From the NCBI RefSeq assembly GCF_003226535.1, contig NZ_QKOB01000003.1:186001-250000 (forward strand): DNA of 64,000 bases, in the 5' to 3' direction. Origin of the DNA: Meiothermus sp. Pnk-1. Its GTDB lineage: Bacteria; Deinococcota; Deinococci; Deinococcales; Thermaceae. The position numbers and the translations under genes were made by a program. Of the stretch, positions 1 through 64,000 are shown one piece after another. A model generated the notes under the pieces. It saw only the letters and a program-made list of their open reading frames with translations, was not told the DNA's origin and searched no databases. The stretch's first letter is position 1; every line of letters begins with the position of its first letter.

Positions 1-246
1 TGGGCCATGGGAGCGGTCTTCGTGGCCGCCAACGAGTGGGGGCTCGAGGTCTACGGTTACGGGCCTATGAAGGTCAAACAGGCCCTGGTCGGTTACGGGC
101 ACGCCGAGAAAGAGCAGGTGGCCTTCATGGTGCGGGCCATCTTGGGGCTCAAGGAGAACCCCAAACCCACCCACGTAGCCGACGCATTGGCCATTGCCCT
201 GACCCATCTGTTTTACGTGGGCCGGGGCGGGGGAAACCGCATTTAG
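1..246 (+). CDS. ruvC: Crossover junction endodeoxyribonuclease RuvC, C-terminal part
   Basis: The 3' end of a gene that begins before the window; 81 codons are visible. RuvC cuts Holliday junctions with RuvAB during recombinational repair. The visible part carries the family's C-terminal signature: a basic stretch (GPMKVKQALVGYG) and the block THVADALAIALTH, whose His and Asp belong to the catalytic metal site. The sequence ends about 15 residues after this block, normal for the family. The 100 bp to the convergent lpd gene hold GC-rich inverted segments and a short TACGACGT stretch like the repeats at 15.6-15.8 kb. Confidence 0.88.
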   Translation, partial: WAMGAVFVAANEWGLEVYGYGPMKVKQALVGYGHAEKEQVAFMVRAILGLKENPKPTHVADALAIALTHLFYVGRGGGNRI

Positions 247-346
247 TACAAGACCCCGCCCCAAGCCTCTCAAGCCGCGGCTGCGCGGGGCACCCGGCCG
301 GCCCTTGAGGCTCGCGGGGTATACGACGTGACCCTAGGTGCCGTTG

Positions 347-1726
347 TCAGATGTGTAGGGGTTTATCCCAAGCGGCCAGGGCCGCCTCCTTCACCGCTTC
401 GGCCAGGGTGGGGTGGGCGTGGGAAGCCCGGCCAATGTCCTCGGCGGAAGCCTTGAAGGCCATCGCTACCGCGGCCTCGGCGATCAGGTCGCCGGCGTGC
501 GGCCCAATGATGTGCACCCCTAACACCCGGTCGGTTTCGGCGTGGGCCAGCACCTTGACGAAGCCTTCGGTATCGTTGATGGCTCGAGCCCGCCCGTTGG
601 CCGAGAAGGGGAAGCTGCCCTTTTTGAAGGGGATGCCCTCGGCGCTGAGCTCCTCTTCGCTCTTGCCCACCGAGGCGATCTCGGGGTGGGTATAGACCAC
701 GTTGGGGATAGAGGTATAGTCTACGTGGCCATACCCGGTGGCGATATACTCGGCGACCGCCACCCCCTCCTCCTGGGCTTTGTGGGCCAGCATCGGCCCC
801 ACCACCACATCCCCGATGGCGTAGATATTAGGGATTTGGGTTTGCCAGTGAGCGTTGATGGGAATACGGCCCCGCTCGAGGCTAATCCCCACGCTCTCGA
901 GTCCTAGCCCGTCGGTGTTGGGAACCCGGCTCGCGGCAAGCAGCACTTTATCGGCCACAAAACTTTCCCCACCTTCCACCTCGACCACGCCCTGACCGTC
1001 CTTGACGTAAGCCCGGGTCACCTTCATGCCGGTGCGGATGTCGAGGCCCTGCTTCTTAAAGATGCGCTCGGCAGCTTTGGAAAGCTCCCCGTCCATCCCC
1101 CCCAGGATGCGCGGGAGGTACTCGAGCACCGTCACCTTAGCCCCCAACCGACTCCATACCGATCCCAGCTCGAGGCCGATCACCCCGCCCCCGATCACCA
1201 GCAAGCTTTGCGGGACCCGGTCAAAAGCTATGGCCTGGTCGGAGGTCACGATGGTTTGGTAGTCCACCTCCACTCCGGGCAGCAGGGCGGGCTTGGAGCC
1301 GGTAGCGAGGATGATGTAGGTGGCCTCGAGCTCCACCCTTCCTTCGGGCCCTTCCACCAGCACCCGGTTTGGCCCGACAATCCGCCCGTGGCCCAGGTAA
1401 CGGGTGACCTTGTTCTTCTTGAACAAGAAGCTCACCCCGTCGGTGTTGGCTTTTACTACCTTGTCCTTGTGGGCCATCATCGCCGCCAGGTCGAGCTGCA
1501 CTTCGCCCAGCTTGACCCCGACCAACTTGCCCTCCTTGGCGGCATAGAACTTCTCTGAAGCCTCCAAGAGCGCTTTGCTAGGGATGCAGCCTACCCGCAG
1601 ACAGGTTCCCCCCAAAGCCTGCTCCCGTTCCACACAGGCCACATCCAGCCCGAGTTGGGCCGCGCGGATGGCGGCGGCGTACCCTCCCGGTCCTGCCCCG
1701 ATCACGACGACTTGATGTGTTGGCAT
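347..1726 (-). CDS. lpd: Dihydrolipoyl dehydrogenase (E3)
   Basis: FAD enzyme that reoxidises dihydrolipoamide of 2-oxo acid dehydrogenase complexes, passing electrons to NAD+. The 459-residue length is typical. Visible are the N-terminal FAD-binding motif GAGPGGYAAAIRAAQLG, the redox disulfide in GGTCLRVGCIPSK, the second NAD-binding glycine motif (VIGGGVIGLELG), and the C-terminal His-Glu pair in HAHPTLAEAVKEA that acts as the acid/base at the partner active site. It lies 42 bp behind sucB on the same strand, so it is very probably the E3 of the 2-oxoglutarate dehydrogenase complex encoded just upstream. Confidence 0.96.
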   Translation of the reverse strand: MPTHQVVVIGAGPGGYAAAIRAAQLGLDVACVEREQALGGTCLRVGCIPSKALLEASEKFYAAKEGKLVGVKLGEVQLDLAAMMAHKDKVVKANTDGVSFLFKKNKVTRYLGHGRIVGPNRVLVEGPEGRVELEATYIILATGSKPALLPGVEVDYQTIVTSDQAIAFDRVPQSLLVIGGGVIGLELGSVWSRLGAKVTVLEYLPRILGGMDGELSKAAERIFKKQGLDIRTGMKVTRAYVKDGQGVVEVEGGESFVADKVLLAASRVPNTDGLGLESVGISLERGRIPINAHWQTQIPNIYAIGDVVVGPMLAHKAQEEGVAVAEYIATGYGHVDYTSIPNVVYTHPEIASVGKSEEELSAEGIPFKKGSFPFSANGRARAINDTEGFVKVLAHAETDRVLGVHIIGPHAGDLIAEAAVAMAFKASAEDIGRASHAHPTLAEAVKEAALAAWDKPLHI

Positions 1727-1768
1727 ATGTTTGCTCCGCGAACGTCACACCTCATCCGCTGCCTACGA

Positions 1769-3013
1769 CTACACTTCTAGCGCCAGGCGTACGGGATTCT
1801 CGATCAATTCCTTGATCCGCTTGAGGAAGGTGACCGCCTCCCGCCCGTCCACGATGCGGTGGTCGTAGCTCATGGCCAGGTTCATCATCGGGCGGATCAC
1901 GATCTGGCCGCCACGCACCACCGGGCGCTCATTGATGGCGTGCATCCCTAAAATGCCCACCTGGGGTGGGTTGAGAATGGGGGTGGAGTTCAAGGAGCCG
2001 TAGATCCCCCCGTTGGTGATGGTGAAGGTCCCGCCCATCAGCTCCTCCGGCTTGATCCGCTTGGTCTTGACCCGCTCGGCCATGTCGGCGATCTCGGCCT
2101 CGATCTGGGCCATGCTCTTCTTGTCGGCATCGCGCACGATCACCACCACCAGCCCTTCGCCCCCGCCCACCGCGATCCCGATGTCGTAGTAGCGGTGGTA
2201 GACGATGTTATTGCCCTGAATCTCGGCGTTGAGCTGGGGAATCTCCTGCAAAGCCTGGACCGCCGCCTTGACAAAAAAGCTCATGAAGCCGAGCTTGACC
2301 CCGTATTTTTTCTGGAAAGCCTCCCCGTACTCCTTGCGCAGCTCCATCACCGCTCCCATGTCGGCCTCGTTGAAGGTGGTGAGCATGGCGGTGTTCTGCT
2401 TGGCCGCCAACAAGCGCTCGGCGATACGGCGGCGGATGGGGGTCATCGGCACCACCTCGTCGCGGCGCTCCCCAGCCGGTGGGGCAATTATGGGAGCAGG
2501 AGCTGCGGAGGGCTGCGCCGGTTGTGGAGTCGGAGCAGGGGCGGCTTGTGCGGCCCGCTGAACATCTTCCTTGAGGATTCTCCCGCCGGGGCCAGAAGGC
2601 TCGACTTGCGCAGGGGTAAGGCCGGTCTGGGCCATCAACCGCTCAGCAGCGGGCATGGTACGGGGCTCCGCCACCGCTGCCCCGGAAGCCGGGGCCTTGA
2701 CCGGGCTGCTGGGCTCAGTTCTGCCGGCTACAGCTTGCGCAGAGGGCGAAGAACCCACCGCGGCCTCCTCCGCACCCTTGGCCTCGAGCAGGGCCACCGT
2801 CTCCCCCACCGCCGCGATCTCCCCGGCTTTTTTGAGGATCTTGCCCAACACCCCGTCTACCGGGCTAGGCAGCTCTAAGGTCGCTTTGTCGGTGACGAGC
2901 TCTACCAACGCCTCGTCGCGCCGGATGGGGTCACCCTCTTGCTTAAGCCATTGGCCAATCTCCACTTCCACGATAGACTCCCCCACCGCGGGGACTTTGA
3001 GTTCGGTCGCCAT
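1769..3013 (-). CDS. sucB: 2-oxoglutarate dehydrogenase E2, dihydrolipoyllysine succinyltransferase
   Basis: Core component that transfers the succinyl group from E1 to CoA through a swinging lipoyl arm. Domains in order: one lipoyl domain (about residues 1-75) with lipoylation Lys43 in [10 protein letters not shown]; an Ala/Pro-rich linker; a peripheral subunit-binding domain (around [12 protein letters not shown]...GRILKEDV); a second Ala/Pro linker; and the catalytic domain ending in [10 protein letters not shown], which contains the HxxxDG active-site motif. Its 414 residues fit SucB. The start has a strong ribosome site (GGGAGG). A 7-bp GC stem lies about 30 nt upstream at 3044-3060. Confidence 0.95.
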
Positions 3014-3043
3014 AATCCTCCCTTCACTGAGAAACCCGAAACT

Positions 3044-3060
3044 GGGGGCCAGCGGCCCCC
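3044..3060 (-). other. GC-rich hairpin in the sucA-sucB spacer
   Basis: GGGGGCC and GGCCCCC pair perfectly around a 3-nt loop in the 130-bp spacer between sucA and sucB. On the transcribed strand it is not followed by a U tract, so it does not look like a full intrinsic terminator. A role as processing site, mRNA-stabilising stem or weak attenuator between E1 and E2 is inference. Confidence 0.5.
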
Positions 3061-3143
3061 ATAAACTCCCTAAACTTTACCGTAGGTTTGCCTGTTCTCA
3101 TCCCGTCCAAGGCTCAATCTGGATCCGCCCCGTCCATGCGCAT

Positions 3144-5882
3144 CTATCCCTTGGCCGCGCGCGGGGCCTCCTCCGCCAGGGCCAACGCTTCGCGTACCAA
3201 GGCCTCTTGCTCGCGCTTGTGAACTTTAGAAGAGCCCACCGCCGGGCTCGAGGACTCGTCGCGGGCGATGCCGTAGAAGGGATGGCCGTAGATGCTCACC
3301 CCGAAGCGGGCCCGCAAGAACCACCACGCCCCCTGGTTAGCGGCTTCCTCTTGCACCCAGTAGACCGGGATGTCCTTGGGGTAGACCTCGAGCGCCGCTT
3401 GCAGCTCGGCCTCGGGGAGGGGGTAGAACTGCTCGAGGCGCACGATAGCCACATCCTCACGCCCAGCCGCCTTGCGGGCCGCCACCAGGTCATAGTAGAC
3501 CTTACCCGCGCACAACAAGATCCGACCCACCTTCTTGGGCTTCCCTACCTTGTCGGGGATGACCCGCTGGAAGCGCCCCTCGGCCAACTCGCTCATGGGC
3601 GAGACCACCTCGGGGTTGCGCAACAAGCTCTTGGGGGTCATCACGATGAGGGGTTTGCGCCAAGGGCGCTTGACCTGGCGGCGCAGCAGGTGGAAGTACT
3701 GCGCCGGGGTGCTGGGGTAGGTCACCTGCATGTTGTCGGTGGCGCAGAGTTGCAGGAAGCGCTCGAGCCGGGCCGAGGAGTGCTCTGGGCCGCCGCCCTC
3801 GAGGCCGTGCGGCAAGAGCATGACCAGCCCGCTGAGGCGGCCCCACTTAGCCTCGGCGCTGGCGATGAACTGGTCGATGATAACCTGGGCAGTGTTGACA
3901 AAATCGCCGTACTGCGCCTCCCACAGCACCAAGGCCTCGGGGTAGTCGAGGCTGTAACCGTACTCGAAGCCCAGCACCCCTGCCTCGGAGAGCGCGGAGT
4001 TATAGAGTTCAACCGGGGCCTGCCCCTCCACCAAATGGTTGAGGCCCAGGTAGCGGGCGGCCGTCTCGGTGTCGGTGAACCCGGCGTGGCGCTGGGTGAA
4101 GGTTCCGCGCACCACATCCTGGCCGCTCATGCGGACGCGGTGGCCCTCCGCGGCTAAGGAGCCGAAGGCCAGGGCCTCCGCCGCCGCCCAATCCAGGGGG
4201 CGTTTTAGCTCCGCCATCTCCCTGCGCGCCTCGAGGAAGCGCGACAGTTTGGGGTGGAGGTGGAACCCTTCAGGCAGGCGGGTCAAGGCCATCATCAAGC
4301 CTTGCAAGCGTTCCAAGGGAACCCTGGTATCGGCCTCGGGCACGTCGCTGTCCGCACCGCCTACATATCCTTTCCAGATTCCCCCTCCGGCATGGGGGCG
4401 CACCGGGTGGGGCTCGCGCTTGATTCGGTCAAAAGCCGCCTCGAGCTTGCCGTTGTAGGACTTGGTCATCTGATCGAGCTCGGCTTGGTTGACCAGCCCG
4501 GCCGCCTCGAGCGTCTTGAAGTAAGTCTTGTACGCCTGGGGCTTCTGGGCGATCAACGCATACATTCCTGGCTGGGTGAAGGCCGGCTCGTCGGTCTCGT
4601 TGTGCCCTTTGCGGCGGTAGCCCACCAAATCTATGAACACGTCCCGTCCAAAGGTCGCGCGGAACTCCATGGCCAGCACCACCACCCCATACACCGCGTC
4701 GGGGTCTTCGGCGTTGACGTGGAAGATGGGCGACTCCAGCATCTTGGCCACCTCGGTGGAGTAGCGGCCAGCGGTGTATTCGCGGGGCTCGGTGGTGAAG
4801 CCCAGCTGGTTGTTGACGATCACATGCAAAGCCCCGCCCACGGTGTAGGCCGGGATGCCGGAGATGTTGAGGCTCTCCTGAACGATCCCCTCCCCGATAA
4901 ACGCGGCGTCGCCGTGCAGGGCGATGAGCAGGCCCTTCTTGCGCTCGCGGTCACCGAAGCGATCCTGCTTAGCCCTCAAGCGGCCCATCGCCACCGGGGT
5001 CACGAACTCGAGGTGGGAGGGGTTGAAGTTGAGCGAGAGGTGAACCTTGCCATGAGGGGTATCCACATCGCTGGAGTATCCCAGGTGGTACTTCACGTCC
5101 CCGGCATAGCCTTCCGGGAAGACCTCCTCGAACTCGAGGAATACCTCCTCCACCGGCTTCTTGGTCACGTTGACCAGCACGTTGAGGCGCCCCCGGTGGG
5201 CCATCGCCATCACCGCCTCGCTGACCCCGTACCGGGCTCCTTCTTCGATGGCGGTATCGAGAAGGGGAATCAGGGCCTCGTTGCCCTCGAGGGAGAAGGT
5301 CTTGGCCCCTAAATACTTCTTGGCCAAGAACTCCTCCCACAACGAGGCTTGCATCAGGCGCTCGAGGATGCGTTTACGGGTGGGGGCATCGGGTTGCGGA
5401 AGCCCGGCCTCGATTTTGGCCTCGAGCCAACGGCGGATCTCAGGGCTTTCGATGTGGGCGGTCTCGAGGCCGACACTGCCGCAGTAAGCGACCTGGAGTT
5501 TGGCGATAGCCTCGCGCAGGGTCGGGGCGGGGAAGAGTCCCGGGGGTAGGGGCCGGTCCAGGTCGGCCTGGCTCAGCCCGTGGTAGCTGGGCTCGAGGTC
5601 CGCCGGAGCCGGACGGGGGCGGCCCAAAGGGTCAATCCGGGCCGCCAGGTGACCCCGTTCACGGTAGGCATTCACCAGCCGCTCGACCCGCAGCACGAAC
5701 TCGGCCAGCTCCGTAGGTAAGACGCTGGCCGAGGAGGAAGCTATGGGGGTTTGGGGTTCTGCTAGGGCGAGCTGGGAAAAATAACTGCGCCACTCCTGTG
5801 ACAGCGACGAAGGGTTGCGTTGATACTCTTGGTAAAGGGCCTCCAAAAAGGCCAGGCTTCCACTATCCACGGCGTGCTCCAT
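3144..5882 (-). CDS. sucA: 2-oxoglutarate dehydrogenase E1 (thiamine diphosphate)
   Basis: Decarboxylates 2-oxoglutarate and loads the succinyl unit on the E2 lipoyl arm in the TCA cycle. The 912-residue protein has the E1o layout: a short N-terminal E2-binding segment (LEALYQEYQRNPSSLSQEW, residues about 11-30), the thiamine-diphosphate domain with GDAAFIGEGIVQE followed by VNNQLGFTT (Mg/ThDP motif), and a transketolase-like C-terminal half. The ATG at 5882 has AAGGAT upstream. It is the first large gene of the sucA-sucB-lpd run; a pterin dehydratase gene precedes it by 55 bp on the same strand. Confidence 0.96.
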   Translation of the reverse strand: MEHAVDSGSLAFLEALYQEYQRNPSSLSQEWRSYFSQLALAEPQTPIASSSASVLPTELAEFVLRVERLVNAYRERGHLAARIDPLGRPRPAPADLEPSYHGLSQADLDRPLPPGLFPAPTLREAIAKLQVAYCGSVGLETAHIESPEIRRWLEAKIEAGLPQPDAPTRKRILERLMQASLWEEFLAKKYLGAKTFSLEGNEALIPLLDTAIEEGARYGVSEAVMAMAHRGRLNVLVNVTKKPVEEVFLEFEEVFPEGYAGDVKYHLGYSSDVDTPHGKVHLSLNFNPSHLEFVTPVAMGRLRAKQDRFGDRERKKGLLIALHGDAAFIGEGIVQESLNISGIPAYTVGGALHVIVNNQLGFTTEPREYTAGRYSTEVAKMLESPIFHVNAEDPDAVYGVVVLAMEFRATFGRDVFIDLVGYRRKGHNETDEPAFTQPGMYALIAQKPQAYKTYFKTLEAAGLVNQAELDQMTKSYNGKLEAAFDRIKREPHPVRPHAGGGIWKGYVGGADSDVPEADTRVPLERLQGLMMALTRLPEGFHLHPKLSRFLEARREMAELKRPLDWAAAEALAFGSLAAEGHRVRMSGQDVVRGTFTQRHAGFTDTETAARYLGLNHLVEGQAPVELYNSALSEAGVLGFEYGYSLDYPEALVLWEAQYGDFVNTAQVIIDQFIASAEAKWGRLSGLVMLLPHGLEGGGPEHSSARLERFLQLCATDNMQVTYPSTPAQYFHLLRRQVKRPWRKPLIVMTPKSLLRNPEVVSPMSELAEGRFQRVIPDKVGKPKKVGRILLCAGKVYYDLVAARKAAGREDVAIVRLEQFYPLPEAELQAALEVYPKDIPVYWVQEEAANQGAWWFLRARFGVSIYGHPFYGIARDESSSPAVGSSKVHKREQEALVREALALAEEAPRAAKG

Positions 5883-5937
5883 ATCCTTTTAGCTAGCTTA
5901 CCCCGAAAAGGCTCAAGGTGGTACAACGTCTGAGCGC

Positions 5938-6234
5938 CTAGACCTTGAACGGGGTGTAAATCTCCTCCAGCGCCCTCGCCGCCTCGAGGTCTTTGGAAGT
6001 CACCCCGCCCTGAGAGTGGGTCACGTAGGCCACCCGAACCTCCTTCCAGGCGATGGTCAGGGCATCGGGGTGGTGATCGGTTTTCTCGGCCAAGAGCGTA
6101 ACCCGAAAGGCGAAGGCCGCCCCGTCGGCGTACGAGGCAAAGGGGTAGGTCTTCTCGATGCGCCCCTCTACCAGCCTCCAACCGGGCAAAACCGAGAGGG
6201 CCTGCTGAATTTGCGCCTGAGTGAGTGCGCCCAT
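5938..6234 (-). CDS. 4a-hydroxytetrahydrobiopterin dehydratase (PCD/DCoH family)
   Basis: Small 98-residue protein of the pterin-4a-carbinolamine dehydratase family, which dehydrates the 4a-hydroxy pterin formed by aromatic amino acid hydroxylases. The diagnostic block is present: EKTDHHPD, then W six residues on, then a His in AYVTHSQGG and the later D of SKDLEAARAL. Start ATG 6234 follows a strong GGAGGAGGG site. It sits directly upstream of sucA on the same strand. No aromatic amino acid hydroxylase gene is in the window, so the physiological pterin substrate is open; a recycling role for another pterin is possible. Confidence 0.88.
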   Translation of the reverse strand: MGALTQAQIQQALSVLPGWRLVEGRIEKTYPFASYADGAAFAFRVTLLAEKTDHHPDALTIAWKEVRVAYVTHSQGGVTSKDLEAARALEEIYTPFKV

Positions 6235-6262
6235 AGACGAACCCTCCTCCAGGGTAGTCTAG

Positions 6263-6292
6263 TTGGCTTAGCGCTGAACATTGTGCTATACT
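6263..6292 (+). promoter_or_regulatory. Promoter of rplM-rpsI
   Basis: TTGGCT (6263-6268), an 18-bp spacer, and TATACT (6287-6292) form a good sigma-70-type promoter about 97 bp upstream of rplM. It lies between the divergent pterin dehydratase and rplM starts and leaves an approximately 90-nt 5' leader. Confidence 0.65.
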
Positions 6293-6348
6293 CCGCGATG
6301 GCGCTTTTGACGGGGTGACCCCCGATCCCTCCGGCAAAAGCAAATCTG

Positions 6349-6378
6349 GAACGCTCCTGATGGTAGGCGGGAGCGCTC
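6349..6378 (+). promoter_or_regulatory. Hairpin in the rplM leader next to the ribosome site
   Basis: GAACGCTCC (6349-6357) pairs with GGAGCGCTC (6370-6378), 8 of 9 positions, and the stem ends one base before the GGAGG ribosome site (6379-6383) and the GTG start (6389). Ribosomal protein operons are commonly autoregulated by leader structures of this sort, so this is a candidate L13 or S9 binding element. The regulatory role is inference. Confidence 0.4.
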
Positions 6379-6388
6379 GGAGGCAACA

Positions 6389-6817
6389 GTGTTCAAGACC
6401 TTTGTACCAAAACAGGTCGAGCCTAAGTGGGTGCTGGTAGACGCGGAAGGGCAAACCGTAGGCCGGCTCGCCACCCAGATCGCCCGAATTCTACGGGGCA
6501 AGCACAAGCCAGACTGGACGCCCAACATGGCGACCGGCGACTTTGTGGTGGTGATCAATGCCGCTAAGGCCCGCTTTACCGGGAATAAGCTCCAGAGCAA
6601 GGTCTATACCCGTTACACCGGGTATCAGGGTGGGCTCAAGAAGACCTCGGCGGGCGAGATGTTGGCCAAGCACCCCGAGCGGGTCATCGAGCACGCCGTC
6701 AAAGGGATGCTCCCTAAAGGCCCTCTGGGTTACAAGATCTTCTCGCGCCTGAAGGTATACGCTGGACCGACCCATCCGCACCAGGCTCAACATCCGCAGA
6801 AGCTGGAGGTTAAGTAA
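6389..6817 (+). CDS. rplM: 50S ribosomal protein L13
   Basis: A 142-residue L13, an early-assembling large-subunit protein. Family motifs are clear: [55 protein letters not shown] and the C-terminal [15 protein letters not shown]. The start is GTG 6389 preceded by GGAGG with a 5-nt spacing. Its TAA stop overlaps the rpsI ATG by one base, so L13 and S9 are translationally coupled, the conserved rplM-rpsI order of bacteria. Confidence 0.97.
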
Positions 6818-7206
6818 TGGCCGAGCAATTCTACGGAACTGGGCGGCGCAAGACCAGCGTGGCCCGCGTTTTCCTGCGTCCAGGCAGCGGCAAGGTGACC
6901 GTCAACGGGATGGAATTCCAGGACTATTTCGGCGGCTTGATCAAGGCTGTAGCGGCCCTCGAGCCCTTGCGTACGGTGGACGCCCTGAACCGCTTCGACG
7001 CCACCATCACCGTAGAGGGGGGCGGCAAAGCCGGCCAAGTAGACGCCATCAAGCTGGGCCTAGCCCGGGCCCTGGTGCGCTACAACAGCGACCTGCGGGC
7101 CAAGCTCAAGCCCCTGGGCTTCCTCACCCGTGACGCCCGCGAGGTCGAGCGCAAAAAGTACGGCAAGCACAAAGCCCGTCGTGCGCCCCAGTTCAGCAAG
7201 CGTTGA
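6817..7206 (+). CDS. rpsI: 30S ribosomal protein S9
   Basis: A 129-residue S9. It opens with [27 protein letters not shown] and ends with the family's basic tail ([16 protein letters not shown]), which reaches the P-site tRNA in the ribosome. The ATG shares its A with the rplM stop. The operon ends at a near-perfect terminator 15 bp after the stop. Confidence 0.97.
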
Positions 7207-7221
7207 TCCCTCCCTTTCCTA

Positions 7222-7248
7222 CCCCCCTCGAGCTCGAGGGGGGTTTTT
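7222..7248 (+). terminator. Intrinsic terminator of rplM-rpsI
   Basis: CCCCCCTCGAG (7222-7232) is followed directly by its exact complement CTCGAGGGGGG (7233-7243) and then TTTTT (7244-7248). A strong stem with a U tract immediately after the ribosomal protein operon. Confidence 0.9.
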
Positions 7249-7266
7249 CATCCGCCCTGGCTCGGC

Positions 7267-7989
7267 TCACCCGAACGCCTCGGGAGGTAGTCCATGCCCC
7301 AATGCATCCGCTACCGCCGAGAGGAAAAACCGCGGCAGTTCGTCCGGACCCAGGTATTGCCCCACGTGTTTGAGGGCTTCCTTGGGCGGATCCACCAGGG
7401 CCAAGAGGGTGTGGTAGGGCTGAAGGGCCGCGATGGGTAAGCTGCCCCCGCCGTAGAGGATCACGTCCACATGCCGAGCCAGCGCCTCAACCCGCTCCGG
7501 CACAGTGGTATGACCGCGCTGCGAATGGGGGAGCTTGCCCAAGAAGCTATCTCCCTCGGCAAAACTCGAGCTCACGGCCGAGACCTGCTTGATCCCCCGT
7601 AGCCCCCCGATCAACTCGGGCCGCAGCTTGCCCATCCACAGCAAGGTGGATCCCATCGCATAGCGCATGAGGAGGTTGCCCAAAGCGATGGGCTCGAGGT
7701 AGTAGCCGCGCAGCCCCTTGCGCTCGGGGATGACCAAGTCCACCCGCCCTGCCCCCCTGGCCTCGGGCTCGAGGGCCTCTACCAGTTCAAAGGCTCGAGT
7801 CTGGAAATCGGGAGCCTCCAGCAGCGCCGCCTCAAACCCCAAAGGAACGAGCCCAGCCAAAGCGGCGGGGAGAAGCCCTGCGGGCTGGGCGGCGTGGATT
7901 TTGAGGGGTAGACGGTGGGACAGCGCAGCCTTGAGCAACAGCGGATAGTAACGGCTATCTCCTTGATGCAAGACGGCAAGCAGGCTCAT
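7267..7989 (-). CDS. Conserved protein of unknown function, 240 aa
   Basis: I do not recognise the family. The protein is soluble, without a signal peptide or membrane segment. It has an Ala/Leu-rich N-terminal half, a central GLRGYYLEPIALGNLL block, and a segment (HVDVILYGGGSLPIAAL) that looks like a strand-turn-helix of a nucleotide-binding alpha/beta fold, but this is too weak to name a function. It is convergent with rpsI and ends just after that operon's terminator. Codon use and length make it a real gene. The ATG at 7989 lacks an obvious ribosome site; TATAAG lies 13 nt upstream (8003-8008). Confidence 0.6.
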   Translation of the reverse strand: MSLLAVLHQGDSRYYPLLLKAALSHRLPLKIHAAQPAGLLPAALAGLVPLGFEAALLEAPDFQTRAFELVEALEPEARGAGRVDLVIPERKGLRGYYLEPIALGNLLMRYAMGSTLLWMGKLRPELIGGLRGIKQVSAVSSSFAEGDSFLGKLPHSQRGHTTVPERVEALARHVDVILYGGGSLPIAALQPYHTLLALVDPPKEALKHVGQYLGPDELPRFFLSAVADALGHGLPPEAFG

Positions 7990-8140
7990 GGGCGAGGTTT
8001 AGCTTATAACAGCCCGACAATCTATTTACACCCCTGTCGCTCGCCTGGCGGCGAGTTCAGAAGCTTCTTCCCAGGTGCCCGCATGAGCGTGGAGGGTTCT
8101 GCTATCCCCGCCCTTCCGCTTCTGGCCATAGAGGGAGTCC

Positions 8141-10300
8141 TCACTCGAGCTTCTCCAGCCCAGCGAACTTCACCGCCAGCTTCTTGAGCCCCACGCTGGG
8201 GAAGTGCACCGTCACCTCGCCGCCTAAAGCCGCCACCACCGTCCCGTTGCCAAAGCGGGGATGTCTGACCTTCTCACCGCCTTTAAAATCCTCGGAGAGC
8301 TTGGGACGAGCGGAGGTCGTCCCCCGGCCCACCACAGGAAGCTTGGCCTCTCGAGCGAACTCCCCAAAGGGGTTGATTTCAACCAGCAACCCCTCGGGAA
8401 TATCGTCGAGAAAACGGCTAGGCCGGGTGGATTCGCGCTTGCCGTAGATCTCGCGCTCCTCGGCATAGGAGAGGTACAGCCGCTCCTGGGCACGGGTGAT
8501 GCCCACGTAGAACAACCGGCGTTCCTCTTCTAAGTCCTCCAGCCGGTTCAGGCTGTTGCGGTGGGGCAGGAGGTTTTCCTCCACCCCCACCAAGAAAACG
8601 ACGGGGAACTCGAGGCCTTTGGCGTTGTGCAAGGTCATCAGGGTGACTTCCTCGGCCTTTTCCCGTGGAGGCTCGAGCTTGCCGTCTTGTACGCGCCTGG
8701 CCGGCTCTTCTGCCGAAGCGGTGAGGGCGACGGTGTCGAGGAACTCAGCCAGGCTACCCCCAACCTCGGCCTCCCAATCGCGGGCCGCCCGCAACAGCTC
8801 GTCGAGGTTGGCTAGGCGGTCTTCGGCGTCGGGCTCATCCTTGATGAAGTTCTTGTAGTCGGTGGCGTCCAGCACCCGCTGGATAAACTCCGCCGGACCG
8901 GCCTCAAAGGCCGCCTCGGCCAGCTCGTCCACCAGCTCGACGAAAGCCCCCACCTGCTGTGGCCTGGAGAGGATTTGTTCGGCGTGGCGGAAGGCCTCAA
9001 GGGCCGGTAGGCCGCGCTGCTGGGCATACTCGAGCAGCCTCGCCACCGTGCTGGCCCCGATCCCCCGGGCCGGTACGTTCACGATCCGGCGCAGGCTGAT
9101 CGAGTCCAGGGGGTTCACCGCCAGTCGGGCGTAGGCCAGGATGTCTTTGACCTCGCGCCGCTCGAAGAAGCCCACCGCTCCCACCAGCCGAGCCGGGATC
9201 TGGGCGCGTCGCAGGTGCTCTTCCAAAAGCCGCGACTGGGCGTTGGTACGGTAGAGGACGGCGATCTGTCCGAAGTTACCCAACCGGGCGATCTCGCGCG
9301 CTACAAAAGCCGCCTCCTCGCGGGCGTTGGGGGCCCGGAAGAGTCCCACCGGGTCCCCTCCACCCTTCACCGGGCGCAGGGTTTTCTCCAGCCGCAGGGC
9401 ATTCTTCTCGATCACCGCGTTGGCCAAGCTGAGGATGGCACGGGTGGAGCGGTAGTTCTCCTCGAGCCGGTAGACCTTGGCTCCAGGGTAGTCCTTGGTG
9501 AAGTCCAGGATGTTGTTGATGTCGGCGTTGCGAAAGCCGTAGATGCTTTGGTCGGGATCCCCGACGACCATCAAGTTGGGATTTTCCCCGGCCAGGAGCC
9601 GGGTGAACCTGTACTGCACGGGGTTGGTGTCCTGGTACTCGTCCACGTGGATGAAGCGGGCCCGCTGTCGAACCTTGTGCAGCACCTCCGGGTGTTGCTC
9701 GAACAGCTCGATGGCCAACAGCAGCAGGTCGTTGAAATCCACCGCCCCTTGGGTCCGCAGCCCTTGCTGGTAACGCCGGTAGACCTGGGCAGCGTCCTCG
9801 CGCGGGATTCCGGCCACGTAATCGGGGGCCTCGCGCAAGAACTCGGACAGCCCGCCCAGGCGGTTCTTGATCCGGTCCAGCACCGCCCGTACCGCGCCAG
9901 GCTTAGCCTCGAGCCCCAACTCCTTCAGGATCTCCTTGAGCAAGGTGCTCTGGTCGTCGTCGTCGTACACCACAAACCCCGGCTTGAGCCCGACCCATTC
10001 CCCATACACCCGCAGGATGCGCAGGGCTGCCGAGTGGAAGGTCGAAACCCACAGATCATGGGCCGCCCTACCCACCATCTTGCCGAGGCGCTCTTTCATC
10101 TCCCCGGCGGCCTTGTTGGTGAAGGTCACAGCCAGGATCTCCCCGGCGTAGACCCGGTGCTCACGCAACAGGTAGGCGATGCGATGGACTACGGTGCGGG
10201 TTTTGCCCGATCCAGCCCCCGCCACCACCAGGGCCGGGCCTTCAAAGTGCTGGACCGCCGCTTGCTGGGCTTCGTTCAAGGAGGAGAGGAGGTCCGACAT
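8141..10300 (-). CDS. ATP-dependent DNA helicase of the UvrD/PcrA family
   Basis: Superfamily 1A 3'-5' helicase for nucleotide excision repair and removal of stalled complexes. From ATG 10300 it has 719 residues, typical for the family. Visible motifs are Walker A GAGSGKT (residues 28-34), DEYQDTNPVQ (Walker B), GDPDQSIYGFR (motif III), YRSTRAILSLAN (motif IV), TLHNAKGLEFPVVFL (motif V) and YVGITRAQERLYLSY (motif VI), plus a C-terminal PcrA/UvrD tail with VRHPRFGNGTVV. The frame stays open 705 bases further upstream, but that part reads like a shadow. ATG 10300 is chosen because GGAGG lies just before it and the family N-terminus LNEAQQAAV starts there. Confidence 0.94.
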   Translation of the reverse strand: MSDLLSSLNEAQQAAVQHFEGPALVVAGAGSGKTRTVVHRIAYLLREHRVYAGEILAVTFTNKAAGEMKERLGKMVGRAAHDLWVSTFHSAALRILRVYGEWVGLKPGFVVYDDDDQSTLLKEILKELGLEAKPGAVRAVLDRIKNRLGGLSEFLREAPDYVAGIPREDAAQVYRRYQQGLRTQGAVDFNDLLLLAIELFEQHPEVLHKVRQRARFIHVDEYQDTNPVQYRFTRLLAGENPNLMVVGDPDQSIYGFRNADINNILDFTKDYPGAKVYRLEENYRSTRAILSLANAVIEKNALRLEKTLRPVKGGGDPVGLFRAPNAREEAAFVAREIARLGNFGQIAVLYRTNAQSRLLEEHLRRAQIPARLVGAVGFFERREVKDILAYARLAVNPLDSISLRRIVNVPARGIGASTVARLLEYAQQRGLPALEAFRHAEQILSRPQQVGAFVELVDELAEAAFEAGPAEFIQRVLDATDYKNFIKDEPDAEDRLANLDELLRAARDWEAEVGGSLAEFLDTVALTASAEEPARRVQDGKLEPPREKAEEVTLMTLHNAKGLEFPVVFLVGVEENLLPHRNSLNRLEDLEEERRLFYVGITRAQERLYLSYAEEREIYGKRESTRPSRFLDDIPEGLLVEINPFGEFAREAKLPVVGRGTTSARPKLSEDFKGGEKVRHPRFGNGTVVAALGGEVTVHFPSVGLKKLAVKFAGLEKLE

Positions 10301-10423
10301 AGAACCTCCGAAGTCTATCACCTCGGCTCGGTGTGGAACGTAGCGATGAACCCCAGCGGAGCGTGTTACACAGGCCGCTGTCGCCCACAACCGCAGCGCC
10401 AGTTCAGCTAAACTGTTACGAGT

Positions 10424-11815
10424 ATGGCAACTATCCGCTTCGGCACCGACGGCTGGCGCGACGTGATCGCCGACAACTTCACCTTCGAGAACGTAGCAAA
10501 GGTGGCCCAGGCGTATGCCAGCCACCTGCTCGAGCAAGGGGGGAAAAAGGTAGCGGTGGGCTATGACACCCGCTTCATGGCCGAGAAGTTCGCCCGCAAG
10601 GCCGCGGAGGTGCTGGCTGCAAACGGCCTCGAGGTCCACCTGTCCAAAAGCTATCTGCCCACCCCGGCGCTTTCTTATGCCGTCAAGCACCTCGAGGCCG
10701 ACGGCGGGGTGATGCTCACCGCCAGCCACAACCCCCCAGAGTACCAAGGCTTCAAGATCAAAGGGGCTTACGGGGGGAGCGCCACCCCAACCCTGGTGGC
10801 CGAGGTGGAGCAAAAGCTGGGAACGGAGCCCAAACCCTTCGATCCCTCCCGGCATAGGCTGCACACCTTCGATATCCGCAAGCCCTATTACGACCACCTG
10901 ATGGGCCTGCTCGAGGTGGAGGCCCTGCGCACCTACGAGGGGGTGCTCTACCACGACAGCATGGGTGGAGCGGGGGCCGGGTGGCTTTCGGGCTTTGTCA
11001 AGCACGCCAAATTAAGGCTCGAGCTGCGCGAAATCCACGGGGTTCCCCACCCCCTCTTCTACGGGGTCAACCCCGAGCCGATCCCCGCCAACCAGCAGGT
11101 GGTGATGACCGTGCTGCGCGCCGAGGAAGGGCTTACCTTCGCCGCCGTGACCGACGGGGACGCCGATCGAATCGGGGCGGTGCTGGCCGGGGGGCAAAAC
11201 TTCAACTCGCACCAGATCCTTGCCGTGCTCATCAAGCATCTCGTCCGCAAGGGGCTGCGGGGACGGGTGGTCAAGACCTTCTCCGTGAGCCGGGTGGTGG
11301 AGCGGCTGGCAGGAAAGCTTGGGCTCGAGGTCGTCACCACCCCCATCGGCTTCAAGTACATCACCGAGGAAATGCTCCGAGGGGGCGTGTTGATCGGCGG
11401 GGAGGAGTCCGGGGGGATTGGGGTGAGCGGGCACATCCCCGAGCGGGACGCGATCTACAATGCCCTGCTCCTGCTCGAGGCGATGGTGAAGAGCGGCAAG
11501 AGCCTGGGGGAACAGTTTGCCGAAATCGAGGCCGAAGTGGGCTTCCGGCACCACTACGACCGGCTGGACCTGCGCCTGCCCTCGATGGACCACATTCGCG
11601 CTGCCGTGGAGAAGGTTTCTACACCCCAACCCATCGCCGAGCAGGAGGTGGTGGGGGTGGAGACCCTGGACGGGGTCAAGTGGAATTTCGCGAATGGCGG
11701 CTGGCTTCTCTTCCGGGCCTCGGGCACCGAGCCGGTGCTGCGCATCTACTGTGAAATGCCCTCGCCGGAACTGGTCCAATCCGCCTTGGCGCAAGCCCAG
11801 CAGCTGGTGGAATGA
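10424..11815 (+). CDS. Phosphoglucomutase/phosphomannomutase family (alpha-D-phosphohexomutase)
   Basis: Interconverts hexose 1- and 6-phosphates through a phosphoserine. The 463 residues contain the four family signatures: active-site TASHNPP with catalytic Ser101, metal loop DGDADR, sugar-binding GGEESGGIG, and the C-terminal phosphate loop RASGTEPVLRIY. The sugar specificity (glucose, mannose or glucosamine) cannot be read reliably. It is divergent from the helicase gene. TAAACT at 10409-10414 lies 9 nt before the ATG and could give a nearly leaderless message. Confidence 0.92.
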   Translation: MATIRFGTDGWRDVIADNFTFENVAKVAQAYASHLLEQGGKKVAVGYDTRFMAEKFARKAAEVLAANGLEVHLSKSYLPTPALSYAVKHLEADGGVMLTASHNPPEYQGFKIKGAYGGSATPTLVAEVEQKLGTEPKPFDPSRHRLHTFDIRKPYYDHLMGLLEVEALRTYEGVLYHDSMGGAGAGWLSGFVKHAKLRLELREIHGVPHPLFYGVNPEPIPANQQVVMTVLRAEEGLTFAAVTDGDADRIGAVLAGGQNFNSHQILAVLIKHLVRKGLRGRVVKTFSVSRVVERLAGKLGLEVVTTPIGFKYITEEMLRGGVLIGGEESGGIGVSGHIPERDAIYNALLLLEAMVKSGKSLGEQFAEIEAEVGFRHHYDRLDLRLPSMDHIRAAVEKVSTPQPIAEQEVVGVETLDGVKWNFANGGWLLFRASGTEPVLRIYCEMPSPELVQSALAQAQQLVE

Positions 11816-11826
11816 GGCCCTGACCC

Positions 11827-12108
11827 ATGTCGCCGGTCTTCGCCTTAGGGTTCGGACTTTACCTGCTCAACCTGGGGGTGGGGCTGGCGGCGCAGCTACG
11901 GCTGGCGCGCTTCGGAGTCTGGCACCACTGGCTCTATTTCGCGGTTTTCTTGAGCGCGGCGGCGGCTTTGTTCTTCACCCGCCAGGCGGGGTTGATCCTC
12001 ACCGTGGCCTCTCTGGCGGCCTTCCCCTGGGCCCGGCCCCGCAGCTGGATACACCCCACACTGGGGGCGCTGGGGCTCGTGGGATACTTACTCAGCCTCA
12101 ACCCCTAA
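11827..12108 (+). CDS. Small membrane protein, unknown function
   Basis: A 93-residue, very hydrophobic protein with three or four predicted membrane helices (about residues 4-25, 34-50, 53-68 and 76-91) and no charged catalytic motif. It lies 11 bp behind the phosphohexomutase and 18 bp ahead of the nitroreductase gene on the same strand, so it is probably cotranscribed with the polyketide set. I do not recognise the family. Confidence 0.6.
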   Translation: MSPVFALGFGLYLLNLGVGLAAQLRLARFGVWHHWLYFAVFLSAAAALFFTRQAGLILTVASLAAFPWARPRSWIHPTLGALGLVGYLLSLNP

Positions 12109-12126
12109 CTTAGGAAAGGTGAAACG

Positions 12127-12912
12127 ATGGAGTTCCTCGAGGTCATCCGCAAGCGCAAGACCACCAACGGCCCCTTCCTGGACAAGCCGGTCTCGAGGGA
12201 GCACCAACACCTCCTGATGGAGGCCGCCTCGCGCGCCCCCAGCCACTTCAACTCCCAACCCTGGCGTTTCGTGCTCATCGAAGATAAAGCCCTCATCGCC
12301 CGCATCGCCGAGCTGGGGGGCAGCTCGATGGAGCGCCTCATCGCCGAGGGACGCTTCTTCGAGCGCTACCGCCCCTACTTCCGCTTCAGCGAGAAGGAGA
12401 TGGAAGAGCGGCGCGACGGCATCCTGATCGACCAACTGCCGGGGCCCTTGCGGCCTTTTACCCGCCAGGTCATGAGCCCCGGCGCGCTGGGGCTCATGAG
12501 GCGGCTGGGTGTGCCGCGCATGCTGGGGGAGGACAACCGCAAGCTCATCGCGGGCTCTCCCCTGCTGCTGGCGGCCCTCTTGGACAAGCAGGAGTACCGC
12601 CCCGGCGAGCTTTCGGGCTTTTACAGCGTATTGGGGCTGGGCATGGCCATCGAGAACATCTGGCTCACCACCGTCGAGCTGGGCATGGGCATCCAGTTCG
12701 TGAGCACCCCCATGGAGATCCCCGAAGCCTGGGAGGAGATCCGGCGGCTGCTGGAGGTGCCGGAGGGGCTCGAGCTCATGGCGGTGTACCGGCTGGGCTA
12801 CCTGCCCCCCGAGAGGCCCCGCCCCCGCATCGACTGGAAGTCGGATCACCGCAAGCGCATCTCGCAGTACGTGTTCCGCGACTCTTGCCGAACCCCCGAG
12901 CGCGATGATTGA
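12127..12912 (+). CDS. Nitroreductase-family FMN oxidoreductase
   Basis: A 261-residue member of the FMN-dependent nitroreductase fold (NADPH-dependent reduction of nitro compounds, quinones or enones). The N-terminal block [21 protein letters not shown] and [19 protein letters not shown] is the usual FMN-phosphate segment, and the helix [19 protein letters not shown] is the conserved dimer/FMN core. AGGAAAGGTG precedes the ATG. The 3' end overlaps the type III polyketide synthase start by 8 bases, so the enzymes are translationally coupled. A role in modifying the polyketide or a quinone-like product is inference from this coupling. Confidence 0.86.
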
Positions 12913-14008
12913 GGATCCCCAAATCCTCCCAGCGGGTAAATCCTGTTCACAAGCCCGAATCCTCGGGGTGGGAACGGCCTTGCCCCCTTATGCCCTCGGC
13001 CAGGCCCAAGCACAGGAGCTGGCGCGCGGGCTGTTCTGCGAGCTGCCCCAGGTAGAGCGGCTCATCGGGGTCTTCGCAAACACCGGGATCGCCCAGCGCT
13101 ACTTGGCCCGCCCCCCCGAGTGGTACACCCGCGAACACTCCTTTCCGGAGAAAAACCGCGCCTGGTTCGAAGCCGCCCTGGAACTCTCCCTCGAGGCCAG
13201 CCGCAAGGCGCTTCTAGCCGCTGGAAAAACCCCCCAGGAGGTAGCCGGGGTGGTGTTCGTGAGCACCACCGGGATCGCCACCCCCAGCCCAGAGGCTTAC
13301 CTTGTCCAAGCACTCGGCATCCCCCCTTCCGCGATACGTCTGCCGCTATGGGGGCTAGGCTGCGCAGGGGGGGCGGCCGGCCTGGCCCGTTCTGCCGATC
13401 TCGCCCGGCTCCATCCAGGGCGGGTATTTTTGCTGGTCACGGTGGAGCTGTGCAGCCTGACCTTTATCCCCGGCGACCGCAGCAAAAGCAACCTCGTCGC
13501 CACCAGCCTGTTCGCGGATGGGGCAGCGGCGGTGGTATTAGGGGCGGAGGGGATAGCCGATGCTTCAAGTACGCGCTTTCCTAGCGTCCTAGGCGGTTTT
13601 ACCCGCCTTTTGCCCGACAGCTACGAGGTGATGGGCTGGGATCTTCATCCCCAGGGGCTCCAGGTGCGCTTTGCCCGGAGCATCCCTACCCTGGTGCAGC
13701 GGCAGTTGCCCCGGTTGGTCAGGGAGGGGCTCGAGGCATACGGCTTTCTCCCCGAAGAAATCGACCTGCACGTCCTCCACCCAGGCGGGGCCAAGGTACT
13801 GGCGGCCTACCAGGAAGCCCTAGGCTCGAGCCCGGAGAGCCTAGCCGCGGCCTGGGAGGTGCTGCGCGAGTACGGCAACATGTCCAGCCCCACGGTGCTC
13901 TTCGTGCTCGAGCGCCTCATGGGTGGCCCACGGAAAGCCGGAGAAATGGGCCTGCTGCTGGCCCTGGGGCCGGGGTTCGCCCTCGAGGGGGTCCTCCTGC
14001 GTTGGTGA
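12905..14008 (+). CDS. Type III polyketide synthase (chalcone/stilbene synthase family)
   Basis: Homodimeric ketosynthase that extends an acyl-CoA starter with malonyl-CoA and cyclises to pyrones or resorcinols. All three catalytic residues of the family are visible: Cys153 in GLGCAGG, His292 in [10 protein letters not shown] and Asn325 in [11 protein letters not shown]. The length (367) is normal for bacterial forms. The start overlaps the nitroreductase stop and the stop overlaps the downstream methyltransferase start, giving a tight three-gene unit. The pairing with an ICMT-like enzyme resembles Bacillus bpsA-bpsB (alkylpyrones and their methyl ethers). The product here, probably an alkylpyrone or phenolic lipid, is inferred. 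Confidence 0.93.
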
Positions 14009-14526
14009 GCTGGCCGATCTATCTCGCCCTTTTATTGGTCGCCGCCCAGCGGCTTTGGGAGCTCCGGCTAGCTCGGCGAAACCTGGCCTGGGCGCTCGAG
14101 CGGGGGGCCCGGGAGTACGGGCGGGAGCATTACCCGCTTTTCTTCCTGCTGCACATCGGCTGGATGCTGGGGTGGTTTTTCGAGGGATTGGCGCGGGGGG
14201 GTCTCGCCCCGGCCTGGGGGTTCTGGCTGGCGCTCTTCATCCTGGCCCAGTTCCTGCGTTACTGGGCCATCGCCAGCCTGGGGCCCTATTGGAACACCCG
14301 CATCCTGGTGATCCCCGGGGCGAAGCGGGTCAGAACTGGCCCCTACCGCTTTCTCCGGCACCCCAACTACCTGGCGGTAGGGCTCGAGCTCTTCGCCCTA
14401 CCGCTGGTCTTCGGGGCCTGGGTGAGCGCGCTCGTCGCCACGCTGCTCAACGCTGGGCTTTTGCTGGGGATTCGTATCCCCGCAGAGGAGCGGGCGTTGC
14501 GCGAAGCCTATGGTTCGGAAAAATAA
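14005..14526 (+). CDS. Isoprenylcysteine carboxyl methyltransferase (ICMT)-family membrane methyltransferase
   Basis: An integral membrane enzyme of 173 residues with four or five helices. The C-terminal signature is RTGPYRFLRHPNYLAVGLELFALPL, the SAM/substrate block of the ICMT/PEMT superfamily, followed by RIPAEERALREAYG. The start is taken as GTG 14005, which overlaps the polyketide synthase stop as GTGA; a TTG one codon earlier is possible. Next to a type III polyketide synthase it most likely O-methylates the polyketide ring hydroxyl, as BpsB does in Bacillus. The last 19 bases overlap the convergent lipoprotein gene. Confidence 0.88.
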   Translation: MSWPIYLALLLVAAQRLWELRLARRNLAWALERGAREYGREHYPLFFLLHIGWMLGWFFEGLARGGLAPAWGFWLALFILAQFLRYWAIASLGPYWNTRILVIPGAKRVRTGPYRFLRHPNYLAVGLELFALPLVFGAWVSALVATLLNAGLLLGIRIPAEERALREAYGSEK

Positions 14527-15533
14527 GGGCCTGCTACGAACTCGCCCATACCCTTGGCCGTCACCGCCTGACCCTGCCAGGTCCCCGCTCCGGAGACCGG
14601 GCCTTCCCAGTAGGCCACCTGGCTCGAGGCCGCCAGGAGCTCTTGGTCCTTACGTAGCGGGTCCAAGCTCAGGCTAAAGCCCTCCCCCTCGACGCTCCAC
14701 GAGAGGGTGTAAGTTCGCCCGCTGGGCGAGGTCCAGGCTTCGCGGGGGGTCATGCGCAAGTTTTTGAGCTCGCCCACCTGCCCATCCGGGCCGATCCAGC
14801 TCCCCGCGAGCTGCACCACCGCCCCAGAAGCGTTTTTCACCCGGTAAAGCATGACCTCGGTACCGTTGGACAACTGCAAGCCGAACCAATCCCAGGTGGC
14901 CGAGCGGCCCGCGAGTTGGCCGCCCCACTGGTGGTCCATCCAGGCCTCACCGCGCAAGGTTCGGCCCTGGTAGGTACCCTCAAGGGCCAGGCGGGTATAG
15001 GAGACGTAGTACATCCGCCCGGTCTCCTCGGTGCCGGAGTAGCCCGGAGGGTGGGCCACCGGGGGTTTGCGCGGGGTGAGCCGCAGGTCAAGCCCTGCCC
15101 CCACCAGCCGAAAGGCTTCCCCCTCTTGCCAGAGCTTCCAGCTATCGGAGCCCCCCCTTTCCGGGGGCATCTCGAGGTATAGCGGCGGATAGCGCACGGT
15201 AGCGTCTCCTCGCGGGACATCCGAGCGCTCGACAAACGCTTTCCCATCCGCGCGCAAATCGGTCACGGCGATGTGGGCCACGTGAAAAGGGCCGGGGTTC
15301 AAAGCTCCCAGGAGGGTGCTGGCAACCTCCGGACGGAGCTGGGTATAGGCTTTGAAGAAGGCCCAGTGAAAAGCCCACCCCTCCTCCGGCAAGTAGGCCG
15401 ATACATACCACCACTCAAGCGGAGCAGCTTGCGGTCCCCAGGTGTGGGGAGAGGGAGGGCGGTCGGGGTCCACCGGGGAAAGCCTCGGAGCACAGGCCCC
15501 CAGCAACAACGCCAAAAGGAGGAGGCTTCGCAT
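14508..15533 (-). CDS. Lipocalin-like lipoprotein of the AttH / carotenoid 1,2-hydratase (CrtC) family
   Basis: A 341-residue protein with a lipoprotein signal peptide (MRSLLLLALLLGAC, lipobox LGAC, Cys14). The mature part has the features of the tandem lipocalin CrtC/AttH family: an early EWWYVSAYL, FHWAFFKAYTQ, AHIAVTDL and the signature WMDHQWGGQL...WDWFGLQLSNGTEVMLYRV. CrtC enzymes hydrate the end groups of acyclic carotenoids; other members are uncharacterised. No carotenoid gene is nearby, so the substrate is unproven. A surface-anchored form would act on membrane lipids or pigments. It converges on and overlaps the ICMT-like gene. Confidence 0.83.
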   Translation of the reverse strand: MRSLLLLALLLGACAPRLSPVDPDRPPSPHTWGPQAAPLEWWYVSAYLPEEGWAFHWAFFKAYTQLRPEVASTLLGALNPGPFHVAHIAVTDLRADGKAFVERSDVPRGDATVRYPPLYLEMPPERGGSDSWKLWQEGEAFRLVGAGLDLRLTPRKPPVAHPPGYSGTEETGRMYYVSYTRLALEGTYQGRTLRGEAWMDHQWGGQLAGRSATWDWFGLQLSNGTEVMLYRVKNASGAVVQLAGSWIGPDGQVGELKNLRMTPREAWTSPSGRTYTLSWSVEGEGFSLSLDPLRKDQELLAASSQVAYWEGPVSGAGTWQGQAVTAKGMGEFVAGPYFSEP

Positions 15534-15582
15534 GCCCCCACGATATCTGCGACACCCTCAGTCAAATGTTGCTTGGGAGGAT

Positions 15583-15670
15583 GTCGTACGCTATACGCCA
15601 AACGCAAGACGCGGCTTACGTCGTACGTCGTACGCCATACGCAATACGCAAAACGCCAGACGCTAAACGC
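15583..15670 (+). repeat. Heptamer array, consensus NANACGC
   Basis: Consecutive 7-bp units read tatacgc, caaacgc, aagacgc, then a TACGTCG-rich interruption, then catacgc, aatacgc, aaaacgc, cagacgc, taaacgc. The last four bases stay fixed while the first three drift, giving a strict 7-bp period. Part of the interruption (CGTCGTACGCCAT) recurs exactly upstream of the histidine kinase near 40,081-40,093. Confidence 0.75.
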
Positions 15671-15683
15671 GGGGGAAAAAATC

Positions 15684-15765
15684 GGGACGGCGTACCGCCG
15701 TACACCTAGAGGTAGATTCCCTTTGGGACGGGCTACGCCCGTACACCTAGGGGACGATCCCCTTC
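15684..15765 (+). repeat. Two tandem 41-bp repeats with compensatory hairpins
   Basis: Unit 1 is 15684-15724 and unit 2 is 15725-15765, directly adjoining, 32 of 41 bases identical. Each holds a perfect 6-bp stem around TAC: ACGGCG/CGCCGT in unit 1 (15687-15692 with 15696-15701) and ACGGGC/GCCCGT in unit 2 (15728-15733 with 15737-15742). Four of the nine differences between units lie in these stems and compensate each other, so pairing is kept. Both stems are followed by the invariant ACACCTAG. Confidence 0.75.
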
Positions 15766-15767
15766 GT

Positions 15768-15812
15768 ATGACGTGTGACGTACGACGTACGACGTTTGAC
15801 GTACGACGTCTA
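15768..15812 (+). repeat. Heptamer array, consensus NNGACGT
   Basis: After the 41-bp units come tatgacgt, gtgacgt, acgacgt, acgacgt, ttgacgt and acgacgt, again with a 7-bp period and a fixed GACGT core. ACGT is self-complementary, so the array can pair with itself in several registers. Confidence 0.7.
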
Positions 15813-15863
15813 AGTCTGCACAAATCAAGTTACCCGGCCACTAGATACCGCAAAATGGCTGGT

Positions 15864-16406
15864 TTATGTGGTTTGCAAAATGGGCAAGTCGCCCAGGGTA
15901 GTGACCGGGATTTTAGTGGGACCACTCCCCTGGCGGAACGCGGCGAGCCGCGCCACTACCTTGGCGCCAGCCCGCTCGGCCACCCGCTCGAGGGCCAACA
16001 TGGTTCCCCCCGAAGAGACCACATCCGAGACCAGCGCCACTTTTTGCCCAAGAAGTTTCTCGGCCATCCGGCGATCCAGCCACAACACCTCACCCACCCC
16101 CAGGGTCAGCGACTCTACCTCCTGGATGATGGGGTCTTCCATGTAGGGACGGCGCTTTTTGCGCACCACAACGTAAGGTTTGCCCAACCGCTCGGCCAGG
16201 GCGTGCGCCAGCACGATGGGGGAGGTTTCACTGGTGAGCAAGACCTCAGTCTCAGCGGGTACATGGGCTAAGAGCGCATCGGCGGCAGCGTTGACAAACT
16301 CCACGTCGCCTAGCAGTTCTACTAACGGGATACGGGTGCCCGGCAGGGGTTCGATGAGGGGCACATGACGGGTGAACTTACCGATAGTGATGGGATAAGT
16401 TTCCAT
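15864..16406 (-). CDS. Phosphoribosyltransferase, adenine-PRT-like (paralogue 1)
   Basis: Type I phosphoribosyltransferase fold of 180 residues, acting on PRPP and probably a purine base. The PRPP loop reads VALVSDVVSSGGTML; the usual acidic pair before the loop is Ser-Asp here, unlike paralogue 2, which may weaken or change PRPP binding. KPYVVVRKKRRPYMEDP is the flexible loop region. ATG 16406 is chosen because GGAGG lies 5 nt upstream; the 13 in-frame codons before it are unlikely. A second, similar gene is immediately upstream on the same strand. Confidence 0.82.
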   Translation of the reverse strand: METYPITIGKFTRHVPLIEPLPGTRIPLVELLGDVEFVNAAADALLAHVPAETEVLLTSETSPIVLAHALAERLGKPYVVVRKKRRPYMEDPIIQEVESLTLGVGEVLWLDRRMAEKLLGQKVALVSDVVSSGGTMLALERVAERAGAKVVARLAAFRQGSGPTKIPVTTLGDLPILQTT

Positions 16407-16455
16407 TTGACCTCCGAAGATCTCTCCGGTTCTTGGGGCCGACATCTACCTAGCA

Positions 16456-16470
16456 CCCCCGCGGCGGGGG
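16456..16470 (-). other. GC hairpin between the two phosphoribosyltransferase genes
   Basis: CCCCCG (16456-16461) and CGGGGG (16465-16470) form a perfect 6-bp stem around CGG in the 131-bp spacer between the paralogues. No U tract follows on the transcribed strand, so it is at most a weak terminator or a stabilising stem. It adjoins a GCGATCGC palindrome at 16471-16478. Confidence 0.45.
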
Positions 16471-16537
16471 GCGATCGCTTTAGACTACCCAAACGCCTCG
16501 AGTCTACCTCTTCGCCGTGATGAGCTACAAGGCCTGG

Positions 16538-17074
16538 CTATTCTGGCTCAAAAAGCGGCAGGTGCCCCAGCGCGATCACGTCCTCGCGGGGGGTACCCTC
16601 AGTGAAGACCGCCATCACTGCGACCATCTTCCCCCCCACATCCTCTATGAGCTCACGCAATCCCTTGAGGGTGCTGCCGGTAGAGACCACATCGTCCACC
16701 ACCGCCACCTTCTTACCTTTGATGAGAGCTACATCAGCCCCATCGATCACCAACAGCTGGGGTTTACCGGTGGTGATAGAGATGACCGTGCGGGAGACCG
16801 GGTTGATCATGTAAGGTTTCTCGGTTTTGCGAGCCACCACGTAGGGCTTCTTGACAATTCGAGAGAGCGCATGAGCGAGCGGAACCGCTTTGACCTCTGG
16901 AGTCACCAGGGTCTCCACCTCGCTAGGCAAACGCTTGGCCAGCTCAGCCGCCACTGCCTCGACCAGTTCGGTATCGCCCAGGAGATTGAGCAAGGCTACC
17001 GCCACCCCTGGTCCTACCTGGACCACAGGCAACTCGCGCCGCACCCCCCCGATAGAGATCGGATAAGTCCTCAC
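16538..17074 (-). CDS. Phosphoribosyltransferase, adenine-PRT-like (paralogue 2)
   Basis: A 178-residue PRPP-dependent transferase of the same subfamily as its downstream neighbour: both begin with YPI(T/S)IGG/K, share LLGDxExVxAxA and end in HLPLFEPE or a similar tail. Here the PRPP loop is canonical ([15 protein letters not shown]). The start is taken as GTG 17074 ([10 protein letters not shown]), which aligns with the ATG of paralogue 1; the longer open frame upstream has no coding character. The two genes look like an old tandem duplication in which this copy kept the standard active site. Confidence 0.82.
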
Positions 17075-17163
17075 GCCCCACAGTCTTACACATTTTTTAC
17101 CTAAGGGGGAAGGCTCCCGCGGGCAGAATTTCCAGCCCACCCTCGGAGGTTGCCGTGGGGTAC

Positions 17164-17192
17164 TTACACCAGCAACGGCAGAGGCATAAACT
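17164..17192 (+). promoter_or_regulatory. Promoter of the DUF151 gene, leaderless type
   Basis: TTACAC (17164-17169), a 17-bp spacer and TAAACT (17187-17192) end 6 nt before the ATG at 17199, so transcription would begin at or next to the start codon. Confidence 0.5.
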
Positions 17193-17198
17193 AAAGGC

Positions 17199-17660
17199 AT
17201 GCCCCCTACTGAGCGCTCTACCTCCGGCAGCATGATTCCGGCCGAGGTCGAAACTCTAGGGCTCGACCCCACCACCGGCAACGTGGTGGTGTTGCTCAAG
17301 ACCCAAACCGGGGCCTTTTTGCCCATCGTGATCGGCCCCCTCGAGGCCCAGCACATCATGGTGCACCTCCAAGGCGAAACCCCTAGCCGTCCCCTTACCC
17401 CTGACCTGTTCCTCTCTGTGCTCGATATCTTGGGGGTCCGGCTGGTGCGGGTGGAGGTGGTTGAACTCAAGGACGGGGTGTTTTTCGGGCGGCTGGTCTT
17501 GGAGCAGCGGGGGCTCGAGTACGAAGTGGACGCCCGTCCCTCGGACTGCCTAGGGCTGGCCATTCGTGCCCAAGCCCCCATCCTGGTCGCCGAATCGGTA
17601 TTGAACGATGCCGGGGTGGACGAATCTAGCCTTCGCTCAGGGGAGAATCCGCAAGCTTAG
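17199..17660 (+). CDS. Bifunctional nuclease family protein (DUF151)
   Basis: A 153-residue protein of the BFN/DUF151 family, for which RNase and DNase activity has been reported in plants; bacterial roles are poorly known. Core features are [50 protein letters not shown] and the C-terminal [19 protein letters not shown]. An ATG at 17232 is an alternative start, but the TANNNT box 6 nt before 17199 favours the longer form. It is divergent from the phosphoribosyltransferases and followed by a phosphoesterase gene 21 bp away. Confidence 0.88.
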
Positions 17661-17681
17661 GAAAACTGGTACAACTAGGCC

Positions 17682-18437
17682 ATGCCCTTGCGCGTTCTGT
17701 GGTTCTTGGCCATATTACTCGAGCTGGCTTTTGCCCAGCGGATCGGGGTGATCGGAGATTGGGGGGCGGAGAGCCCACACCGCCTCCAAATCGCCCAAGC
17801 CCTGCATCAGAAGGGACCGCTCGAGGCCCTGCTCACTTTGGGAGATAACTTCTACCCTCGGGGTGAGCCGGTCCAGCGCTTCGTGGACGAGCTGCCCCGG
17901 GTCAAGATTTATCCCGCCTTCGGCAATCACGACGTGCCCGCGCTCGAGCAACAGCTAAGGCTGTTCGGGGTCGGACAACCTTACTACACGGTTCAGCTGG
18001 GCCAGGCGGAGATCTTCATCGTCTACTCCGAAGCGTTTACCCCACAGCAGCGGGCCTGGCTCGAGCGTGCCCTCCAAACCTCCCAGGCCCCCTGGAAGGT
18101 GGTGGCCCTACACCGCCCCCTGTATTCTTCGGGCTTCCACGGGGGGAGCCGCAGCCTGCGGCAGAGCCTCGAGCCTTTATTGGTGCGCTATGGGGTCCAG
18201 TTGGTACTGGCGGGACACGACCACGACTACGAGCGGCTCGAGGCCAGGGGCATCGTCCACCTGGTCGCAGGCGGGGGTGGGGCTTATCTGCGGGGTTTCC
18301 GCAGCGCTGTCCCCGAAAGCAAGGTGCGCCGGGTAAGCGCAAACTTTTTAGTGCTCGAGGCTACCTCCAACAAGCTCACCGTCACGGCATATGGCCAAAG
18401 CGGCGAGGTGCTAGATCGGGTAGAACTCGGCAAGTGA
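17682..18437 (+). CDS. Secreted calcineurin-like metallophosphoesterase
   Basis: A 251-residue metallophosphoesterase with a signal peptide (LRVLWFLAILLELAFAQ, cleavage after AFA or AFAQ). Metal-binding motifs in order are GDWG, GDNFYPRG, GNHDVPA, ALHRPLYSSG and GHDHDYERL, the purple-acid-phosphatase/ApaH-like order. The likely role is an exported phosphomonoesterase or phosphodiesterase; the substrate is unknown. TACAAC ends 6 nt before the ATG, suggesting another leaderless start. It converges with mtaB. Confidence 0.87.
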   Translation: MPLRVLWFLAILLELAFAQRIGVIGDWGAESPHRLQIAQALHQKGPLEALLTLGDNFYPRGEPVQRFVDELPRVKIYPAFGNHDVPALEQQLRLFGVGQPYYTVQLGQAEIFIVYSEAFTPQQRAWLERALQTSQAPWKVVALHRPLYSSGFHGGSRSLRQSLEPLLVRYGVQLVLAGHDHDYERLEARGIVHLVAGGGGAYLRGFRSAVPESKVRRVSANFLVLEATSNKLTVTAYGQSGEVLDRVELGK

Positions 18438-18463
18438 ACTCCCGGCGGCCAGGGTGGGAGACC

Positions 18464-19789
18464 TTAGGCCATCGGCAACAGCACGCGCCGGGGTTCTTCC
18501 TTTACGGCCTCCACCGGCCCGATGAGGGTGTAGCCCTCGATGCGCTCGACCCGCACCCACACCGTCTGGCCCTGTTTGGAAGCGGGGCCGTCGGCCAGGA
18601 CCTCGTAGTAGTCGGGGGTATGGCCCACCCACTGCCCCCCGCGGCGGGACTCGAGCAGCACCTCCACCCGGCGGCCGAGCTTGGGGGCGATGCGCTGGGC
18701 GGCGAGCTCTTGGGCCAGGGCGATGATCTCGTGGGTGCGCCGCTTGCGAATTTCGATAGGCACCTGGGGCAGGGAGGCGGCGCGGGTCTTGGGACGGGGG
18801 GTGTAGGTGAAGGCGTGGACCCGGCTGGGGCGCAGCTCGCGCAGGAACTCGAGCGTCTGCTGATGTTCCTCTTCGGTCTCGGTGGGCAACCCCGCGATGA
18901 CGTCGGTGGTGAGGGCGAATCCGGGGATCAGCTCGTAGGCCCGCAGGACCAGCTCGCGGTAGTAGTCCTTGTCGTAGCGGCGGCCCATCAGCTTGAGCAG
19001 CCGCTGGGAACCCGTCTGCAGGCTCAGGTGCAGGTGGGGTCGCACCTGAGGGGCATAGCGGGCGATGGTGCGCAGCAGGGTCTCGTCGGTGTCCTCGGGC
19101 TCGATGGAACTCAGGCGCACCTTGGCCCCCATCCGGGCCAGCTCCTCCACCAGCCCGGCGATCCCCTGGGGGTGGCCTTTGTACGAACCCAGCCGCACCC
19201 CGGTCAGCACGATCTCCTGCACTCCGGCCTCGAGCAGACCCCGCGCCTCGCTCAGCGCGTCTTGGCTGTCCCGGTGGCGCTCGCGCCCGCGCAGGCGGGG
19301 AATGATGCAGTAGGCACAGCCCGCGTTGCAGCCGTCTTGCACCTTGACGAACGAGCGCACCCAGTTGTTGAGCAGGCCGCGCTCCCCGGCCCCCCAGAAC
19401 TCGTTGGGCGGGGTGGTGAGGGGGTCGGCGGGCAGGCCGAAGTGCTCGAGGATCACCCTGGGCAGCTCGGCCTTGCGGGCGTTGGGCACCACCGCGTCGG
19501 CGCCCAGCTCGGCCAGAGCCTCGGGGGCCAGCTCGGCGTAGCAACCGGTGACCACGATGAAGGCCTGGGGGTTGGCCCGCCGTGCCCGGCGCACCTCCTT
19601 GCGGGCGTCGGCCTCGGCAGTGGTGGTCACGGCGCAGGTGTTGATCACCACCAAGTCGGCCCCCTCCTCCAGCCGCACCACCTGGGGCTCGAGGGCCCGC
19701 AACAACCCTACCAGGGCATCCGACTCAACCTGGTTGACCTTGCACCCCAAGGTCCTGACCGCTAGGCGTACAGGAGAAAGCGCTGCCAT
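18464..19789 (-). CDS. mtaB: tRNA (t6A37) methylthiotransferase MtaB
   Basis: Radical-SAM enzyme that adds a methylthio group to t6A at position 37 of tRNAs reading ANN codons. Order of domains: N-terminal MTTase domain with three cluster cysteines (TLGCKVNQVESD, NTCAVTTTAEAD, TGCYAEL), radical-SAM domain with CNAGCAYCIIPRLRGRE, and a C-terminal TRAM domain. LGCKVNQVES points to MtaB rather than MiaB or RimO. ATG 19789 (441 aa) is chosen; an ATG three codons earlier (19798) is also possible, and the still longer open frame overlaps the divergent dehydratase gene. Confidence 0.93.
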   Translation of the reverse strand: MAALSPVRLAVRTLGCKVNQVESDALVGLLRALEPQVVRLEEGADLVVINTCAVTTTAEADARKEVRRARRANPQAFIVVTGCYAELAPEALAELGADAVVPNARKAELPRVILEHFGLPADPLTTPPNEFWGAGERGLLNNWVRSFVKVQDGCNAGCAYCIIPRLRGRERHRDSQDALSEARGLLEAGVQEIVLTGVRLGSYKGHPQGIAGLVEELARMGAKVRLSSIEPEDTDETLLRTIARYAPQVRPHLHLSLQTGSQRLLKLMGRRYDKDYYRELVLRAYELIPGFALTTDVIAGLPTETEEEHQQTLEFLRELRPSRVHAFTYTPRPKTRAASLPQVPIEIRKRRTHEIIALAQELAAQRIAPKLGRRVEVLLESRRGGQWVGHTPDYYEVLADGPASKQGQTVWVRVERIEGYTLIGPVEAVKEEPRRVLLPMA

Positions 19790-19822
19790 CCCAACCATCC
19801 ACTCTACCCGCCGAAGATCGAA

Positions 19823-19828
19823 TAGCAT
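19823..19828 (+). promoter_or_regulatory. TANNNT element of the threonine dehydratase-like gene
   Basis: TAGCAT ends 6 nt before the ATG at 19835, the spacing expected for a leaderless message. No convincing -35 hexamer is seen. Confidence 0.35.
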
Positions 19829-19834
19829 AGGCCC

Positions 19835-20749
19835 ATGCTCTCCCTCGAGATCATCCGCCAAGCCGCGGCGCGCATCGCGGCCTACACCCACCGCACTCCG
19901 GTGCTTACCTCCTCGAGCCTGGATCAACTCTTCGGCAAGCGGCTCTTCCTCAAAGCTGAGCACCTGCAAAAGACCGGCAGCTTCAAGGCCCGCGGCGCGG
20001 TGAACGCGGCCTTGCAGCTCGAGCGCCCCCGCGGCCTCTTGGCGGTCTCCTCGGGCAACCACGCCCAAGCCGTGGCCTATGCAGCGCGCATCCTGGGGGT
20101 CCCGGCCCTCATCGTGATGCCGGAGGATGCCTCTCCGCTAAAAAAAGCCGCCACCCGGGCTTACGGGGCCGAGGTCTATGACCGTGGGGTGACGGTGGAA
20201 AACCGCGAAGAGGTGGCCCGGAAGCTCACCCTCGAGAGCGGCTACAGCTTCATCCATCCCTTCAACGACCCCAGGGTGATGGCCGGACAGGGGACCATCG
20301 GTCTCGAGCTCGCCGCGCAGGTCCCCGAGTTAGAGGCGGTGCTGGTGGCGGTGGGCGGGGGCGGGATGATCTCGGGGGTGGCCGCTGCGGTGAAGGCACT
20401 GGCCCCCCAAGTCCGGGTGGTTGGGGTGGAGCCGGCGGTCGCCAACGACGCCCAGCGAAGCCTGGCAGCCGGGCGGCGGATCGCGCTCGAGCGGGCTCCT
20501 CAGACCGTCGCGGATGGGGTGCGTACCCTTTGCGTGGGCGAGTATCCGTGGGAAGTAATTCGCGAACAGGTGGACGAGATCGTGAGCGTGCCCGAAGAAG
20601 CCATCCTCGAGGCCCAACGCCTGCTAATGAGCCGCACCAAACAGGTAGTAGAGCCCACCGGGGCGCTGCCGCTAGCCCCTGTGCTGATCGGTCACCCCCT
20701 ACCCGAACGGCTGGGAATCGTGGTGTGTGGGGGAAACTGGATGCCCTAA
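19835..20749 (+). CDS. PLP-dependent threonine/serine dehydratase (no ACT domain)
   Basis: Fold-type II PLP enzyme of 304 residues. The Schiff-base Lys is in KTGSFKARGAVNA, the asparagine loop is SSGNHAQAVAYAA, and the phosphate-binding glycine loop is VGGGGMISG. The absence of a C-terminal regulatory domain makes it like catabolic TdcB or serine racemase rather than feedback-regulated IlvA. It is divergent from mtaB with about 45 bp between starts. Confidence 0.9.
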   Translation: MLSLEIIRQAAARIAAYTHRTPVLTSSSLDQLFGKRLFLKAEHLQKTGSFKARGAVNAALQLERPRGLLAVSSGNHAQAVAYAARILGVPALIVMPEDASPLKKAATRAYGAEVYDRGVTVENREEVARKLTLESGYSFIHPFNDPRVMAGQGTIGLELAAQVPELEAVLVAVGGGGMISGVAAAVKALAPQVRVVGVEPAVANDAQRSLAAGRRIALERAPQTVADGVRTLCVGEYPWEVIREQVDEIVSVPEEAILEAQRLLMSRTKQVVEPTGALPLAPVLIGHPLPERLGIVVCGGNWMP

Positions 20750-20768
20750 GCACCCCGTGGGAAGCGCT

Positions 20769-21284
20769 TTAGGTACGGGTCGCGTCCCATAGCTTACGGG
20801 TGGTGATGATCTGGCCCGCGTGGTGCTGGGCGTGGTTGCCGATATGATCGAAGATATACATGGCCGGCACCGGAGGGTTACTGCCCCAGGCCCGGGGGGC
20901 CTCGAGGTCGGCCTCGCGCAGGGCGGAGAGCCCCTCCCAGACCCGCTGCATGTTGGTCCGAAACTCTTCTAGCACAGTTTCGGGGGGCTCGTGGGTAGGG
21001 CGCAGCTGCTCGGGGGGTAGCTTTTGGAAAGGATCGGGGATCTCCTCTCCCCGGCCTCGGTACAAGAGCCGCACCGAGGCGATGCCGATGTGCCGTACCA
21101 ACCCGCCCACCGGGTTGGTATTCGGCCCGGGGACCCACCAAAACCCCGCAGGCCCTAAGTCGGCAGCCCACTTGTCCACAATCTCTAAGACCTCCTCGAG
21201 GTTGCGTAGCCATAACGAAACCACGGGCAAAACACCCGCGATATCCCCGCGCAGAAAGGGCGGAAGGGGTACAGGAGGTTGCAT
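20769..21284 (-). CDS. DinB-family protein
   Basis: A 171-residue four-helix-bundle protein of the DinB/YfiT-like superfamily, whose members often use a three-His metal site and act as thiol transferases or stress proteins. The relevant histidines are in RHIGIASVRLLY (helix 2) and GNHAQHHAGQIITTRKLW (C-terminal helix). ATG 21284 gives MQPPVPLPPF; the 14 codons before it overlap the divergent gene and are rejected. The function is unknown. Confidence 0.8.
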   Translation of the reverse strand: MQPPVPLPPFLRGDIAGVLPVVSLWLRNLEEVLEIVDKWAADLGPAGFWWVPGPNTNPVGGLVRHIGIASVRLLYRGRGEEIPDPFQKLPPEQLRPTHEPPETVLEEFRTNMQRVWEGLSALREADLEAPRAWGSNPPVPAMYIFDHIGNHAQHHAGQIITTRKLWDATRT

Positions 21285-21326
21285 GGCCCCTATTCTAAAA
21301 CCCTCTCGCCGGATCATAATCAGCAA

Positions 21327-22430
21327 GTGGTCACCCCTGCTCGAGAGAGAGACGCCTTCCTCGACGCCCTGCGGGGTTTTGCCCTATTCGGCATCCTGGC
21401 GGTGAACCTGGAAGCCTTCGCCGATCCCTTTTACTCGGTCGCGCACAGCGGCGAACCCATGAGCGACCTAGGCCGGGCGATCATCACCTTCTTCTATAGC
21501 GGTAAGTTTTACACCATCTTCGCCACGCTGTTCGGCCTTGGCCTGGCCTGGCAGGCCTCGCGGCTGCGGGCCCGGGGGCTAGACCCCAAGCCAGTGCTGC
21601 GGCGTAGGCTGCTCTGGCTGCTGGGGGCTGGAGCCGTCCACGGCACCCTGCTCTTCAGCGGCGACATCCTGGGCACCTACGCGGTGCTGGGCCTCTTCGC
21701 CCTGCGCTATCACCCGGCCGTCGCCACGAAAGCGCACCACGAGCGCTCCCACCTCCTGCGCACCGGCCTCGCCTACTACACCGTTGGGATAGCCTTGCTG
21801 GCCGGGCTCAGCTTCTGGTTTGGACCCGGTGGAGTCAGCCCGGATGCCGCCATCTACGCCGGCGGCAGCTTCGCCGAGGTAAGTCGGGCACGGCTATGGG
21901 ACTGGCTGTGGAACACCGGCTCGAGCATCGTGTTGGGCTTCGAGCTCGTAGGGCTGATGCTCTTTGGCTTTTACCTTTTCGAGCACTGGCAGCGTTTTTC
22001 CGCGGCCACCCTGCGCCGGGGTATCCTGCTGGGGCTCGTGCTGGGCATCCCGGTGAACGCATATGACGTTTGGGTGAAGCCCAGCTACCTCGAGCCCCTG
22101 CGCGGCCTGGGCGGATTGGCCTTCGCCCTCGTCTATGCCTGCCTGATCCGGTTGTACTGGGATCGCCTATGCTGGCTTCACCTCTTGCAATACGCCGGAA
22201 GGATGCCGCTCACCAATTACCTGATGCAGTCCTTGGTGATGAGCACGGTGTTTTACGGCTACGGCCTGGGGCTTTATGGGCAGGTGAGCCCGCTGTTATT
22301 TCCGCTGATCGCAGCGGGGTTCGTGGCGTTACAGGTGAGCTTTAGCCGGGTCTGGCTCGAACGCTTCCCCCAGGGGCCAGTGGAGTGGCTGTGGCGGAAG
22401 TACACGTACGCCGGGGTGAAACCGGATTAG
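21327..22430 (+). CDS. DUF418 family membrane protein
   Basis: About 367 residues with eight or more membrane helices. The family opening RDAFLDALRGFALFGILAVNL is present, as are FYSGKFYTIFATLFGLGLAWQ and the C-terminal GRMPLTNYLMQSLV, the DUF418 signature. Members resemble acyltransferase-3-type transporters but no function is established. The open frame extends to a TTG at 21279 overlapping the divergent DinB start; GTG 21327 is preferred because the family motif begins a few residues later, though no ribosome site is evident. It converges with carA. Confidence 0.83.
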   Translation: MVTPARERDAFLDALRGFALFGILAVNLEAFADPFYSVAHSGEPMSDLGRAIITFFYSGKFYTIFATLFGLGLAWQASRLRARGLDPKPVLRRRLLWLLGAGAVHGTLLFSGDILGTYAVLGLFALRYHPAVATKAHHERSHLLRTGLAYYTVGIALLAGLSFWFGPGGVSPDAAIYAGGSFAEVSRARLWDWLWNTGSSIVLGFELVGLMLFGFYLFEHWQRFSAATLRRGILLGLVLGIPVNAYDVWVKPSYLEPLRGLGGLAFALVYACLIRLYWDRLCWLHLLQYAGRMPLTNYLMQSLVMSTVFYGYGLGLYGQVSPLLFPLIAAGFVALQVSFSRVWLERFPQGPVEWLWRKYTYAGVKPD

Positions 22431-22442
22431 CAGACGAAAAGG

Positions 22443-23609
22443 TCAGACCCCCAGCTTATCCGCCCGCTGCTTCTCCACCGGCACTCCGGTCACGCCGTGG
22501 AAAGCCTCCACCTCCTCGAGGAAGCGCCGGAAGAGGTAGACCGAGTCGTGCGGGCCGGGGCTGGCCTCGGGGTGGTACTGTACGCTGAAGACCGGGTAGC
22601 GCAGGTGGGCCATGCCCTCGAGGGTGCCATCGTTGAGGTTGATGTGGGTGGGGCGGAACTCACGCAACGAGTCGATGTCCACCGCGTAGCCGTGGTTCTG
22701 GCTGGTGATCTCGACCTTGCCGGTGAGCAGGTTCTTGACCGGGTGGTTAGCCCCCCGGTGGCCGAACTTCATCTTGAAGGTGCGCCCCCCCGCGGCCAGG
22801 GCCAGCATCTGGTGGCCCAGGCAAATCCCAAAGGTAGGCAAGAGGCCCATCAGCTTCCAGAGGGTGTCGTGGGCGTAGCGGGGCATGGAGGGATCGCCGG
22901 GTCCGTTGGAGACAAAAAGGCCCTGGGGCTCGAGGGCCATGATCTGCGCCGGGGTGGTCTTACCCGGCACTACGATGGGCTCAAAGCCGAGTTCGGCCAT
23001 GTACTTGACCTGGGAGAGCTTGATGCCGAAGTCCATCACCACGATGCGCCGCCCGGTCTTGAGGGTGGGGTAGGCGTAGGGCAGCGGGGTGGAGACCTCG
23101 GGGGTCATGTCGCGCCCATCGATATCGGTCCAGGAGCGAGCTTCGGCCTGCAGGGCCTTGAAGTCCGCCTCGCTGAAGCGGTAGCCCTCCCCCCCCAGCG
23201 CTGAGGCGTGGGCGATCACCCCTTTGAGCACCCCACCCTCGCGGATCTTGCGCACCAGGGCGCGGGTATCGATGCCCTCGAGCCCGACTACCCCGTAGAA
23301 CTCCATAAACTCAGCCAGGCTCTGCTGCGCCCGGGGGCCCGCTGCGTAGGGGCTGAACTCTTTGGCCACGAAACCCCGCACCCAGGGGCGGTTTGATTCC
23401 ATGTCGAAGACGTTGACCCCGTAGTTGCCCTGATGAGGATAGGTCATCACCACGATCTGCCCGTTGTAGCTGGGGTCGGTAAGGGTCTCTTGGTAACCGG
23501 TCTGGGCGGTGTTGAACACCACCTCCCCCACCGCCTTACCCCGGTGCCCGAAAGCGTAACCGTGGTAGACGGTGCCGTCTTCTAAGACCAAAACTGCGCG
23601 CTCTTTCAT
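22443..23609 (-). CDS. carA: Carbamoyl-phosphate synthase small chain
   Basis: Glutamine amidotransferase subunit that feeds ammonia to CarB for carbamoyl phosphate, shared by arginine and pyrimidine synthesis. The N-terminal CarA domain begins [16 protein letters not shown]; the class I amidotransferase domain has the nucleophile in [15 protein letters not shown] and the His-Glu in [14 protein letters not shown] 23609 (388 aa) is chosen over ATGs 4 and 8 codons upstream because VLEDGT normally follows within a few residues. TAATAT (plus 23620-23625) lies 10 nt upstream. carB is not in the window. It is last in the arginine gene run. Confidence 0.94.
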
Positions 23610-23671
23610 CCCAAACCCCATATTATGCGACATGTTTGCATTTCTATTCGCGTGGCCTGATCCCGCAGCGA

Positions 23672-23700
23672 CCGCCGAGCGGCCAATCCCGGCTCGGCGG
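23672..23700 (-). other. Stem-loop between the HicB-nuclease gene and carA
   Basis: CCGCCGAGC (23672-23680) and GCTCGGCGG (23692-23700) form a perfect 9-bp stem with an 11-nt loop, 5 nt after the stop of the nuclease-fusion gene. There is no U tract on the transcribed strand, so it may be a Rho-assisted end or a processing stem that separates carA expression from the genes upstream. Confidence 0.5.
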
Positions 23701-23705
23701 GCCGC

Positions 23706-24824
23706 TCAAAGCAGCAGTTTCTCGGCCTCGCCCTCCAGGGTACGCTCGTTGACGAAGGTAAAGCCCCACTGGTGGTGCAGCTCATCCAAAACCGCCTCGG
23801 GAATGCCCAGTAGCACGTACATCACCTGCTTGGCCGGGATGCGCAGGTCCTGGGCGATGCGCTGGTGGCGCTCGAGGGCCTCGTCGTAGCCACCGGTCTT
23901 GCATTCCACCAGCAGGAAACGGTTCGGGGTGCGCACCAGCAGATCCACCTCGAAGCGGTCTCCATTGGGGTAGATGAGGCTGGGGTTGGCCAGCAGATCG
24001 TGGGGGATGTTGCGCCGCCTGAGGGAAAGCTGGATGACCTGTTTGGCGTAGCGCTCGAGCCAGCCTCCGGTGACGAAACCCTGCACCCTCCCTTCCATGC
24101 TGAGCCGCCCATAGATGCGCCGCTGCTTGGAGCTATAGGTATAACTCTTGAGCAACCCCGCCTCCTTGAGCAGGGTGCAGAGCTGGGTTACCGTCCCGAT
24201 ATCGTTCTGGCTGGCCGAGGCCAAGGAGTACTGAAACTCACCGCTGCCCTTGGCCGCGGCCGACTTGATCTTCTCGTAGAAGCCGCTAACCGCGGCAAAG
24301 CGTTCGCCGATAAATCCGCTGATGCGCTCGAGGGCCTTTTCTTCTGCTTCGCTGTTCCCGTTGCGGCTGAGCTGGAGCTGTAGCCCAAGCTCGTTGACAT
24401 ACTCAGAGACTCGGGTGGAAGGGCGTTTGGGCTCTTGTCGGGGCGGCTGGGGTTGAGCGGGAGCGCGGTCTGCCCCTTCTGCGCGCCCCCCTCGCCGCAG
24501 GGCGCGTACCTCCTCGAGGATGCTCCTGACGGTCTTCAAGATGACCTGCTCGGTGGGGTTGGTGCTGGGATGGGTGGTGAGGGCGAGCTCTTGCAAAGCG
24601 GCCCCGGCAGGACCCAGCTCGGGTACGGCTTGGTGCGAAAGCAAGCTCTTGGCCAGCCACAGCTCGAGCTCTTCGCTCAGCCGCTCGCGGCACTCCTCAA
24701 ACGAGCGGCCCCGCACCAGCAGACCGCTGATTTCGGGAACGGTACCCTCGAGGTAGCCCCCCTCGCCAGGACGGTACTGAGCAGACTTGAGGGCCAAGGC
24801 CAGGTAATCGGTAAGCAAACCCAT
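23706..24824 (-). CDS. HicB-like domain fused to a PD-(D/E)XK (Card1/DUF1887-type) nuclease domain
   Basis: 372 residues that I cannot assign to a named family. Residues about 10-65 (GYLEGTVPEISGLLVRGRS, then EECRERLSEELELWLA) match the HicB antitoxin-type RNase-H-like fold. A Pro/Arg-rich linker (about 115-140) follows, then a helical, possibly winged-helix part (about 140-240). The C-terminus has GGWLERYAKQVI and then FEVDLLV...LLVECKTGG, giving the PD-(D/E)XK catalytic set Glu292, Asp294, Glu307, Lys309, as in DUF1887/Card1 nucleases. The CARF sensor of Card1 is absent. It sits 32 bp after argA and ahead of carA on the same strand. A role as conditional nuclease is inference. Confidence 0.7.
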   Translation of the reverse strand: MGLLTDYLALALKSAQYRPGEGGYLEGTVPEISGLLVRGRSFEECRERLSEELELWLAKSLLSHQAVPELGPAGAALQELALTTHPSTNPTEQVILKTVRSILEEVRALRRGGRAEGADRAPAQPQPPRQEPKRPSTRVSEYVNELGLQLQLSRNGNSEAEEKALERISGFIGERFAAVSGFYEKIKSAAAKGSGEFQYSLASASQNDIGTVTQLCTLLKEAGLLKSYTYSSKQRRIYGRLSMEGRVQGFVTGGWLERYAKQVIQLSLRRRNIPHDLLANPSLIYPNGDRFEVDLLVRTPNRFLLVECKTGGYDEALERHQRIAQDLRIPAKQVMYVLLGIPEAVLDELHHQWGFTFVNERTLEGEAEKLLL

Positions 24825-24856
24825 GTCGTGTTGAGTTTACTCCCTTTAGCCCGAGC

Positions 24857-25405
24857 TTAGGGATGCCCCTTCCGGTAAGCCTGCTCCGGGTCGAGCACCT
24901 TGGTCACCCCAATCTCGCGGCAATTGTCGTAGAAAGGACAGCGGTTGCATTCACTCCAGACCTTGGGCGGCAGCTTCTCCCGGGTGGTGACGTGGTAGCC
25001 CAGGCCGGTGAAGAACTTGACCTGCAGCGTCCAGGCGAAGATCTGGGGCAAGCCCAGGTCTTTGGCCTCGCGCTCGGCGGCCAAGGCCAGCCAGCGCCCC
25101 AGGCCCTGCCCCTGGCGCTCGGGGTGGACCGCCAGGCCGCGCACCTCGGCGATATCGTGCCAGAGGATGTGCAGCGCCCCCGAGCCCACGATGTGCCCGT
25201 CCTCGTCCTCGAGCACGAAGAAGTCGCGCAGGTTCTCGTAGAGGTGGTCGTGGCTGCGCACGAGCATCAGGCCGCGCTCGGCCCAGTACTTGATGAGGGT
25301 GTAGATCGGCTCGACGTCCTTCATCCTGGCCTTGCGCAGTTCGACATTGGCATCCCAGCGCACCACTGGGAGCCGGGTGGTTCCCACTTCGATCAGGGTG
25401 CTCAT
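24857..25405 (-). CDS. argA: Amino-acid N-acetyltransferase, short GNAT type (N-acetylglutamate synthase)
   Basis: Catalyses the first step of arginine synthesis, acetylation of glutamate. It is the short stand-alone GNAT form of 182 residues without the kinase-like domain. The acetyl-CoA loop reads VHPERQGQGLGRWL. The block LMLVRSHDHLYENLRDFFVLEDEDGHIVG is typical of short ArgA. The C-terminus has CNRCPFYDNC, a possible extra metal site. ATG 25405 has GGAGG seven nt upstream. It lies 13 bp after argH in the arginine operon, which supports the assignment. Confidence 0.86.
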   Translation of the reverse strand: MSTLIEVGTTRLPVVRWDANVELRKARMKDVEPIYTLIKYWAERGLMLVRSHDHLYENLRDFFVLEDEDGHIVGSGALHILWHDIAEVRGLAVHPERQGQGLGRWLALAAEREAKDLGLPQIFAWTLQVKFFTGLGYHVTTREKLPPKVWSECNRCPFYDNCREIGVTKVLDPEQAYRKGHP

Positions 25406-25418
25406 CCCTTGCCTCCCA

Positions 25419-26813
25419 TTACAGTCCAACCTCGCGTTTGGCGACCTCGATGGCTTCTCGGACCCGCTCCGGCGCGGTCGCGCCGTAGGAGCGTCGTCGG
25501 TGGATGGCGGTCTCGAGCCGGGTGAGCTCGAGGGCCTCCGCGCCGAAGAGGGGATGGAAGGACTGAAGCTCGGCGAGCTCGAGGTCGCGCAGCTCCTTGC
25601 CCGCCTCGGCGCAGTGGCGCACGATGCGCCCCACCACGTGGTGGGCCTCGCGGAAGGGCAGCCCCTGTTGCGCGAGGTAGTCGGCCAGTTCGGTCGCCAG
25701 CGAGAAACCCGACTCCGCCGCTTTGGCCATGGGTTCGGGCTTCCACACCAGCCCCGGCAGCATGGCGGCCATCAGCTTGAGCGAGGCCCGGTAGGTGTCG
25801 CAGGCGTCGAAGAGGGGCTCTTTGTCCTCCTGCAAGTCCTTGTTGTAAGCCAGCGGCAGACCCTTGACCACCGTGGCCAGGGTGACGAAGCCGCCCAGCA
25901 CCCGCCCGGCCTTACCCCGGATCAGCTCGGCGACGTCGGCGTTCTTCTTCTGGGGCATGATGGAGGAGCCCGTGCTGAAGGCATCGGGGAGCACCGCGAA
26001 GCCGAACTCGAAGGAGGTGTAGAGCACCAGCTCCTCGGCCAAGCGCGAGAGGGTGAGCTGGCCGATGGCCAAAGCCGAGAGGGCCTCGAGGGCGAAGTCG
26101 CGGCTGGCCACCGCGTCGAGGGAGTTGCGCATGGGCCGGGCGAAACCCAGCGCCCGGGCGGTGTAGTGGCGGTCGATGGGGAAGCCGGTCCCGGCCAGGG
26201 CCGCCGCGCCCAGCGGGGACTCGTTGAGGCGCTTTAGGGCGTCTTGAATGCGCCCGGCGTCGCGGGAGAACATCTCGTAGTAGGCCAAAAACCAGTGCGA
26301 CAACAGCACCGGCATGGCCCGCTGGAGGTGGGTGTAGCCGGGGAGGATGAGGGGGGGCTCGAGGTAGCGCTCGGCCTGCTGCACCAGCACCCGGCGCAAA
26401 GCCTCGAGTTCGCCCAGGATTGCCTCGAGTTCGCCCCGCAGCCACAGGCGCAGGTCGGTGGCAACCTGGTCGTTGCGGCTACGGGCGGTGTGCAGCTTGC
26501 CCCCCACCGGGCCCACCAGCTCGCTCAGGCGGGCCTCGATGTTCATGTGCACGTCCTCGAGTTCCTCCCGCCAGACGAAGCGGCCCTCCTCGATCTCCCG
26601 GCGCACCTCCAAGAGCCCCCGCCGCAGGGTCTCGGCCTCCTCGGCGCTGAGGATGCCCTGCTTGGCCAGCATGGCCGCGTGGGCCAGCGAGCCTTCGATG
26701 TCTACCAAAGCCAGCCGCTGGTCGAAGGTCCAGGAGGCGTTGAACGCTTGGGCCAGCCGGTCGGGGGCCTCGGCAAAGCGCCCGCCCCAGGTGCGTTGGG
26801 TCTCTTGACTCAC
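25419..26813 (-). CDS. argH: Argininosuccinate lyase
   Basis: Last step of arginine synthesis, splitting argininosuccinate to arginine and fumarate. The 464 residues show the superfamily signature [10 protein letters not shown] with the catalytic Ser, the N-terminal [19 protein letters not shown], and the [16 protein letters not shown] and [11 protein letters not shown] blocks. Its start overlaps the upstream GNAT gene by 4 bases (ATGA), so the two are translationally coupled. Confidence 0.96.
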
Positions 26814-27292
26814 GGGTGTACCTCGAGATTTTTATGCAACACGAACGGCGGCGGGGTGAGCGGGTTTGCCGCACTGTAAACCAGTTGTGGGTTCAACGTG
26901 TAGCCGAGCGAACCATACCACTCGACGAGGCGGTATTGGTCGTGCCGGACAGCCAGACGCAGTTCTTCGAGGCCGAGGGCTCGAGCCTCTTCTTCCAATA
27001 CTTCCATCAACTTTGGTCCCCAGCCTTGCCTGCGGTGCTCCGCAAGTACGCCCAGCCTCTTGATCTCCCCTACCCCCCGCTCGGACGGGTGGGGAACCAG
27101 GCGCACCGTAGCGATGATCTTCCCATCCTGCTCAACCACCCAGCCGTAGCCTCTCTCGAGGTCGGCCCGTACCTTCTCGGACGTCTCCCGGTGGCCGCTC
27201 GAGTCGGGCGCGACCTTTCCCGCCCAGGCCGCCCGGATCATCGCGGCGATGGCTTCAGAATCCTCGAGTTGGGCCATGCGGATCTGGGTCAT
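26810..27292 (-). CDS. GNAT-family N-acetyltransferase between argG and argH
   Basis: A 160-residue acetyltransferase with acetyl-CoA loop [21 protein letters not shown] and the typical C-terminal YGSLGY segment. It is placed 24 bp after argG and overlaps argH by ATGA, so it belongs to the arginine operon. The substrate cannot be read. Possibilities include a second glutamate or ornithine-type acetylation or an unrelated detoxifying activity. Confidence 0.82.
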
Positions 27293-27316
27293 CTAGCAAT
27301 CCCCGCCCCCGGTTTC

Positions 27317-28510
<1,194 letters not shown>

Positions 28511-28534
28511 GCCTTTTCCTCCCGTACAGACTTT

Positions 28535-28555
28535 GGGCGGGGACTTGCCCCGCCC
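28535..28555 (-). other. GC-rich hairpin in the argG leader
   Basis: GGGCGGGG (28535-28542) pairs exactly with CCCCGCCC (28548-28555) around a 5-nt loop, 6 nt after the stop of the leader ORF and 24 nt before argG. The flanks AGAC and GTCT can add outer pairs. It is followed by AAAGTCTG on the transcribed strand, not a U tract, so an intrinsic terminator is unlikely; occlusion of the argG ribosome site or RNA processing is possible. Confidence 0.5.
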
Positions 28556-28561
28556 GTCTTT

Positions 28562-28633
28562 TCATCCACCTCGGCAATCGTCCCCTTGCGCCCAATAGCG
28601 CTTCTCCTGGTAGTGGGGTCGTCGCCCGAACAT
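28562..28633 (-). CDS. Possible arginine leader peptide, 23 aa
   Basis: A 23-codon ORF starts with ATG 28633, two bases after the predicted transcription start, and stops just before the leader hairpin. It begins MFGRRPHYQEKRYWAQ and contains four Arg codons, three of them CGA, including an adjacent pair at positions 4-5. There is no ribosome site, but a leaderless start fits the 8-nt distance from the -10 box. Translation and an attenuator role are inference; it could be a chance ORF. Confidence 0.35.
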   Translation of the reverse strand: MFGRRPHYQEKRYWAQGDDCRGG

Positions 28634-28635
28634 GC

Positions 28636-28670
28636 TGCATAAGTATACGCACACTCGGGCGGGGGGTCAA
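28636..28670 (-). promoter_or_regulatory. argG promoter with ARG-box-like palindrome
   Basis: On the minus strand TTGACC (plus 28665-28670), a 17-bp spacer and TATACT (plus 28642-28647) form a near-consensus promoter. The -10 box lies inside the imperfect palindrome TGCATAAGTATACGCA (28636-28651). AT-centred palindromes of this size flanking an arginine promoter are what the ArgR/AhrC family binds, so repression by arginine is likely. Confidence 0.6.
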
Positions 28671-28689
28671 GGGGCATTAGGCTAGAAGC

Positions 28690-29241
28690 ATGGGTTTACT
28701 ATACGCTGCGCTGGCCGGTTACTTTTTCGGGAGCCTTCCCTTCGCCTACTGGTTTGGGATTTTGCAGCACAAAAACCTGCTCGAGGAGGGCTCAGGCAAC
28801 GTCGGGACCACCAACGCCTGGCGGGTGCTGGGGCCAGTCCCTGGCGCAATGGTGCTCGTACTAGATGTGTGCAAGGGCATCCTAGCGGTGGCGCTCGGAG
28901 AGTTTCTGGCCAAAGACGCCACCGGAGGGCTACTGGCCGGGGCTCTTGCGGTATGGGGGCACTGCTACTCGATCTGGTTACTGGGCAAAGGGGGAAAAGG
29001 CATCGCCACCGGGGTGGGGGTGTTGTTCGCGGTTCAACCCGTGATCCTGCTGATCGCGCTGGGGCTATTCCTGGCCTGTGCCTTCTTGACCCGAAACCGC
29101 TACCGCGCAGCCAGCCTAGCCGCGTTGACCCTGCCGGTGCTGAGCGTGGCGGTCGTACCCATCACAGCCTACCTGTGGTTTGGCTTCGGGGTGGGGATCC
29201 CGGTAGCCATCAAAAACCTGCCGGACTGGAACCGAGTTTAG
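28690..29241 (+). CDS. plsY: Glycerol-3-phosphate acyltransferase PlsY
   Basis: Membrane enzyme that transfers acyl groups from acyl-phosphate to glycerol-3-phosphate, the first step of phospholipid synthesis. The 183 residues form about five helices and show the conserved motifs YFFGSLPFAYWFG, GSGNVGTTNAWRVLG and GKGGKGIATGVGV. It is divergent from argG. TAGGCT (28678-28683) ends 6 nt before the ATG, suggesting a leaderless message. Confidence 0.94.
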   Translation: MGLLYAALAGYFFGSLPFAYWFGILQHKNLLEEGSGNVGTTNAWRVLGPVPGAMVLVLDVCKGILAVALGEFLAKDATGGLLAGALAVWGHCYSIWLLGKGGKGIATGVGVLFAVQPVILLIALGLFLACAFLTRNRYRAASLAALTLPVLSVAVVPITAYLWFGFGVGIPVAIKNLPDWNRV

Positions 29242-29257
29242 CGCGCTGCGTATTCGG

Positions 29258-30334
29258 TCAAGCTTCTCGTGGAGGACTCAAGACCGCCCGGTTGCGCCCC
29301 TGGCGCTTGGCCGCGTATAAAGCCTCGTCGGCGCGGCGCAGCAAATCCAGCCGGGATTCCCCCGGCTGATGCACTGCCACCCCCAGGCTCACCGTCACCG
29401 TCCCGACCTCAAGGAAGGGCTGGGCGGCCAGCCGAGTCCGCAAGCGCTCGACCAGCCCTAGGGCCTGCTGGATATCGGCAGCCTCAAGGATCAGCAAAAA
29501 CTCCTCCCCGCCCCAACGACCCACCACGTCCCTTTCGCGCAGCGCATCGCGCAGACGCGCTCCCACCTCGATCAAGATTTCATCGCCTATCAGGTGCCCG
29601 AAGCGGTCGTTGATAGATTTGAAGTGGTCCACGTCCACCAGCACTACCGCGAAAGGCTGCGGGATGGTCAAGCGGTCCTCGAGGGCCTGAACAGCGCCCA
29701 AGCGGTTGAGCAACCCGGTCAGGCCGTCGGTGTGGGCCAGCAGATGCAGCTCTCGGGCGCGCTGGTGGGCCTGGGCCAGCTGGTCTTTGGCGTTGGAAAA
29801 GACGTACAGCAAAGCCGCCATCGCGCTTATACGGGTGATATCCCGCAACCAGCCGAGGAATTCGCCGCGGTGTAGCCCTTGCAGCAGGTCCGGGACGAGC
29901 CGGGCCGCTCCCACCAGGGCAGCCAGCACCACCAGCAGCACGCTATAGCGCAGCCCGGTCCCCGAGTCGAAGGTCAGGTAAAAGAGGATCATCAGGAAAG
30001 CGAAGACCCAGACCGTGGCCTCGAGCTCATTCCAGACCGCCGAGAGGTGGCGAACAAAAGCGAAGTAATAGGCATATTTGCCCAAGAACATCAAACCGGT
30101 TCCCAGAATGGTTTGCCGCTCGATATAGGCCACCGGGAATCGCCGGGTGAGCAAAGCCCATAGCCAAAACAAGGCGGCGACAAAAAAAAGCGGATAGGTC
30201 CAGCGCACGAAGGGATCTTGGCCTCGTTGAAAAGCCCAAATTATCGGTAGCGAGGCGGCCCCGACCAGCAGCCCCGCCGTGTAGACTCGGTACCTGAGCC
30301 GCTCGTCGCTCACAAGCTGGCTCCCACTCCGCAT
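29258..30334 (-). CDS. Membrane-bound diguanylate cyclase (GGDEF domain)
   Basis: Makes cyclic di-GMP. The N-terminal half (about residues 15-185) has six membrane helices and no recognisable ligand motif. The C-terminal GGDEF domain (about 195-355) starts HTDGLTGLLNRLG; the active site reads GGEEF and a metal Asp lies in VLVDVDHFKSIND. The usual upstream RxxD inhibitory site appears as ERLRTRL, not RxxD. ATG 30334 is preferred to GTG 30358, though neither has a good ribosome site. It lies 48 bp behind hisD. Confidence 0.88.
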   Translation of the reverse strand: MRSGSQLVSDERLRYRVYTAGLLVGAASLPIIWAFQRGQDPFVRWTYPLFFVAALFWLWALLTRRFPVAYIERQTILGTGLMFLGKYAYYFAFVRHLSAVWNELEATVWVFAFLMILFYLTFDSGTGLRYSVLLVVLAALVGAARLVPDLLQGLHRGEFLGWLRDITRISAMAALLYVFSNAKDQLAQAHQRARELHLLAHTDGLTGLLNRLGAVQALEDRLTIPQPFAVVLVDVDHFKSINDRFGHLIGDEILIEVGARLRDALRERDVVGRWGGEEFLLILEAADIQQALGLVERLRTRLAAQPFLEVGTVTVSLGVAVHQPGESRLDLLRRADEALYAAKRQGRNRAVLSPPREA

Positions 30335-30381
30335 TCCCACGGGCTGATCCGGCGCCACATTTGCGCACCCGCTGCCAGCCC

Positions 30382-31626
30382 TTACCCGCGCCGACGGTCG
30401 AGGGCCCGGGCGTGGGCCTCGAGCCCCTCTTCCCGCGCCAACCGGGCCCCCAGCAGGGCCAGCCGGGCCGCGGCCTGGGAGGAGAGCCCCACCACCGGGA
30501 TCACCTTGAGGAAATCCCGCACCGCCAGCCCCCCGCCGAAGCGGGCGGTGCCCGCGGTGGGCATCACGTGGCTGGGTCCGGCGATATAGTCGCCCAGCGC
30601 CTCGCAGGAATGCTCGCCAAGGAATACCCCTCCGGCGTTTTGTACCCTTCCCAGCCAGCGGGTGGGGTCTTCCACCGAGAGGCAGAGGTGCTCGGGGGCG
30701 TAGAGGTTGGCCAGCTCGAGCGCCTCCTCCAAGCTCCCCACCTCCACCAACCCGCTTCTCTCGAGGGCCTGGCGGGCGATCTCGGCCCGGGGGAGGGTGG
30801 CGAGCTGGCTGTGGAGTTCGGCTTCGACCCGGGCCAGTAGGTCAGGATCGGGTGAGAGCAGCCAGGCTTCGGAGTCGGGGCCGTGTTCGGCCTGGGCCAA
30901 GAGGTCGGCGGCCAGCAGCCGGGCATCCGCTGAGGCGTCGGCTACGATCAGGGTTTCGGTGGGACCGGGCAGGGCCTCGATCCCCACCGCCCCGTAGACC
31001 TCCCGCTTGGCCAGGATCACGTAGCGGTTGCCTGGCCCGACGATCTTGTCCACCCGCGGAACCCGCTCGGTGCCGTAGGCCAAAGCCGCGATGGCCTGGG
31101 CGCCGCCCATGGCAAAAAGCCGGTCGGCCCCCGCCACCCAGGCCGCCGCCAGGATGGCCGGATGCACTTTAGGGGGGCTCGCCACCACCACCTCGCCAAC
31201 CCCGGCCACCCGCGCCACCCCCGCCGCCATCAGCACCGAGGAGATAAGGGGGGCGCTCCCGCCGGGGACGTACACCCCCACCCGCTCGAGCGGGCGCACC
31301 AGCTGGCCTAATAGACCCTCAGGGCTAGCCTCCAAGAAGCCACCGCGGGGTTCATGGGCGTAAAACGCCTCGATCCGCTCGCGCGAGGTCTCGAGGGCGT
31401 CCCGCAGCTCACCGCTCAGGTCCTCGTAGGCCTCCCGCCAGGAGCGCTTGGGAATCTCCTCGGCAGGGAAACCATCCAAGCGCTCGCTCCAGCGGTCCAA
31501 GGCCGCATCCCCCTCGGTCTCGACTTCCCGGAGAATCTGCCGGACCCGCGCGAGCGCTGCCTCGTCCTCGAGAAAAGGTTTTCTGCGGGCGAATCGCCCG
31601 CGTACCTGGTCAGAGCGATAGATCAT
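30382..31626 (-). CDS. hisD: Histidinol dehydrogenase
   Basis: Zn-dependent enzyme that performs the last two oxidations of histidine synthesis. The 414 residues include the family signature [17 protein letters not shown], the Zn ligands around [13 protein letters not shown], and the catalytic Glu-His in [14 protein letters not shown]. No other his gene is in the window, as is common for scattered his genes in this lineage. Confidence 0.95.
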
Positions 31627-31671
31627 CTCAATGCTCCTGTTCCTGTCTGGGATAACCGCTTGCCCTCCCGC

Positions 31672-32340
31672 TCAGCGCCGCCTACGCCTGCGCTGACGCC
31701 GGCGAGGCTCTTCTTGGTTTTCCGGTTGGGATGGACGCTCCCGCTGCACCTGGAGGAGCTGGGCCTCGAAGACGTGGTCGCCGACCTTCTGCGTCATCCG
31801 CACCGGGTAGCCGTCCGCATCGTAGTACAGGAGGCTCAGCCCCGGACGCAGGCGAAACACCCGGGCGGAGGTCTGGCCCCAAGGAAGCTCGAGGGTCTGG
31901 TCCGCCAGCCGCTCTACGTAGACCCGCCCCCCCACCATGCCGTAGCGCCGCACCTCCCCAGGAGCGATCTCGAGACGCGCCACCGCCAGGATCAGCGAGA
32001 GGGGGTCGTGCAGTTCGCTCACGTAGGGGATCGCCAGGTCCTCCTTGCCCTGGCTGACCACCACCAAGCCCTCATCCCGTAAAAACTGGACCTCCATCAC
32101 CCGCGCCTCGCGCCCTTCGACCCGCTCGCGGTAGCGGCGGGGGTAGCCGGTGGGGTCCAGCTCGCTCTCCCAGCGCTGGCGGGTATGGGGCTCGCCGAAA
32201 CGGGCCGAGGGCAGTTCGACCGTGGCCTCGAGGATGAGCCGCGAACCCGAGCGCAGCGGCTCGAGGGTGAGCCGCTGTTCCCCGGCGGCCTGCCCGGCGA
32301 AGCGCAGGCTGTAGCGCAGCGTCTGGGGAATGACTACCAT
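31672..32340 (-). CDS. Conserved hypothetical protein, beta-rich, Arg-rich tail
   Basis: 222 residues, not recognised with confidence. The body alternates strands (LRYSLRFAGQAAGEQRLTLEPL, RVYVERLADQTLELPWG, LYYDADGYPVRMTQKVGDHVFEAQLL) in a way that resembles DUF3108-like periplasmic beta-barrel proteins, but there is no signal peptide. The last 20 residues are almost all Arg and Gln, which suggests nucleic-acid or membrane-phosphate contact. The start ATG 32340 is supported by TAAAAT (plus 32349-32354) 8 nt upstream. It lies 45 bp ahead of hisD on the same strand. Confidence 0.6.
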   Translation of the reverse strand: MVVIPQTLRYSLRFAGQAAGEQRLTLEPLRSGSRLILEATVELPSARFGEPHTRQRWESELDPTGYPRRYRERVEGREARVMEVQFLRDEGLVVVSQGKEDLAIPYVSELHDPLSLILAVARLEIAPGEVRRYGMVGGRVYVERLADQTLELPWGQTSARVFRLRPGLSLLYYDADGYPVRMTQKVGDHVFEAQLLQVQRERPSQPENQEEPRRRQRRRRRR

Positions 32341-32466
32341 GCGGTATGATTTTACCCTACGCCAGCCGCAGCGGCCCGCTCCCCCCAACCGGGGGTATCG
32401 CGGTAACGGGGACCCGGCTAAGCTCGAAGGTAGGGCAAGCGAACACCCAAGGGGGATCGTCTGGGT

Positions 32467-35400
32467 ATGAAGAGCAACAAAGGGATCGCGCTAGTGGTAG
32501 CACTCCTCGCGGGAGCGCTTTTGCTTACGGTGGTTCTCGCGGTGGTAGCGAATCTCTCTCTTTCCACGCGCCGCGTTACCGGCGATCAAGGACCTATCCT
32601 GCAGGCCAAGTACGCCGCTGAATCCGGCTTGGCCTTTGCCAGCAAGCGGGCTGAGACCATGCTAGACCAGACCGGGTTTTTAGTCCAGTACCTGAAATTG
32701 CCCGCCGGGGCCAATCTCAACCAGTACGCGGCCAACTTCTGCAACACCACCACCGGAAGCCCTGGCTTCACCAACCCTTACGCCCAACCCCTCAGCGTCC
32801 AAAACGTGACCGTGTGCACGGTACAAGCCAACGGTACCGTACCTGAAGGCGACCGTTGGAGCATCTTCAGCGATAACATCTCCGACGCGGCCTACACCGC
32901 CTGGAACACCAAATACCCCACCCGGCCCATCGACAAAAGCACCTTCTGGACCACCCTGTTCCGCGCAACTACGCAACAACAAGTGCTCAGCGACGCAAGC
33001 GGGGTAAAGTCGGTATATCAGATCCCCCAAGGCATCTTGGAGCCTGTGCAGGTTACTGCCTACAGGCAAGGGGGTAGCTGGGTTTTCCGCTTTGAGATCC
33101 AGCCCCAAACCGTCCGTTCAGTCGGGTTGCTCCTTAACAGCACAGGCCAGCGCCTAGCCCAGCAGGTTCTCGAGCGCCAGTACGGCAACCGCTTGGCCTT
33201 GGTGCTCCTGCCCCCCAGCTTCGCCCAGTTCGCCCAGTTCACCGACTTCAACGCCACCGGTATAGGCACCGGCAGTGAGCGGGTGTGGTTCTACGATAGC
33301 CACCTCTACGGCGGCCCCGTACACACCAACGACATCTTGGCTTTCGGCGGCGGAAGTCCCTGGTTCGGCGGGCGGGTGAGCAGCGCAGGCTGTGTGCGCT
33401 CGAGCGCCACCGATCCATGCAGCAGCAAGGACCCAAACAAGGTTTACGTAAACCCCAGCGCCCCCACCAAGACGGACGTCGCCTCGGCCTTCCCGGCCTA
33501 TGCCAAGCCCCAGTTCGCCAACGACCCCAACAGCCAGACCAACCCGCCAGCCAAAGACGTCAACTGGAATGCCGACTACATCCCCTTGCCCACCACGGAC
33601 GTAGCGCAGAAAACCGCCGCACAAAACGGGGGCATCTACATCGACGCCGGGGAGACCGCCTCGACAGCCCCCGGCGGCCCCTACGGCAACCTCAACCGCC
33701 TGAAGCTCTGGGCGGCCAAGGATGCCAACGGCACCCCCCTGGATGCCTCCGACTGGGACGCGGCCAACGAGCGCTGGAAGATCGACAAAAACGACACCCG
33801 TTACCAGTTCATCGAGGCCAGCATGGACTACCGGGGCTTCGGGCGCTGCGAGGATCCCATCCAGAGCATCAGCCTCTCCCCCTCCTCGGTGAACGCCCCG
33901 ACTGCTAGCCCGGCCACGGTGACGGTCAACATCAGCCGCAACCCCAACTGGAGCGGCCCGGTCTACGTGGACGCGGGCAGCACTATACCGTCGGGAGCCA
34001 CCATCGGCGGGCTGAACCAGAGCTATAGCGGAAACGGCACCCTGACGGTCAGCCTGCCCGCGGGCTTCAGCGGGGGCAGTGTGCAGATCCGGGCCCAGGC
34101 CAAAAGCGGCGCGGGCTCCCCGCCCGTGCAAGGGGATACCGGATACTATACAGCCGACCTAACCTTAAACGCGGCCCCCCAGCCCTACTACAACTTGAAC
34201 ACCGCCTCAGTAACGGTCTGCAAAGGGATGAGCGCCACCGTTAATATCAGCATTTCACGGCAAAACGGGCACAACCTCCCCGTAACCCTGAGCTTCACCA
34301 ACCTGCCCAGCGGCATCAGCATCAGCCCGGCCAACCCCACCATCCCTGCAGGCTCCAGCAGCGTTGCCGTCACGGTGAGCGCCGGCGCTACGGCCAGCAA
34401 CGGAACAGCGAAGATCAACGCCTTCGACTCCAATGGCACCCCTCCCAGCAACGGGAACTCCAAGAACTTGACCATCACCGTGCGGGATAAATTCGCCCCC
34501 AGGGCAAACAACGTCAGCATCAACAAGCCCACCGTCGGCACCAACTCCGGCAGCACCACGGTAAACCTCAACCGCTGCCCCGGCTACGATAACCCCATCG
34601 ACATCACCTTCTCCGGGGTGCCGACCGGGGTGACGCTAAACCCTGCATCGGTCAACGACACCACGGCGGGTAGCGTAGGTATAAGCGTTATCGTGAGCAC
34701 CTTGGCCACCCCCGGCACCTACACCGTCACCGGCACCGCTACGAGCAACGATGGAACCAGGCAAACCTTCACCTTCCGAATTACCATCAACGGCCCCAGC
34801 TATACCCTCTCTGCCCCCGACCTGACCGTCCTTCGCGGGGCCAACGCCAACCTCACGGTGAGCATCAGCCGTAGCAATGGCCATAACCTGCCCATCGGCC
34901 TGAGCTTCTCCGGCCTGCCCAGCGGGGTCTCCATCACCCCGCCTACCGCAGCGAACATCACCGGGAACTCGGCCTCGTTCAGCCTGAGCGTTTCGAACAG
35001 CGCCACCCCCGGTACCTATACCCTCACGGTAAACGGGGTGGACACCGCCGGGCTCACCGCCTCGGATACTTTCAAGCTCACCATCCCCGCACCCGATTTC
35101 GCCCTCAGCCTCAGCCGGAGCCAGGTAGACCTCATCCGCGGAGGCAGCCCGGTGACTCTCAACGTCAGCGTCACGCCGAGCAATGGCTTTAGCGGTTCGG
35201 TCAACCTCAGCTTTAGCGGCCTACCCAACGGCGTCACGGTGAGCCCAGCGAGCGCCAGCGTCAACACCAGCGGCACCTCCACCTTCAGCCTCTCCGCCAG
35301 CAGTTCCGCGACCCTCACCTCCGGCGTCACCGTCACCGTCACCGGTACCGGCGGCGGCCTGACCCGCAGCCAAACCTTCACCCTCACCGTAAGCGGCAGC

Positions 35401-36546
35401 GGCGGCCTGGGATGGCACCCGCGCCTTTGGCAGACGGCGGCTTTGGGGTTGGGCTGGCTAACCCCCTTCACCACCTTCGCCCTCCCCTACCCAGCCCTGC
35501 CCAACGTGAGCGTCCCTCCGCCCAAGTGCGCCGCCGGGAAGTTTGTGAACCCCAACTACAGCTTCACCCAAAATGCCGGGGCCAAGGTCACCTACCGCAT
35601 CGACAAGGACGGCAACATGAGCGTGCGGCTGGTGATCAGCTTCGATGACTCGCTCCGCAGCGGCACGGGCGGCACCATCACCGCCGACTCGGGCTGGGTA
35701 CAAGCGGGCAAGTTCAACGGGGTGCTCTACGTAGACAATCAGGAGCCGGGCTGGGACCTGGCCGTTGACGAGCTCACCGGACCCGACCGCATCAGCGGTC
35801 TACGGGACAAAAACGGGAACCTCATCCCCACCACCGATCCCCGCTCGGCCCCTCCGGCCATCGCCCGCTTCCAGCAGATCACCATCGCCGCGCAGAAGAC
35901 CATCGCCATCAGCGGGGACCTCAAGTACGAGGACCCTCCCTGCGCCGGAGCCCCCACCAAGAATCCCGATGGCAGCGTAACCCCGGCGGCGTGCGGCAAC
36001 CGGGAGAAAATGATCGATCCCAATAGCCCGGACTACAAGGCCAATATCCTGGGTCTCTACTCCCAAGACGGAGATATCCGCATCAACGCCGGCGGAACCG
36101 ATCCTTACGGCCACCCGGTAGTCGGGACCAATGCGCCCAAGAATGTCGAAGTACACGGGGTGCTGATGACCTCGAGCGGGCGCATCTACGCCAACTTCAA
36201 CCGCTTCTATAACAGCCCCGATGGCAACCCGGAGCTGGGTGACTTCCGGCTCTTGGGCGGCACCATCAGCAAGTTCTACGGCGAGGTAGGCCGCGACACC
36301 AACGGCGACGCCAAGCCCGACCAGGGCTTTGGACGGCGCTACACCTACGACGTCCGCACGCAGGACAGCGGGATGACCCCCCCGGCTTTCCCAACCTTCG
36401 ATAAAGGCGTTCCTCCCAAGGTCCAACTCTGGGACCAAGCCCTGAACTCGAGCAAACCCATAGCCGAAGGTGGGCTCAACGGACAATACTCTCCCCGCTC
36501 GCTCAAACCCGTTCCCGGCTTTACCCGTTCGGCCAAGGATCAGTAG
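32467..36546 (+). CDS. Giant PilX/GspK-like minor pilin with five Ig-like repeats (ComZ-like)
   Basis: 1359 residues. The N-terminus KSNKG followed by IALVVALLAGALLL is a class III (prepilin) signal; Glu at position +5 is missing, as in GspK/PilX-type tip pilins. Residues about 40-468 form a pilin-like head with Gly-rich strands and cysteines. Residues about 469-977 are five tandem 95-105 residue Ig-like units, each with the (L/I)xxSFxGLPxGVxxxP motif. The rest (978-1359) resumes a Gly/Asp-rich solenoid-like fold. This suggests an original tip pilin into which repeats were inserted. Thermus ComZ, a tip-associated DNA-binding pilin, is the nearest known idea. Three further pilin genes follow at 2, -4 and 7 bp. 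Confidence 0.75.
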   Translation: MKSNKGIALVVALLAGALLLTVVLAVVANLSLSTRRVTGDQGPILQAKYAAESGLAFASKRAETMLDQTGFLVQYLKLPAGANLNQYAANFCNTTTGSPGFTNPYAQPLSVQNVTVCTVQANGTVPEGDRWSIFSDNISDAAYTAWNTKYPTRPIDKSTFWTTLFRATTQQQVLSDASGVKSVYQIPQGILEPVQVTAYRQGGSWVFRFEIQPQTVRSVGLLLNSTGQRLAQQVLERQYGNRLALVLLPPSFAQFAQFTDFNATGIGTGSERVWFYDSHLYGGPVHTNDILAFGGGSPWFGGRVSSAGCVRSSATDPCSSKDPNKVYVNPSAPTKTDVASAFPAYAKPQFANDPNSQTNPPAKDVNWNADYIPLPTTDVAQKTAAQNGGIYIDAGETASTAPGGPYGNLNRLKLWAAKDANGTPLDASDWDAANERWKIDKNDTRYQFIEASMDYRGFGRCEDPIQSISLSPSSVNAPTASPATVTVNISRNPNWSGPVYVDAGSTIPSGATIGGLNQSYSGNGTLTVSLPAGFSGGSVQIRAQAKSGAGSPPVQGDTGYYTADLTLNAAPQPYYNLNTASVTVCKGMSATVNISISRQNGHNLPVTLSFTNLPSGISISPANPTIPAGSSSVAVTVSAGATASNGTAKINAFDSNGTPPSNGNSKNLTITVRDKFAPRANNVSINKPTVGTNSGSTTVNLNRCPGYDNPIDITFSGVPTGVTLNPASVNDTTAGSVGISVIVSTLATPGTYTVTGTATSNDGTRQTFTFRITINGPSYTLSAPDLTVLRGANANLTVSISRSNGHNLPIGLSFSGLPSGVSITPPTAANITGNSASFSLSVSNSATPGTYTLTVNGVDTAGLTASDTFKLTIPAPDFALSLSRSQVDLIRGGSPVTLNVSVTPSNGFSGSVNLSFSGLPNGVTVSPASASVNTSGTSTFSLSASSSATLTSGVTVTVTGTGGGLTRSQTFTLTVSGSGGLGWHPRLWQTAALGLGWLTPFTTFALPYPALPNVSVPPPKCAAGKFVNPNYSFTQNAGAKVTYRIDKDGNMSVRLVISFDDSLRSGTGGTITADSGWVQAGKFNGVLYVDNQEPGWDLAVDELTGPDRISGLRDKNGNLIPTTDPRSAPPAIARFQQITIAAQKTIAISGDLKYEDPPCAGAPTKNPDGSVTPAACGNREKMIDPNSPDYKANILGLYSQDGDIRINAGGTDPYGHPVVGTNAPKNVEVHGVLMTSSGRIYANFNRFYNSPDGNPELGDFRLLGGTISKFYGEVGRDTNGDAKPDQGFGRRYTYDVRTQDSGMTPPAFPTFDKGVPPKVQLWDQALNSSKPIAEGGLNGQYSPRSLKPVPGFTRSAKDQ

Positions 36547-36548
36547 AC

Positions 36549-37007
36549 ATGCGCAGCAAGGGTTTCTCCCTCCTCGAGCTCTTGGTGGTCCTATTCATCC
36601 TGGGGCTTCTGGGAGCGCTAGGCTTCATCACCTTGCGGGAGAGCATCAACCGCGGCCAGGTCCGGGAGGTAGCCACCCGCCTCGCGGCGGACCTGGCCCA
36701 GGCCCGCAGCTCAGCCCAGCGCTACGCGCGGCCATCGCGACTCGAGCTGGCGCCCGACGGCAAAGGCTATACCCTCACCCTGCGCCAGGGGGCAGCGGAT
36801 CAGCTGGTCCAGACCTACACCACCCCTCCAGGCATCACCCTGGAGGCCGTGGGCTCCACCCCCACCCAAATCACCTACGATGCGCCCCTGGGGGAGGTCA
36901 CCACCAATAGCGCGGCGGCCTTCGCGGCTACGGTAAAATCAAACCGGACTACGTACTCTAGGGTGGTACGCGCCATTGGGGTCACCGGCAAGGTGGTGGT
37001 GCGATGA
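36549..37007 (+). CDS. Type II/IV pseudopilin, GspH/FimT type
   Basis: A 152-residue minor pilin with prepilin peptidase site MRSKG followed by FSLLELLVVLFILGLLG, Phe at +1 and Glu at +5. The body (TRLAADLAQARSSAQRYARPSRLEL) is the GspH/FimT pattern. It is cotranscribed with the giant pilin (2-bp gap) and overlaps the next pilin by 4 bases. It likely forms part of the priming tip complex of a type IV pilus used for DNA uptake or twitching. Confidence 0.85.
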   Translation: MRSKGFSLLELLVVLFILGLLGALGFITLRESINRGQVREVATRLAADLAQARSSAQRYARPSRLELAPDGKGYTLTLRQGAADQLVQTYTTPPGITLEAVGSTPTQITYDAPLGEVTTNSAAAFAATVKSNRTTYSRVVRAIGVTGKVVVR

Positions 37008-37450
37008 GGCAGCAGGGCTTAACCTTGGTCGAGGTATTGGTAGCCATCGCCATCTTCGCGGCGATCTTGGCGGTGGTGGTGCCCCTGGTCGGCTTCTTTC
37101 GCTTGAACAGCCAGAGCACCCGCACCCTCAACGCCACCACGCTAGCCCAAAATCTCGTGGAGGAGGTGCGGGGGTTCTGGCAAGATCCCGACCACTACAA
37201 CAAAACCTGCTACGAGCCGGCATCGCCGCTACCCAGCCAGGTGAGCTTGCGAGCCTACGCGCTGGATGCGACCGGAGGCAATCCCTCTCCCCTCACCGTG
37301 AACTATAGCTGTGCCAGCGCTACCCCTGATGCCGCTTACGTCTCCCTCAAGAGAATGGAGGTAGTGGTCCAAGACCCCCGCAATGCCACCAAGGTTCTGG
37401 CCCGCGTCACCGTGGATGTGCCCAACCCCACCCCCCCGCCCATCAACTGA
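37004..37450 (+). CDS. Minor pilin, PilV/GspI type
   Basis: 148 residues with cleavage motif MRQQG followed by LTLVEVLVAIAIFAAILAVVV, Leu at +1 and Glu at +5. The head carries cysteines in NKTCYEP and NYSCASATP that probably form a disulfide. ATG overlaps the previous stop (ATGA). The order GspH-like, PilV-like, PilW-like matches the pilin cluster of Thermus. Confidence 0.85.
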   Translation: MRQQGLTLVEVLVAIAIFAAILAVVVPLVGFFRLNSQSTRTLNATTLAQNLVEEVRGFWQDPDHYNKTCYEPASPLPSQVSLRAYALDATGGNPSPLTVNYSCASATPDAAYVSLKRMEVVVQDPRNATKVLARVTVDVPNPTPPPIN

Positions 37451-37457
37451 GGCCCGT

Positions 37458-38243
37458 ATGCGAAGCAAAGGCTTTACCCTGTTCGAGCTCTTGGTGGCCA
37501 TGGTCCTGGTGGGCCTGATCTTTGCCGCTTTTCTCCAGGTATTTACCGGCACCCTCAACCAGTCCACCCTCACCAGCGCCCGCTCCGACCTGCTCAAAGA
37601 AGGCCAGATCGCCGTGCAGGTGATAGCTTCGAAGCTACAGGAGGCCTGCTACGTCTACCCTAACGGCGCGACCCTACGTATGGCCGATAGCGGCTACAGC
37701 ACGCAAAACCTGCGTGGGGGTTACGACTGGACGGTGGGGAGTGACCCGATTCTGGCGATGCTCCTTCCGCCCGATCCCAACAGCGCCAATCCAGACTCCT
37801 ATCGTTTCTTCGCCTACTACCCGCTGCTGCGCGGTTTTTATAACAGCAACGCCGGGACCAGCCTGCAGCTGGAGAGCGACCCCGCCAACGACAACGTCTG
37901 GGTACTGATGGAGTACCGTCGCAACCTGGACCCAAGCATCACCCCCGGCGACTTCGCCAATCCACCCGGCAGCCCCGCGCCGTGCGCCACCTTGGCCCAG
38001 GGACTGACCAACGCCGACCTCCAAGGGGGCACCGCCCGCATACTGGTAGATTACGTAAGCCCCCAGAACGACCTCTTCAGCCCCAACGACAACCCCGCCG
38101 ACCCCAGCGACACCCCTACCGCGGCCACGCTAAACCTGCGGATGCAGCGCAGCCTCCAGGGGAAAAACCTGAGCGTAGCCGGGGGAGGGAGCGGCCTTAG
38201 CGTACGGGTGTTTCCTCGCAACCTGGGCGTCCTCGCCCCCTAG
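37458..38243 (+). CDS. Minor pilin, PilW/GspJ type
   Basis: 261 residues from ATG 37458, seven bases after the previous stop. The prepilin site is MRSKG followed by FTLFELLVAMVLVGLIFAAFL, Phe at +1 and Glu at +5. The helix continues to LLKEGQIAVQVIASKLQEACYVYP, typical of GspJ/PilW. An upstream in-frame start at 37383 inside the previous gene is rejected because the prepilin signal must be N-terminal. It ends the pilin operon, 12 bp before lepA. Confidence 0.85.
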   Translation: MRSKGFTLFELLVAMVLVGLIFAAFLQVFTGTLNQSTLTSARSDLLKEGQIAVQVIASKLQEACYVYPNGATLRMADSGYSTQNLRGGYDWTVGSDPILAMLLPPDPNSANPDSYRFFAYYPLLRGFYNSNAGTSLQLESDPANDNVWVLMEYRRNLDPSITPGDFANPPGSPAPCATLAQGLTNADLQGGTARILVDYVSPQNDLFSPNDNPADPSDTPTAATLNLRMQRSLQGKNLSVAGGGSGLSVRVFPRNLGVLAP

Positions 38244-38255
38244 TACAATCAAAGG

Positions 38256-40070
38256 GTGCAGGAACGCATACGCAATTTCTCCATCATTGCCCACGTAGAC
38301 CACGGCAAGTCCACGCTCGCCGATCGCATCCTCCAGATGACCCATGCGGTCAGCGTGCGCGAGATGCGCGAGCAGTTTCTGGATTCCCTCGAGCTCGAGC
38401 GCGAGCGCGGCATCACCATCAAAGCCAGCGCGGTGCGCCTGTTTTACGAAGCCAAGGACGGCCAGACCTACACCTTCAACCTCATCGACACCCCCGGCCA
38501 CGTGGACTTCGGCTACGAGGTGAGCCGGGCCCTGGCCGCCGTGGAGGGGGTGCTGCTGGTGGTGGACGCCTCCCAGGGGGTCGAGGCCCAGACCATCGCC
38601 AACTTCTACCTGGCCCTCGAGCACGAGCACACCATCATCCCGGTGGTGAACAAGATCGACTTGCCCTCGGCCCGGCCCGAGGAAGTCGCCCTCGAGATCG
38701 AAGAGGTGCTGGGCCTACCCGCCGAGGAGGTGGTGTTTGCCTCAGGCAAGACCGGCCAAGGCGTGGAGGAGATCCTCGAGGCCATCGTGAGGCGCATTCC
38801 AGCCCCACGGGGCAAACCCAGCGATCCGCTCAAGGCGCTCATCTTCGACTCCATCTTCGACGCTTACCAGGGGGTGATCCCCTACGTGCGGGTCTTCGAG
38901 GGGACGGTCACCCACGGGGACAAGATCCGCGTCTGGTCTACCGGAAAAGAGTTCGAGGTGGACAAGGTGGGGATCTTCCGGCCCGGCGCGCTCGAGCCCG
39001 TTACCCGGCTGGGCCCTGGCGAGGTGGGCTGGATCACCGCCAACATCCGCGAGATCGGCGAGGCCCAGGTGGGCGACACCATCACCCTGGCCGACCACCC
39101 CACCGATGGCCCCTACCCCGGCTTCAAACCGGCCAAGCCGGTGGTCTTCGCCGGGATGTACCCGGTGGACACCCAGGACTACAACCGCCTCCGCGACGCC
39201 CTGGAGAAGCTCAAGCTCAACGACGCCGCGCTCTCCTTCGAGCCGGAGACCTCAGAGGCGCTGGGCTTTGGCTTTCGCTGCGGGTTTTTAGGCCTGCTGC
39301 ACGCCGAGATCGTGCAGGAGAGGCTCGAGCGGGAGTTCAACCTCAACCTGATCTCCACCGCCCCCAGCGTGATCTACCGGGTCCTCACCACCAGCGGAGA
39401 GGTGTTCGAGGTGCATAACCCTTCGATGCTCCCCGACCCCGCCACCATCGCGGCGCTGGAGGAACCCTACGTCAGGCTCAGCGTGTACACCCCCGAGGAG
39501 TACGTCGGGCCGATCATGCAGCTATTGCAAGAGAAGCGCGGGCGGATGGACCATATGAACTATCTGGGCACCGGCGAGCGCGGCAAGCGGGTGGAGCTGG
39601 TGTACCAAGTGCCCTTTGGGGAGATCCTCTACGACTTCCACGACCGGCTCAAGAGCCTCTCGCGCGGGTATGCTTCGATGGACTACGAGCAGGCCGGTTA
39701 CCAAGAAGGCGACTTGGTCAAGGTGCAGATTCTGGTCAACGAGGAGCCGGTAGACGCCCTGGCGTTCATCGCCCATCGGGATAAGGCCTACTCCCTCGCC
39801 CGCAGCATGGTGGACAAGCTGGCCGAGGTCATCCCCCGCCAGCAGTTCGCGGTGCCCGTGCAGGCCGCCATCGGTGGGAAGATCATCGCCCGGGCCACGG
39901 TGAAAGCCCTGCGCAAAGACGTGCTGGCCAAGTGCTATGGCGGCGATGTGAGCCGCAAAAAGAAACTGTTGGAGAAGCAGAAGGAGGGCAAGAAGCGGCT
40001 CAAGGCCATCGGCAGCGTGGAGGTGCCGCAGGAGGCCTTCTTGGCGGTGCTCTCAGCGGGGAAGGAGTGA
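38256..40070 (+). CDS. lepA: Elongation factor 4 (back-translocating GTPase LepA)
   Basis: A ribosome-associated GTPase of 604 residues. G1 is [10 protein letters not shown]3 is [13 protein letters not shown]4 is NKIDLP, and the LepA-specific C-terminal domain ends with the Lys-rich tail [19 protein letters not shown]. The GTG start at 38256 follows TACAAT (38244-38249) by 6 nt and AAAGG directly, so either a leaderless start or close ribosome site applies. It follows the pilin operon on the same strand. Confidence 0.96.
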
Positions 40071-40074
40071 GTAC

Positions 40075-40120
40075 GCTATGCGTCGTACGCCATCTCTTTA
40101 CGACGTATGACGCTCGACGC
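40075..40120 (+). repeat. Short TACG/GACG repeat between lepA and the kinase gene
   Basis: The spacer reads tacgctatgcgtcgtacgccat, then tttacgacgtatgacgctcgacgcc. It shares CGTCGTACGCCAT exactly with the array near 15.6 kb and has the GACG core of the second array. It therefore belongs to the same dispersed repeat family. Confidence 0.6.
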
Positions 40121-40127
40121 CAGGGCC

Positions 40128-41117
40128 ATGTCGCTCAAATACCGCATCGCCCTCTCCATCGCTACGCTCTCTTTTGTCCCAAACATCGTCGTGTTGGCAG
40201 GGTTTCTGCTCAGCATCCGAGGGCAGAACCCCGAGATCTGGCTACCGCTGCTGCTATGGGCCCCCTTCTTGGCCCTGGGCTCGGCGGGGGTGGGGTATCT
40301 GGTGGCTACGGTCTTGATGCGCCCGGTGGACGAACTGACCCGTTCGCTGGCTTACCTGCGCAGCACCGAGCGCGTTCTGGCCGAACTCACCCTCCCCCGC
40401 CCCAAGGAACGCCCCCCCAAGGAGATCGCCGAGCTGCGGGAGGGATTCGAGGAGTTGCTCGAGCACCTGCGCCAGGTGATGGAAGGGCGCGAGGCGGTCT
40501 TCGCCACCCTGGCCCACGACCTCAAGACCCCGCTGTTGGCCGCCATCCGGGCCCTCGAGTACCTCGAGGATGCCGACTCCATCGGCCCCCTTCGGCGCAA
40601 GGAGGTCATCCGCGACCTGTGGAAGGAGCTCTCGCGGAGCTACTGGCTGGTGGAAAACCTGCTCACCGCCAGCCGCCTCGAGACCCAAAAACCCAACCCC
40701 GAGATGCTCAACCTGCGGGCCATGCTGGAAGATTTGCGCCTGCGTTTCGCCGGCTCGGCAAAAGAGGCCGGGATCAGCCTGGAGACAGCCGGGGCGGGGC
40801 AGGCCCGGGTGGACCGTCACCTGCTCGAGCGGGCCCTTACCAACCTAATCACCAACGCGCTGCGCCACGCCAAAAGCCGGGTGGCGCTGCGGGCCGGGGA
40901 CGGCTGGGTGGAGGTCGAGGACGACGGACCGGGGCTGCCGGATAGCCTCGAGCGCCTTTCTCAGCCCTTCCGCAGCCAGCGGTTGCGCGGGGTGCGGGCG
41001 GGCTCGGCGGGGTTGGGGATGTACGTGGCCCGGCGGGTCGCGGAGGTCCACGGGGGCAAGCTCGAGCACCTTAAGGGTCAGTTGGGTGGGGCCTGTCTAC
41101 GGCTACGGCTAAACTGA
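40128..41117 (+). CDS. Sensor histidine kinase (two-helix membrane type with HAMP)
   Basis: 329 residues from ATG 40128. Two membrane helices (about 8-30 and 37-62) bracket only about six residues outside, so the sensor senses in or at the membrane. A HAMP-like linker (about 62-115) leads to the HisKA helix with His130 in FATLAHDLKTPL, and the ATPase domain has N-box LITNALRHA, G1 DDGPGLPDS and G2 GSAGLGMYVARRV. The frame's first ATG (40107) falls in the repeat that precedes the gene, so MSLKYRIAL is taken as start. It is followed directly by the response regulator. Confidence 0.88.
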   Translation: MSLKYRIALSIATLSFVPNIVVLAGFLLSIRGQNPEIWLPLLLWAPFLALGSAGVGYLVATVLMRPVDELTRSLAYLRSTERVLAELTLPRPKERPPKEIAELREGFEELLEHLRQVMEGREAVFATLAHDLKTPLLAAIRALEYLEDADSIGPLRRKEVIRDLWKELSRSYWLVENLLTASRLETQKPNPEMLNLRAMLEDLRLRFAGSAKEAGISLETAGAGQARVDRHLLERALTNLITNALRHAKSRVALRAGDGWVEVEDDGPGLPDSLERLSQPFRSQRLRGVRAGSAGLGMYVARRVAEVHGGKLEHLKGQLGGACLRLRLN

Positions 41118-41125
41118 AAGTGGGA

Positions 41126-41704
41126 ATGAGGCTCCTAATCGCCGACGACCATCCCCTGTTTCGCCTCGGGCTGCGGGCGGCCCTCGAGCGCGAGGGGTTT
41201 GTGGTCGTGGGGGAGGCCGGCGACGGGGAGGAAACGGTAAAGCTGGGCTTGAAGCTTCGCCCCGAGGCCATCCTGCTCGACATCAAGATGCCCAAGCGGG
41301 ACGGAATCTCCACCTGCCGGGCTTTGCGCGAGGGGGGCTACGCCGGGCTCATCGCCATGGTCACCACCTTTCACGAACCCGCCTTGGTCCATCAAGCGGC
41401 CACTGCCGGGGCTGACGCTTATTGGTCGAAGGAGATGCCCCCCGACGAGCTGGCTCAGCGCCTAGGGCAGCTGCAAAAAGGGCTCGAGCCCCGCCTCCGC
41501 CCTCCTCCCCTACCGGAGCTGACCCCCAGGGAAAAGAGCGTGCTGCGCCTGCTGGCGCAGGGGCTCTCCACCAAGGAGATGGCCCAAGAGCTGGGGCTTT
41601 CCCCGGACACGGTGAAGGATCACCTCGAGCGCCTGTACGGGAAGCTCACCGCCCGCAACCGAGTAGAGGCCCTAGAGCGAGCCAGGGGATTGGGTTTTCT
41701 CTAG
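41126..41704 (+). CDS. NarL/FixJ-family response regulator
   Basis: A 192-residue transcription factor. The receiver has Asp52 (AILLDIKMP), an acidic pair ADDHP, Thr80-Thr81 and Lys102. The C-terminal LuxR-type HTH (LTPREKSVLRLLAQGLSTKEMAQELGLSPDTVKDHL) begins near residue 133. It lies 8 bp behind a HisKA-type kinase; NarL regulators usually pair with HisKA_3 kinases, so the pair is a mixed type. A GTG two codons upstream is an alternative start. Confidence 0.9.
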   Translation: MRLLIADDHPLFRLGLRAALEREGFVVVGEAGDGEETVKLGLKLRPEAILLDIKMPKRDGISTCRALREGGYAGLIAMVTTFHEPALVHQAATAGADAYWSKEMPPDELAQRLGQLQKGLEPRLRPPPLPELTPREKSVLRLLAQGLSTKEMAQELGLSPDTVKDHLERLYGKLTARNRVEALERARGLGFL

Positions 41705-41715
41705 AGGCCGGGTGC

Positions 41716-41721
41716 TATAAT
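41716..41721 (+). promoter_or_regulatory. Perfect TATAAT box before the DarA-like gene
   Basis: TATAAT ends 7 nt before the ATG at 41729, implying a leaderless message separate from the two-component pair. No good -35 is seen at 17 bp; TTGGGT at 41690-41695 is 20 bp away. Confidence 0.5.
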
Positions 41722-41728
41722 CCAGGCC

Positions 41729-42058
41729 ATGAAGCTGTTAATCACCATCGTGCAGGACGCGGACGCGCCGGGTTTGATCAAAGCCCTGACCGAGCGCGGC
41801 TTCCAAAGCACCAAGCTGGCTTCCACCGGGGGGTTCCTGCGCGAGGGCAGCACCACCCTCTTGATCGGGGTGGAAGACTCCCAGGTCGAGGCGGTCAAGG
41901 AGGTGATCCGGGAAAAATGCCGCACCAGAACAAGGCTCATCACCCCTGGTGTCCCCATGGCCGAGGCCCCCGATCCCTTTCTGGCCCAGCCGGTAGAGGT
42001 AAGGGTAGGCGGGGCGGTGGTGTTTATCCTCAACGTCGAGGAGTTCATGAAAGTGTAG
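41729..42058 (+). CDS. Cyclic-di-AMP receptor protein, DarA/PstA type
   Basis: A 109-residue PII-like trimer-forming protein that binds cyclic di-AMP. The family pattern is clear: MKLLITIVQDADAPGLIKALTERGFQSTKLASTGGFLREGSTTLLIGVEDSQV, with the Thr/Gly loop (STGGFL) and the C-terminal VRVGGAVVFILNVEEF. No diadenylate cyclase gene is present in the window. It has its own TATAAT box. The neighbouring two-component pair is not clearly linked. Confidence 0.9.
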   Translation: MKLLITIVQDADAPGLIKALTERGFQSTKLASTGGFLREGSTTLLIGVEDSQVEAVKEVIREKCRTRTRLITPGVPMAEAPDPFLAQPVEVRVGGAVVFILNVEEFMKV

Positions 42059-42144
42059 CGGCCCTAACGCCCGATCCACTCCCTTTAGCGACGTGAGGGC
42101 CGCAGGGGCACTGAGCGCGTACGGATTGTTGTAAGTTAGTAGGT

Positions 42145-43041
42145 ATGAAACTTGGGTGCGGCTTACTGGCCGCTTTTTTGTTAGGCAGCGCTACGGCACA
42201 GATCAGCTTCCCCCAGGAGAGCCTAACCAAAGCTTTGGGGGTGAATAGCCAAGCCCGAAGCTTCACCTATAACCGGGGAACGGTTCAGCTCGAGCTGCTA
42301 GACGGGCTGGTTTACAAGGTGAGCTACCGGGGCCCCGCTACCGACTACCTGGGGGCTGGGCGGGTGCTGGCCGCGGGGATCGGGGAGCCCAAGATGGCCG
42401 AGGCCTTCCTGGGCTTCATGCGGCAAAACGCCGAGGGGCTGCGCGGCAAGGGGCCGCAGAGGATCGGGGTGGGGGATGGCTTTAGCTTCACCCTAACCCT
42501 GGCGGCCGACCTGAGCTTTACCCTGGCCCCGGTGGAGATCAAGGATTTCGGGCCAGACCGGCACATCTTAGGCCAGGGTGGGGTGATGATCCGGGAGTTC
42601 TCTGACTTCCAGTGCCCCTACTGCAAACAGTTTGCGCTGCAGGTCAAGCCGGAGCTCGAGAAGCGCTACATCAACCCCGGCCTGGCCCGCTTCAGCTTCC
42701 GGCACTTCCCCCTCACCCAGATCCACCCCCAGGCCATGCCGGCCGCTCTGGCCGCCGAATGCGCTGCCCAGCAGGGCAAATTCTTCGAGTACCACGATGC
42801 CCTCTTCGAAAAGGGCATCAACGTCTCGGCCCGGGCCCAGGAACTCAAGCTGGACGAGCTCAAGCTGCTGCGCTGTACCCAAGACCCAGCCACCCGGCAG
42901 ATCATCGAATCCGACCTTGCGATGGGCAGCCGGGTGGGGGTAAACGGGACGCCCACGGTGTTCGTAGGTCCTTTTCGCCTGCCCAACGCCTATGACCTCG
43001 AGGCCTACGGGCGCTACATCAAGATGGCCAACGCCCTGTGA
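42145..43041 (+). CDS. Exported DsbA-like thioredoxin-fold protein
   Basis: 298 residues with a signal peptide (KLGCGLLAAFLLGSATAQ; a lipobox-like LGS is not a clear lipobox). An N-terminal domain of about 130 residues is unassigned; the C-terminal DsbA-family domain has catalytic CPYC (Cys157, Cys160) in EFSDFQCPYCKQF, and the cis-Pro loop in VNGTPTVFVG. It probably forms or reshuffles disulfides in the periplasm, for example of the Cys-containing minor pilins encoded upstream. The stop overlaps the earliest possible trmI start. Confidence 0.88.
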   Translation: MKLGCGLLAAFLLGSATAQISFPQESLTKALGVNSQARSFTYNRGTVQLELLDGLVYKVSYRGPATDYLGAGRVLAAGIGEPKMAEAFLGFMRQNAEGLRGKGPQRIGVGDGFSFTLTLAADLSFTLAPVEIKDFGPDRHILGQGGVMIREFSDFQCPYCKQFALQVKPELEKRYINPGLARFSFRHFPLTQIHPQAMPAALAAECAAQQGKFFEYHDALFEKGINVSARAQELKLDELKLLRCTQDPATRQIIESDLAMGSRVGVNGTPTVFVGPFRLPNAYDLEAYGRYIKMANAL

Positions 43042-43088
43042 AGGGTAGGCCCCTTGACCCTGGCGGGGGGAGGCTCGACAATTCTTGC

Positions 43089-43862
43089 GTGCGCTACGGC
43101 GACTGGGTGCTGATACAAGACCGCCGAGGCCGGAAATACCTGTTCCGGCTCAAGGAAGGCCAGAGCTTTGATCACCACCGAGGCTCGTTGAGGCACGAGG
43201 AGATCCTGAGGGCCGGGTATGGCTCGAGGATCACCCTGGAGAACGGGGAACCCTTCAGCGTTCACCGTCCCACGCTCGAGGACTACGCCCTGCATATGCC
43301 CCGCGAGGCCACCCCCACCTACCCCAAAGACGCCGCGATGATCGCCTTCCTGCTCGACTTGGCTCCGGGGATGCAGGTACTCGAGGCGGGCTCAGGCTCA
43401 GGGGGGCTCACCCTGTTTTTGGCCCGCGCCGTAGGCCCTGGGGGGCGGGTCTGGAGCTACGAGAGCCGAGAGCGCCACCAGGAACGGGCCAAGCGGAACC
43501 TGGAGGCTTATGAAACTTGGGGAAACGTACACTTCGTATTGGGGGATCTGCGCGAGGCCAAGCTCGAGCCCCAATCCCTAGACGGGGTAGCCCTGGACCT
43601 GATGGAGCCCTGGGCGGTGCTGGGCAATGTGGTGCCGGCCCTCAAAGCGGATCGCTCGGTGGTGGCGTATCTGCCCAACCTCACCCAGGTGGTGGCGCTG
43701 TTGGAGGAAATCAAGCGGGTGGGCTGGCCCTTACGGCACGAAAGGACGCTCGAGGTCATCCTGCGCAGTTGGGATGTGCGTCCGCCCATCGCCCACCCGA
43801 ATTTTCAGCAGGTGGGGCACACCGCGTTTTTAGTGCAGCTTAGGCGGATTGGGAAGGCGTAG
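43089..43862 (+). CDS. trmI: tRNA (adenine-58-N1)-methyltransferase
   Basis: SAM-dependent enzyme making m1A58 in the T loop, needed for growth at high temperature in Thermus. From GTG 43089 it has 257 residues, close to the Thermus length. The order of motifs is HRPTLEDYALHMPREATPTYPKD, the SAM loop EAGSGSGGLTLFLARAV, VALDLMEPW and HPNFQQVGHTAFLVQL. An in-frame GTG at 43038 overlaps the previous stop and would add 17 residues not expected for the family; GGGGGGAGG lies between. Confidence 0.93.
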   Translation: MRYGDWVLIQDRRGRKYLFRLKEGQSFDHHRGSLRHEEILRAGYGSRITLENGEPFSVHRPTLEDYALHMPREATPTYPKDAAMIAFLLDLAPGMQVLEAGSGSGGLTLFLARAVGPGGRVWSYESRERHQERAKRNLEAYETWGNVHFVLGDLREAKLEPQSLDGVALDLMEPWAVLGNVVPALKADRSVVAYLPNLTQVVALLEEIKRVGWPLRHERTLEVILRSWDVRPPIAHPNFQQVGHTAFLVQLRRIGKA

Positions 43863-44024
43863 GAAACCCGGGTTCCTTCCCATGGGCCCCCAACCGCGCC
43901 CAGCGCTTATCTCCGTCGGCAAGCCGATGGATTGCTCGAGCCCCTCGAGATGGCCTTTATCGAAGCCCTCCTCTCAGGGCATTTCTGCTAGGCTGGGCTT
44001 CCGGCGTTTAGCGTTCAACGTTTT

Positions 44025-45563
44025 ATGGAAGGTCTCCTCATCCACGCTATCCTGCGCGACCTAAAGCCGCGCCTCCCGGCACAGAGCCTAGGCTGGGTCT
44101 TTCCCGACGAGGGCACAGCGGCGCTGCTCCTTGCGGGCATCGGCAACTTGGTCCTGCGCTACCGACCGCCCAACCCGATCCTCACCCTGGAGCCGGGAGA
44201 ACTCGAAGGGGAGCCTAAAACCCCCTTTCAGCGGATGCTCGCCACGCGGGCCAAAGGAAGATTGCTCGAGGCCCAGCAGGTCAAGCTTGACCGAGTGGTA
44301 CAGCTCTTTTTCGAAGGGGAGCACGGTTTCGTGGACACCCCCCCCACCCGGCTCCTCTTCGAGCTCACCGGGCGGAACGCGAACCTGATTCTGACTGACC
44401 CCGAAGGGCGAATTCTGGGCTTAGACCGCAACGTGACCCATGAGGTCAACCGCTTTCGCGAACTGCGACCCGGCCTGCCCTACACCCCTCCCCCGCCCTA
44501 CCACAAGCTCGACCCCCGCAGCGCAACCCAAGCGGACCTGCGCGTCTTGCTGGGGCAGAAACTCGCCCAGGCCGTGCAGAAAAACCTCGATGGCATCGGG
44601 AAAGAGCTGGCACAAGAGCTGGCCCGGCGAGCAGGCCTGACCCCCGAGACCCTCCTGGCGGAAGCTCACCTGCCTGCCCTATACCAGGCCCTGCAAAGCC
44701 TGATCGCGCGGCCCAAGGAGCGCACCGCACTCTCGGAAGAGCTCCGCGCCTCCTGGGAACGAGAGGAGACCGAAGCCCTGCGGAAGCCCCTCCGCGAGGC
44801 CCTGCTGAGGCGGAAAAAGACCCTCGAGGCCCGGCTGGAGGACTGCCAAAAAGCCCTGGCCCGCTTGGATGAGGCCGCCAAGTTACGCGCCTGGGGCGAT
44901 CTGCTCTTGGCCTACGGCAAGCAGCTGAAATCCAGCGCGAGCGAGGCCGTCCTCGCCGATTTCCAGGGGCAGGAAGTGAAGATCCCCCTCGAGCCTGGCC
45001 TCTCCCCTGCGCAAAATGCGCAGAAGTACTATGCGCGGGCCAAGCGGCTCGAGGCCAACGCCCTCCGGGCGCTGGAGCTCGAGCCCAAATTGCAGCAGCA
45101 GTTGGCTGAGCTCGAGGCTGAGCTCGAGGCCATCGAGAAAGCGGGCCGATCAGAACTGGTGAGGCTCGAGCGCACCCGCCAGGAGCGCCCCTCCCAGGTC
45201 GGGCTGCGGTTTCAGTCCCCCTCGGGCTTCACGGTGTGGGTAGGTCGAAGCTCCAAGGAAAACGAATTCCTGACCCGCACCGCGCACTCGCAAGACCTGT
45301 GGTTTCACGTCCAGGGCCTCCCCGGATCGCACGTCATCCTGCGCACCGCAGGCCAGAACGCCCCCCTACCAGACCTCCTCTTCGCCGCCCAGCTCGCCGC
45401 CTTCTACTCCAAGGCCAAGGGCGACAAGAACGTACCGGTGGATTACACTGCCAAGAAAAACGTCTGGCGCCCCCGCAAGGCCGCCGCTGGGCAGGTGCTC
45501 TACACCGGAGCCAAAACCCTCTTCGTGGATGCGAAGCTGCCGGAGGGAGCTACCGAGGGCTGA
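44025..45563 (+). CDS. rqcH: NFACT protein RqcH (ribosome quality control, Rqc2/FbpA family)
   Basis: 512 residues with the NFACT-N domain at the start, a long coiled coil (about 240-370) and the NFACT-R domain with WVGRSSKENEFLTRTAHSQDLWFHVQGLPGSHVILR near residues 405-440. These proteins bind stalled 50S subunits carrying peptidyl-tRNA and add C-terminal Ala tails; older annotation is fibronectin-binding protein. The ATG directly follows GCGTT/ACGTT-type repeats. The upstream 162 bp hold no gene. It converges with the ABC permease with 7 bp between stops. Confidence 0.92.
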   Translation: MEGLLIHAILRDLKPRLPAQSLGWVFPDEGTAALLLAGIGNLVLRYRPPNPILTLEPGELEGEPKTPFQRMLATRAKGRLLEAQQVKLDRVVQLFFEGEHGFVDTPPTRLLFELTGRNANLILTDPEGRILGLDRNVTHEVNRFRELRPGLPYTPPPPYHKLDPRSATQADLRVLLGQKLAQAVQKNLDGIGKELAQELARRAGLTPETLLAEAHLPALYQALQSLIARPKERTALSEELRASWEREETEALRKPLREALLRRKKTLEARLEDCQKALARLDEAAKLRAWGDLLLAYGKQLKSSASEAVLADFQGQEVKIPLEPGLSPAQNAQKYYARAKRLEANALRALELEPKLQQQLAELEAELEAIEKAGRSELVRLERTRQERPSQVGLRFQSPSGFTVWVGRSSKENEFLTRTAHSQDLWFHVQGLPGSHVILRTAGQNAPLPDLLFAAQLAAFYSKAKGDKNVPVDYTAKKNVWRPRKAAAGQVLYTGAKTLFVDAKLPEGATEG

Positions 45564-45570
45564 GCCGAAC

Positions 45571-46392
45571 TCAGCCCTTGACCGATCCCGCCAGCAAACC
45601 GCGGATAAAGTACCGCCCCAAAAAGATGTACACCAATAGCGTCGGCAACGCAGCCAAAAGTGCCCCGGCCATGGGCAGGTTCCACTTCACCGCCTCGCCC
45701 CCCGCGAGCTGGGCCAGCGCTACGGTGATGGGTTGGTTGGCGGGGCTACTGACCAACGTCACCGCGAAGAGAAACTCGTTCCAGATCTGGGTGAACTGCC
45801 AGATGATCACCACCACGAACCCCGGCAGCGAAAGCGGAAAGACCACCTTGCCGTAGATGCCGAAAAACCCGGCCCCGTCAATGCGACTGGCCTCGATGAG
45901 TTCGTCGGGGATCTCGGCGTAGTAGTTGCGGAAGATCAGCGTGGTGATGGGCAGGCCATAGACCACGTGCACCAGGATCAGCCCCCACAGGCTCCCGCCC
46001 AGCCCGATCTCGCGCACGAACTGAAACAGCGGGATGAGCACCGCCTGGTAGGGGATGAACATGCCAAAAAGCATCAACGGGAAGATGACGTTGGCCCCAG
46101 GAAACTTCCACTTGGAGAGCACGTAACCGTTAATCGAGCCCAGCAAAGCCGAGAGGAGGGTAGCGATAACGGTCAGAAAGAAGGAGTTTTGCAGCTTGGG
46201 CAAGAATGCGTTCCAAGCCTGGGCAAAGCTCTCCCAGTACCACCGCTGAGGCAGTTGCCAGGTGGACTGCAAGGTGATGGCGGAGGGCTCCTTGAGCGCG
46301 GTGACCACTACCAGGTATACCGGCAATAGAAAGAAGAGCGTAGCGATCAGAAGCAGCACGTATTGCAGGATGCGCCCGAGGGTAAGGTTCAT
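45571..46392 (-). CDS. Sugar ABC transporter permease, MalG-like
   Basis: 273 residues with six membrane helices and the EAA loop [29 protein letters not shown] that docks the ATPase. It is the C-terminal partner permease of the CUT1 class. ATG 46392 overlaps the upstream permease stop by 4 bases. With the glucose/mannose-type binding protein upstream it forms one importer. No ATPase gene follows, so it must use a shared MalK-type ATPase from elsewhere. Confidence 0.92.
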
Positions 46393-47513
46393 CGCCGCAC
46401 CTCGCTTCTGAGTTGGCTGTACAGGTAAGGCACGATCACCAAGGCCACCAAGATCAGCAAGATGGTGCCGATGGCAGCCCCTTTGGCGATCTGGTTGGCG
46501 CGGAAGGTAGTGAGGTACATCAGTAGGGCAGGCACATCGGTAGGGGCGTTGTCGGCCCCGGCCATGGCGAAGATGAGGTCGAAGATCTTGAGCGAGATGT
46601 GCCCCAGGATGATCATCGCCGAGAGGGTGATGGGGGCCAGCATGGGAAAGATGATGTGCCGGTACAGCTGCCACTCGGTAGCCCCGTCCACCCGGGCCGC
46701 CTCGCGCAGTTCCTCAGGGATGCCGCGCAGTCCGGCCAGGTAGAGGGCCATGGTATACCCCGACATCTGCCATACTGCGGCCAGGATGATGCCGATAAAG
46801 GCCAGGTTGAAGCCGTGGGGTTCGTCATAGGGAAGCAGCTGTAGCCGATCCCCGATAACCAAAACCCACAATAACAGCAACCCGGCAGACCCCGCCGCTA
46901 TCCAACCCCGCCGTCGCTGCCCCCCGCGGAAAGCTGTGAGCCCGATCCACATCAGCACCGCAGAGACCACCAGCGCGGTATAGAGAGGAAGGTCGTTCCA
47001 GCTGAACTGCCAGACCTGCTCTCGGCTGGTAAGCCAAGCAAACCCCCCTTTAGGTAACCCCACCACGGTCGGCAATTGGTTCACCCCGCCCGCCGGCTGA
47101 AGCATCCAGCGCCAGATAGTGCCGGTGACGATGAACGAAAGCGACATCGGGAACAAAAAGACAGTGCGGAAAAACCCCTCTCCAGCAGGCCCCCGGTCCA
47201 GGATCATGGCCAGGCCAAGCCCCAAGGCCAGACAACCCAGGATGAAAAAAAGGGTGAAAAAAATGGTGTTGACCAGATCCTGCCGAAAGCGCGAGTCTAC
47301 CAGCCCGGTGAAGAGCTCACGGTAGTTCTCGAGGCCAATAAATCGGATCTGCGGATTGGCCGAAAGCGCTTGGGACGGATCCTTACCCCAGTCGGTAAGC
47401 GAGGTGTAGACGGTCTGACCGATAAATCCATAGACAAAGACAGCGATCAAAATGACCGAAGGCAACAAAACCAGCACGCTATAGAGGGAGTCCTTGTTTT
47501 TCAACCAACGCAT
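46389..47513 (-). CDS. Sugar ABC transporter permease, MalF-like
   Basis: 374 residues from ATG 47513, preceded by AAGGAG. The membrane part includes an extra loop ([28 protein letters not shown]) within the helices and the EAA motif [29 protein letters not shown]. The open frame upstream adds 25 unlikely residues. A 22-bp perfect palindrome separates it from the binding-protein gene. Confidence 0.92.
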
Positions 47514-47560
47514 TCGTGCTCCTTGAGTGGAGGGCTGCCCTAAACCACCCAGAGAAAATA

Positions 47561-47582
47561 GGGGCAGGCTCGAGCCTGCCCC
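47561..47582 (-). terminator. Perfect 22-bp palindrome between binding protein and permease
   Basis: GGGGCAGGCTC (47561-47571) is followed at once by its exact complement GAGCCTGCCCC (47572-47582). On the transcribed strand it is followed by TATTTTCT, so it can act as a partial terminator or 3' stabiliser of the binding-protein message, which commonly lowers permease relative to binding protein. It begins 9 nt after the binding-protein stop. Confidence 0.7.
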
Positions 47583-47591
47583 CGACAAAGC

Positions 47592-48839
47592 CTAGCGACC
47601 GATACCGACTTGGGTGGCAATAGCCTGGGCCGCGTTGGCAGCAGCCTGGGCGTTCTTGCTGTTGAGGTAGATTTCCATCACGGTGCCGAACTGGCTCATG
47701 AAAGACTCAGGGGCCACTGCACCGTGGACCAGCGATCCCACGATCTTGTTGGTCTTCCAGTCTTTCATCGCTGACTGCGAGTAGGGGCTGTACTTGCTGG
47801 GGTCGGAGTCGGTGCGGGCGGCGATGGAGCCCTTGAGCGGGTTGAAGGTGTCCTGGCCTTCCTTGGAGCCCAAGAGCTTGAGCCAGTTGATCACGTTGGT
47901 GCGGTTTTTGACCCCTTTAGGGAGCCCGAAGGAGTCGGAGAGCATCATGAATACGCCGCTGGTGCCGGGGCTGGGAGCCCAGCCGAAGCCGGTCCCGGGC
48001 TCGAGCTTCTTGGTGGTGGTCATGTACCCGGCGGCCCAGTCACCCATGATGTTGAAGGCCGAGGTGCCCTCGATCACCCGGTCCACCGCCTGTTGCCAAG
48101 AAAGGCCAGCAGCGTCTTTGTTGGCGCAGTCCAGCACTTTACCGAAGGTATTCCAGACGTTGATCATCTTGGGGTCGGTGAACTTGAGCTGGCCACGCCA
48201 CAGCCGGGCCCAGTCATCGGGCCCGAGGATACCCAGCGCCACCGATTCCCACAGATGCTGCTGGGTCCAGTTCTCACCCAGCGCCAACGGCGCCTCGAGG
48301 CCTTTGCCCTTGAGGGTCTGGCAGGTAGCCAGGAACTCGGCCCAGGTTTTGGGCGGGGTCACCCCCCACTCTTTGAGCTTGGCCGGGTTGTACCACATCA
48401 CGTTGGAGCGGTGGATGTTCACCGGCACGCTCCAGATCCCGCCCTTGTAGGAAAGCAGGTCAAGGAGGCCCTTGGGGAACTTGGTGGTCCAGCCCTCCTG
48501 GCGGAACAAGCTGCTGAGGTCCTCCATGCGGTCGGCCACCACCCAGGTGCCGATCAGCTCCTGGCCAGCGTGGACCTGGAAGCTATCCGGCGGGTCGCCC
48601 CCCAACATTCGGGTCTTAAGCACCGCCCGAGCATTCACCCCGGAACCGCCGGTCACGGTAGCGTTGATCACCTCCACGCCGGGATAGCGCTTCTTGTAAA
48701 GGTCGATCAGGGCTTGCAGAGCCGGCCCCTCGTCGCCGGCCCACCAGGAGAAGATCTCCAGCTTGCCGCTGCCCTGGGCCAAGGACGCAACTCCTAAGCC
48801 CAACGCAGCCACGGCCAACCATCGTTTGAGTGAACGCAT
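47592..48839 (-). CDS. Glucose/mannose-type ABC transporter substrate-binding protein
   Basis: 415 residues with signal peptide ([18 protein letters not shown]). The mature N-terminus [41 protein letters not shown] and the internal [18 protein letters not shown] and [14 protein letters not shown] closely match, from memory, the glucose/galactose/mannose-binding protein of Thermus thermophilus. It is 14 bp downstream of a ROK repressor gene and followed by two permeases. Confidence 0.92.
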
Positions 48840-48853
48840 CTCGAATCCTCCTT

Positions 48854-50056
48854 TTACCGCATTGCAACAGGGGAGGCGGGGCGTTCCCGCAACCCCCCGG
48901 ATGCCAAAAACGAGTGCAGCACCAAAGCTGCCGCCCCCATCGCCGGGGCCAGATGACCGAAGCGGCTAGGCTGAACCTCGAGCCGTTGGTGCTCACGTAA
49001 AAAGGCGTGTGCCTCGAGGGCCTGGCGCAAGGGCCGCTCCAGGAAAGCCCAGGCCTCGGCTCCGGCCCCCCCTAGCACCACCCGCTCGGGGTCGTAGGCC
49101 ACCGCCAGGTTGGCGATCAACCTGCCCAAGGCCCGCCCCAACTCCGCAAGGGCTTCCAGGGCCAAGCGCTGAGCACCTTGAGCCAGCTTCAAGACTTGCC
49201 AAAAATCCTCGGCCTTTCCTCCCAGAGCCCGGTAGTGCTCGAGCATGGCCCGCAAGCTCACCTCGGTCTCGAGGCACCCCAAGCGCCCACAGCGGCAGCG
49301 CGTCCGGCTTCTACCCAGCCAATGACCCACCTCACCAAAGGCCCCGTTCGCCCCACGCAGCACCGTCCCTGCATGCACCAACCCCACTCCCAGCCCGGTC
49401 CCCAGCATCAAGTAGGCCAGCTGGCCCTGCCAGGGGGTGAAAAACACCTCCCCCGCAGCCGAGCTGTTGGCGTCGTTCTCGATGTAGATGGGGAAAGAAA
49501 ACCGAGCCTGCAACATCTCGGCTACGCTAAAGTCGCGCCAACCCAGGTTAGGGGCGTAGCGTAGCCACCCTCGAGCATCTACCACCCCAGGCAGGGCTAA
49601 CCCCAGGCCCAAGGCCTCCGGATGCCGTCGCAGGCCCTCTCGGATGACCTGGATGAGGCCCTCGAGGCGCTCCGACAAAGGAGTTTGGGGGTCAGCGCTC
49701 CACTCTTCGCGCAAGAGAATGGCCCCGGTCCAATCCACCGCCAGCACCACCGAGTTCTCCACCCCCAGTTCAGCCCCCAAAGCCACGGCCCCTAGAGGCT
49801 TGAGGGTCACCCCTAAGCCAGGTCGCCCCAGCAGGGGTTTATCCCGGCCCTCTCCCTGCTGGGGAGTGAGCTCGACGGCTACCAACCCTTCGCCCAGCAG
49901 TTGATCCATCAGCGAGGAGATGGTGCTCTTGGTGAGGCCCAGGCGCCGCGCCAGCTCCGCTCGAGTGAGCGACCTCGAGGCCTTGAGGGCTTCCAGGATC
50001 GCCCTGCGGTTGATCCGCTTCATCTCTAGGGGGTCGCCTTTGCGGCTCGGGGACAT
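48854..50056 (-). CDS. ROK-family transcriptional repressor (NagC/XylR type)
   Basis: 400 residues. The N-terminal winged helix reads [40 protein letters not shown]; the sugar-kinase-like part has [12 protein letters not shown] and the Zn-site [17 protein letters not shown] 50056 has GGAGG 10 nt upstream; ATG 50023 ([10 protein letters not shown]) is an alternative. It is the first gene of the sugar importer operon, so it likely senses the imported sugar and represses its own operon. Confidence 0.92.
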
Positions 50057-50078
50057 CAGAACTGGGCCTCCAATAGTA

Positions 50079-50125
50079 AGTTTTCCGAACGAACTGAATC
50101 TACCCTACCCCGCCGTGGGTGTCAA
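50079..50125 (-). promoter_or_regulatory. Promoter and candidate ROK operator
   Basis: On the minus strand TTGACA (plus 50120-50125), a 17-bp spacer and TAGATT (plus 50097-50102) form a strong promoter. Just downstream AGTT (50079-50082) and AACT (50092-50095) form an inverted repeat with 9 bp between, near the transcription start, where a repressor would block. ROK operators often have such TTnAGTT-type half-sites; the assignment is inference. Confidence 0.55.
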
Positions 50126-50206
50126 GCGGGTCTTCCCTAGCCGGGGTGAAGGCCATACGCCTGGGTATGGCGCATGACCCGCGCCGAGGGCTTCGACAGG
50201 GCCATC

Positions 50207-50671
50207 TCAAGCACGATTAGGGCGATGGCGATCTTGTGAATCCAGCAGGATCGTCACGGGTCCGTCGTTGATTAAGTGCACCTGCATCTGGGCCTGGAAA
50301 ACCCCGGTCTCGACGTGGATCCCTTCGCGCAGCAGGAAGTCTATACACTGGCTGTACAGCCGCTTTCCCTCATCGGGGGAGGCGGCTTCGATAAAGCTAG
50401 GGCGGTTACCCTTGCGGGTGTCGGCGTAGAGGGTGAACTGGCTCACCACCAACACCCCCCCACCTACCTCGGCCAAGGACAGGTTCATCCGGCCCTGGGG
50501 GTCGGGAAAGACCCGCAAGGCGGCGATCTTGCGGGCCAGATAGGCGGCGTCCTCCGGGGTGTCGCCGCGCCGGACCCCCAGCAGCACCAAGAACCCCCGC
50601 TCGATCTGACCGACCACTCGACCGTCCACGAGAACCCGAGCTTCTGCCACCCGCTGAACGACAGCACGCAT
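50207..50671 (-). CDS. dtd: D-aminoacyl-tRNA deacylase
   Basis: Removes D-amino acids and misacylated glycine from tRNA. The 154 residues show [19 protein letters not shown] with the catalytic Ser-Gln-Phe-Thr region and the C-terminal [13 protein letters not shown] (Gly-Pro proofreading motif). Start MRAVVQRV is the family N-terminus. No clear ribosome site is seen. Confidence 0.95.
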
Positions 50672-50697
50672 AAAAAGCTAGCAACCCGCCCTACAGG

Positions 50698-51534
50698 TCA
50701 TCTGCCACATCTCGGCGCGCCAAAAATCGCTACCGTGCCCGGCCCGGTGTGGGCCGAGACCGCCGCCCCCGCGTCGCGCTCGCCGTCGTAGGCCAAACCC
50801 TCCCAGCAGAGCAGCCGGCGCAGGTCCTCAAGCCCCTTGGCGTTGCTGGAGTGGGCCAGGGTGAAGCGGGCCCCTTGGGGGAAGGCCTGGTGGAAGCGCT
50901 CGGCCAAAATCGCCAAGCCACGGTGGAAACCCCGCACCCGGTCAATGGGATGGACCACCCCACCTCTGACCTCGAGCACCGGCAGGATCTTGAGCAACTT
51001 TCCCACCAGGCTCTGGAGGCCGCTGACGCGCCCGCTGCGGTGGAGGTAAGTAAGGGTCTCGGGGAGCACGTAACCGCGTACTCGGTCGCGGAGAGGGGCG
51101 ATGGCCGCCTCGAGCTGTTCGATGGGTACCCCTTCCCTGAGCTTTTTGCGAGCCTCCTCCAGCACGTAACCGAGCCCCGCATTTAGGCTCAACGAATCCA
51201 AAACCTGGACCCGCCCGGCGAATTTTTCCGCCACCCGCCTGGCGGTGGCAACCGTGCCGGAAAGCTTGCCCGACACATGCACCGAGACCACCCGCTCGAA
51301 GCGGTGAAGTAGTTCTTCGTACTTGGCCTCGAAGTCGGCGGGGGCCACCTGGCTGGTGCTCACGGTTTGGCCCGCCAGTTGAGCCTCGGTGACCTGCTGG
51401 GGGGTGATCTCGAAGTAATCGCGGTAGCTCTTTCCCTGTATCACCACTTGTTGGGGAAGCAAGTGGATTTCCCGCTCGAGGGCTTCTTGGGGCGAAAGTC
51501 CCAGCGTGGAGTCGGCGACGAAGGCTGTGCTCAT
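50698..51534 (-). CDS. DegV family fatty-acid-binding protein (copy 2)
   Basis: 278 residues. DegV (FakB) proteins bind fatty acids and present them to FakA kinase. The family start (AFVADSTLGLS), the TSQVAP block and the C-terminal SAHTGPGTVAIF are clear. It overlaps the upstream DegV by 4 bases (ATGA). Copy-specific differences (TSQVAP versus SSQPSP) suggest different ligand preference. No FakA gene is nearby. Confidence 0.9.
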   Translation of the reverse strand: MSTAFVADSTLGLSPQEALEREIHLLPQQVVIQGKSYRDYFEITPQQVTEAQLAGQTVSTSQVAPADFEAKYEELLHRFERVVSVHVSGKLSGTVATARRVAEKFAGRVQVLDSLSLNAGLGYVLEEARKKLREGVPIEQLEAAIAPLRDRVRGYVLPETLTYLHRSGRVSGLQSLVGKLLKILPVLEVRGGVVHPIDRVRGFHRGLAILAERFHQAFPQGARFTLAHSSNAKGLEDLRRLLCWEGLAYDGERDAGAAVSAHTGPGTVAIFGAPRCGR

Positions 51535-52370
51535 AGGCTGTAGGCGTAAAACCCGTACACCCCCGGCCCGGTATGGGTGGAGATGACCCCCCCCACCTCG
51601 CTGGTAGCCCGCACCTCCACCGGCAGCCCGGAAGCGGCCACCTCCCGCTTGAAGGCATCCACCGCCTGGGGATCGGCGTTGTAGAGGTAGTAGACGCGGA
51701 TCTTCTGCCGACCGGCGCCCCAGGTCTTGAAAGCCTCCACCATCTCCGCGAGGGCTTTTTTCTCTCCCCGGGCCCGTCCGGCGGCCTCGACCCGCCCCTC
51801 CTTGAGGGTCAGGATCGGCTTGATCCCCAAGAGGCTGCCCAGAAAAGCCTGGGCTCCGCCGATGCGCCCGTTCTTTTTGAGGTATTCCAGCGTAGCCAGG
51901 GTGAAGCGCACGATGTTGTCGGCGCGGATGCGCTCGAGCTCCACCAGTACTTGGCTCAGGTCGGCTCCCTGGGCGAGCATCTCGTGGGCTCGCTCAACCA
52001 TCATCCCAATGCCCATGCTGGCCGCTAGGGAGTCAAAGACTACGATCCTGCCGGGAAAGTCTTGAGCCGCTAGAATGGCCGACTGAAGGGTACCGGAAAG
52101 CTTGGAGGAGATGTGGATGGAAAGTACCTGGTCGGCTTTCTGTAAAGCCCGCTCGTAAGCTACCTTGAAGTCGCTAGGGGAGGGTTGGGAGGAGGAGGGC
52201 AGGGCCGCCCCCGCGCTCACCCCCCGGAAGATGTCATCAGGTTTGACCTCGAGCCAGTCCTTGAGCACCTTCCCCTGGAAGTTGACGTAGAGCGGCACCA
52301 CCTCCACACCCATTTCCTGGGCGCGCGTTTGTAGGTCAGAGGTCGAGTCGGTGACTAAAGCTATGCGCAT
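51531..52370 (-). CDS. DegV family fatty-acid-binding protein (copy 1)
   Basis: 279 residues from ATG 52370, which follows GGAGG. The opening IALVTDSTSDL, the SSSQPSPSDF ligand block, SIHISSKLSGTLQSA and the terminal VISTHTGPGVYGFY are DegV/FakB signatures. The two DegV genes form a translationally coupled pair. TATACT lies about 38 nt upstream as a possible -10. Confidence 0.92.
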   Translation of the reverse strand: MRIALVTDSTSDLQTRAQEMGVEVVPLYVNFQGKVLKDWLEVKPDDIFRGVSAGAALPSSSQPSPSDFKVAYERALQKADQVLSIHISSKLSGTLQSAILAAQDFPGRIVVFDSLAASMGIGMMVERAHEMLAQGADLSQVLVELERIRADNIVRFTLATLEYLKKNGRIGGAQAFLGSLLGIKPILTLKEGRVEAAGRARGEKKALAEMVEAFKTWGAGRQKIRVYYLYNADPQAVDAFKREVAASGLPVEVRATSEVGGVISTHTGPGVYGFYAYSL

Positions 52371-52461
52371 GATGGCCTCCAGAGTCCCTGAGCTTTTCCT
52401 ATGGCGAAAGTATACACCGATCAAACTGTAAGCCTGCGCCACAAGGGGTGGCCATTCCCCC

Positions 52462-53106
52462 TCAGAGCCGGTAGCGCTTCGACGGTCGCCCTGGCCGTCC
52501 GTAGCCCCCTTCTATCCGGACCATCCCCTCTTTATAAAAAGACTCCAAGTAGCGCCAGGCGGTAACCCGGGAAAGCCCTAAGGCCTCAGCTACCTCTTCA
52601 GCGGTAACAGCCGCCGGATTGCTGCGGAGAAAGCGGAGGATCCTTTCCCTAGTCTCCGGGTCCAGCCCTTTGGAAAAACGCCTGCGGGCAAGCAGACGGT
52701 CCAGATCGGCTTGAGAAACCTCCCTCTTCAAGGCTAAAGCCCGAAAAGCCCGGTAACGGCTTAGGGCCTCTTTGAACCGCGCCTGGCCAAATGGCTTCAC
52801 CAGGTAGTCCATGGCCCCGCCCAAAAGGGCTCGCTCCACGGTGGGTACGTCCTTGGCCGCGGTGATGACGACGGTGTACACCCCGACAAGGGCAGGCAGA
52901 AGATCCAGACCATGCCCATCGGGAAGGTAAAGGTCTAAAAGAACAAGCTCCGGCGTAACCTCCAAGGCCACAAGGGCCTCCGCCAAACTCCCCGCTACCT
53001 CTACCGAAAAACCCTCCGCCTCTAAAAGGGCTCTGTGAAGAAGCGCTACCCGCCGATCGTCCTCTACAACGAGGGCCCGGGAAACTGGATCCAGAAAACT
53101 GTCCAC
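52462..53106 (-). CDS. Response regulator, CitB/DcuR type
   Basis: 214 residues. The receiver has the acidic pair VVEDD, phospho-acceptor Asp58 in VLLDLYLPDG, and Lys in YLVKPFGQ. The C-terminus has a winged-helix/HTH (TAEEVAEALGLSRVTAWRYLESFYKEG) and basic tail GRPGRPSKRYRL, as in CitB/DcuR. It overlaps its kinase by about 43 bases. It is last in a five-gene operon with an iron-type ABC importer, so it probably regulates that operon. Confidence 0.9.
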   Translation of the reverse strand: MDSFLDPVSRALVVEDDRRVALLHRALLEAEGFSVEVAGSLAEALVALEVTPELVLLDLYLPDGHGLDLLPALVGVYTVVITAAKDVPTVERALLGGAMDYLVKPFGQARFKEALSRYRAFRALALKREVSQADLDRLLARRRFSKGLDPETRERILRFLRSNPAAVTAEEVAEALGLSRVTAWRYLESFYKEGMVRIEGGYGRPGRPSKRYRL

Positions 53107-54404
53107 CCCTCCCTCCTATGGTAGCCGAGTTCCCCGCCTAAAACCCGCACCTGGGCTTGGGCTAATGCCAGGCCATAACCCCGGCCCGCGCCCCGGCCAC
53201 TCGCCCCCGGAAGAAAAAGGCTCTTTTGCCCCTCTGGCAGGCCCAATCCATTGTCCCAAACCTCTACCCTCAACCCCTCCTCTTCGGCAAACCTCAACCG
53301 TACCTCTCCCAGCGGGGTAGTACACGCTGCCTCCAAGGCGTTTTCCAAGAGGTGGCCTACCGCGCTGGCCAGGGTCGCCCCCCAGGGGGTGTAGCGGGCA
53401 GGAAGCCTCCCCTCCAAGCGCAAGACCACACCCCGCTCCCGGGCCCGGCGGAGCTTCCCCAGAATCAAGGCTGCCACCAGAGGCACCTCCACCCCGCGCA
53501 GCAGAGAGTCCATTTCCGCCTCGGCAGCAAACTCCCCCTGAACAAGCCGCAGGGCCTCTTCCAGATGCCCAAGCTCTAAAAGCCCTCCCACCGCGTGAAG
53601 CAAGTTTTGGAACTCGTGCGCTTGGGCTCTGAGGAGTTCTAGGTGACGGCGGCTTTGGGTAAGATCCTCAGCCAGACGAAGCAGCTCGGCCTGCTCTTGA
53701 AAAACCGCCACCCTATAGCCCCCCACTGCCAGGAGGCGCACTCGAGCCGGACGGCCGGTAGGGAGGGGAAGCAGAGCCTCTTCTTCCCTAAAGCCCCTGA
53801 GGGCGGGCCAGAGCCGGCCCAGAGGGAGGGGGGTAAGGGCTCCGGCGGGAAGGCCCAAGAGAGCGAGGCCTTTGGGGTTCAAAAGTACCACTTCCTCTTC
53901 CCTCAGAACCGCCACTCCCTCTTCCAAAGCTTGAAAAGCGGCTTCTAAGGCCAGAAGCCGTCGCCTTGCCTCCTTCAATGGGGCCCCCAGCAGCCGCCGG
54001 GCCACGCCTTCCCCCCGAGTCCAGGCCCAAAGGGAAGCCAACAGGGCGAGGAAAAAAGGCCAAAGAGGAGAGGGCAGGAAGAAGGGGAGCGCCCGCACCG
54101 CCTCGAGGGCCTCCCCCTGCCAGGGCCGTACCGCCCAGGCCCTAAGGCCTGTTAGGCTCACCTCCACCCCTGTCTCCTTCTCGCCCAGGAGAGGAGCTGC
54201 AACCTGGGGCGTTGGCGTGGGGCGTACCCCGAGGCGGAGTAGGGCTTGGGGGTCGGGGAGGCGGGCCGCTGCCTCCACCAGGGCCTCTACCTCTCCCCGG
54301 GCCAAGGTCACCAGATGCTGGTTGGCTTCAAGGACAAGCCAGGTCCAAACCCCTAAGGCCAGGAGAACCCAAGGAAGCAAGAACGCCCGGAGCATAGGCC
54401 GCAT
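53064..54404 (-). CDS. Sensor histidine kinase, CitA/DcuS type with short outer loop
   Basis: 446 residues. Two membrane helices (about 5-27 and 106-127) enclose about 80 residues, smaller than the usual PDC sensor domain. A cytoplasmic PAS-like part (about 150-240) follows, then the phospho-acceptor His263 in QAHEFQNLLHAVGGLLELG (CitA/DcuS pattern), and an ATPase domain with HLLENALEAA, DNGLGLPEG and GAGRGYGLALAQ. It lies 9 bp after the ABC ATPase gene, so the importer's binding protein could be the ligand carrier to the sensor (inference). Confidence 0.9.
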   Translation of the reverse strand: MRPMLRAFLLPWVLLALGVWTWLVLEANQHLVTLARGEVEALVEAAARLPDPQALLRLGVRPTPTPQVAAPLLGEKETGVEVSLTGLRAWAVRPWQGEALEAVRALPFFLPSPLWPFFLALLASLWAWTRGEGVARRLLGAPLKEARRRLLALEAAFQALEEGVAVLREEEVVLLNPKGLALLGLPAGALTPLPLGRLWPALRGFREEEALLPLPTGRPARVRLLAVGGYRVAVFQEQAELLRLAEDLTQSRRHLELLRAQAHEFQNLLHAVGGLLELGHLEEALRLVQGEFAAEAEMDSLLRGVEVPLVAALILGKLRRARERGVVLRLEGRLPARYTPWGATLASAVGHLLENALEAACTTPLGEVRLRFAEEEGLRVEVWDNGLGLPEGQKSLFLPGASGRGAGRGYGLALAQAQVRVLGGELGYHRREGWTVFWIQFPGPSL

Positions 54405-54413
54405 TATGCGGCT

Positions 54414-55550
54414 TCAGCTTGGGTAGGCCAACGCTGCTTCCGGGTCTAGGGCCAGGCGGAGGCGAAGCTCACCCAGGGGATAGGGGCTTAGGAAGCGGAG
54501 AAGGGCCTCTCCCACCCGCACCCAGTGCTCGTAGTGGCTGCCCAGGTAGAGGCTATGGGCGAGTTCACCTTCCAAGACGTTCACCTCTCCGGGACCCGCA
54601 GGCCTCAAGGCCTCAGGGCGGAGGACCAGCTTGGCGAGCCGCCCCGGGGTGAGGGTCCCCATAGCCCGGGCCCGGAAGGGGAAACCCGCAAGCTCCAACC
54701 GGGCTAGCCCCTCCTCGAGGCCCACCACCAGCGCTTCCACCACGTTGGGATTGCCTAGGAAGTCAGCCACGAAGAGGGTTTTAGGATTCCGGTAGAGCTC
54801 TTCTGGGGTGTCTATCTGCTCGATCCTCCCCTCATGCAGCAGAGCGATCCGATCGGCCAGGGCCATGGCCTCCGCCTGATCGTGGGTGACGAAGAGAGCG
54901 GCCTTTCCCGTGGCCTTTAAGGCCTCCCGGAGCCACACCCGAGCCTGATCGCGCAGCTTGGCGTCCAGGTTGGAAAGGGGTTCGTCCAAAAGGAGGAGCT
55001 TGGGGTCGTAGGCCAAGGCCCGGGCCAGGGAGACCCGCTGCTGCTGCCCCCCGGAGAGAGCCCCGGGGTAGCGGCGCTCGAGGCCGGTGAGACCGAGCCG
55101 ATCCAGAAGGGCAAGTACCCGCTCCCGCACCTCAGGCTCCGGCACCCGCCGGAGCCTGAGGCCGTAGGCCACGTTCTCGTAGACTGTGCGGTGGGGCCAG
55201 AGGGCGTAGGACTGGAAGACCAGACCCAGGTTCCGCCGCTCCGGAGGGAGGAAGACCCCCCTGGCCCCCTCAAAGAAAAGCTCTTCTCCTAGGGCGATCC
55301 TACCCCCGCTGGGCTTTACGAGACCGGCCACCGCCCGCAAGAGGGTGGTCTTCCCCGAGCCCGAAGGCCCCAGGAGGGCCACGATCTCCCCCGGGATCAC
55401 GGTGAGGTTCACGCCCTTGAGGATCAGGTTCTCCCCCAGGCGCACCTCGAGGGCCTCCGTCACCAAATGGTCCCCGGCTACCTTTCCCTTCCCTTGCCCG
55501 CGCTCCACGCGTTGATGCTCCGTGTGCCCTGACCTCATCGTATATTCCAT
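54414..55550 (-). CDS. ABC transporter ATPase, iron/putrescine type (FbpC/PotA-like)
   Basis: Walker A is GPSGSGKTTLL, signature LSGGQQQRVSLARALA, Walker B LLLLDEPLSNLDAKL, and the C-terminus is a TOBE-like regulatory domain. ATG 55550 gives 378 residues; the frame opens at TTG 55559. A GTG at 55463 would give 349 residues and removes an N-terminal stretch (HTEHQRVERGQGKGK) unlike the family, so the real start is uncertain. It overlaps the end of the permease by 0-4 bases depending on the start. Confidence 0.9.
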   Translation of the reverse strand: MEYTMRSGHTEHQRVERGQGKGKVAGDHLVTEALEVRLGENLILKGVNLTVIPGEIVALLGPSGSGKTTLLRAVAGLVKPSGGRIALGEELFFEGARGVFLPPERRNLGLVFQSYALWPHRTVYENVAYGLRLRRVPEPEVRERVLALLDRLGLTGLERRYPGALSGGQQQRVSLARALAYDPKLLLLDEPLSNLDAKLRDQARVWLREALKATGKAALFVTHDQAEAMALADRIALLHEGRIEQIDTPEELYRNPKTLFVADFLGNPNVVEALVVGLEEGLARLELAGFPFRARAMGTLTPGRLAKLVLRPEALRPAGPGEVNVLEGELAHSLYLGSHYEHWVRVGEALLRFLSPYPLGELRLRLALDPEAALAYPS

Positions 55551-55555
55551 TCCTC

Positions 55556-57253
55556 TCAAAGCCCTTGGGGCCGTACCCCAAGCCGATTAGCCAAAAGAAA
55601 GACCCCGCTCACAATGAGAACCTGTAGCGTAGCCAAGGCGGCGATCACGTCCACCGCCCCTGTCCCCCAGAGGGCCACGATCTGGGCCCCCAGAACCTCG
55701 GTCCCGGCAGTAAGGAGGTAAACCCCGGTAGAGTACTCCCGCACGAACTGGATGAAGAGAAGGAACCAGGCGGTGAGAATTCCTCCCCGCAAAAGGGGTA
55801 AGGTGCCCTGGAGGAAAGCTCTCACCGGCGAGGCCCCGGCGATGCGGGCTGCCTCCTCCACCTCCCGCCCCACCTGGAGCAGCGCGGCCGTGAGGAGCCG
55901 CACCCCGTAGGGCATCCAGACCACAATGTAGGCCAGGATGAGGGCGAAAAGGGTGCTGCGCCAGGGAGCCATGGGTTTGACAAAGAGGAAAATCCAGAGG
56001 AAGGCCAGGCCCATAACGAGCCCCGGCACCGCCCGGGGTAGCCCTGCGAGGTAGTCCAAGACCCGGCCCCAAGCTCCACCCCGCTGAATCCCCAGGGCGA
56101 TAAGAAGGTAAAAGGCAAGGGCCAAAACCCCTCCCAGCGTCGCCACTACCAGGGTGTTGGTCACCGCCCGGCTCAGGTTAGGGAGTTTGAAAACCTCCAC
56201 GTAGTGCCCCAGGGTAAAGACCTCTCGCAGGTCCACCCCAGGACCCCAGCTTGCGACCAGGCTGCGGAACACCACCCCCAGCACCGGGAAGACCACAGCT
56301 ATCAAAAGGTAAAGGGCTAAAACCGCCGCCCATATATACCGCAAGCGGCCCAGAGGCAGTCGCTCCGTCCGGTACCCCCGCGCCCCGATGGCCACGTACC
56401 GCCCTTCCATCCGGCCCAGCAGATAGCGTTGCAGAAGGACCAGGGCAAAGGCGAGGGCTACCACGACCACCCCTACTGCCGCCATGAGGTGGTAGGCCGA
56501 GGTGCCGGTGATGGCGGTGAGGCGGTAAAGGTAGGTGGTGATCACCATGATCCCCTTGGCATCGCCCAACACCAGGGGCAACCCAAAAAGCTCAAAACCC
56601 AGAAGGAGCATCAGGACACCGCTATAGACGAGGGCCGGACGCACCAAAGGAAGCGTCACCGAGAGGGCCACCCGAAAGGGCCTGGCCCCCGCCACCCGGG
56701 CCGCCTCCTCGAGGGAGGCATCCACGTTCTGGATGGTGCTCGCTACATAGAGGTAGACGTAGGGCACGTGGGTGAGGCCAGCGATGACGGCGATGGCGGG
56801 AAGCGTGTAGATGGTCCAGGGAACCCGGCCCAGGAAGGTCTCCACCCAGCCGGAAACGAACCCCGAGGGCCCAAAAGCCACGATGAAGCCTATCCCCAAG
56901 ATGATGGGAGAGATGAAGATGGGAGCGAGGAGCAGCAGCTCAAAGGGCCGGGCGAAGGGGAGATCGGTCTTGGTGACGAGAAAAGCGAAGAGGCTCCCCA
57001 GAGGCACGGCGATGAGGATCATCCCCAGTCCGATGAGGAAGGAGTTCTTCAGGGCCTCCAGGAAGTAGGGGTCGTGGAGGATGAAGCGGTAGGCCTCGAG
57101 GGCCAATCGCTTCAAGGGAGCGAAGAAGGGAGCGGTGAGGAGGCTCTGGTAAAAGAGAATGCCCAAGGGGGCGAGTACCAGGAGTCCTATTCCCCCCACG
57201 AAGAGGGGAAGGACCCAGGGAGCAGCGGAAGGCAGGCTACGGCGAAGGAGCAT
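55556..57253 (-). CDS. ABC transporter permease, two fused halves (FbpB/ThiP-like)
   Basis: 565 residues with about 12 membrane helices in two homologous halves. Each half carries an EAA docking loop: EEAARVAGARPFRVALSVTLPLV and EEAARIAGASPVRAFLQGTLPLL. This fused layout is typical of ferric-iron, thiamine and phosphonate importers. It is between the binding protein and the ATPase in one operon. The transported compound cannot be decided. Confidence 0.92.
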   Translation of the reverse strand: MLLRRSLPSAAPWVLPLFVGGIGLLVLAPLGILFYQSLLTAPFFAPLKRLALEAYRFILHDPYFLEALKNSFLIGLGMILIAVPLGSLFAFLVTKTDLPFARPFELLLLAPIFISPIILGIGFIVAFGPSGFVSGWVETFLGRVPWTIYTLPAIAVIAGLTHVPYVYLYVASTIQNVDASLEEAARVAGARPFRVALSVTLPLVRPALVYSGVLMLLLGFELFGLPLVLGDAKGIMVITTYLYRLTAITGTSAYHLMAAVGVVVVALAFALVLLQRYLLGRMEGRYVAIGARGYRTERLPLGRLRYIWAAVLALYLLIAVVFPVLGVVFRSLVASWGPGVDLREVFTLGHYVEVFKLPNLSRAVTNTLVVATLGGVLALAFYLLIALGIQRGGAWGRVLDYLAGLPRAVPGLVMGLAFLWIFLFVKPMAPWRSTLFALILAYIVVWMPYGVRLLTAALLQVGREVEEAARIAGASPVRAFLQGTLPLLRGGILTAWFLLFIQFVREYSTGVYLLTAGTEVLGAQIVALWGTGAVDVIAALATLQVLIVSGVFLLANRLGVRPQGL

Positions 57254-57263
57254 CCCCTCTCCC

Positions 57264-58343
57264 CTACTGCCCCCTTATGGCCTGGCGCCAGAAGGTGAGG
57301 AAACGCACCCGCTCCGCAGGGTCTAGGTTCTTGAGTATCTCCTTGGAAACGGGGATGGCGTAGACCTTGTCTTTTCCGCCCACCGCCTTGTAGAGGGCCT
57401 GGGGCGTGGCCTCCCCCACCACCGTCTCCCTGCGGGCGAAGATCAGGGCGGTGTAGGCCATGAGGTTCTGCCCCCTCAAGGAGAGGAGGTAGTCCAAAAA
57501 GAGTTTGGCCGCGTTAGGGTGGGCCGCCTTCTTGTTGATGAAGGCCACCCGCTGGATGGCTACGGAGCCATCGGTGAGGTAGGCAATCCCTAAATCCTTT
57601 ACCGTTCGCTGGCGAAGAAGGGCATAAGAGCCGAAGAAGCCATAGGCCAGGTAGTGCTCCCCCGAGATCACCTTCTCAAAAGCCGCTCCCGTAGAGGAGT
57701 AGAGGGCCGCCTGGGCCCGCCCGAAAGCCCGGATCAGGTTCTGGAAGGCGGGGAACTGGTCGTAGTCGGCCTTGAGGATGGTGAAGCCCACGGCGCTCCG
57801 CTCGGGATCCCAGGTGGCCACCCGCCCCCGCATCCTGGCCTCCTGAAGAAGCCTGGCGAGACCTTCCCTTGTGGTGGGCACCTCCTCAGGCTTGAGGAAG
57901 CGCTTGTTGTAGACCACCACCGCGGGCTCCAGGGTGGTGCCGTAGGCCAGGTTCTCCAGTCGGGCGTTAGCCGGCCAGTTCTTGGCCTCGGGGGCGTCGT
58001 AGGGAAGGGCGTACCCCTCGCTGGCTAGCTTCACCTGGAGCTCCATGGCGCTGGACCAGAGGAGGTCGGCGCTTTGGGCTCCGGCAGCGGTTTCGCTTAC
58101 AAAGCGGTCGTAGATGGCTTGCGTCCCTAGGTCGTTGTACTCAATTTGGATGGAAGGGTATAAGCGCCGGAAGTCATCCAACAGCACCTGGGCACTGGCC
58201 TGATCGGTGGAGGAATATATGACGAGCTTGCCTTCCTTGTTCGCCGCTTCCACCAGTTGGGGATCTGAACTCGGCCTGGTTTGTTGCTGAGCAAGAGCCA
58301 GCAAACCGGCGAAAGCCAAAAACCAAACGGCTCTTTTTTTCAC
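57264..58343 (-). CDS. ABC transporter substrate-binding protein, iron/AfuA-like
   Basis: 359 residues with a signal peptide (KKRAVWFLAFAGLLALAQQ). The start is GTG 58343 behind GGAGG. The fold class is given by KEGKLVIYSSTDQASAQVLLDDFRRLYPSIQIEYND, LLWSSAMELQVKL and KKAAHPNAAKLFLDYLLS, as in FbpA/AfuA binding proteins. The paired Tyr residues that bind Fe(III) in FbpA are not clear, and relatives of this type bind sugar phosphates or phosphonates, so an organic anion is as likely as iron. Confidence 0.85.
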   Translation of the reverse strand: MKKRAVWFLAFAGLLALAQQQTRPSSDPQLVEAANKEGKLVIYSSTDQASAQVLLDDFRRLYPSIQIEYNDLGTQAIYDRFVSETAAGAQSADLLWSSAMELQVKLASEGYALPYDAPEAKNWPANARLENLAYGTTLEPAVVVYNKRFLKPEEVPTTREGLARLLQEARMRGRVATWDPERSAVGFTILKADYDQFPAFQNLIRAFGRAQAALYSSTGAAFEKVISGEHYLAYGFFGSYALLRQRTVKDLGIAYLTDGSVAIQRVAFINKKAAHPNAAKLFLDYLLSLRGQNLMAYTALIFARRETVVGEATPQALYKAVGGKDKVYAIPVSKEILKNLDPAERVRFLTFWRQAIRGQ

Positions 58344-58373
58344 AGAAACCTCCTCTCTTTGTGTGCAAGGGGC

Positions 58374-58402
58374 AATATAAAAAAACTCCTTCGGCCAGAC
58401 AA
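58374..58402 (-). promoter_or_regulatory. Promoter of the ABC/two-component operon
   Basis: On the minus strand TTGTCT (plus 58397-58402), a 17-bp spacer and TATATT (plus 58374-58379) precede GTG 58343 by 30 nt. The flanking DNA is unusually AT-rich for the window, and just upstream lies AACGAACAAAA, a possible regulator site. Confidence 0.6.
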
Positions 58403-58438
58403 GTTTTGTTCGTTATGTTCCCGGTTGTGACGCTTGGT

Positions 58439-58455
58439 GCAAAGTATACCTTTGC
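58439..58455. promoter_or_regulatory. Interrupted palindrome upstream of serA
   Basis: GCAAAG (58439-58444) and CTTTGC (58450-58455) are exact complements around TATAC. The 17-bp element contains a possible -10 (TATACC) and lies 35 bp before serA and about 95 bp before the divergent ABC operon start, so it could be an operator for either. Confidence 0.45.
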
Positions 58456-58489
58456 ATTCGCAGGATGGGGATGTTAGTGTCTTGGGCAT

Positions 58490-60055
58490 ATGTGGCAGGT
58501 GCTCGTGACGGATGAAATGCGGCTTGGGGAGGTCAAAAACCCCGAGCTTCGGCTGGACTACCGCCCCAACATGCCCCGCGAGGAGATTCTGCGGGTCATC
58601 GGCAAGTACGACGCGATCATCACCCGTAGCCGTACTCAGGTGGACGCCGAGCTGCTCGAGGCCGGAACCCGCCTAAAGGTGGTAGGGCGCGGCGGGGTGG
58701 GCGTGGACAATGTGGACCTCGAGGCCGCCTCGAGGCGGGGCATTCTGGTAGTCAACGTGCCCGAGGCCAACACCCGTTCCGCCGCCGAGCTAGCCTGGGC
58801 TTTGCTGCTGGCCGCGGCACGGGGTGTGGTCGAATCGGACCGCAAAATCCGCGAGGGCAAGTGGGACCGTAAGTACCTGGGCCTCGAGCTGGACCGAAAA
58901 ACCCTGGGCATCGTAGGGCTGGGGCGGATCGGCGGGCAGGTGGCCCGTTTCGCCAAGGCCTTCGACATGCGGGTGCTGGCCTACGACCCTTACATCCCGC
59001 GCACGCGGGCCGAAACCCTGGGGGTCGAACTCCTCGACGACCTGGCGGACATGCTGCGCCAGTCGAACTTCCTCACCGTTCATACCCCCCTCACCGAGGA
59101 GACCCGAGGGATGATCGGGCGACGCGAGCTGTACCTGCTACCCAAGGGGGCGGTGGTGGTGAACGCGGCGCGGGGCGGCATCATCGACGAGAAAGCGCTG
59201 CTCGAGGTGCTCGAGGAAGGCCACCTCTTCGGGGCGGGTCTTGACGTGTTCGTGGAGGAACCGCCAGGGGCCGAGCACCCGCTGGTGCACCATCCCAAGG
59301 TGACCCACACCGCTCACCTGGGGGCCAACACCGTGGAGGCCCAAGACCGGGTGGGAGAAGCCGTGCTCGAGCGGGTCATTGAAACCCTGCGGGGCAACCT
59401 GGCCCACGCCCTCAACACCGGCTTCGACCCCGAAGGCTTACAGGCCCTAAAGGGGTGGCTGCCGCTGGGTGAGGCTTTGGGTAAGCTGCTGGCCCAGATC
59501 ACCGCAGGACGCCCCCAGGCCGTAGAGGCAAGTTTTTACGGACAGTTCGAGAAAAACCCCGAGCCAGTGGCCTCCGCGGTAGCCAAAGGCCTCCTCAGCC
59601 GGGTGCTGGGAGCGGGGGATGTGAATTTGGTCTCGGCCAAGCCTCTGCTCAAGGAGCGCGGCATCGAGCTCATCACCCGCCATTCCGAACAGGCCCAGGA
59701 CTACCGCCAGGTGCTCGAGGTACGCCTCGAGACCGACCGGGAGACCCGCCGGGTGCGGGGCACGGTGATGGGCGGCAGGCCTCGCCTGGTGGGGGTGGAC
59801 GATTACCGGCTGGAGGTCGTCCCTGAAGGCTTCATGCTGATCTGCACCAACCGCGACCAGCCCGGGGTGGTGGGCAAGGTCGGCACCCTGTTAGGTGAGA
59901 GCGGGGTCAACATCGCTGGGATGCAGCTCGGGCGGGACGCACCGGGCGGGAAAGCCCTCTTCGTGCTGACCATTGACGAGCGCCCCAACGATGAGGTCCT
60001 GGACGCGCTGCGCGGCCTGGACGTGCTCGAGCGCGTCGAGTTAGCCGAGCTGTGA
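58490..60055 (+). CDS. serA: D-3-phosphoglycerate dehydrogenase
   Basis: First enzyme of serine synthesis. The 521-residue long form has a substrate/NAD core with VGRGGVGVDNVDLEAA and GLGRIGGQVARFAKAFDMRVLAYDPY, catalytic Arg-Glu-His in VVNAARGGIIDEKAL, DVFVEEPP and THTAHLGANTVEAQ, an intervening domain (about 320-450), and a C-terminal ACT domain (VPEGFMLICTNRDQPGVVGKVGTLLG) that binds serine for feedback. It is followed 24 bp later by a class V aminotransferase. Confidence 0.96.
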   Translation: MWQVLVTDEMRLGEVKNPELRLDYRPNMPREEILRVIGKYDAIITRSRTQVDAELLEAGTRLKVVGRGGVGVDNVDLEAASRRGILVVNVPEANTRSAAELAWALLLAAARGVVESDRKIREGKWDRKYLGLELDRKTLGIVGLGRIGGQVARFAKAFDMRVLAYDPYIPRTRAETLGVELLDDLADMLRQSNFLTVHTPLTEETRGMIGRRELYLLPKGAVVVNAARGGIIDEKALLEVLEEGHLFGAGLDVFVEEPPGAEHPLVHHPKVTHTAHLGANTVEAQDRVGEAVLERVIETLRGNLAHALNTGFDPEGLQALKGWLPLGEALGKLLAQITAGRPQAVEASFYGQFEKNPEPVASAVAKGLLSRVLGAGDVNLVSAKPLLKERGIELITRHSEQAQDYRQVLEVRLETDRETRRVRGTVMGGRPRLVGVDDYRLEVVPEGFMLICTNRDQPGVVGKVGTLLGESGVNIAGMQLGRDAPGGKALFVLTIDERPNDEVLDALRGLDVLERVELAEL

Positions 60056-60079
60056 CCAGTGAAGGGTAAACTTTCGGAT

Positions 60080-61147
60080 ATGTCGGTATACCGAAACCGC
60101 CTCCTCACCCCAGGCCCGGTCGAACTCCACCCCAAAGCCCTCGAGGCCCTCGCCCGACCACAACTCCACCATCGCACCGACGAGGCCCGAGCGCTCTTCC
60201 ACGCCGCCCGGGAGGGCCTCCGGCAGGCTTGGAACACCGAAGGCGAAGTGCTCCTCCTCACCGGCTCGGGCACCCTCGCCATGGAAGCGCTGGTGCTCAA
60301 CCTCTTCGCCCCCGGCCAGCGGGTCTGGGTACCGGTGCATGGAAAGTTTTCCGAGCGCTGGGCAGAGATCGCCGAAAGTCTGGGGCTCGTGGTGGTGCGG
60401 CAGGATCTGGAGTGGGGCCGGGTGGTGAAGCCCGAGATGGTCGAGGGGTTGTCCGGTCCCTTCCACGGGACCTTGCTCACCCACTCGGAATCTTCCACAG
60501 GAGCCCAGAACGACGTCCGGGCGCTGGCCCAGGCCTTCAAGTCCCGCTTCCCGGATTCGCTGGTGGTGGCCGATATGGTCACGAGCCTGCTCATTTCGCC
60601 GGTGGCGCTCGAGGCCTGGGGGATTGACGCCGCCGCTTCGGGCTCGCAGAAGGGGACCATGTGCCCGCCGGGGCTGGGCTATGCCGCGCTCTCGCCCAGG
60701 GCGCTCGAGCGCCTCAACCCCAGGGGCTACTACATGAACCTGGCGAAGGAGCGCAAAGCGCAAGCCGAGGGAGAGTCGGCCTGGACCCCGGCCATCAACC
60801 TGGTAGCGGCGGTGGCGGGGGTGCTGGGGGAAGTGCTGCCGGGGCTCGAGGCGCACCTCCACCTCAAGGCCCGGCAGACCGAGTTGCTCTACGGGGCCGG
60901 GGAGTCGGTCGGGCTCAGGGTCGTCCCGGAAGTCAAAAGCCCAGCTGCCGCCTGCTTTTACTTGCCCGAAGGGGTCAAGTATGCCCAGGTAAAAGAGGCC
61001 TTCGCCCAGCGCGGGGCCACCATCATCGGCGGGCAAGGCGTGCTCAAGGGGAAGATCTTCCGAATTTCGCTGATGGGATACTCCGACATCTACGACGCCT
61101 ACGCGGTAGCCGAGCTGATGAAAGACGCGGTTCGGTCATTGGGCTAG
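60080..61147 (+). CDS. Class V aminotransferase (serine-glyoxylate/alanine-glyoxylate type)
   Basis: 355 residues from ATG 60080. PLP-binding Lys is in SGSQKGTM; the N-terminal NRLLTPGPVELHPKALEAL and GSGTLAMEALVLNLF are the AGT/SGAT pattern. Directly behind serA it may act as the phosphoserine aminotransferase of the pathway, as in other organisms lacking classical SerC, but an amino-glyoxylate role is not excluded. GTG 60059 is an alternative start. Confidence 0.88.
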   Translation: MSVYRNRLLTPGPVELHPKALEALARPQLHHRTDEARALFHAAREGLRQAWNTEGEVLLLTGSGTLAMEALVLNLFAPGQRVWVPVHGKFSERWAEIAESLGLVVVRQDLEWGRVVKPEMVEGLSGPFHGTLLTHSESSTGAQNDVRALAQAFKSRFPDSLVVADMVTSLLISPVALEAWGIDAAASGSQKGTMCPPGLGYAALSPRALERLNPRGYYMNLAKERKAQAEGESAWTPAINLVAAVAGVLGEVLPGLEAHLHLKARQTELLYGAGESVGLRVVPEVKSPAAACFYLPEGVKYAQVKEAFAQRGATIIGGQGVLKGKIFRISLMGYSDIYDAYAVAELMKDAVRSLG

Positions 61148-61171
61148 GCCCAAGCCCTGGCCGACGAGGGT

Positions 61172-62023
61172 TCACAGCCAGGTCTCGAGCGCGATGATGA
61201 CCAGCATCCCGATGCTCACCACCACGTTGGCCTGGAAAAAGGCTTGGTCCACCTTGGAAAGGTCATCGGGCTTCACCAGGTGGTGCTCATACCATAGCAC
61301 CGCTCCCACAAAGACCATCCCCAGGAAGTAGATCTCGCCTGCCCCGGTCAGAATCCCGGTCAGCACGAAGAACAACCAAGTTCCCAGATGGGTATAGCGG
61401 GCGATCTTGAGCGCTTGGGCGATGCCAAACTTGGCCGGGATGCTGTAAATGTGGTTCTCCCGGTCAAACTGAGCGTCCTGGGTGGCGTAGAGGATATCGA
61501 ACCCCGCCAGCCACAGCGCCACCCCGGCCCACAGGGCGAAGGTCGCGGGCTCAAAGGAGCCGGTAACGGCGATCCAACCACCCGCCGAGGCTGCGCCGAT
61601 GGTGAGGCCAAGCCAGTAGTGGCAAAGCCAGGTGAAGCGCTTGGTATAGCTGTAGCCGACCAAAAAGAACACCGCCACCGGCAGGAGCCTGGCGGTAAGG
61701 GGGTTGAGGTTGAAGGCCGCCAAGGCCAGGCAGAGAAGGCCCAGCACCGAGAGGGTGATCACCTCCGCCGGCTTGACCACCCCCCTGGGCAGGTGCCGCT
61801 GGGCGGTGCGCGGATTCCGCGCGTCGATGCGCCAGTCGATGAGCCGGTTGAGGGCCATCGCCGCGGTACGGGCCCCCACCATCGCCACCGTGACCCAAAG
61901 GAAGATCTGCAAACCGGGCCACCCCGGCTTGGCCAACAGCATTCCTCCGTAGGCGAAGGGCAGGGCGAACAGGGTGTGCTCGAAGCGGACTAGCTCGAGG
62001 TATGTGCGAAGGCGCGCGGTCAT
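61172..62023 (-). CDS. UbiA-family prenyltransferase, probably MqnP of the futalosine pathway
   Basis: 283 residues with eight or nine helices. The two Asp-rich motifs are NRLIDWRIDARNPRT and DAQFDRENHIYSIP, which bind the Mg-diphosphate of a polyprenyl donor. The length and motif spacing fit MqnP, the prenylase of menaquinone made through futalosine, and UbiA 4-hydroxybenzoate transferases. Menaquinone is expected in this lineage, so MqnP is favoured, but the substrate is inferred. Confidence 0.85.
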   Translation of the reverse strand: MTARLRTYLELVRFEHTLFALPFAYGGMLLAKPGWPGLQIFLWVTVAMVGARTAAMALNRLIDWRIDARNPRTAQRHLPRGVVKPAEVITLSVLGLLCLALAAFNLNPLTARLLPVAVFFLVGYSYTKRFTWLCHYWLGLTIGAASAGGWIAVTGSFEPATFALWAGVALWLAGFDILYATQDAQFDRENHIYSIPAKFGIAQALKIARYTHLGTWLFFVLTGILTGAGEIYFLGMVFVGAVLWYEHHLVKPDDLSKVDQAFFQANVVVSIGMLVIIALETWL

Positions 62024-62087
62024 GGCTGAGCTCTAGTTTACGGGGTGCGCCGTAAGCGATACCGCATCCGCGTACGATCCCCCACGG

Positions 62088-62116
62088 TTGGCAAATTTAC
62101 TCGGCTTTCGTATTCT
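62088..62116 (+). promoter_or_regulatory. Promoter of the DeoR-family gene, leaderless type
   Basis: TTGGCA (62088-62093), a 17-bp spacer and TATTCT (62111-62116) end 8 nt before ATG 62125. The spacing is ideal and implies transcription from next to the start codon. Confidence 0.6.
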
Positions 62117-62124
62117 TTCGCTAG

Positions 62125-62901
62125 ATGCCTTCCCTCGAGGCCACCCTGCGCCACCAAGCCATCCTCGAGCACCTACGCCAAGAAGGGCAGGTGCGGGTTG
62201 CTGAGCTTGCCCAACGTTTTGCGGTCTCGGCCGTTACGATCCGCGCCGACCTCGAGCACCTCGAGCGACAGGGGGCGCTCCGGCGCACCCGGGGGGGCGC
62301 GGTCCCGGCCCAGCAGCGGCGGTTCGAACTCCCGCTCGAGGCCAGCCGCCAGGTCCACGCCCGCGAGAAGGAGCGGATCGGACGCTACGCGGCGGGGCTG
62401 GTCCGCGACGGAGAGACCATCATCCTGGACGTGGGCAGTACCACCACCGAGCTGGCTCGAGCGCTGCCGCCCGGCTTGCGCAACGTAGTGGTGGTCACCA
62501 GCGCGCTCAACATTGCCCTGCTGCTGGAGTCGCATCCCGGCATCACCGTGGTGGTGACGGGCGGAACCCTGCGCCCCCTGCAGCACTCGCTGGTCAACCC
62601 CTACGGCACCGTGCTGCTCCGGGAGATCAACGCCGACAAGGCCTTTATCGGCTGTAACGGGGTCCATCCCGAGAAAGGCTTCACCAATACCAACCTGCAA
62701 GAGGCCGAGGTCAAGCGGGCCATGATCGAAGCAGCCCGTGAAACGGTAGTCCTCGCCGACCATTCCAAGATCATGCAGGTGGCCACCGCCCGGATTGCCC
62801 CACTCGGGGCGGCCCGGCTCCTGGTGACCAGCCCGAAAGCTCGGCCTGAAGACTTGGAGGCCCTGCGCAAGGTTGGGCTCGAGATCGCGCTGAGCACGTG
62901 A
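62125..62901 (+). CDS. DeoR-family transcriptional regulator
   Basis: 258 residues. The N-terminal winged helix (AILEHLRQEGQVRVAELAQRFAVSAVTIRADLEHLERQGALRRTRGGAV) is the DeoR signature; the sensor domain has DVGSTTTELARAL and GCNGVHPEKGFTNTN, which bind a sugar phosphate. It is 172 bp upstream of a sugar-binding protein gene with palindromic candidate operators between, so it likely controls that importer and perhaps itself. Confidence 0.92.
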   Translation: MPSLEATLRHQAILEHLRQEGQVRVAELAQRFAVSAVTIRADLEHLERQGALRRTRGGAVPAQQRRFELPLEASRQVHAREKERIGRYAAGLVRDGETIILDVGSTTTELARALPPGLRNVVVVTSALNIALLLESHPGITVVVTGGTLRPLQHSLVNPYGTVLLREINADKAFIGCNGVHPEKGFTNTNLQEAEVKRAMIEAARETVVLADHSKIMQVATARIAPLGAARLLVTSPKARPEDLEALRKVGLEIALST

Positions 62902-62910
62902 TCCCTCCGG

Positions 62911-62974
62911 CTTTTGCGAAAGCTTTCAAAAGCCCGCAAAACTATTGACAAGCTCTCGAAAGTTTAGGTAAACT
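62911..62974 (+). promoter_or_regulatory. Promoter and candidate DeoR operators before the sugar-binding protein gene
   Basis: TTGACA (62945-62950), an 18-bp spacer and TAAACT (62969-62974) make the promoter. GAAAGCTTTC (62918-62927), a perfect 10-bp palindrome inside CTTTTG-C...C-AAAAG, lies just upstream, and CGAAAG is repeated at 62957-62962 in the spacer. The arrangement fits repressor sites around the -35; binding by the adjacent DeoR protein is inferred. Confidence 0.5.
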
Positions 62975-63073
62975 CTCCCCGCAGCCGCAGTTGGGTAGCC
63001 TGAGCCTGTAGCTTCTAGGCTCGCGTTTGCTTATGGCAAGGGCTGCTCAGGGGTAGCGCTGTGGAGGTATTCG

Positions 63074-64000
63074 ATGAAGCGAAGGATGTGGTTGATCGCA
63101 GCTTTGGGTGCACTCTTGTTGACCGTGGGCTTGACCCAAAGCAACCTCACCGGCAAACTGGTCTACAACTCCAACCAGTCCGACCCCGTACCGCGCAAGT
63201 TCGACTCCATGGTGGTGGAGCTGTTCAAAAAGCGCAACCCCAACCTCCAGATGGAGTTCAACACCGTAGACCACGAGACCTTCCAAAACGTCTCCATCCG
63301 CACCTACCTGGCCTCCGACAACCCGCCCGACGTGCTCACCTGGTTCGCCGGGAACCGCATGCGGGCCTTCAGCAGCCGGGGCCTGGCCGCCGACATCACC
63401 GATGTGTGGAAGGCCAACAACTGGGAGAAGGTCTACCCCAAAGGCTTCCAGGCCCTCTCCAAGGACGCCAGCGGCAAGTACGTCTTCGTGCCGGTGAGCT
63501 ACTACTGGTGGGCGGTGTACTACCGCAAGGACATCTTCGCCAAGCTGGGCCTTAAGGAGCCCAAGACCTGGGACGAATTCCTGGCGGTGTGCAAAAAGCT
63601 CAAAGACGCAGGCTATGTCCCCATCGCCAACGCCGCCAAAGAGACCTGGCCCCAGGGCGGCTGGTTCGACTTCCTGGACATGCGGGTCAACGGCCCCGCT
63701 TTCCACAAAGACCTCACCGACGGCAAGATCCCCTACACCGACGCCCGGGTGAAGAAGGTCTTCAGCTACTGGCGCCAGCTCGTCGATAACAAGTACCTGC
63801 TCGAGAACCCCGCCGCCTACACCTGGCAGGATGCCGCCAACCTGATGATCCAGGGCAAGGCCGCCATGTACCTGATGGGCGACTTCCTGCGCGACCAGTA
63901 CCCCGACGACCGCGAGGCCGCCGAGCTGGACTTCTTCCGCTTCCCCATCATCGATCCCAAGGTGCCTATCGGCGAAGAGGCCCCCACCGACGGCTACTTC
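63074..64000 (+). CDS. Sugar ABC transporter substrate-binding protein (3' end outside window)
   Basis: 309 codons are visible and the frame is still open at the window end. ATG 63074 follows GGAGGT. Signal peptide: RRMWLIAALGALLLTVGLTQ. The mature part (GKLVYNSNQSDPVPRKFDSMVVELFKK, then DVLTWFAGNRMRAFS and YYWWAVYYRKDIFAKLG) is a CUT1-class binding protein of the MalE/UgpB superfamily, distinct from the glucose-type one at 47.6 kb. The 172-bp leader region holds candidate DeoR operators. The sugar is unknown. Confidence 0.9.
   Translation, partial: MKRRMWLIAALGALLLTVGLTQSNLTGKLVYNSNQSDPVPRKFDSMVVELFKKRNPNLQMEFNTVDHETFQNVSIRTYLASDNPPDVLTWFAGNRMRAFSSRGLAADITDVWKANNWEKVYPKGFQALSKDASGKYVFVPVSYYWWAVYYRKDIFAKLGLKEPKTWDEFLAVCKKLKDAGYVPIANAAKETWPQGGWFDFLDMRVNGPAFHKDLTDGKIPYTDARVKKVFSYWRQLVDNKYLLENPAAYTWQDAANLMIQGKAAMYLMGDFLRDQYPDDREAAELDFFRFPIIDPKVPIGEEAPTDGYF

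Follow-up and report, generated by a model that had tools for sequence, protein, structure and literature searches.

Results

Organization of the argA–carA locus

The gene studied here lies in a 64-kb window (the whole stretch of DNA that was analysed) and codes for a protein in which a HicB/UPF0150 domain, a winged helix and a PD-(D/E)XK nuclease follow one another (Table 1). The original prediction placed it between argA and carA, and profile matches of both neighbours confirmed this arrangement. The fusion gene occurs in a single copy in its own genome, and comparison of Thermus pairs indicated that the linker region is its fastest-evolving stretch.

Two putative signals were recognized between the fusion gene and carA. 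The hairpin past the stop codon has a minimum free energy of −36.2 kcal/mol (73 nt, z −2.05), and 8 of 200 shuffled sequences were equally good. The second is the AT-rich sequence AATAGAAATGCAAA, kin of which precede carA in several Meiothermus-type genomes. This sequence has one match in the window vs 0.47 expected by chance, and the genome encodes an ArgR gene.

Table 1. Features of the fusion gene and its surroundings, with positions in the window.
Feature	Position	Strand	Basis or remark
HicB–winged helix–PD-(D/E)XK nuclease gene	23706..24824	(-)	ORF with ATG start, 372 aa, stop-free
HicB/UPF0150 domain, residues 1–75	24600..24824	(-)	PF21748 above cut-off; model matches 2dsy
Helices 71–83 and 90–110, then disordered linker	24420..24599	(-)	pLDDT below 50 at 113–131
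Helical and winged-helix domain, residues ~136–247	24084..24419	(-)	H-E-H-E-E in the model; Foldseek and PADLOC matches reach through
Card1/Can2-type PD-(D/E)XK nuclease, residues ~247–372 (E257, E292, D294, E307, K309)	23709..24083	(-)	Profiles, alignment, Foldseek
argA-like GNAT acetyltransferase gene, upstream neighbour	24857..25405	(-)	Also matches the argH-fused form PRK12308
carA, downstream neighbour	22443..23621	(-)	PF00988 and PF00117
GC-rich hairpin past the fusion stop codon, before carA; possible terminator	23667..23706	(-)	No T run
AT-rich element AATAGAAATGCAAA, just 5′ of carA; candidate ArgR operator	23635..23648	(-)	Related sequence elsewhere

The N-terminal domain has a HicB fold

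A HicB antitoxin-type N-terminus had been proposed by eye, and both profile and structural comparisons bear it out. The Pfam model UPF0150 (PF21748) matched residues 6–68 with an E-value of 7.9e-11 and 42.2 bits, the cut-off being 27.3. In the AlphaFold2 model the HicB fold is present, and Foldseek aligned 74 residues of it with the HicB protein TTHA0281 of Thermus thermophilus (2dsy) at a target-normalised TM score of 0.83–0.87 and an rmsd of 1.5–1.6 Å. The two HicB domains are 34% identical. TTHA0281, at 87 aa, is however a stand-alone protein of antitoxin type, whereas HicB in the fusion lacks a HicA partner and is joined to a nuclease.

The same Pfam model is still found in 16 of the 42 aligned proteins. 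In a second structural model, made for a Thermus orthologue, the HicB part retains the order H-E-E-E-H. Its 50 listed Foldseek hits do not include 2dsy, which suggests that the fold has drifted in this orthologue.

A Card1/Can2-type nuclease without CARF

The single-sequence Pfam search gave Card1_endonuc (PF09002) 17 bits, under the cut-off of 26.4, and NCBIfam and curated libraries had no name for the fusion. Membership of the NERD nucleases (PF08378) was rejected at 20.4 bits, under the cut-off of 22.1. The CARF-PDDEXK/Csx1 profiles of PADLOC matched residues 137–324 (6e-10). A profile built from 42 homologues, which span Cyanobacteria, Chloroflexi, Firmicutes, Bacteroidota and one archaeon, retrieved from the PDB the chains of Cdn1, Card1, Can2 and VC1899 at 5e-6 to 6e-5, in line with the Card1-type nuclease originally predicted.

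The AlphaFold2 run with the same alignment reached a mean pLDDT of 90, with low values only at residues 113–131. Its pTM of 0.64 means that the domains are well modelled individually while their relative placement is uncertain. Foldseek comparison of the winged helix and nuclease retrieved VC1899 (E 1.5e-11), Cdn1, Can2 and Card1, and a PD-(D/E)XK core is present in the predicted structure. The VC1899 match extends over 251 columns and includes the winged-helix-like domain before the nuclease. With the model of the Thermus orthologue, Cdn1, VC1899 and Can2 were matched again. The region between HicB and the nuclease had been described as a helical middle; the helices are there, but it is in fact a linker followed by a winged-helix domain, as found before the nuclease in VC1899 and Can2.

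The residues named in advance as catalytic, Glu292, Asp294, Glu307 and Lys309, are invariant in 42 out of 42 homologues, and so is Glu257, which lies in the predicted GGWLERY segment. The CARF sensor had been reported missing, and no CARF domain was matched by Pfam, in the model or by Foldseek; residues 1–135 consist of HicB and the linker. The by-eye reading of the domains (a Card1-type nuclease with HicB and without CARF) held for all the structural points tested.

Thus, the fusion shares with its top structural matches, VC1899 (1xmx), Can2, Card1 and Cdn1 (DUF1887/PF09002), the pre-nuclease domain, the PD-(D/E)XK fold and the catalytic set. It differs from them in carrying HicB where they carry CARF, and in having no positive link to Cas10 (see below).

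Distribution and selection of the fusion

A search of 111 genomes from the phylum located the full fusion in Thermaceae and in one further family, f4. All 27 Thermus (g5) genomes carry it, as do many Meiothermus and Calidithermus genomes. About half of the Meiothermus (g4) genomes do without it, which indicates that it is non-essential there.

In the Thermus loci that we read, the gene is flanked by a LytR/Cps-like gene (assigned by eye) and by murJ, the start of which it overlaps, and its inheritance in this genus is vertical and position-stable. In Meiothermus and Calidithermus carriers it is found between the argA-like gene and carA. None of the neighbours (argH, argA, carA or murJ) points to a function.

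Purifying selection on the fusion is strong. Comparison of the window gene with its nearest relative (genome G001, 94% identical protein) gave a dN/dS of 0.058 (0.023 for HicB and 0.052 for the nuclease), similar to the 0.063 of carA, which served as a yardstick.

In the HicB tree, the fused HicBs all fall on one side of a branch with a support of 96/94, and the fusion is likely of one ancient origin, as read from a tree of a short domain in which long branches meet and the join of two fused groups is weak (63/59). A tree with a clade of fused and stand-alone Meiothermus HicBs was not rejected (p-AU 0.41). Recurrent fusion at the argA–carA slot is disfavoured by the HicB tree, which favours one event. 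Mobile or phage origin was rejected as well: the plasmid, phage and viral-contig (IMG/VR) collections searched contained no relatives, and PHROGs gave no match.

The argA–carA gap is a variable insertion slot

Reading the loci genome by genome revealed that the gap between argA and carA is a variable insertion slot. In the carriers among Meiothermus and Calidithermus it is occupied by the fusion. In about a dozen genomes that are Thermus or Thermus-like, it contains a stand-alone HicB (an orthologue of TTHA0281) followed by HicA (PF07927), intact or decaying. In the remaining genomes, including the f4 and f2 outgroups, carA follows argA with nothing between them. A nuclease had been considered unexpected at this place. 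The location is correct, but the surprise is diminished, as the gap is an insertion slot which in some Thermus genomes holds HicB and HicA.

In the Thermus slots L159, L160, L166, L169 and L151, hicBA is intact, frameshifted or fragmentary, that is, a toxin–antitoxin pair is decaying within an arginine operon. Insertion of a toxin–antitoxin module into a Thermus biosynthetic operon has a precedent in the lysine operon (PMC2701414).

TTHA0281 orthologues are thus paired with HicA inside the very slot that the fusion holds in Meiothermus-type genomes, and it is attractive to suppose that the fusion entered by recombination with a resident hicB. The empty Meiothermus slots contain no relics of the fusion, their sole match being carA-proximal regulatory DNA. 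In Meiothermus rufus (G021, L035:5351-6801), argA and the fusion are about 1.4 kb apart, and the DNA between them contains two unrelated open frames.

No hicA was found beside the fusion in the window or in the other fusion loci read, with the exception of genome G019 (L033:6160-6360 and L057:3931-4170). Here a HicA-like frame, 61% identical and without an ATG, GTG or TTG start, lies just upstream of a relocated fusion, and a decayed hicB remains beside argA. A slot-type HicA was not found in the genome of the window, whose only HicA is encoded in a different HicAB locus, on contig 6. No fusion has kept the YYGE/GVWATG signature that marks the stand-alone HicBs of Deinococcota; the fused HicB of Meiothermus retains part of the motif (P-x-hydrophobic-x-G). 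What the fusion has in common with HicAB/HicBA toxin–antitoxin systems is the HicB fold; it differs from them in lacking an adjacent HicA and in having a PD-(D/E)XK nuclease in cis as the effector.

Relatives without HicB

Outside Thermales, the winged helix–nuclease unit is fused to other N-terminal modules: a short helix (LLERIAxALERIA-like), a hydrophobic, membrane-type helix in the case of Cyanobacteria, or a long extension in that of Fretibacterium. These CARF-less relatives share with the fusion the plan from residue ~135 onward and the catalytic residues, and differ from it in having such N-termini in place of HicB. In Fretibacterium (L099, L101 and L108) the extension amounts to about 350 residues, and a MarR-type winged helix was matched within it in L099.

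A survey of homologues for conserved neighbours had been proposed. It showed shared contexts (slot or murJ) within Thermaceae, but the genes of distant relatives mostly stand alone, without known defence genes adjoining them. CRISPR genes occur within two genes of only 2 of the ~32 distant loci: in Methanobrevibacter the relative adjoins two Csm6-type genes (L100:6910-9485), and in a Thiomargarita MAG it adjoins cas1. One locus of the ~32 has an adjoining DNA methyltransferase.

Some Meiothermus genomes carry a second, HicB-less copy (L085, L190-L193). Their identity of 70–73% to the copy of a gammaproteobacterial MAG suggests that they were transferred horizontally.

Cas10 and the fusion

Among Thermaceae, a strong Cas10 match was found in 26 of 39 genomes with the fusion vs 10 of 11 without it (Fisher p 0.15). 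A positive association between the fusion and Cas10 is thus absent among the genomes searched, and the candidate role of a type III CRISPR effector was rejected on these grounds.

Discussion

In Can2 and Card1, the CARF domain is both the sensor and the dimer platform, and the nucleases are CARF-gated effectors. We consider it about 50% probable that the fusion is a chromosomal, metal-dependent PD-(D/E)XK nuclease which keeps the body plan of VC1899, Can2 and Card1 and in which the HicB/UPF0150 domain has replaced CARF as a platform for oligomerisation and regulation. The HicB domains would hold together a homo-oligomer, and this assembly would bring two nuclease domains face to face, the arrangement seen in Can2 (PMC7969007). 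HicB proteins form dimers and tetramers, and YpHicB3 joins its dimers through N-terminal domains (PMC11594946). The winged helix may touch nucleic acid. Assembly or a protein partner, rather than cyclic oligoadenylate, would control activity; nothing suggests dependence on the nucleotide. In Can2 the equivalent of the E-x-D motif is formed by Glu276 and Asp278, and VC1899 has only weak RNase activity in vitro (PMC7969007).

The HicB of the fusion would be related to the HicB of HicBA modules and no longer be paired with a HicA toxin. Since the CARF-less relatives carry varied N-terminal modules, an exchangeable role in assembly or localisation is favoured over HicA sensing. The loss of the YYGE/GVWATG signature, together with the absence of a slot-type HicA from the genome, likewise makes sensing of HicA by the fused domain less likely than a structural role. 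As to function, the protein is most likely a core nuclease of Thermales that serves nucleic-acid turnover or repair; RNA/DNA turnover was among the roles originally suggested and is possible.

An unlikely alternative is that HicB restrains the nuclease in cis until binding of HicA or a phage protein frees it, leading to suicide or dormancy as in CapRel. HicB is a toxin-binding fold, the slot holds hicB–hicA in some Thermus, a HicA-like frame precedes the fusion in G019, and the Meiothermus fused HicB has kept a partial motif. However, the G019 frame has no start codon, the full signature is gone from all fusions, and the only HicA of the genome sits in its own HicAB locus. Additionally, toxin–antitoxin genes lack the core status and stability that this gene has in Thermus.

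We regard as quite improbable a defence nuclease of the abortive type, fired by a phage signal through the HicB domain. Sporadic occurrence of CARF-less relatives across phyla and patchy absence among Meiothermus would fit such a role. On the other hand, the gene is present at a cell-wall locus in all Thermus genomes searched, its dN/dS resembles that of carA, no plasmid, phage or viral-contig matches were found, and distant relatives mostly lack adjoining known defence genes. The self-regulated or ligand-gated defence enzyme of the original prediction finds no support in these observations on a stable chromosomal gene, nor in the missing positive link to Cas10.

It is also rather doubtful that the antitoxin domain has been turned into a sensor, so that a HicB-binding protein (HicA toxin or phage factor) takes the place of a cyclic nucleotide in switching a CRISPR-type nuclease. 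If this were true, toxin–antitoxin and CRISPR-accessory machinery would be joined in one polypeptide.

A type III CRISPR accessory effector which senses cyclic oligoadenylate by a non-CARF route seems highly improbable: the nuclease body is akin to Can2 and Card1, the CARF_PDDEXK profiles of PADLOC match, and the Methanobrevibacter and Thiomargarita relatives lie beside Csm6-type genes and cas1, but CARF is lacking, 13 of 39 carriers have no strong Cas10 match while 10 of 11 non-carriers have one, and such neighbours are confined to those two distant loci. Equally remote is a regulator of transcription or RNA whose nuclease fold binds without cutting, which the winged helix of the model would suit but which is contradicted by the full active site, invariant in 42 sequences.

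Our literature search, which covered HicB fusions with CARF or nuclease domains and TTHA0281, returned nothing on the fusion. The family keeps the Card1/Can2 body and swaps CARF for HicB or for short or membrane-type helices. This suggests that the winged helix and the nuclease form a unit of general use, with assembly and control depending on the N-terminal partner. In the fusion, nature provides an example of an antitoxin fold which has parted from its toxin and been coupled to a different nuclease. Since Thermus is a model genus of thermophiles and has the HicB form among its core genes, the role of this form is directly testable.
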